A stretch of DNA of 64,000 bases, from assembly GCA_903882745.1 (NCBI GenBank), contig CAIRYG010000003.1, positions 124,001 to 188,000 on the forward strand, in the 5' to 3' direction. Shown piece by piece: positions 1-64,000 of the stretch. Position 1 is the stretch's first letter. Every line of letters starts with the position of its first letter. A program made the position numbers and the translations under genes. The notes beneath the pieces were generated by a model. That model searched no databases, had not been told where the DNA came from, and saw only the letters and a program-made list of their open reading frames with translations. Origin of the DNA: an uncultured Gemmatimonadota bacterium. Lineage in GTDB: Bacteria; Gemmatimonadota; Gemmatimonadetes; Gemmatimonadales; Gemmatimonadaceae.

Positions 1-143
1 GACATGATGGCGGGTCCAATCGACCGGAAGTGAAGCTTATTGAATTCCTCGGCCACCGGTGCGCTCTGCGCGCTGAGCGATGCGGTGACGAGGGCGAATG
101 CCGAGGCGAGGCTCAGCCAAGCGCGAGATGCTGGGACGTGCAT
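1..143 (-). CDS. N-terminus of a secreted VPS10/sortilin-like BNR-repeat protein (truncated by window edge)
   Basis: Reverse strand from ATG at 143 reads MHVPASRAWLSLASAFALVTASLSAQSAPVAEEFNKLHFRSIGPAIMS: signal peptide plus the RSIGPAIMSG-type start seen in BNR/sortilin-like proteins. Not in the ORF track because it runs off the window. Confidence 0.7.
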   Translation of the reverse strand, partial: MHVPASRAWLSLASAFALVTASLSAQSAPVAEEFNKLHFRSIGPAIM

Positions 144-227
144 GAAGAGCTCCAAGGGGGATGGAGAGGAGGACCAACACTCAAAAGTACGAAGAATCGA
201 GGGACGACGTTGGACGGACGGCCGCGA

Positions 228-2870
228 CTACGGAGACTTGGTGCTCGGCCCGGTTTCCGGCCACACGACCGCAATACGACGCGCACGCTCGTTGCCGAGT
301 TGCACCTCAACGCTGTACGTGCCGGTCGGGGCGTCATCAAGACGGCCACCGGGGACCTGCACCTGCAAATCCCAGAACAGGGTGTTCATCCCCGCCGTGA
401 CACTTGTCTCGATACGCCGCAGCTCACGTCCCGAGACGTCAGTCACGGTAATGGTCGCCATGCCCGCTGTCGCACTGGTCAGTTGCATACGCACCGCGCG
501 ACGTCCCCGACGACTCCCGGGGACCGTCTCCCACGGGAAGGGATCGGCGTTCACGGGACGGATCGGATACAGAAAGAGCCCGGTCGGATGCGCGCTGCGA
601 TCGCGGATGGGGTCGAGATCGAGCACCCACGCACCGCGCCCATATGTTCCAATCACCAACTCACGCTCGCGCGTTTGGATCGTGAGATCCATCACCGCGG
701 TCGTCGGCAGCAAAGCGCTGAGCGATTCCCATCGCGCACCGCGGTCGCGCGACACGTACACGCCAAGGTCGGTTCCCACATAGAGAATCGCCGAATCGGT
801 GGGATCCTCCTTGATCACATTCACCGCTTCCTGTGGCAGATTCCCGGCAATCGAGCGCCAGGTGCGCCCAGTGTCGGTCGACGCGTACACATAGGGACGC
901 GTGTCGTCTTCGCGGAACCCGGTAAGGCTCGCGTAAATCGTCCCTGCGTTCTTCGCGGAAAATGTCACGCGGCTCACCCACTTTCGGGGGAGGCCACTGT
1001 CGATCGCGCGCCAGTTCGCCCCGTCGTCCGTAGACAGCCAGAGATGTCCCCCTTCGGTGCCGCCGGCCAGCATACCGCGCACGAGCGGGGACTCGGTGAG
1101 CATCGTAAACGCACCGGTCGGCACGGTCGCGCGATCGCCACCGGCGGGATCGCCGAGGTCGGGGCTCACGACAGTCCAGTTGTCGCCACGATCGGTGGAC
1201 TTGAGCACCTCATTTCCCGCGGCGTACAGCGTGCGCGGATTATGCGGCGAGATAAAGAACGGTGTGTACCAGCTGAAGCGCACCGACGGAGCACCGCGCG
1301 GCGCACGAGGGCGGATGTCCACCGTCGACGGTCCACTGGTGAGCACCGAGCTGCCGGTAATATCCATGCGCATCATCGCGCCGTTTTGATGCTCGTAATA
1401 GACGATCCGGTCGTCGGTGGGATCGATCAGCGTCACGTAGCTGTCGCCGCCCGTCCACCGATCGAGGTAGACGCTCTTCCACTGATCAGGGATCGCGTCG
1501 TCGAGCGAATTCGTGCTTGGCCCGTACACCGCCGCGTCATCCTGCGTGCCGGCGAAGATCCGGTACGGCGAGTGGTCGTCCGTCGACACAAAGTACATCT
1601 GCGCGACGGGGATGTTGTTGAGATGCAACCAACTCTCGCCCGCATCGTACGACATGAACAGTCCGCCGTCGTTGCCGAGCAGGAGGCGGTCGGGGTTCGC
1701 AGGATCGATGACCAGTTCGTGGTGATCGAGATGCAGCGCGCGCCCTGGGGTGTCTTGCACGCGGAGGATTTTATCGCCCAGTCGCCGCCAGGTGGCACCG
1801 CCGTCAAACGACTGGAAGGCGCGATTGCCGAGAATGTAGAGGTGCTTGGCGTTGCGCGGATCGACGCGAACATCGGCAAACTTCCATCCGAACACGCCGA
1901 AAACCTCGTAGAGATCTTCCGTGTTGGCTTTGCGCCAATGCGCACCGCGATCATCGGAGCGATACACTTCGCCGCCAATGTAGGGACGGCCCGTGACGTT
2001 GGTTGGTGCTCGGTTATCGAGGAACAGATAGAGCACGCGTGGATCACTCGGCGCGACATCAATATTGGCGCGCCCTAACGGACCCGCGGGGAGTCCATTG
2101 GTGACACGCGCCCACGTGGTGCCACCGTCGCGTGAGACGAAGAGTCCGCCGCGTGTGCCTTGCTCAATGCGCCAACCCCACGCGTAGAGCGACTGCGGAT
2201 CGCGCGGATCCATGACGAGATCAACAACGCCCGTGGAGTCGTCGATGAACAACACTTTCTTCCAGTGCGCGCCGCCGTCGGTGGTGCGATACACACCGCG
2301 ATCGGGATTCGGGGTCCACTGGCGTCCCATCGCCGCGACATACACGATGTTCGGGTCGGACGGATGGATCAGCACTTTTGCGATGTGCTGTGTTTCGGCG
2401 AGTCCCATGGAGCGCCACGAGTCGCCTCCATTCACCGACTTGAATACACCACTGCCACCGTAGGCGTAGCCCGCAAAGCGTGGTTGTGCCTCGCCCGTGC
2501 CAACCCAAACCGTCTTCGGATCACTCGGCGCGACCGCCACATCACCAATCGCGAAGGCGCTCTCGTGTTCGAAGATCGGCTTCCAGGTGAGGCCGTTGTT
2601 GACTGTCTTCCAGAGATTCCCTGTGCCGACGCCGGCGTAGATCGTGCCGGTGTTTCCGCGCGGGATGGCGATGGCTTCGATCCGTGCGCCGGTTTTCACC
2701 GGACCAACGGCGCGCCACGCGAGGGAGCGGAACGGGGATTGGTCGGCCAGCGTCTTATGCGCTGTCCACGCGGCGGTCCGTTCTGCGGCCGTGGTTGCTT
2801 GCTGTGCAGACGCACTCGCCTGGAGGGCGAGCAACGAGCCGACGAGCAACACAAACCGCGGTCGAATCAT
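228..2870 (-). CDS. secreted sortilin/VPS10-like BNR-repeat (glycosyl-hydrolase-like) protein
   Basis: Repeated SxDGGxTW / STDxGxxW BNR motifs; likely start MIRPRFVLLVGSLLALQASASAQQ (signal peptide) at 2870 rather than the ORF start at 2963. Confidence 0.85.
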   Translation of the reverse strand: MIRPRFVLLVGSLLALQASASAQQATTAAERTAAWTAHKTLADQSPFRSLAWRAVGPVKTGARIEAIAIPRGNTGTIYAGVGTGNLWKTVNNGLTWKPIFEHESAFAIGDVAVAPSDPKTVWVGTGEAQPRFAGYAYGGSGVFKSVNGGDSWRSMGLAETQHIAKVLIHPSDPNIVYVAAMGRQWTPNPDRGVYRTTDGGAHWKKVLFIDDSTGVVDLVMDPRDPQSLYAWGWRIEQGTRGGLFVSRDGGTTWARVTNGLPAGPLGRANIDVAPSDPRVLYLFLDNRAPTNVTGRPYIGGEVYRSDDRGAHWRKANTEDLYEVFGVFGWKFADVRVDPRNAKHLYILGNRAFQSFDGGATWRRLGDKILRVQDTPGRALHLDHHELVIDPANPDRLLLGNDGGLFMSYDAGESWLHLNNIPVAQMYFVSTDDHSPYRIFAGTQDDAAVYGPSTNSLDDAIPDQWKSVYLDRWTGGDSYVTLIDPTDDRIVYYEHQNGAMMRMDITGSSVLTSGPSTVDIRPRAPRGAPSVRFSWYTPFFISPHNPRTLYAAGNEVLKSTDRGDNWTVVSPDLGDPAGGDRATVPTGAFTMLTESPLVRGMLAGGTEGGHLWLSTDDGANWRAIDSGLPRKWVSRVTFSAKNAGTIYASLTGFREDDTRPYVYASTDTGRTWRSIAGNLPQEAVNVIKEDPTDSAILYVGTDLGVYVSRDRGARWESLSALLPTTAVMDLTIQTRERELVIGTYGRGAWVLDLDPIRDRSAHPTGLFLYPIRPVNADPFPWETVPGSRRGRRAVRMQLTSATAGMATITVTDVSGRELRRIETSVTAGMNTLFWDLQVQVPGGRLDDAPTGTYSVEVQLGNERARRIAVVWPETGPSTKSP

Positions 2871-3029
2871 GCCTGTTCCGTGTGCCTCACAAAGGGTGCT
2901 GGTGTTCTCCACCTCTATATAGTGGTAGTTTGCATCGCATTCGTCCATCCATGGGCGACACATTGGGGTGTGGTGGCGAGGGGGTTCGCTGGCACATCGA
3001 GGCTTTTCTGCGATTGGAGCGCCGTATTC

Positions 3030-3971
3030 ATGGAGATTCGTACCGCATTCGTGGTGGGGTTGGCCGCGGTCTCATTGGTGACTTCGCGTGGAGCACCGAG
3101 CGCCTCGGCGAGCGCCTCGGCGAGCGCCACACGGACCGCCCCGTCGACGCAGCTGATCGTCTGCGGGACAGAGGAGCTCTACATTTTGGACATCAGTAGC
3201 ACCGCACCGAAGAAAGTGTGGAGCTGGCGTGCGGCACAGCGCCCCGAGCTTCCCGAGGGGATGCGGCGCAAGTTCCAGACAATCGCCGAGTGCAAGGCTG
3301 TGGAGGGTGGGGCGCGGATCCTGATTACCGCGTCCTCGAATGGTGCGGCGGTGATTGATCGGGCCAGCGGACGCGTGGAGTTCTACGCGACGGCGATGAA
3401 TGCGCATTCCATTGAGCTCTTGCCCGGGAATCGGGTGGTCGTGGCGGCCTCGCATGTGGGGACCGGCCCGGGCGATCGGTTGAGCGTGTACGATGTGGCG
3501 CGGTCGGATGTGGAGCTCTTTCACGTGGACACTCCCTGGCCGCACGGGGTGATTTGGGATGCGCCGCGAAAAATGTTGTGGGCTGATTCGCAGAAAGATG
3601 TGGTGGGATATCGCTTGGCCGACTGGGAGAGCGCGACTCCGCGGCTTGTGGCTGAAGTAGTAGTGCCGTTGCCGGATATCAACGGCCACGACATGATGCC
3701 CGTGCCGGGCACGCCGCTGCTCACCCTGGCGACCGCCGCCCATACCTGGCTGTTCGATCGGGACACGCACACCCTGTCGTTGCATCCCACGCTTGGTGCG
3801 ACGGGCAAGATCAAGTCAATCGACACGGAGCCCGAGTCAAAGCGGGTGGTGTGGATTGGGGCGCAAGGGGAGAGCTGGTGGAGCGACACGCTCCGCTTCT
3901 TGAATCCCGCGGCGGTAGTGCCGGTGCCTGGCGAGAAGATTTATAAGGCGCGGTGGATTGTGGGGCGGTAA
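3030..3971 (+). CDS. secreted DUF6528-like beta-propeller protein
   Basis: MEIRTAFVVGLAAVSLVTSRGAPSASASASASATRT...; start at 3030 is internal to the 603-aa ORF, whose upstream part is antisense to the BNR gene. Confidence 0.65.
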   Translation: MEIRTAFVVGLAAVSLVTSRGAPSASASASASATRTAPSTQLIVCGTEELYILDISSTAPKKVWSWRAAQRPELPEGMRRKFQTIAECKAVEGGARILITASSNGAAVIDRASGRVEFYATAMNAHSIELLPGNRVVVAASHVGTGPGDRLSVYDVARSDVELFHVDTPWPHGVIWDAPRKMLWADSQKDVVGYRLADWESATPRLVAEVVVPLPDINGHDMMPVPGTPLLTLATAAHTWLFDRDTHTLSLHPTLGATGKIKSIDTEPESKRVVWIGAQGESWWSDTLRFLNPAAVVPVPGEKIYKARWIVGR

Positions 3972-4000
3972 GTCAGAGCGCGATACTCTGGCAGCCAACA

Positions 4001-4038
4001 AACACGAACGCCGCGTCTCTCGACGCGGCGTTCGTGTT
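4001..4038. terminator. perfect 17-bp stem hairpin, probable bidirectional terminator between convergent genes
   Basis: aacacgaacgccgcgtc / tctc loop / gacgcggcgttcgtgtt, located between stops of convergent CDSs. Confidence 0.8.
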
Positions 4039-4054
4039 TCGAGTGTTGGCTTTG

Positions 4055-6880
4055 CTATGGCGTGTGTTTCTTGAAATCGGCGCTCATTCGGAAACTGCGA
4101 TCGCCGAGGAGGAACTCGGAGAAGTACTCCGCTTGCAGCTGGAACGCATAGGGTGCCATCGGACCGTAGGCGTGTGGCTGTCCCGGGTAGAGCATGAAGT
4201 CAAAGCGCTTGCCGCTCTGAATGAGCGCGTTGATCAAGCGGATCGTATTGCTCGGGCTCACGTTGTTGTCTTCGTCACCGGTCTCGAGGAGCAGTTTGCC
4301 CTTGAGGTTATTCGCGATGTCGATGTTGGTGGGCACGTAGATCCAGAAGACGCTGTCGGGCACTGCAGCGGCGGTGCCTGTGGCGGTGCCTGTGGCGGTG
4401 CCGGTGGCGGTGCGGCCACCCGTCACATTCCCGCCACGACCGGCGGCGCCAACACCACCGCGCCCAGCGCCCGTGCCGGTGCCACGTCCACCACCGAACT
4501 CGGTGGTGGCGATCGCGGCGCCCGCCGCGAAATCTGCCGAACGCCCCTTCGACCGCGCCTCTGCTGTCAGACGCGCGGTGTCGGACGCTGCGACCCACTT
4601 CAGCCCGTGGTACTGCTCCGACCAGTTGTTGTTGTAGATGTTGTTGTCGTGGTTGCCCGATTCACTCACACCCACCTTGAAGAACTCGTTGTACGGTGGG
4701 AGGAGCATCGCCGCCGCGGTCAGGAAGCCGCCGCCCGAGTGGCCGAAGATTCCCACGCGGTCGATGTCGATCCACTTGTGGCGCGAGGCCAGCTGTTCGA
4801 TTCCCGTCTTCTTGTCGGCCAGCGCGTAGTCGCGCATATCGAAGTAGCCGAAGTCCTGATACATGCTCGACCGCGCGGGTGTCCCGCCGCGATTGCCAAT
4901 CTGGATCACAATGAAACCCAGCTGCGCGAGCTGCTGCGGTCCCGCCGTGGCATTGAAGGTGCCGGTCACTGACTCGGTTTGCGGCCCCGGATACACATTC
5001 GCGATGACGGGATACTTCTTGGTTGAGTCGAAGTCGAACGGCTTCCACATATTGCCGAAAATCTTCGTGACGCCATCGGCCGCGAGTGTTTGGAAGGTCT
5101 CGGGATACTTCCATCCCGCTTCCGTGAGGCGCGAGAGGTCAGCGGTTTCGAGATCGAGCACAACCTTGCCGGTGGTTCCATCGCGCAACTGCACACGCGG
5201 CACTGTGTCGACGCGCGAGGACTGATCGACGATCCACCGGAAGTTCTCCGAGCGCGTGGAGGCGTGCGACGCATTGCCCGGATCCATCAACGTGATCGCG
5301 CCATCGGCGAGGCTCACACGATACAGATGCGTGTTGTAGAGATTCTCCCCGGGCTCGCGACCCTGGCCGCGGATGTAGGCAACACCCTTTACGCTGTCGA
5401 TGCCGACCACCGCGTCGGCGCGCCATTCGCCTGACGTCAACTGCCGCTTGAGGGTGCCGTCGTAGCTATACAGATAGTAGTGACCCCAGCCATCGCGCTC
5501 AGAGAACCAGAGGAAATCACCACCGGCCTTCACGTAGATCGGCGTCTGCAGTTCCAGTGATCCGAAGTCACCCTTCGTGTCGCTCAACAACACCTTGCTT
5601 TTGCCGGTCGCGACATCGAGCTCTACGAACTCGACATTGCGCTGCAAGCGGTCGCGACGCACCACGCGAATGGTTGAGCTGTTCTTCCCCATCCAGTAGC
5701 TCGCCGGCGCAGCAGCGCCGCCAGCGCCACCGGCACGTCCCCCCTGCTGCGTTACCCCAACCTGACCGGAGGCGACAATGCGCTGATCACGCCAGCGGTC
5801 GAGCGGCGCCTTCTTGGCTTCTTTTTCGCCGCGCACATACGTCCAGAGCTCGGGCTTTGGAATGCTGTCTTCGCCAGGCATTGGGTACGCGTACTGCATG
5901 AGCGTGGGGCGCGGTGTCGTGAGCGAACGGACCAAAAACATATTCTTCACGCCGCGATTGTCGGTGCGGGTGATGTGGAACGCTTTCGAGTCGAGTGACC
6001 AGACCAGCGCCGGCCGCGACGGACGCGCGGCAGCAGCGGCTTGATCGAGCGTCTCGTCGAGCATCTGCTGCGTCGAGTCCTGCTGCCCGCCGCGACCGCT
6101 GCCCACGGCAAAGGTGAACTTCTCGATCCCGTCGCGCGTGATCTGCACGGTGTCGCCCTTGGCTTTTTCCCACAGGTACAGATTGTGGTTGCGCGCAAAC
6201 ACGAACGCCGAGCTATCGGGGGCCCAGTTTCGAACATCAGGCGCCGCACCGCGACCTCCGGCGGCCGCGCCTCCGCGACCACCACCACCGCCCGCGCGTC
6301 CACCCCCGACGCCAACGGCCGCATCGACTTCTTCATCCTTGGTCATCAGCGAGTCTTGGGCACCGCGGAATAGCCCGAGGCTAGTCAATGTTTCGGTCGC
6401 GATGTTCCAGTTGTAGCGCGTGCTATCAACGGCGAAGCGAAGGTGTTTGTGATCCTTGGTGATGTTCACGATCGTGAACAGTTCGTTGAGTGCAAAGGCG
6501 TCGACTGCCTTTTTGCGAAGCACCGTGAGCTGTGCGGCCATCTTGGCCTGATCAAAGAGCGGCTTCTTGGTGCGTGTGGCCGCGTTCACGAGATACCAGT
6601 GCTCGCCCGTATGGTCGCGCCAGCTGTAAAAGAGCGAATCGCTCTGCCCAATCCAGCGCGGCGTGACGGTCGTGCTGTAGGTCAGCAGGCGCGCGTTCGC
6701 GGTGCTGAACTTCTCAAAGAGCGCCCAGTTCGCCTGCGGACCGTTTGGGTTCGGCGGAAGCGCCTGCGCGTGGGCGCGTGTCGTCGAGGCGGCTGTTACC
6801 GCGGACGCGGCAATCATGATGCCGATCGCGTGGCGAAGAATCGGCCGAGCGGTGGCGATGAAGTGTCGGGGCGATGCCAT
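4055..6880 (-). CDS. S9 family prolyl oligopeptidase (DPP-IV-like), secreted
   Basis: GHSGGGFLTAAAMLLP nucleophile elbow, C-terminal QPHAY histidine, N-terminal beta-propeller; start likely MASPRHFIATARPILRHA at 6880. Confidence 0.85.
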   Translation of the reverse strand: MASPRHFIATARPILRHAIGIMIAASAVTAASTTRAHAQALPPNPNGPQANWALFEKFSTANARLLTYSTTVTPRWIGQSDSLFYSWRDHTGEHWYLVNAATRTKKPLFDQAKMAAQLTVLRKKAVDAFALNELFTIVNITKDHKHLRFAVDSTRYNWNIATETLTSLGLFRGAQDSLMTKDEEVDAAVGVGGGRAGGGGGRGGAAAGGRGAAPDVRNWAPDSSAFVFARNHNLYLWEKAKGDTVQITRDGIEKFTFAVGSGRGGQQDSTQQMLDETLDQAAAAARPSRPALVWSLDSKAFHITRTDNRGVKNMFLVRSLTTPRPTLMQYAYPMPGEDSIPKPELWTYVRGEKEAKKAPLDRWRDQRIVASGQVGVTQQGGRAGGAGGAAAPASYWMGKNSSTIRVVRRDRLQRNVEFVELDVATGKSKVLLSDTKGDFGSLELQTPIYVKAGGDFLWFSERDGWGHYYLYSYDGTLKRQLTSGEWRADAVVGIDSVKGVAYIRGQGREPGENLYNTHLYRVSLADGAITLMDPGNASHASTRSENFRWIVDQSSRVDTVPRVQLRDGTTGKVVLDLETADLSRLTEAGWKYPETFQTLAADGVTKIFGNMWKPFDFDSTKKYPVIANVYPGPQTESVTGTFNATAGPQQLAQLGFIVIQIGNRGGTPARSSMYQDFGYFDMRDYALADKKTGIEQLASRHKWIDIDRVGIFGHSGGGFLTAAAMLLPPYNEFFKVGVSESGNHDNNIYNNNWSEQYHGLKWVAASDTARLTAEARSKGRSADFAAGAAIATTEFGGGRGTGTGAGRGGVGAAGRGGNVTGGRTATGTATGTATGTAAAVPDSVFWIYVPTNIDIANNLKGKLLLETGDEDNNVSPSNTIRLINALIQSGKRFDFMLYPGQPHAYGPMAPYAFQLQAEYFSEFLLGDRSFRMSADFKKHTP

Positions 6881-7046
6881 ACCGAATGTTCCTGCGAGAG
6901 ATGCCAACCAGACATTGTCGCAAGACAACTGTCGTGCCCCGAACGGTCGGCGTGATGAAAGGGGCAAAATCATGATCACCGTGCTCCAGCACCGACACGG
7001 AGTGGTGTGACGGTGCATCGTTACGGCACAGCGTTACGGCACAGCG

Positions 7047-7718
7047 TTACGGCGCTGGCCGGCGGTACAGCCCGACGAGCGTGCCCTTGGCGCGCACATG
7101 CGTTTTCATGGCATCCATCACCGATTCGCGTGTCGGCAGCGTCTGCTGCCCGGCCGCCTGCACATTGATGTTGATATCGAGCGCGTAGAGCTCAAACACA
7201 TAGTGATGCGCCGGGCCGGTGGACGGCGCGGCGGGACCACGGTAGTACGGGCCACTCACACTGAGCTGACGCACCGTTGCGCCGCCACGACCACCGCTAG
7301 CCGCCGCGGGCAGACCAGGGATCGTGAGCGTGGTGCCCTGCGGCAACCCTTCGGGAAGCGCTGTGACCGAACCCGGAATCCCCCACACCATCCAATGCAT
7401 GGTGTCCGTCGTGCCGTCACCGGTCACGGCGTCGGCGTCGTGCACGAGCAGCACGTAGCTGACGACAGAATCCGGCTGGCCACTCCAGGTCAGTGCCGGC
7501 GACACATCGCGTCCGGCCTGCGCATGCTTCTCGGGGATCATTCCGCCATCGCGGAACGCCGACGAGGTGAGCGTCATGATCCGAATCGCGCCGCGGCCAC
7601 CGCCGCCGCTACGTGCGGCGGCCGCTGGCGCCTGCCCCTGCAGACTTGTTGCGGCACTCAGCACCAGTGCCGTCAACGCCACCACACCACGTGTCACAAC
7701 CGTCACAGTCCGTGTCAT
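7047..7718 (-). CDS. YbhB/YbcL-family PEBP-like protein, secreted
   Basis: LTSSAFRDGGMIPEKHAQAGRDVSPALTWSGQPDSVVSYVLLVHDADAV...HHYVFELYALD; start MTRTVTVVTRG at 7718. Confidence 0.85.
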   Translation of the reverse strand: MTRTVTVVTRGVVALTALVLSAATSLQGQAPAAAARSGGGGRGAIRIMTLTSSAFRDGGMIPEKHAQAGRDVSPALTWSGQPDSVVSYVLLVHDADAVTGDGTTDTMHWMVWGIPGSVTALPEGLPQGTTLTIPGLPAAASGGRGGATVRQLSVSGPYYRGPAAPSTGPAHHYVFELYALDININVQAAGQQTLPTRESVMDAMKTHVRAKGTLVGLYRRPAP

Positions 7719-7729
7719 TGTTGGATTCC

Positions 7730-8641
7730 TCACTTGAATGACGACGGCTGGACTTTCCGCCAGGCATCGTAGCGCATGCGGAGCGTCTTCACAGGATTCA
7801 GATTTTCGCCAGCCTTGATCACGTTCGGCCCTCCCTGCTCGGGCTGCGTCACCGTGATGTACATGCTGTAGTTGCCGTTGTTGTGCGCCCAAGTGGAGTC
7901 CGACATCCGCAGCGCGCCTTCGCCCGCCTTATCGCCCTTCTCGGCCATCAGCATATACGCGACGTACGCGGTCCGTCCTTCGCACGGAATCGCCGGCATT
8001 GACCCATCCGGCAACGCGGGGCAGGTGCAGCGGCTGTCGCCGCCGAACTTGTCCGCTGTCTCGAGCGCGGCCATCACACGGTCGGTGATCGCACCGTTGG
8101 TGTTGAGGAATGCGCGCACCGCGTTCGGAATCACTTCACCCGGACGCAGAATGTTGCCCTGAATCGAATAGAAGATCTGCGTGCCCGGCACCTGGCCGTG
8201 AATGTCCTGTGACACGTAGCCATTGGTCAGGCCCGAGTGGCCGGCCATGCGCCCCTTGAGATCGACAATGCCAAACTGCCGCGACTGGTACGCGGGGTCG
8301 GCACTGAGCAGCTCAATAATGCGCTTGGGGTCTGTCCCCTTCTTGAGCTCCTCAAACACCAGCATCTGGTTGGCATGCGTGCCATCAACGCCGGCCTGAC
8401 AGGCGGCAACGCCGAGTCCGGGCACGACCACCGCCTGCACGCCCATCAGAAAGCGATCGTTGTTGTTTACGCAGGTCGCTGACGCGATCACGATGCGGCC
8501 CGTTGCCATGTCCACCGCAATGACCGACCAGGTGGCGTGCGCAAGATTCGGGAGTGCCGCAACAAGGGCGGTGCCGACCACAATGCTCCGGACGGCTCGC
8601 AAGAGAGAGGATATTTTCATTCCCAGAAAGTGTCGAATCAC
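7730..8641 (-). CDS. DUF1028 (Ntn-hydrolase-like) secreted protein; 5' end remodelled by island insertion
   Basis: TWSVIAVDMATGRIVIASATCV...QAGVDGTHANQML; either GTG at 8641 (island-derived, preceded by AAGGAG) or ATG at 8620 (MKISSLL). Confidence 0.8.
   Translation of the reverse strand: MIRHFLGMKISSLLRAVRSIVVGTALVAALPNLAHATWSVIAVDMATGRIVIASATCVNNNDRFLMGVQAVVVPGLGVAACQAGVDGTHANQMLVFEELKKGTDPKRIIELLSADPAYQSRQFGIVDLKGRMAGHSGLTNGYVSQDIHGQVPGTQIFYSIQGNILRPGEVIPNAVRAFLNTNGAITDRVMAALETADKFGGDSRCTCPALPDGSMPAIPCEGRTAYVAYMLMAEKGDKAGEGALRMSDSTWAHNNGNYSMYITVTQPEQGGPNVIKAGENLNPVKTLRMRYDAWRKVQPSSFK
8617..8635. repeat. left copy of 19-bp direct repeat (att-like), tcattcccagaaagtgtcg
   Basis: Identical to 12645-12663; located exactly at the AT-rich/GC-rich boundary. 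Confidence 0.9.
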
Positions 8642-8713
8642 GTAACTCCTTGATATATAATCAGTTAGAGGCTGTTACTTGTAGCTGAATAGTAAATGTG
8701 ATAGTATTTCTAT

Positions 8714-9904
8714 ATGAAAGGTGCACACAGACTGTCACGGATCAAGAACAGCGCACGCACTGAATATGGTGCCTACTTGATTCAATGCACAACCCGATTC
8801 TCGCAGTGCAAACGACTGCAGCTGTCGACGAGCATTTATCCTGACACCAAAAATGCGGCAACGATTATCGCTGAGATGAAGCTGATGTTGAAGGAACTGA
8901 ATCGCGAAGGCAGAGTTGAGCAGCTGCTGCAGCTGCGCGAGCAAAAGGTGAAACTCATTGATTTATACAGCGCATGGAAAAAAGGCAAAGCGCATTTGCT
9001 TCAAGGCAATGAACAGAACAATCTGTTAGCTGAACTAGACGAATATAGAAAAACGAGTGGCTTATCTCTGACGACAACAAAAACAAGTGCGTACGTTATT
9101 CGCAGCTACCAAACTCGCGGCTTTATCCGTGAGACTCATACGCTGAGCGACTTACCGCATATCGTTCAGAAGCTGCAACATCATTTTTCAAAAGCAAAAA
9201 AGCATGACATGTTCAATTACTCGCGTCAGCATTTTCTTGCTTTTCTTCACAAGCACTGTGGTCATTCCAAACAATCGTCGCTGTATTTGTCGGTGCAGAA
9301 CATTGAGAGCTTGCGAATCACGAACAGAAAACCACATCACCCTTTCGCAACACCGCGCGAGTTGTTTGACATTTGCGAGCAGATTACTAAGCTGTCGCGC
9401 ATAACACCTGTCACCAAGCTGCTTTACACCGATTGTCTAAAGATGATGACGCTTCACGCATTTCGACCCAGTGAATTTCTTGAGCTGAAATGGGAGCGTG
9501 ATAAAGCAACTGGGCATCTAAGAATAACGGGCACCAAAACAGCGCAATCAAATCGAGTGGTCCCGTCACTTCTGTATCCAAAGCATTACAATCTGAAAAA
9601 TCTTAGTGAAAGACGAGTCACGCAAAACGCATTAAACAAAGTGCTTCGCAACCTGCATCTACCCCACACCAGCCGAGATTGCCGAAGAACGTTTTCAGTC
9701 TGGGCAGAGAAAGCTGGCATTGAACGAAGTCATATTCTCGCGTATATGGGTCACAAAGGTAGAGAAATGACGGATCTCTATCAGACTCGGGCGATTACAC
9801 GTGATGAACTAGACGTTGATGCGCAGAAGATGAATGCGTTTATTGATGCTGACTTGAAGCGAGTCGAAGTGAAAAAGAAATCTCATTTCGTGCCCACTAC
9901 GTAA
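8714..9904 (+). CDS. tyrosine recombinase/integrase
   Basis: HAFRPSEFLELKWER (Arg I), TGTKTAQSNRVVP (Lys), SRDCRRTFSVWA (box II), YMGHKGREMTDLYQ (H..Y). Confidence 0.88.
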   Translation: MKGAHRLSRIKNSARTEYGAYLIQCTTRFSQCKRLQLSTSIYPDTKNAATIIAEMKLMLKELNREGRVEQLLQLREQKVKLIDLYSAWKKGKAHLLQGNEQNNLLAELDEYRKTSGLSLTTTKTSAYVIRSYQTRGFIRETHTLSDLPHIVQKLQHHFSKAKKHDMFNYSRQHFLAFLHKHCGHSKQSSLYLSVQNIESLRITNRKPHHPFATPRELFDICEQITKLSRITPVTKLLYTDCLKMMTLHAFRPSEFLELKWERDKATGHLRITGTKTAQSNRVVPSLLYPKHYNLKNLSERRVTQNALNKVLRNLHLPHTSRDCRRTFSVWAEKAGIERSHILAYMGHKGREMTDLYQTRAITRDELDVDAQKMNAFIDADLKRVEVKKKSHFVPTT

Positions 9905-9928
9905 GTCGAAATTGACGCACACATACAG

Positions 9929-9957
9929 AAAAGCTCCGATGATGAGTCGGGGCTTTT
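9929..9957 (+). terminator. intrinsic terminator after integrase gene
   Basis: aaaagctccga-tgatgag-tcggggctttt plus T-run; 11-bp stem with one G-U. Confidence 0.8.
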
Positions 9958-9974
9958 TCTATGCACTGCAAGTT

Positions 9975-19308: not shown

Positions 19309-20948
19309 CGTGCGCTCAGTCGGCACGCCGCGCCAACACGTCCGGCTGCGGGTGAATTCGGAAAGAGCGCCTTTGCCGCGGCCGCATGCGGACGCGCCCG
19401 CTTGCAGTCGGCGCGTGCGATAAACATCTCGGCGGCGCGCACGCGAATCCGGAAGTTCCCGGGATCGCTCGCCGCTGCGCCAGCGAATGCGCCGGCGTTG
19501 TATAAACGCATCGCGTCAATACGCCCGGCGCTCTGCGCCACAGCGCTCCCCAACAGCAGCACAATCAGCACGGTGCCTACGGTTCGCAGCCCCGGACCCA
19601 TCGCGAGGCGTCCGCGCCACGGCCCCGCAGCGGCGCCCACGGGAATCATCGCGCCGGCCACGGCCATCACCACCAAGGCATTCACCGGCAACAGCAACAC
19701 GGCGTCAAAGGCGCCCTCAAGAGACGCAATCAACACCACGCTCGCTCCGGCAATCGCCGCGAGGCGTTCGGTTGCGCTGCGCGCACGATCGTAGCGCGCA
19801 CGCCACGCCGTAAGCAGCAACAGCGCTACCAGCGCGCCCCATGCGGCCAAGCCCAATACACCGCGCTCCGACAGCGTCGCCATCCAATCACTACTCGGCC
19901 ACGGGTTCGCCGTCATCCCCGTGGTTTCGCTCATGCTGGGATCACCCGTGGGCGCGAACTTCGGATATTGGACGGGCCAGTTTCCCGCACCAACACCGAG
20001 CGGATGCGCCAGCGCCATGCGCGCCGAGTTTTGGTATTGGCGCAGACGGCCCGCCCCCGACCCGTCTTTGTAGTTCACGACCCCCGTCACACTCTCGAGA
20101 TAGGGATTGTCACTTTTCCACTCGAGACGATTGGGGATCAACAACGCGCCCGCCACGCCGGCGATCAGTGCGGCCAGTGCGACAGAGGCACGGAGCTTTG
20201 CGCCCGGCACATCAAACAGCGATGGCCCGCGCACCACCACCACGAACGCCACGGCTCCCCACGCCATCAGTGCTAACCACGACGCGCGCGTGCGCGAGAG
20301 CACCAACGCCCCCGCGCAGATGGTGAGCGCGACCGACCAGAGCACCGACGTGATCCACCCGCGCGCCGTCGCGATGCAATAGAAGAGCAGCGGCACACCG
20401 GCCGCCGCGAGATGCGCCATGAAGTTGCGATTGCCAAAGGTGCCGCCGGGAGCGCGACTCATTGCGGCCCATTCCATTTTTACACCATAGGCTTGCAGCA
20501 GCGCGGTGATTGCCCCAGCAGTCACCACCGCGGCAAGCACGCGCGCCACGGCTCCGCTACGCCCTGCGCGCTGCAGCGAGCGCCCCACAACAAAGGCCAT
20601 CGCAGCGCTGATCGTGAGCGTGCTTGCACGCCACGCGAGCCATCCGTTTTGTGCGAGTGCCGCGGAGAGCAACGTCAGCGCGAGGTAGGCGATCCAGAGC
20701 CAGGCCACCGCGTCCATTTGCACATCGCGCACGCGACGCGCACGCCACAGTGCGACCGCGCCCGTGAGCAGCACCGTGAGTTGGAGCAGCAGTTCTTTGG
20801 GCACCAAGAATCGATCAAGATCGAACGACCGATACGGGAGCACCATCAGCACGCAGGCGAGCGCCCCCACGCCGAGCGCGGCGACCATGAAGCGATCAGC
20901 ACCGGTCGGCGACGACGCGGCTGGGGGAGTGGTGCTCGTGCTCATCAA
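19305..20948 (-). CDS. O-antigen ligase (Wzy/WaaL-like) family membrane protein
   Basis: Multiple TM segments, [35 protein letters not shown] (GxGxGNW) loop. Confidence 0.85.
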
Positions 20949-21056
20949 ACCTCGCGAAGTCGGCGGCGCTAGTGATGCTGGAATGTCAGCGCGCGAACTA
21001 CGCGGGGCAAGCGAAGATCAGGGGGAGGTGGAAATTGGCAGACCCGTGGGGCTCGC

Positions 21057-21554
21057 TCAGTCCGGCTGCGGCATGAGCGGCAGCTTGGGTTGCCGCGTGA
21101 TTGGCGCGGTCGCGGCGAGCCCTGCTGAGCCGGCGCTGTTGCGCGGGAGGATGTTCACCTTGGCTCGGCGCATGGTCGCCCAGAGGTTGGCAATAAACAG
21201 GTAGGCTGCTGCTGCGGAGAGGAGGCCGCCGGCCATCATCAGGGGTTCGGCGAGCGTCCAGCCGTGAATCCGCCCCGCGAGCCCGCCGACCAGCACCAGG
21301 ACCCCCAGCTGGCTTGCCCACCACTGCCAGTAGCCGAACTCCCGGAGCACCAGCGGCTGGCCGAAAAAGCGGGGAATCACATGGAGGGCTACCCCGTAGA
21401 TGATCTGCGCCACAAAGCCCAGGAGCAGCAGGTGCATATGCGCCACGCGGTACATCGTGAGCATCGGCCATACTGCCATGGCGAGGCCTAGGGTGACCCC
21501 CACCCCGAACCAGACCAGGCAGGCCTGCAGGTACTTCTGCACGAACCAGTCCAT
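21057..21554 (-). CDS. heme-copper oxidase subunit I-like small membrane protein
   Basis: 165 aa; AHMHLLLLGFVAQIIYGVALHVIPRFFGQP pattern resembles cbb3/NorB-like helices. Confidence 0.55.
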   Translation of the reverse strand: MDWFVQKYLQACLVWFGVGVTLGLAMAVWPMLTMYRVAHMHLLLLGFVAQIIYGVALHVIPRFFGQPLVLREFGYWQWWASQLGVLVLVGGLAGRIHGWTLAEPLMMAGGLLSAAAAYLFIANLWATMRRAKVNILPRNSAGSAGLAATAPITRQPKLPLMPQPD

Positions 21555-21580
21555 GCCGTCCTCCGCCCAGTCAGACCGGG

Positions 21581-21609
21581 CTATAATGGTATGTTAGATA
21601 CCACTATAG
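21581..21609. promoter_or_regulatory. 12-bp imperfect dyad overlapping a TATAAT box
   Basis: CTATAATGGTAT-gttag-ATACCACTATAG, one mismatch; TATAAT at 21582-21587 on + strand. Confidence 0.6.
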
Positions 21610-21727
21610 TACCGACTGCCGGTGGGGTCCGGATTCAGGGATTCCCCCACACCATCCGCCGGCCTTGAGCACTTGGCGTACAAGCCGCGTAGATTCAACG
21701 GACGGCCATTAGCCCCACGGGAGAATC

Positions 21728-21901
21728 ATGGCGAACGACGATAAGAAGATTGCCGCACTGGTCAAGAAGCTCACCAGTCAGCCCAAGCCGAAGACCGAGT
21801 TCGGCAAGACGTATGACAAGACAGCCCCGGCGCGCATCGTGGATGACAACGATCTCGATCGCGACAAGTTCTTCAAAGAGATGAAGCGGCGGGAGTTCTA
21901 G
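21728..21901 (+). CDS. 57-aa highly charged small protein, unknown function
   Basis: ATG at 21728: MANDDKKIAALVKKLTSQPKPKTEFGKTYDKTAPARIVDDNDLDRDKFFKEMKRREF*; below the ORF-track length cutoff. Confidence 0.65.
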   Translation: MANDDKKIAALVKKLTSQPKPKTEFGKTYDKTAPARIVDDNDLDRDKFFKEMKRREF

Positions 21902-21934
21902 GGTAGCCGTTGGTCGCGAGCGGCGAACCGTCGC

Positions 21935-23203
21935 TTACGGCCGCAGCAACACCCGCACGGAATCCACGGATCCGTCCGTCTTGGCTGGCGTTACGCCGAG
22001 CAGCTTCGCGATCAGTGAGTAGACATGCACGTTCTGGAACGGGGGCACCACCACCCCGCTCTTGAATGCGGGCCCTGACGCCACGAAGAGCGCGCCCATA
22101 CTCACCAACTGATTGTCGTAGCCGTGCGCGCCACCATTCGCGCTGCGCGGTGCGTTCACGGCGCGCGCACGCGTGGTGATGCTCCACCCTTCGTCGGCAA
22201 TCAACACGATCGGCGAGATATGCTTGTGCGCGTTGAAGTGAAAACGCGCCGGCACCTCGCTTTTCTTGAACACCTGCAGATGCGGGTGCTTGTCCTTGAG
22301 CGCTGCGTACACCGGCTCGAGTTTGCCGTTCAGTGGCGCGAGCGCGCCGACCGGAGTCCAGTCGACGACCTCCACATCACTCATCGTGATGTAGTCGTCC
22401 AAATAGATCTGCCGCTCGGTGCTCACCGCGGCCATCCCGTGATCGGCCACCACAATCAGATTCACCTGGTCGCCAAACTTCCGCGCGGCGATGCCATCCA
22501 TGATCGCGCCGATCGCGGAATCTGCGCGCGCGATAGCGGAATCATTCTGCACGCTCATCGGGCCGTAGTTATGCCCCGCATCGTCCGTAGCCTGGAAGTA
22601 CGCCGTCACAAGACGCGGCGCACTGTCGGCGGGCATGTCGAGGAACTCCAACACTTTTCGCACACGATCGGCGTACGGCATGGTGCCATTGAACTTCACC
22701 CACCAGTGCGGACGAATCCCACCGATTGGCGCCTCACTGCCGGGCCACAAGAACGGCGCCGTGCGCACCCCCTGCTTCTCTGCCGTCACCCAGATGGGCT
22801 CGCCGTCCCACCAGCGCGCGTCGCGTACCGCGGGGTTATCACCGATCGCGAACTTTCCCAGCTCGGGGTCCGACATGGCGTTCGCCACAATTCCGTGGTG
22901 CTCGGGATACAACCCCGTGACGAGCGAGTAGTGATTGGGGAATGTCTTGGACGGAAACGATGGCACCATGCGTTCTGCGCGCACCCCGCGCGCCGCAAGC
23001 TCGCGCAGTCGTACCGCCCAGGGGCGCGTGATATAATCCGCGCGGAATCCGTCGAGCGAGATCAGCACAACGACGGACTTCTTGGGGGCCTGACTCGGAT
23101 TCGCTGTCGGCGCGCCGGCGAGCGCGCCGGTTCGCGCGCCGAGCAGTCCAATGGCAACAACGGCGGTAGCGAGCGCGGAGGCGCGGCGAACGAAGGATGT
23201 CAT
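21935..23203 (-). CDS. secreted alkaline phosphatase superfamily protein (nucleotide pyrophosphatase/phosphodiesterase-like)
   Basis: VVLISLDGFRADYI, PSFPSKTFPNHYSLVTGLYPEHHGIVAN, LIVVADHGMAA. Confidence 0.9.
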   Translation of the reverse strand: MTSFVRRASALATAVVAIGLLGARTGALAGAPTANPSQAPKKSVVVLISLDGFRADYITRPWAVRLRELAARGVRAERMVPSFPSKTFPNHYSLVTGLYPEHHGIVANAMSDPELGKFAIGDNPAVRDARWWDGEPIWVTAEKQGVRTAPFLWPGSEAPIGGIRPHWWVKFNGTMPYADRVRKVLEFLDMPADSAPRLVTAYFQATDDAGHNYGPMSVQNDSAIARADSAIGAIMDGIAARKFGDQVNLIVVADHGMAAVSTERQIYLDDYITMSDVEVVDWTPVGALAPLNGKLEPVYAALKDKHPHLQVFKKSEVPARFHFNAHKHISPIVLIADEGWSITTRARAVNAPRSANGGAHGYDNQLVSMGALFVASGPAFKSGVVVPPFQNVHVYSLIAKLLGVTPAKTDGSVDSVRVLLRP

Positions 23204-23255
23204 TGCTGGAACATAGAGGACATCTGTAAAAACCGTGTGACGAACCACGCAGTGG

Positions 23256-24968
23256 CTACGCCGTCGGGCTCTCCTCGTCCAGCGTCAACATACGACGCAA
23301 CACCTTGCCAATCAACGACTTAGGCAGCTCACTCCGGAACACCACCTTCTCAGGCACCTTGTAATGCGCCAAGTGCGCCTTCGCATGCTCCCGTAGCTCC
23401 TCCGCGGTTGCGCTCGCTCCCGGACGCAACACCACAAAGGCCACGGCAATCTCCCCGCGCGCCATATCGGGGAAGCCGCGGACCCCCACCTCGGCGACTG
23501 CCGGATGCGTCGCGATCACTTCCTCGATCTCGCGCGGCCAGACCTGGAATCCGTTGGGCTTGATCAGGTCCTTCTTGCGGTCCACAATAAAGAGGTAGCC
23601 GTCACTGTCCATGTAGCCGAGGTCGCCGGTGCGGAGCCAGCGGGTGCCTGCGGCATCGGCCCAGAGCATCAGCGCCGACTCTTCGGGATTGCGCCAGTAG
23701 CCCTCCATCAGTTGCCGCGCGGCAATCAAGATCTCACCGACTTCGTTCGTGGGCATCAGCGTCGCCGGATTGTCGACGTCCGCAATGCAGACGTTGACGT
23801 CCGGAAGCGGGAGCCCCACGGAGCCGATTTTGCTGATCCCCTGTACCGGCGAGGCGGTGGCCGCGAGCAGCGACTCGGTGAGCGAATACCCTTCGATAAT
23901 CTGCGCGCCACTCACCGCTTCGAACCGCTTCTTGGTTTCGGCCATCAGCGGAGCAGCACCACTGACGCACACCCTGAGGCAGCTAAAATCGACCTTCCCT
24001 GCCTTGACCTCGGGGCGATTCAGCAGGGTGTTGTAGAGCGTCGGCACGCCGGCGAATACCTGCGGCCGTGTTTGTGCCAAGGTCTTGAGGAGATCGGGGA
24101 TGTCGCGCGGGTTGGGCACCAACACAATCGGGTTGTGGCCGATGAAGGCCACCGACTGCGCCGCACAGGCGCCGTAGGAGTGGAACATCGGGAGTGGGAG
24201 CATGAACTTGCCCGTCCACGCTGGGAGCGCGTCGGACACCCACGTCTGGAGCTGGAGCCCCGAGGTCACGAGATCGCGGTGCTTGCCCGGAACGCACTTG
24301 GGGGTGCCCGTGGTGCCGCCGCTCATCAGGAGCAGGGCGATGTCATCGGGGCGGGCGCCCTCGCCGGTGGGTGCCTTGCCGTCGTTGGCGGCCAGGAGAT
24401 CGGCGAGCGCGGGATCGCCATCACGACGGGTGATCCGATGCCCAGCTTTCTTCTCGAGCGCCACCGTGAAGACCCAGCGTAGCAGCGTCGGGAAATATTC
24501 TTTGATGTTCGTGGTGATCACGCGGCGCACCGAGGTGCGCGACTGCACCGCCTTGATCCGCTCGTAGAACGGCGTGAGTGCGACGACCACCGAGGGATCG
24601 CTCGTTTGGAGAGGAGACACGAGCTCCTCTTCCGTGTAGATCGGGTTCAGTGGAGCGAGGCTGGCGCCGAGTTTCCAGGCCGCGAGTTCCACAATAAAGA
24701 ATTGCGGGCAGTTGGGGAGCATGGCCGCCACCCGGTCGCCGCGTTTGACCCCGAGTTTCTGAAGGGCCGCGGCGAAGGCGTTCGCCGAGCGCTCGAGGTC
24801 CGCGTAGGAGAAGGGGCGCCCCTTGAAGATGAAGGCGGGGTGCTCCGGACGTTCCGCGGCGGTGTCGTGGATGTAATCCGCGAGGGTGCGCTCTGGGTAT
24901 TGGCCCAGCGTGCGGGGAACGCCTGCGTCGTAGTGTGCGAACCAGGGGTGCTCGGAGTGCTCAGTCAT
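23256..24968 (-). CDS. long-chain acyl-CoA synthetase (AMP-binding)
   Basis: LLMSGGTTGTPKCVPGKH, GYSLTES, TGDLGYMDSDGYLFIVDRKKDLIKPNGFQVWPREIEEV. Confidence 0.92.
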   Translation of the reverse strand: MTEHSEHPWFAHYDAGVPRTLGQYPERTLADYIHDTAAERPEHPAFIFKGRPFSYADLERSANAFAAALQKLGVKRGDRVAAMLPNCPQFFIVELAAWKLGASLAPLNPIYTEEELVSPLQTSDPSVVVALTPFYERIKAVQSRTSVRRVITTNIKEYFPTLLRWVFTVALEKKAGHRITRRDGDPALADLLAANDGKAPTGEGARPDDIALLLMSGGTTGTPKCVPGKHRDLVTSGLQLQTWVSDALPAWTGKFMLPLPMFHSYGACAAQSVAFIGHNPIVLVPNPRDIPDLLKTLAQTRPQVFAGVPTLYNTLLNRPEVKAGKVDFSCLRVCVSGAAPLMAETKKRFEAVSGAQIIEGYSLTESLLAATASPVQGISKIGSVGLPLPDVNVCIADVDNPATLMPTNEVGEILIAARQLMEGYWRNPEESALMLWADAAGTRWLRTGDLGYMDSDGYLFIVDRKKDLIKPNGFQVWPREIEEVIATHPAVAEVGVRGFPDMARGEIAVAFVVLRPGASATAEELREHAKAHLAHYKVPEKVVFRSELPKSLIGKVLRRMLTLDEESPTA

Positions 24969-25037
24969 GGTGCGGAACCGGGTTGTTCTGGATAGGTTCA
25001 ACAAATGCTCGTTAGGCCGAACTGTCCACTTTTGAAC

Positions 25038-26360
25038 ATGCCGAATATGCATCGTCGCACGGTCCGCCACATCCTCGCCGCCCTTGGCGTCAGCCTTGGC
25101 GTCAGCCTTGGATTCTCCCTGGCCCTCCCCGCCGCAGTCGCTGCGCAGGGACGCCCCCTCCCGACGGACGATCCGTCGGTCAAGAAGGGAATGGACAACA
25201 TCAAGTCATGGAACGCCTGGATTCTCGAGCAGCAGGTTGGGCTCTGCGAAATTCCCGCGCCGCCGTTCAAGGAAACTGCCCGCGGGCTCGAGTTCCGCAA
25301 GCGGATTGCGGCACTCGGCTATCCGCAGGCGAAGATCGACTCGATTGGCAATGTGATTGTCGAGCGCCCCGGCACGGGGAATGGCCCCACGGTGATGATC
25401 GCCGGGCATCTCGACACCGTCTTCCCGGAAGGGACGGACGTGAAGGTGAAGAAGACCGGCGACCGCTATGACGCGCCTGGCATTGGCGACGATTGCCGCG
25501 GACTCGCGGTGGTGTTGTCGGTGGCGAAGGCGCTGAACGAAGGGGCCATCAAGACCACCGGCAAGGTGATTCTCGTGGCCAATGTCGGCGAAGAAGGCCC
25601 GGGTGATCTGCGCGGGGTGCGTTACATGTTCGGCGGCGCGTACAAGGGAAAGGTTGACTACTTCATCTCGGTCGACGGTCTCGGCATTCATGTCACGGAT
25701 CGCGCGGTGGGGAGCAAGCGCTACAGTGTGAAGTTCACGGGCCCGGGCGGGCACTCGTACGGCGCGTTTGGTATGCCGAGTGCGATCCACGCGATGGGGC
25801 GCGCGATTGCGAACATTTCGGATTTGCAGGTGCCGAGTGGCGCCAAGACGACGTTCAATGTGGGGATCGTGAAGGGTGGCACGTCGGTGAACACCATTTC
25901 TCCCGACGGCACGATGGATGTAGACATGCGCTCGGAGTCGGTGACAAACCTCGACGAGATGGACAAGCGCATTCAGGACGCGATTGCCAAGGGACTCGCG
26001 GCGGAGAATGCGCGGTGGCCGAACTCCAAGGCGAAGATCGCGGTGAAGTACGACACGATTGGGATTCGTCCGGTGGGGAAGGTGCCGCAGACCGAAGCCA
26101 CGCCGATTGTGGCGACTGCACTCGCGGCGGGAAAGGCGCTTGGGCAGACCAAGGTTGAAACGGGTGCGTCGAGCACGGATTCGAATATCCCCATGAGCTT
26201 GGGGATTCAGGCCATCACGATCGGCGGTGGCGGTTCCGGCGGTGGTGCACACGCGATCACGGAGTGGTATCAGGACGGCCCCGAGGGGTATAAGGGACCA
26301 CAGTGGGCGTTGCTGCTGGTCGCCGCGCTGGCGGGGATGCCGAAGTCGATCACGCCGTAA
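25038..26360 (+). CDS. M20-family peptidase, secreted
   Basis: VMIAGHLDTVFPEGTDV, GIGDDCRGLAVVLSVAKAL, NVGEEGPGDLRG; start codon ambiguous (25038 or 25047). Confidence 0.85.
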   Translation: MPNMHRRTVRHILAALGVSLGVSLGFSLALPAAVAAQGRPLPTDDPSVKKGMDNIKSWNAWILEQQVGLCEIPAPPFKETARGLEFRKRIAALGYPQAKIDSIGNVIVERPGTGNGPTVMIAGHLDTVFPEGTDVKVKKTGDRYDAPGIGDDCRGLAVVLSVAKALNEGAIKTTGKVILVANVGEEGPGDLRGVRYMFGGAYKGKVDYFISVDGLGIHVTDRAVGSKRYSVKFTGPGGHSYGAFGMPSAIHAMGRAIANISDLQVPSGAKTTFNVGIVKGGTSVNTISPDGTMDVDMRSESVTNLDEMDKRIQDAIAKGLAAENARWPNSKAKIAVKYDTIGIRPVGKVPQTEATPIVATALAAGKALGQTKVETGASSTDSNIPMSLGIQAITIGGGGSGGGAHAITEWYQDGPEGYKGPQWALLLVAALAGMPKSITP

Positions 26361-26392
26361 ACAGAACATTGCGCTTTCATCCGGGAGATACC

Positions 26393-28441
26393 GTGACGCT
26401 GTTCCTTCGTGGGGCTGTGCGGTCGGCGATGGTGGCTGGCCTGTGTGCCAGTGCGTTGGCTGGCGCTGTTGCAGGCACCGTGGGTGCGCAGGTGGTGCCG
26501 ATGTCGCCGATGGGCGCGTCGGGTCCGGCGCGACCGAAGATGGATCCGACGGGTGTGGGCGATACCTCGATCTTCGCGCCGCTGGTGATCGGCACAAGCC
26601 CGAGCGCGGTGCGCACGGGCAGCGGCGCACCAGGCGCACGCTATTGGCAAAACAGGGCCGACTACGATCTCAAGGCGACTCTCGACACCACCAAACAGTC
26701 CGTGCTGGGCGAGATGACGGTGAAGTACACCAACAACTCGCCTGACACGCTGACCTTTATTTGGCTGCAAACTGAGCAGAACGCGTTCAAAGCCAACTCC
26801 CTGAACTCGTACATTTTTCCGCAGGGGTCACGGTTCGGCGCGCGAGACTTCGCGGGCGGCTACACGTTCTCCCGCGTGGAGCAGCTGCTCCCGGCGATGG
26901 GCGGTAAGCCGATGCGTCGCGTTGCGGTGACGACGCGCGACAACGAAACGATGTTCAAGGTGAATCTCGCCGAACCGTTGGCACCTGGACGCTCGGCGAC
27001 GATTAACATCGCCTACAGTTTTCCGGTGCCTGAGCATGGCGCCGACCGCATGGGACGCGACGGCAAGCTCTACGAGATTGCGCAGTGGTATCCGCGTGTG
27101 GCGGTGTACGACGACGTGCGCGGCTGGAACACCGAGCCGTATCTCGGACAGGGCGAGTTCTATTTGGACTACGGCGACTTTACACTCAGCGTGACCGTGC
27201 CGGCTGGATACATCGTGGCCGCCACCGGATCGCTCGACAATGCCAAGGATGTGCTCACCCCGGCGCAGATCACGCGCTTGGCCGAAGCGGCCAAGTCGGA
27301 GAAGGTGGTGAACATCATCACCGCGGACGAACTCAAGAGTGGCGCGGCGCGTCCCAAGAAGGACGGGATGCAGACCTGGAAGTTCACCGCCAAGAATGTG
27401 CGCGACGCGGTGTGGGCGGCGAGCCCGGAGTATCAGTGGGACGCCTCGAGCTACAAGGGGACGATGGCGTTTGCGTATTACCGTCCGTCGGCCGAGGCGC
27501 TCTGGAAGGAAGCGGCCGACATGAGCCGTATGAGCATTCAGGAATACTCGGAGCGGTGGTTCCAGTATCCGTGGCCGCACATCTCGGCGGTTGAAGGACC
27601 GATCAGCGGGATGGAGTATCCGATGATCGCCATGGAGACCAAGAGCGACACCAAGCAGGAGTTGTACAACGTGGTGACGCACGAGATCGGGCATATGTGG
27701 TTCCCGATGATCGTTGGCAGCAATGAGCGCGTGTACATGTGGCAGGACGAAGGGTTCAACACCTTCATCAATACTTTCTCGGAGGCAAAGCGGTACCCCG
27801 AGGGTGGCGACCAGATGAAGCGCGCCGCGCAGGAGCGCGCGATGATCGAAAATCTTATGCGGTCACAGATGGACCGCACGATCAACGTGGGCCCGGATCG
27901 GATTGATCCGAATCTTCTGGGCTTCCAGGCGTACGTCAAACCGTCGGTCGGACTGCAGTTGTTGCGTCAGGAGATTCTTGGTCCTGAGGCCTTTGACGAC
28001 GCGTTCCGCGCCTACACCAAGCGTTGGGCCTTTAAGCATCCGACGCCTGCTGATTTCTTCCGCACCATGGAAGATGTGGGCGGTCGCCGTTTGGATTGGT
28101 TCTTCCGCGAGTGGTTCATCGAGAATCCGCACTTCGATCAGGGCGTCGATGATGTCAGCCAGCGAAGCAAGGGTGACACCACGCAGGTCACCGTGGTGTA
28201 TGGAAATCACGCGCGGGGGGTTCTGCCCATCCGTGCGCGGTTCACGTTCAGCGACGGAACAACGAAGGAGTACGACTATCCCGCTGAAGTGTGGAGCACC
28301 AACACGCTACGCTACGCGCGGCAGTACAACTTCACGGGAAAGAAGCTGGTGAAGGTCGAGCTCGATCCGGACCATCGGTTGGTGGACACGGATCGCTCGA
28401 ACAACGTATGGACGGCGTCAGCACCGCCGACCCAGCCGTAA
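26393..28441 (+). CDS. M1-family metallopeptidase, secreted
   Basis: VVTHEIGHMWFPMIVGSNERVYMWQDEGFNTFINTF (HExxH-x18-E); probable GTG start at 26393 with GGGAGA upstream. Confidence 0.9.
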   Translation: MTLFLRGAVRSAMVAGLCASALAGAVAGTVGAQVVPMSPMGASGPARPKMDPTGVGDTSIFAPLVIGTSPSAVRTGSGAPGARYWQNRADYDLKATLDTTKQSVLGEMTVKYTNNSPDTLTFIWLQTEQNAFKANSLNSYIFPQGSRFGARDFAGGYTFSRVEQLLPAMGGKPMRRVAVTTRDNETMFKVNLAEPLAPGRSATINIAYSFPVPEHGADRMGRDGKLYEIAQWYPRVAVYDDVRGWNTEPYLGQGEFYLDYGDFTLSVTVPAGYIVAATGSLDNAKDVLTPAQITRLAEAAKSEKVVNIITADELKSGAARPKKDGMQTWKFTAKNVRDAVWAASPEYQWDASSYKGTMAFAYYRPSAEALWKEAADMSRMSIQEYSERWFQYPWPHISAVEGPISGMEYPMIAMETKSDTKQELYNVVTHEIGHMWFPMIVGSNERVYMWQDEGFNTFINTFSEAKRYPEGGDQMKRAAQERAMIENLMRSQMDRTINVGPDRIDPNLLGFQAYVKPSVGLQLLRQEILGPEAFDDAFRAYTKRWAFKHPTPADFFRTMEDVGGRRLDWFFREWFIENPHFDQGVDDVSQRSKGDTTQVTVVYGNHARGVLPIRARFTFSDGTTKEYDYPAEVWSTNTLRYARQYNFTGKKLVKVELDPDHRLVDTDRSNNVWTASAPPTQP

Positions 28442-28452
28442 CGGAGGGGATC

Positions 28453-28920
28453 ATGGATCGTCGACATTTTCTCGGAGCGGCGACGGCGCTTGGCGCGTTG
28501 GCGCTCGTCGCGCCGCGCGGAGCACTCGCCAGCGTGCGGGGCGCAGCACCGCTCAAGATGACGGTGTACAAGAGCCCGAGTTGCGGCTGCTGTAAAAGCT
28601 GGATTGCCTACATGAAGAAGGAAGGGTTCGACCTCAAGGTGATCGACATGGACGACCTCTCCGACATCAAGCGCAGCACCGGGGTCTTTTCGGCGATGGA
28701 GTCGTGCCACACGGGGCTGATTGGATCCTATGTGGTGGAAGGACATGTGCCGGCGGATCTTATTCGGAAGATGCTCGCGGAGCAGCCGAAGATTCTGGGG
28801 CTGTCGGTGCCGGGAATGGTCAACGGACCGCCGGGAATGGACGACGGGCCGAAGCAGCCGTATCAGGTGATTGCCTTCACGCGCGACGGGAAATCGAGCG
28901 TGTACGCGCGGCGGAGTTAG
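28453..28920 (+). CDS. DUF411 metal-binding protein, Tat/Sec exported
   Basis: MDRRHFLGAATALGALALV; VYKSPSCGCCKSWIAYMKKEGF...SCHTGLIGSYVVEGHVPADLIRKML. Confidence 0.88.
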   Translation: MDRRHFLGAATALGALALVAPRGALASVRGAAPLKMTVYKSPSCGCCKSWIAYMKKEGFDLKVIDMDDLSDIKRSTGVFSAMESCHTGLIGSYVVEGHVPADLIRKMLAEQPKILGLSVPGMVNGPPGMDDGPKQPYQVIAFTRDGKSSVYARRS

Positions 28921-28939
28921 CCGTTCCCTGACGAACGAT

Positions 28940-28974
28940 CACGCGGCGCCGGCGATTATCGCCGGCGCCGCGTG
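28940..28974. terminator. perfect 15-bp GC-rich hairpin between convergent genes
   Basis: cacgcggcgccggcg-attat-cgccggcgccgcgtg. Confidence 0.75.
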
Positions 28975-28989
28975 CGTTTCTGGCGTGGG

Positions 28990-29469
28990 CTACTTCTTGG
29001 CCCAGAGGCTGAGTATGGCGACGATCTGGACGGCCCAGGCGAGATACATCCAGCGCGTTTGGGCCGCGAGGCTCTTTTCGATCTTCACTTCGAAGTCAGC
29101 AAAGCGCGTCTCCATCTTCACTTCGAAGTCAGCCAGGCGCTTCTCCAGCTTCACTTCGAAGTCAGCAAAGCGCTTCTCCAGCTTCAGCTCGAGCTCTGCG
29201 AACCGCGTCTCCCACTTGGCGTCCATTGCCGCAAAGCGCCCCTCCCACTTGGCGTCCATCGCGGCAAACCGCGTCTCCCACTTCGCCTCATGCTGCGCGA
29301 AGCGTTGCTCCACCTTCGCATCGAACCGTGCGAAGTTGAGCTCATTGAGATCCTTCAGGTCGTTCCGATACGTGGTGTCCACGTCGTTGAACCACCGTAC
29401 GAGTTCGTTGGTAACTTGTTCGCCCAAACGTTCGTAAAACGCTTGGGACAACCGCGCAGTGACCGGCAC
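28990..29469 (-). CDS. hendecad-repeat coiled-coil protein with C-terminal membrane anchor
   Basis: Successive 11-residue units (KWETRFAAMDA, KWEGRFAAMDA, KWETRFAELEL, KLEKRFADFEV, KLEKRLADFEV, KMETRFADFEV) then TM WMYLAWAVQIVAILSLW. Confidence 0.8.
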   Translation of the reverse strand: MPVTARLSQAFYERLGEQVTNELVRWFNDVDTTYRNDLKDLNELNFARFDAKVEQRFAQHEAKWETRFAAMDAKWEGRFAAMDAKWETRFAELELKLEKRFADFEVKLEKRLADFEVKMETRFADFEVKIEKSLAAQTRWMYLAWAVQIVAILSLWAKK

Positions 29470-29603
29470 CTCTCGTCTCCCGTGAGTGATGCCCTACAGT
29501 ACATAATACGCTCGGCGGGCCGAGTACCGAAAGAGCGCGCCGAGTGGCTTAAACGCGCAACGGCCCGCATCGCTGCGGACCGCCGGCTTATGACGTTTGG
29601 AAC

Positions 29604-29676
29604 TGGAGCGGGTGGAATCGAACCACCAACCATCGCATTAACAGTGCGGTGCTCTGCCAGTTGAGCTACACCCCAA
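29604..29676 (-). tRNA. tRNA-Asn (anticodon GTT)
   Basis: Reverse complement TGGGGTGTAGCTCAACTGGCAGAGCACCGCACTGTTAATGCGATGGTTGGTGGTTCGATTCCACCCGCTCCAG folds as cloverleaf; loop CTGTTAA. Confidence 0.95.
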
Positions 29677-29828
29677 TGGTGGCGGACCCGAGTCTCGCAA
29701 GACCGCCACATATAAATCTCGGCTGCCCCCCAGAATACTTGAGCGGCGAGCAATTCGTAATGCTGCAAACTGAACCAAATGGGACCGAACCTGCTAACTT
29801 TCGGCCTCCCCCCTTTTGCACGAGAGCT

Positions 29829-38353: not shown

Positions 38354-41092
38354 TTAGCGCGGCACTCCGGGTCGGCCGGCCGGTTTGTTGTCCGCAGCGC
38401 GCTCTGGGGTTTTGGCCGCAGAGGGAGCCGTCGCTGGCGCAGCGGGCCCCGCCTTCGCGCCCTGCGCCACCGCGCCACCGAAGAACAGTGAGTTGAACAC
38501 GACCTTGAACGTGCCAAACGGCTGACCGCGCCACTGCGGACGGAAGCCGACCAGCACGACGTGGCCCCGCCCGTGCTTCACATCAACGGCAGCGGCCTGT
38601 CCCTGCAGATACTTCTCGCCGAGCAGGTAGCCGGAGAGGAGCGGCGAGCCTTCCTTGGCGTAGCGCGCGAGGACCGTGCCTTCGAAGCCTTCAGTAGTGG
38701 CGAATGCTGGGCTCCCGTCGACGAACACCTTTGACTTGTCTGGCATCCCGGCCATCACCGGATGCGAACCGTCGGCGTTCACTTCGAGAATGCTTCCACT
38801 CGAGAAGTAGTCCGTACGCTTGAGACCCGCGACCACGTTCTTGACCGGCAGATGCAGCGCGTTGATGGCGAAGTCGCTGCTCTGACTGAAGGTGATCATC
38901 GATCCGCCGGCGCGCACAAAGGCGTCGAGCGCACGGATCCCGGCATCACCAATCCCGCCTTCGAAGCGGGGCGGCACGCTTCCCTTTGCAAAGCCGTCGG
39001 TGATCGAGCCTGCGCGATCACTCGCAAAGAGGATCACATCGTACTTGCTGTTGAGATCGCCCGCCTGGATGTCGGAGTTGTTGAGGATCGTGTACTTGAA
39101 GCCCCAGCTGTCGAGCAGCCATTCCGTCCACCCTTCATCCATGCTTGCGGTGAACGACTTGTAGATGGCGACGCGGTTGCGGACGGTTGCTCCGCTCGAC
39201 GTCGCCGTCCGGCGTTCCGCGCGCAAGCCGAGTTCTTCGGCGTGGGCAACCGCTTTCTCGAGGCCTGTTCCGCTGAGCACATAGCGGCCATTGTCGAAGC
39301 TCGCCGTAGCGCCATCGTTCATCGCGCGCGCGAGCACACGGAACGAATTGTTCTGTGCCGGGTCGAGCACCAGCTGGTCGCCGGTGCCGCTAATACGCGC
39401 GGGCGGAGGAACGATGCCCGCTGCGCCCATGTTTGTTGTGAATGGGGCGTCGGCGTTGGCCAGGTCACTCCCCTTGCCCTGCAAAGGCTTCAGTGCGGCA
39501 CGGAACTCAGCGCTCAACGGAGACTTGGCCTCGAGCACCTTCACGTCCATCTGATACGGCAGCGTCCACCCGGCCGCGTCGTACGGTTGCTCTGGAGGCC
39601 CGCCAGGATATTCGCGCAAATCCGGGTAGTCCTGCTTTTCAAGGACCTGACGCGCGAGCTCGCCGAACTCCTGGTCCATCGGAATAACCCAGGTCCCACG
39701 CGCGTACGTGGTGTTTTCGTAGCGCACGTCGCGCTCGAGTTGCGACACACGGATCCCGTTAAAGGCCAGCCGGCGCAACAACTCAACGGCGGTGCCCGGA
39801 TCGCGCTGGTTCTGCGGCACGATGTACGCATACGGCGGATTAGCCGTGTACTTGGCGATCGTGTTGCGACCCGCCTGATACCGATTGTACATCAGCTCCT
39901 CGCGGTACTTCACCGCGTAGTCGAGCACGGCCATCGACGCGGTGCGCATGTAATCCACGGCGTCCTTCAAGCGCCACCACCCACCCTGCCAGGGACTGTT
40001 GTACAGCGACGTCGGGCGCAGATTATCGGCGCCAATATCACGCACGGTGTAGAAGTGCGGGGTGGCGTACTGATAGAGCGCGGTTTCGGTCCAGAACGAC
40101 GCAATGTTCTGCAGCATCGGCAGATAGTCGATATACCCGGGATACCAGGCGTCGAACCCCGTGCCCATGTGCGTGGCGCCTGGCTTTCCTTCCTGCTCAA
40201 GATTCTGCGCGATCGTCATCCCAATCGTGTTCACTTCGCGCGACATCATCGGGTTCACGCGCGGCGCAATCGGATCGGCGAAGGGCGGCAACCAAATGCG
40301 CGTCGGGAAGGGCGCCGTCTGATGTTGCACATAAATGATATTCGGCTCCCACTGACGCCAGGTACGCGCCACGACGCGTGACTCTACGACGTTCAGCATG
40401 TAGCCGTCACGATTATTGTCGTGTCCGATGTACTTCTGATACAACTCGTGGAGCGGGCTCACCTCGTATGGCGTGCCCACATTCTCGCGGTACCAGTTCA
40501 CGACAATGTTCTGTCCGTCCGGGTTGATACTCGGCCAGAGGAACAGCACCGTGTTGTCGAGGATCGCCTTGATCTTCGGATCATCCGGCTTCGACAAGAT
40601 GTCGTAGGCAAGCTGGATGGTGTGTTGCGATCCCGCGATTTCGCTCGCGTGCAGCCCGCCGCTGATGTCCACGAACGCCTTTCCTTCCTTGGCGAGCGCG
40701 TGGGCCTGTTCGTCGGTGAGTCCAGCGGGATGCGCCAACTTCTGCGCGATGTCCCGATAGTGGTCGAGCTTCGCGAGGTTCTCGGGTGACGAGATGACCG
40801 CGAGCGTCCACGGGTGCCCGGTAGACGTCTTGCCGACGTCGAGCAGCTTGATGCGATTGCTCGACGCGGCCAACCGCTGAAAGTAGCGGATGCTCTCGTC
40901 GTAGGTGGCGAGCTTGAAATCGGCGCCGACGGTGAAGCCCAAGACCGATTCAGGGGTCGGAATGGCGGCCTGCTGCGCGTGAGCGCGCGGCGCGGCAACG
41001 GTCAGGAGCGCGGCGAACAGCGAAAGAGCCGCACCGACGCGAATGCTCGACGTCGTGCGGCCCATGCGGGATAATCTGATGAGAGCGGTCAT
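38354..41092 (-). CDS. M14-family zinc carboxypeptidase, secreted
   Basis: FVDISGGLHASEIAGSQHTIQLAYDIL (HxxE), LFLWPSINPDGQNIVVNWYR. Confidence 0.88.
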   Translation of the reverse strand: MTALIRLSRMGRTTSSIRVGAALSLFAALLTVAAPRAHAQQAAIPTPESVLGFTVGADFKLATYDESIRYFQRLAASSNRIKLLDVGKTSTGHPWTLAVISSPENLAKLDHYRDIAQKLAHPAGLTDEQAHALAKEGKAFVDISGGLHASEIAGSQHTIQLAYDILSKPDDPKIKAILDNTVLFLWPSINPDGQNIVVNWYRENVGTPYEVSPLHELYQKYIGHDNNRDGYMLNVVESRVVARTWRQWEPNIIYVQHQTAPFPTRIWLPPFADPIAPRVNPMMSREVNTIGMTIAQNLEQEGKPGATHMGTGFDAWYPGYIDYLPMLQNIASFWTETALYQYATPHFYTVRDIGADNLRPTSLYNSPWQGGWWRLKDAVDYMRTASMAVLDYAVKYREELMYNRYQAGRNTIAKYTANPPYAYIVPQNQRDPGTAVELLRRLAFNGIRVSQLERDVRYENTTYARGTWVIPMDQEFGELARQVLEKQDYPDLREYPGGPPEQPYDAAGWTLPYQMDVKVLEAKSPLSAEFRAALKPLQGKGSDLANADAPFTTNMGAAGIVPPPARISGTGDQLVLDPAQNNSFRVLARAMNDGATASFDNGRYVLSGTGLEKAVAHAEELGLRAERRTATSSGATVRNRVAIYKSFTASMDEGWTEWLLDSWGFKYTILNNSDIQAGDLNSKYDVILFASDRAGSITDGFAKGSVPPRFEGGIGDAGIRALDAFVRAGGSMITFSQSSDFAINALHLPVKNVVAGLKRTDYFSSGSILEVNADGSHPVMAGMPDKSKVFVDGSPAFATTEGFEGTVLARYAKEGSPLLSGYLLGEKYLQGQAAAVDVKHGRGHVVLVGFRPQWRGQPFGTFKVVFNSLFFGGAVAQGAKAGPAAPATAPSAAKTPERAADNKPAGRPGVPR

Positions 41093-41133
41093 ACTGCCAA
41101 TATGCCGCACTCACCGCCTATCGGGAATGTCTG

Positions 41134-42462
41134 TTACGGCGTACCGGGCGTCTTACCGTCCGGGGTCTTGGGCTGGGCCGTGCGGGGCGTCGTCGTTCCC
41201 GAGGTAGTGCCGCTCGACGAACCGCCGCTCGAGCCACTGCTGGAGCCACTGCTGGAGCCACTGCTCGACCCGCTGCTCGAGCCGCCGCCCGATGACGTTG
41301 AGGTGCGTGGCGCTCCCGTGCTCCCACTGCCGGTGCCGCCCTGCTGGTACCCGCCGCCTTTCACCACGCGACCATGCGGTACCGGACTGGAGGGGCTCCA
41401 GGCGTCGTTGCGCACAATCACGACCGGTGTATTCCCAAAGTACCAGCCAGTTCCGAATCCGTACCCACCATATCCGTAACTGTTGTACCCGTAGTTCATC
41501 CCCGGACCGTAGCCGTAGTAGGCGTACGGCGAGTACCCGTAGGGGGAATATCCAAAGGGATACAGCCCCATCCCGTAATAGCCTTGCCACCCGTAATACG
41601 GATCAGAGATGCGCCCGTAGCCGGTGCCGCGCTCACTGCGCGAGCCGCCGAGTTCGTCGGGAATAAAGTCGGTGTCGCCGGTTGTCGGATTCACCGCAAA
41701 GACCGTCGGATAGCTCAGCGCGACCATCAGGTCGGTCACGCGATCCGGAACCTTGGCATCGGCCAAGCTGATGAGTGCCGCAGCATCGAGGTTGAAACGC
41801 TGCTTGCGTTCGGTCAGAAACGCTTCCACTACCGTTCCGTCGACGGCCTTCACGGCTTCCTTCACCGCATCAATCGCCACGGGGCGTGTTGCGAGCAACC
41901 GCGACGTGGCCGCACCAGCGCGATTCACCTGCAGCGACGCCATCGCATCCTGTGGCAGTCCGGCTGGTGGCAACGCGGATGTATAGCGCGCTGCATGCAC
42001 CCCACTGTACTCCCCGGAGGTCATCCCCTGTACCTGCAGCATGTTCGACTGCCCCGCCATCGCAATGATCGCACTCGCGTTGCGCTTCATATCAGCGGCA
42101 CACGTCATCTCTGAGCGCACATACACGCGATCGCCGTCTTTCGAGAAGCTCGCCTGCTCCCATCCGGTGCACCCTTCTTTGGCCACCGCATGGCGTGCGC
42201 CGCTCGCATCAACCGCGGTGCGCTCCACCACCTTGCCGTCGGTGATCGTAATGAAGTCGACCGTCGATCCTCCAGTGGGTACCACGCACAGCTGCGGCGG
42301 TGTGACGCCGCCGAGCATCGCAGCCTGCTGCGGTGCCCAGCATCCGACCCACGGATGCCAGCGCAGATCGCCGCCCTGCTGCGCGGACGCAGCCGGTGCG
42401 AGCACGCAGGACAGCACGGCGGCGATTGCCGTCGAGCGAAGTGCCCGAGTGGTGATGGTCAT
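41134..42462 (-). CDS. secreted protein with Gly/Tyr-rich region and Ser/Gly-repeat tail
   Basis: Start MTITTRALRSTAIAAVLSCVLAPAASAQQ; YYGWQGYYGMGLYPFGYSPYGYSPYAYYGYG; SSSGSSSGSSSGSSSGSSGGSSSG. Confidence 0.7.
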   Translation of the reverse strand: MTITTRALRSTAIAAVLSCVLAPAASAQQGGDLRWHPWVGCWAPQQAAMLGGVTPPQLCVVPTGGSTVDFITITDGKVVERTAVDASGARHAVAKEGCTGWEQASFSKDGDRVYVRSEMTCAADMKRNASAIIAMAGQSNMLQVQGMTSGEYSGVHAARYTSALPPAGLPQDAMASLQVNRAGAATSRLLATRPVAIDAVKEAVKAVDGTVVEAFLTERKQRFNLDAAALISLADAKVPDRVTDLMVALSYPTVFAVNPTTGDTDFIPDELGGSRSERGTGYGRISDPYYGWQGYYGMGLYPFGYSPYGYSPYAYYGYGPGMNYGYNSYGYGGYGFGTGWYFGNTPVVIVRNDAWSPSSPVPHGRVVKGGGYQQGGTGSGSTGAPRTSTSSGGGSSSGSSSGSSSGSSSGSSGGSSSGTTSGTTTPRTAQPKTPDGKTPGTP

Positions 42463-42472
42463 GTTCGTCTCC

Positions 42473-43297
42473 TCAGAACCTGAAGTGAAGACCGATACTC
42501 GTCGCGACCCCAGAGAGGTCGATCCGATTGAATCCGGTGTAATCCCCGCCGAGTGCAGCACTCGCCGCGGTGTAGCGCATGTCTGTCGAAATCGCGTAGC
42601 GCGGACTCAGTGAGTAATCAAAACCTGCGAACGCCTGGCCCGTTGGCGTCCACCCCGATGATTTATAGTCGTCGGGGAACACATTCTTGGTTTTCATGTC
42701 GATGAAATCGCCATTCTGGCGGAACTGGTACCACATCCCTCCGCCGCTCAGACCAACATACGGCGTGAACTTCGTGGGCACCCAGGCGAGACGCCCGATG
42801 CTCCGGCCATTCGGTACCAAGTAATACTTGATGCCAAGGGTGACCGGCATACGCTGCAAGGAGGTGTACTGCTCGATGGGCTTGTTGAGATTGTCCATCC
42901 AGTTTCGGAACTCGGACTTTGTGTTGGAGCCTCCAAAGTCGATGCCGATGGTAATGTCGTAGCGATCGCTGGCGTGAATCTGCAGGTCGGCGCCAATCGA
43001 CGCGGCGTTGAACGCGCTTTTGTCGAGGGTGAGATCCTTGATGGTCTGTGCGAACAGATCACTCGCCGCATTGGGCATCGTGAACCCACCCCGAATCACG
43101 AGCGACGCATCAGGGCGACCAAACAAGAATCCCTTGCCGGAATCCTGCGCCTGTGCCGGCGTGCTGACGGCGCTCAACACACTCAGAGCACTCAGAGCAG
43201 TTACGCCAATCGCGGACGCCCACACCAACCGCGCACAGCGCGCGGCTAGTCGGGTCCAACGGAGTGCAGTCTTCTCTTGGCTACACGAACCGGGCAT
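42473..43297 (-). CDS. outer-membrane beta-barrel protein
   Basis: Signal peptide, ASLVIRGGFTMPNAASDLF, C-terminal ...ATSIGLHFRF (terminal F). Confidence 0.75.
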   Translation of the reverse strand: MPGSCSQEKTALRWTRLAARCARLVWASAIGVTALSALSVLSAVSTPAQAQDSGKGFLFGRPDASLVIRGGFTMPNAASDLFAQTIKDLTLDKSAFNAASIGADLQIHASDRYDITIGIDFGGSNTKSEFRNWMDNLNKPIEQYTSLQRMPVTLGIKYYLVPNGRSIGRLAWVPTKFTPYVGLSGGGMWYQFRQNGDFIDMKTKNVFPDDYKSSGWTPTGQAFAGFDYSLSPRYAISTDMRYTAASAALGGDYTGFNRIDLSGVATSIGLHFRF

Positions 43298-43454
43298 CTC
43301 CCCCTCCTCCGCCCTGCGACGGACCAGCCCCCGGAACGGACCGGAACCTACCGGGCCACCCGAAGCGTGATACCTATATACCATACGCAGTCGGGGGCGT
43401 TCCGTTTCACCCCCCAACCGCCCGCCGCCATCAAAATATCACAAATCTGCCAGT

Positions 43455-44306
43455 TTAGGCGCGCTCGAAGGTCACTGTGGCGGCCATCTGCTCCATGGCT
43501 TCCCGCTTCTTCTTGGGCATCAACAGGCCGAAGATCCGCCAGATCGCCGCCCCCTGCATCTCCCGCTTGAGGCGTCGCGCTTCGAGGGCGTTGTAGCGCA
43601 CCCGGCGCTCCATCCACCCCATCGGCGTGAACCAGGCGGTGCCCTCGGCCGGTGCGAACTGGAACGGCGCGTTCCCCCGCTGTACCTCCTGCCCCCAGCT
43701 CTTGCTCATGAACTCGATGAGGATGGGGTTGGCGAGATCGATGATCCACCAGCCGAAGCTCGGGACAGCCGCCAGCGCACGCGCGAGCGCCTCGACATCG
43801 GCCGGCGTCAGGTAAATGAGTAACCCTTCGGCGATCACGAGCACGCGCTTGGCATTGGCGCCGAGTTCGGCGAACAGCGCGTCACGGTCAGCAGCGATCC
43901 GGAGATCCACGCCACGTGACTCGTAGTGGCACTTGGGTTTCGCATCGCCGATGATCCCTGCCTTGTAGGCCAGGATCTCGGGGAAGTCCACGTCCACCCA
44001 GCGGAGTTCGGGGTCGAGGTCCAGCCGCCACGGGCGCGCGTCGAGACCAGCGGCGATGTTCAGCACGAGGTCGACCTGCTCGCGTTTGATCGTGTCGAGG
44101 ATCTCCTCGTCGAACACCTGTGTGCGAACGATCATGGCCCACGCGGTCCGACGGCCGTACTTCATCGAGTCGACGATCCGCTCGCCCTGCTCGCCGGCCA
44201 GCTTGGCGGCAAAGGGATCACGGAAGAGCGCGTCCGGACGCGCACTCTCCATGGCGCGGTACACCGCGACCCAACGGGCGGTATCGGAAACGTGCGAGAT
44301 CGTCAT
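43455..44306 (-). CDS. class I SAM-dependent methyltransferase (LCMT/PPM1-like family)
   Basis: ISHVSDTARWVAVYRAMESARPDALFRDPFAAKLAG...VLNIAAGLDARPWRLDLDPELRWVDVDFPEI. Confidence 0.88.
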   Translation of the reverse strand: MTISHVSDTARWVAVYRAMESARPDALFRDPFAAKLAGEQGERIVDSMKYGRRTAWAMIVRTQVFDEEILDTIKREQVDLVLNIAAGLDARPWRLDLDPELRWVDVDFPEILAYKAGIIGDAKPKCHYESRGVDLRIAADRDALFAELGANAKRVLVIAEGLLIYLTPADVEALARALAAVPSFGWWIIDLANPILIEFMSKSWGQEVQRGNAPFQFAPAEGTAWFTPMGWMERRVRYNALEARRLKREMQGAAIWRIFGLLMPKKKREAMEQMAATVTFERA

Positions 44307-44363
44307 GTCGGGCTCCCAGTGCAACGACGAGGGTGACGCTCGCTCGTGACCTGTCCGCAGAGC

Positions 44364-46040
44364 CTACTTGCGCACGAGCGGCTTGAACTTGATGCGGTGC
44401 GGTTGATCGGCATCGGGACCCTTCCGCTTACGCAGGTCCTCGATGTACAGGCCATAGTTTCCTTCGAACCACACCACTTCCGAGTCCCCTTCGAACGCGA
44501 GAATGTGCGTTGCGATTCGGTCGAGGAACCAACGATCGTGCGTGATGACTACCGCACAGCCGGCGAAGTCGAGCAACGCTTCTTCGAGCGCGCGCAGCGT
44601 GTCGACGTCGAGATCGTTCGTTGGTTCGTCGAGCAGCAGGAGGTTGGCCCCTTCCATGAGCGTCTTGGCGAGATGCAACCGGTTGCGTTCGCCGCCGGAG
44701 AGGATGCCGACCTTTTTCTGCTGATCCGAGCCGCGGAAGTTGAAGCTGCTCAAATACGCGCGGCTGTTCAGCTCTTTCTTGCCGACCATGATTTGCTCGA
44801 GCCCGCCGGAAATCTCCTGCCACGCGGAGTTGTCGGGGTTCAGCGTGCGCGACTGATCGACGTAGGCCATCTGCACCGTCTCGCCGATCTTGACCTCGCC
44901 GCTGTCGAGCGGCTCCTTGCCCCCCATGATCTTGAACAGGGTGGTCTTGCCGGCGCCGTTGGGACCGATAATCCCCACGATGCCACCGCGCGGCAACGAG
45001 AAGTTCAGATCGTCAAATAGCAGCTTCTCGCCGAACGCCTTGCCGGCCTTCTTCGCGATCACCACATCGTTGCCCAAGCGCGCTGGGGTGGGGATCACGA
45101 TTTCGTTGGACGCGACCTTGGCCTGCTGCTCTTCGCTCTGCAAATCCTCAAACGCCTGGATACGCGCCTTGCTCTTGGCCTGCCGAGCACGCGGGGCCAT
45201 TCGCACCCACTCGAGCTCACGCTGCAACGTGCGCTGACGGGCGCTCGCCGTCTTCTCCTCAAGCGCCATACGGCTCTGCTTCTGATCGAGCCAGCTGGTG
45301 TAGTTCCCTTCCCACGGGATTCCCTTGCCGCGGTCGAGCTCGAGGATCCACTGCGCCACGTTATCCAAGAAGTAGCGATCGTGCGTGATGGCCACGACGG
45401 TCCCTGGGAACGACGCGAGGAACTGCTCGAGCCAGGCCACGCTCTCGGCGTCCAAGTGGTTCGTGGGTTCGTCGAGCAGGAGCATGTCCGGCTCTTCGAG
45501 CAGCACCTTGCACAACGCCACGCGACGGCGCTCACCACCCGAGAGGTTGGTGACCTCAGCGTCGGCGGGCGGGAGACGCAGGGCGTCCATCGCGATCTCG
45601 ACCTTGCGATCGAGCTCCCACAGATTGTGGTTGTCGATGTATTCCTGAAGCTTCCCCTGCTCTTCCAGTAGGTCGTTCATCTCGTCGTCGCTCATGGGCT
45701 CGGCGAACTTCATCGAGACCTCATTGAAGCGGTCGAGCTTGGCGCGCTGGACGGCGACGGCCTCGTCGACGTTCCCCTTTACGGTTTTGTTGGGGTCGAG
45801 CTGTGGCTCTTGGGGGAGGTACCCGATGCGCGTGCCTTTATGCGCCCAGGCTTCCCCCTGAAATTCCTGATCGACACCGGCCATGATGCGCAGGAGCGAC
45901 GATTTGCCGGCGCCGTTGGGGCCGAGCACGCCGATCTTGGCGCCTGGGTAGAAGGAGAGCCAAATATCGTCCAGGATGATGCGCTGGGGCGGAATCACCT
46001 TGCGCAACGCCTTCATGACGTAGATAAACTGCGGAGCCAT
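44364..46040 (-). CDS. ettA: ABC-F energy-dependent translational throttle protein EttA
   Basis: [52 protein letters not shown]; two ABC domains, [27 protein letters not shown]. Confidence 0.95.
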
Positions 46041-46416
46041 ACAACTGCCTCTCTTGCTCTCTATGAGAGCGCGCGCGGGGACGCCAAATAATGCGTTGAC
46101 AGAGGGATAAGTCCCATAACGTATCCCATAATTTTGGATTGTTGCGTTCGTCGTGGCCGCTCCCCGGGTGTGCGAGTGCAGCCACACCGAAAGTTAGCGG
46201 TCCGTGACCGGTGGTGGGAGGCAATCCGGTGGGTATTCACGGGCTTTTTTTCGCTCGCCCGGACCACCATTCCCGATAGCGAACGAGGCAAGGGGTAGGG
46301 CCATCTTCACGCTGTTGTGTCACCCGCACCCTGCGGTGCCGTGATCCTGCCTATATGTTCGGAGACGGCCACGACACGCCAGCACCAATCCACGCATTCC
46401 CCCACCGGACCGCCAC

Positions 46417-47229
46417 GTGCTCGACCACCTCTTCCTTCGGGGAACGTACTTCCCCGCGCATGCCGACAACCGGATGCAATTCGAAGGCGAAGTCGAGCTG
46501 GCACGGGCACGCTACCTCGCCGAACAGCCGGCCACACTGACACGACTGCTCCGGCAGCGCTACGCGTGGATGCGGCCCTATCTGGCCAATCGCACGCAGG
46601 TCGTAGAACTCGGCTCCGGCGCTGGTTTCGCCAAGCAATTCCTGCCGGACGTCCCGATTCTGCTCACCGACGTCGGCCACTACCCGTGGATCGACCTCGA
46701 GGTCAATGCGATGCAACCGCCATTCGCACCGGCGAGCGTCGACGCGTTCATCTGCTCGCACATGATCCACCACCTCTATTCGCCACGGCAGTTTCTGGAC
46801 ATCGTGCACGAACAGCTCCGGCCAGGTGGGCTCCTCGTCATTCAGGAAGTCCACACCGGGTTAATGCTCCGCATACTCCTGCGCCTGATGCGACACGAAG
46901 GCTGGTCGTTTGACGTGGACGTGTTCGATCGGAACGCGGTGGCCAACGATCCCAGCGACCCCTGGTCCGCGAACTGCGCGATTCCACGCCTGTTATTTGA
47001 CGATCATGCACGGTTCGCCCGCGAGGTGCCGGGATTCCATATTCTGCACGATGCGTTGAGCGAAACGCTGCTCTTTCCGCTGTCTGGCGGCGTGATTGCA
47101 CAAACGTGGCGCCCGGCCCTGCCCGCCTTCCTTCTTGATCTCGTCGAGTGGCTGGATCGTGGGCTGGTCGCGCTCGCCCCAAATGTCTGTGCCATGGGCC
47201 GGTCGCTCGTTCTGCAAAAGGTGGGCTGA
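46417..47229 (+). CDS. class I SAM-dependent methyltransferase
   Basis: TQVVELGSGAGFAKQFLPDVPILLTDVGHYPWIDLEVNAMQPPFAPASVDAFICSHMIHHL. Confidence 0.85.
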   Translation: MLDHLFLRGTYFPAHADNRMQFEGEVELARARYLAEQPATLTRLLRQRYAWMRPYLANRTQVVELGSGAGFAKQFLPDVPILLTDVGHYPWIDLEVNAMQPPFAPASVDAFICSHMIHHLYSPRQFLDIVHEQLRPGGLLVIQEVHTGLMLRILLRLMRHEGWSFDVDVFDRNAVANDPSDPWSANCAIPRLLFDDHARFAREVPGFHILHDALSETLLFPLSGGVIAQTWRPALPAFLLDLVEWLDRGLVALAPNVCAMGRSLVLQKVG

Positions 47230-47284
47230 GGGAGCACGGTCGTGCTAACTTATCCCTGGTGACCTGCCGCTCCCTGCCCCTCGC

Positions 47285-48358
47285 ATGAGGCTGCTCCACC
47301 CTCAGGCCGATGCCGACCTCTCGGCGCTCTGGTACCGCTACCGGTTCCTGGCGTCGTATATGGTCATCGGAGCGCTATCGCTCGTACTCGAGGTAGGGAT
47401 CCTCCACACTCTCGAGAACGGGTTCGGCCTTCCGCGTCTCTACGCGGCGAGTGTCGGCGTCGGCTGCGCCGTGCTGACCGCCTATTATCTCAACGCGCGC
47501 TTCAATTTCAAGATTCCGCCGGCCAAGCGCTGGCGTGCGTTCCGCTACTTCGCGCTGATTTCGGCCTTCTCGCTCGCCCTCAACTACATCTTCAAGTCAC
47601 GACTCGGCGCGATGGGATGGAGCTACGAACAGTCGCGCATTGTCACGTCGGGCGCGTTGTTTCTCATTGCGTACACGTTGCATCGACGCTACTCCTTTCA
47701 CGATTTCAAGCAGGTGGGAGTCGCCGTCTACGTGGATCGCGTCGAAGATATTCGCGGCATCTGGGAGAAAGTTGGCGCGTATCCGAACTTCATCCATGTC
47801 GATCTCGTCGACCGCACGGTCGCACCGGACAAGGAAGCGCCCGCCAGTAATCGCGCGGAGGTCGTACGCGCGTTCTGGCCTGATAAACCGGTGCACGTCC
47901 ACGTCATGTCGCGAACGCCGTCGCGGTGGTTGCCAGACCTGCTCCCGTACGCGGATGTGATTTTTGTGCACCTCAACCTCGACGAGCCGATTGCCGATGT
48001 GTTGCACGCCATTCACCAAGGGCGTCGGAAGGCTGGCATCTGCGTGCGGGTCACGGAGTCGGTAGACGCGGTGCGTCCGTTCTTGGCTGAGGTCAAGCAT
48101 ATTCTGCTCCTTGCCATCGAGAACCCCGGCGCGTCGGGTCAGGTGCAGAACCCGCACGTGCGTGAGCAAATTCGCGAGCTCAGCCGCTGGACAGAACGCG
48201 GGCGGCTCACGGTCTGTGTCGACGGTGGCGTCAATGAGCACAACATTGGCAGACTCGACGTGGAGCTGGCCGTCTCCGCGTCGTCGGTGCTCAATAGTGC
48301 CGATCCGCGACGGCAGATCCTGCGGCTCCAAACCTCGAGCGCGTACGAAGCGCCGTGA
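47285..48358 (+). CDS. GtrA-like membrane domain fused to ribulose-phosphate 3-epimerase-like domain
   Basis: N-terminus FLASYMVIGALSLVLEVGILHTLENGFGLPRLYAASVGVGCAVLTAYYLNARFNF (GtrA); C-terminus NFIHVDLVDRTVAP, PVHVHVMS, GRLTVCVDGGVNEHNIGRL (Rpe-like TIM barrel). Confidence 0.8.
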   Translation: MRLLHPQADADLSALWYRYRFLASYMVIGALSLVLEVGILHTLENGFGLPRLYAASVGVGCAVLTAYYLNARFNFKIPPAKRWRAFRYFALISAFSLALNYIFKSRLGAMGWSYEQSRIVTSGALFLIAYTLHRRYSFHDFKQVGVAVYVDRVEDIRGIWEKVGAYPNFIHVDLVDRTVAPDKEAPASNRAEVVRAFWPDKPVHVHVMSRTPSRWLPDLLPYADVIFVHLNLDEPIADVLHAIHQGRRKAGICVRVTESVDAVRPFLAEVKHILLLAIENPGASGQVQNPHVREQIRELSRWTERGRLTVCVDGGVNEHNIGRLDVELAVSASSVLNSADPRRQILRLQTSSAYEAP

Positions 48359-48382
48359 CCATGTCGCTGTGAGCAACCGTCG

Positions 48383-64000: not shown

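Follow-up and report, generated by a model that had tools for sequence, protein, structure and literature searches.

In an uncultured Gemmatimonadota bacterium, an AT-rich island lies exactly at the beginning of a gene encoding a DUF1028 protein. The locus raises the question of what becomes of a host gene when a mobile element parts it from its native upstream region, and whether the island end that takes the place of that region can keep the gene expressible. The window analysed is a stretch of 64,000 nucleotides (contig CAIRYG010000003.1, positions 124,001 to 188,000), to which all coordinates refer.

A small integrated island and its empty site

The island is bounded by a perfect 19-bp direct repeat (TCATTCCCAGAAAGTGTCG) with copies at 8617-8635 and 12645-12663. 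The distance between them, and the length of the AT-rich island, is 4,028 bp, and no further copy was found in the 3.06-Mb genome, even with up to three mismatches. GC content is 0.39-0.51 inside the repeats and about 0.63-0.66 outside, and the GC edges match the repeats. The left repeat spans the 5' end of the DUF1028 gene, native start codon included, and the integrase gene, which begins at 8714, 79 bp from attL, adjoins this repeat. The features of the locus are as follows:

7730-8620, minus strand: DUF1028 gene from its native ATG (PF06267, E 1.8e-22; orthologues)
8617-8635: attL, left 19-bp repeat, holding the native start codon of DUF1028 (CAT, 8618-8620)
8636-8713: integrase-proximal island end, the 78-bp divergent intergenic region between the integrase gene and DUF1028, with AT-rich TATATAT at 8653-8659 (possible promoter role)
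8639-8641, minus strand: island-encoded in-frame GTG, a possible new start that would add MIRHFLG (shuffle test)
8646-8651, minus strand: island-encoded Shine-Dalgarno (SD) sequence AAGGAG, separated from the GTG by 4 nt and from the native ATG by 25 nt
8714-9904, plus strand: tyrosine recombinase (integrase), 396 aa (phrog_1, E 2.5e-12; PF00589, E 3.1e-4, below gathering score; related integrases)
9975-10160, minus strand: 61-aa protein, 93% identical to one in the island of genome G008
10153-10374, minus strand: small HTH protein, probable excisionase (HTH_17, E 0.0067, and excise, E 0.06, both below cut-off; homologue in the G008 island)
10501-11193, minus strand: 230-aa protein, 35% identical to a G008 island protein
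11606-12286, minus strand: serine recombinase of the resolvase/invertase type, 226 aa (PF00239, E 1.7e-24; phrog_125, E 8.2e-39)
12335-12363, minus strand: near-consensus sigma-70-type promoter, TTGACA-17-TATTAT (11/12), before the leftward operon (consensus match only; the region yielded 9 such sites, with 6.7 expected)
12645-12663: attR, right 19-bp repeat (repeat search, genome-wide copy search)
12664-12783, minus strand: displaced native 5' flank of DUF1028, matching the empty-site genome G014 and now with the island on one side and the M20 peptidase gene (12784) on the other

An island-free version of the site is present in a genome of the same genus (G014, locus L004), whose DUF1028 orthologue is 98% identical. 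The site reads ...CCGTGCCACCC GTG CGA CAC TTT CTG GGG ATG AAA..., its upstream sequence passing via CGACACTTTCTGGG into the DUF1028 ATG, and over 150 bp upstream 139/150 positions are identical to the right flank of the window island. The empty site of this close relative equals the joined flanks of the window island, which establishes the insertion and fixes its edges to within the repeat. The element is a small integrated mobile island of the tyrosine-integrase, site-specific type, for which both integration site and empty site are demonstrated; its placement at the 5' end of the DUF1028 gene, proposed in a first-pass annotation, is borne out by the perfect repeats and by G014.

In the integrase, Arg251, Lys275, Arg324, His347 and Tyr356 do not vary among the four rows of an alignment and, as assigned by eye, fit the expected catalytic set by position. 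Judging from the same alignment, the box II His seems to be Arg (residue 321) in all four integrases. The likely start of the excisionase-like gene is the ATG at 10345-10347, preceded by AGGAG. No match to the 230-aa protein was found in phages, and its single-sequence structure model (pLDDT 39) is not interpretable. Searches of Pfam, PHROGs and NCBIfam recognised no relaxase, type IV secretion, mobilisation or conjugation family among the island proteins. Identity with a known phage or plasmid was rejected, the integrase being without match in phage and plasmid collections or viral contigs. A tRNA or structured RNA was likewise discarded as the target: the only tRNA of the window lies at 29.6 kb, and no Rfam match occurs at 7000-14000.

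The native start and the island-side start of DUF1028

The five orthologues whose N-terminus can be aligned (L004, L005, L006, L008, L010) have an ATG that matches 8618-8620 in position or is no more than three codons away, and signal-peptide-like sequence comes after it. The N-terminus of the DUF1028 protein is of the same kind (MKISSLLRAVRSIVVGTALVAALPNLAHA), and codons 5' of the native ATG show no conservation among orthologues. The native start is the ATG at 8618-8620, inside the repeat and intact after insertion. The complete native reading frame consequently survives integration, and a start codon supplied by the island is not needed. The first-pass annotation had held that the island brings a replacement SD, start codon and N-terminus, and had suggested a comparison with the N-termini and upstream regions of island-free relatives. 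Set beside these relatives, the first part stands, since the site is empty in G014, the native flank is SD-less, and the island has replaced the upstream region and supplied an SD; the start codon and N-terminus, however, are not replaced.

The junctions themselves read as that annotation gave them. On the minus strand, AAGGAG (8651-8646) is followed by TTAC, GTG (8641-8639) ATT CGA CAC TTT CTG GGA ATG (8620-8618) AAA, in frame and without a stop, and the displaced flank at the right junction (GTG CGA CAC TTT CTG GGA ATG) is likewise in frame. An upstream in-frame GTG is thus found at both the empty site and the island junction, an SD only with the island copy. The open frame by itself says less, since the repeat contains no stop in this frame and a GTG, though one without an SD, is present in the displaced native flank too. 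When the 78-bp left end was subjected to dinucleotide shuffling, 0.125% of shuffles (0.00125) gave a strong SD followed at 4-9 nt by an in-frame start, and 0.7% did so when any SD 4-mer was accepted.

Use of the GTG is plausible, since no other start is suitably spaced from the island SD. Initiation there would lengthen the signal peptide by seven residues, not replace the N-terminus, and the island end is best read, on sequence grounds, as a putative new leader with an optional seven-residue extension. The integrase start on the other side of the same region (8700-8716 in the window; also the integrase start in L054) has TAGTATT 5 bp before its ATG and no SD; it resembles the presumed leaderless host genes described below, whereas the outward side carries the SD.

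The simplest alternative is an ordinary gene-start insertion, after which translation still begins at the native ATG and the SD and GTG happen to be there for other reasons, for instance as parts of integrase binding sites or as the opening of a 13-codon leader ORF in the island circle. It draws on the intact native ATG and coding sequence, on the part of the conserved native upstream motif (CACTTTC-like) that lies inside the repeat and so is kept, and on the circle, in which this SD and GTG would start a short reading frame that stops 13 codons later. Against it, native upstream elements that lie outside the repeat are lost, and the combination of SD and in-frame start is rare in the shuffles. 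Further evidence on this alternative comes from other islands.

Related islands at gene starts and gene ends

A search for related integrases across 179 genomes of the family and 395 of the phylum yielded a small clade. Among the genomes searched, DUF1028 occurs as an island site only once, and the island group was found here only in Gemmatimonadota. Integrases 38-39% identical to that of the window, where the frame is long enough, stand at the start codon of a DUF4177-like gene in G006, G008, G009 and G015; shorter integrase fragments in three genomes are due to contigs ending there. The gene (58 aa) was named from its sequence, not from a database match. Two contig ends overlap by 89 bp in G006 and by 109 bp in G008, giving joined islands of 7,522 bp and 7,043 bp, both flanked by 12-bp repeats (TATTCTTTCATA) that contain the start codon and coincide with the GC edges; the left end is the same in G009 and G015. 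The window island has gene content in common with these DUF4177-site islands. The G008 island (L057, 9514-11238) also encodes a cargo protein of 574 aa, its start lipoprotein-like and its repeats apparently Ig-like, which stands between the 61-aa ORF and the HTH gene and is absent from the window island; the G006 island is similar to it in GC.

More distant integrases (31-32%) are found at the start codon of ettA in G009 and G135. In the G009 ettA island the right junction is on another contig, and both junctions share the core TATGGCACCGCA. A possible remnant of such an island end lies upstream of ettA (ATG 46038-46040) in the genome studied here: the stretch 46041-46135 on the minus strand, common to G014, has TTATGGGATACGTTATGGGAC repeats and a GAGAGG SD before the ettA ATG and resembles the arm sequences of the G009 and G135 ettA islands, with no integrase nearby.

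Island-side starts were preceded, at a distance of 4-9 nt, by an SD-like match of 4-6 bases in 9/9 cases, native ones in 5/31 (Fisher p 7e-6, a value that is too optimistic because the nine starts represent three target genes and the four DUF4177 islands are close kin). Two of the nine are the inferred ettA remnants of this genome (G000) and G014, which have arm-like TTATGGGA repeats and no integrase. Counted by target gene, the island end bears an SD at 3/3 (DUF1028, DUF4177-like, ettA). On the native side, the 11 island-free DUF4177-like genes have a TAGTATT/TACTATT-type sequence about 8-10 nt before the ATG and no SD, the SD is mostly absent from eight island-free ettA genes, and the native flanks displaced to attR in the G006, G008 and G009 islands are SD-less. 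An SD has been reported in 22% of genes in the class Gemmatimonadetes (PMC10783764), which makes its presence at every island end notable. A count restricted to 20 unambiguous starts from the window and its relatives agrees with this figure (20% with a strict SD, 0% in shifted background). In the same small sample the TANNNT test for leaderless promoters showed no enrichment; we infer leaderless starts from the conserved TAGTATT/TACTATT sequence before the DUF4177-like ATG.

The sequences demonstrate that the frame is intact and that the island end bears an SD at each of three genes. At DUF4177-like and ettA genes the SD lies 6-9 nt before the host ATG, and this recurrence at two other host genes makes the DUF1028 arrangement more than coincidence. 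That the SD and GTG are incidental we therefore hold to be unlikely, although it is the most serious of the alternatives.

Gene starts are not the only targets of this integrase group. The two integrases closest to that of the window (54%, 50%) sit in the 3' ends of protein genes (G090 and G009 contig C21): in G090 an ABC permease receives a homologous replacement C-terminus of similar sequence, and in G009 C21 the C-terminus of an aminotransferase is replaced by a short unrelated end. The integrases of G003 and G119 are located close to the 3' end of a short gene whose product terminates in YKKLVR; in G029 a peroxiredoxin-like frame is interrupted. The G009 C21 and G029 cases indicate that restoration is not universal; where restoration sequences are seen, they are at the integrase-proximal end. 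Users of 5' and 3' ends fall in the same clade of the integrase tree, so the choice of target switches between gene ends. A larger island of the same integrase clade in G090 (L162, about 4.5-16.1 kb), ending before mnmG, contains genes of sugar-nucleotide and aminotransferase type, resembling those of surface polysaccharide clusters.

How the interrupted gene may remain expressible

The reading we favour, and consider reasonably probable, is that these islands integrate into the ends of protein genes in such a way that the integrase-proximal island end keeps the interrupted gene expressible. The tyrosine integrase, presumably active and capable of excision, would join a short sequence of the island circle to an identical one at the end of a conserved protein gene, and the integrase-proximal end would become the new neighbour of that gene. 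Where the site is at a 5' end, this island end would substitute an SD leader, presumably together with a promoter, for the native SD-less flank; where it is at a 3' end, the island end can furnish a new coding sequence for the C-terminus. At DUF1028 it offers TATATAT, AAGGAG and GTG, which the cell may use, with transcription presumably coming from the island end. Translation after integration would probably start at the island SD and GTG, adding MIRHFLG, with the native ATG as the alternative.

The opposite outcome, that the island silences or impairs DUF1028 by parting it from its promoter and restores nothing, is improbable in our view. It is true that all native sequence upstream of the repeat has been moved away by 4 kb and that a scan of the left island end (8636-8713) found no outward sigma-70-type consensus promoter. 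The frame, however, is uninterrupted. Compared with the empty-site orthologue it shows codon differences of which 20 are synonymous and 6 non-synonymous, a ratio that is weak evidence because it mostly reflects selection before insertion. An exchange of promoters, the displaced native one driving the leftward island operon (both on the minus strand, about 360 bp apart) and the island's outward signals, those of the operon in the circle, driving DUF1028, is hardly credible and was judged unnecessary, since the near-consensus promoter that belongs to the serine recombinase operon itself (12363-12335) makes an external one superfluous.

Insertion at a 5' end is rarer than at tRNA 3' ends, as the first-pass annotation remarked, but both it and the maintenance of the interrupted gene by the island end have good precedents (SXT at prfC, dusA islands; PMC8409611). 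For IMEVchUSA3, lacZ fusions showed that the interrupted dusA gene receives expression signals from the island end, and a new N-terminus takes the place of the old one, with 61% identity over the first 35 residues (PMC8409611). The dusA-specific elements (IMEVchUSA3, PMC8409611; integrase family PMC4482086) are, like the window island, tyrosine-integrase islands inserted into a conserved protein gene at its 5' end; the likeness is one of arrangement, and phylum and target differ. Unlike them, the window island retains the native ATG, adds at most seven residues and belongs to a group whose target genes are natively SD-less. SXT is described in PMC2654960 as a conjugative element of about 100 kb, and the SXT/R391 elements at prfC thus contrast with an island of 4 kb in which no conjugation gene was recognised. 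Islands that restore 3' ends likewise combine site-specific integration with gene restoration, as does the close relative in G090 at its ABC permease, but the window element, unlike islands at tRNA genes or 3' ends, acts at a start codon.

Compared with the 5'-end-restoring class (SXT/prfC, IMEVchUSA3/dusA), the window island shares integration at a 5' end, its repeat spanning the native start codon, and differs in that all native codons are kept, with an extension of at most seven. By analogy it appears to work like these elements; membership of the class is not claimed, since no transfer genes were recognised and the N-terminus is not replaced. The trick itself is known from islands of enterobacteria and Vibrio; the window island is a variant specific to its lineage and would add to it the conversion from SD-less to SD-led starts in a low-SD phylum. 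A literature search on this combination in Gemmatimonadota, or with leaderless genes, found nothing relevant.

A broader and rather doubtful proposal, which we advance tentatively, is that this Gemmatimonadota integrase lineage has repeatedly adapted to SD-less, probably leaderless start codons, each island end converting its target to SD-led translation and remnants persisting as leaders, as suspected at ettA here. If true, integration switches how a host gene is translated. The islands would extend 5'-end gene restoration, at three target genes, from Gammaproteobacteria to a phylum with mostly SD-less genes. Native and island-side leaders of the same gene stand side by side in one genome, a natural experiment on a changed mode of translation initiation, and integrases that use gene-end sites of 12-19 bp may become tools for the poorly tractable Gemmatimonadota.
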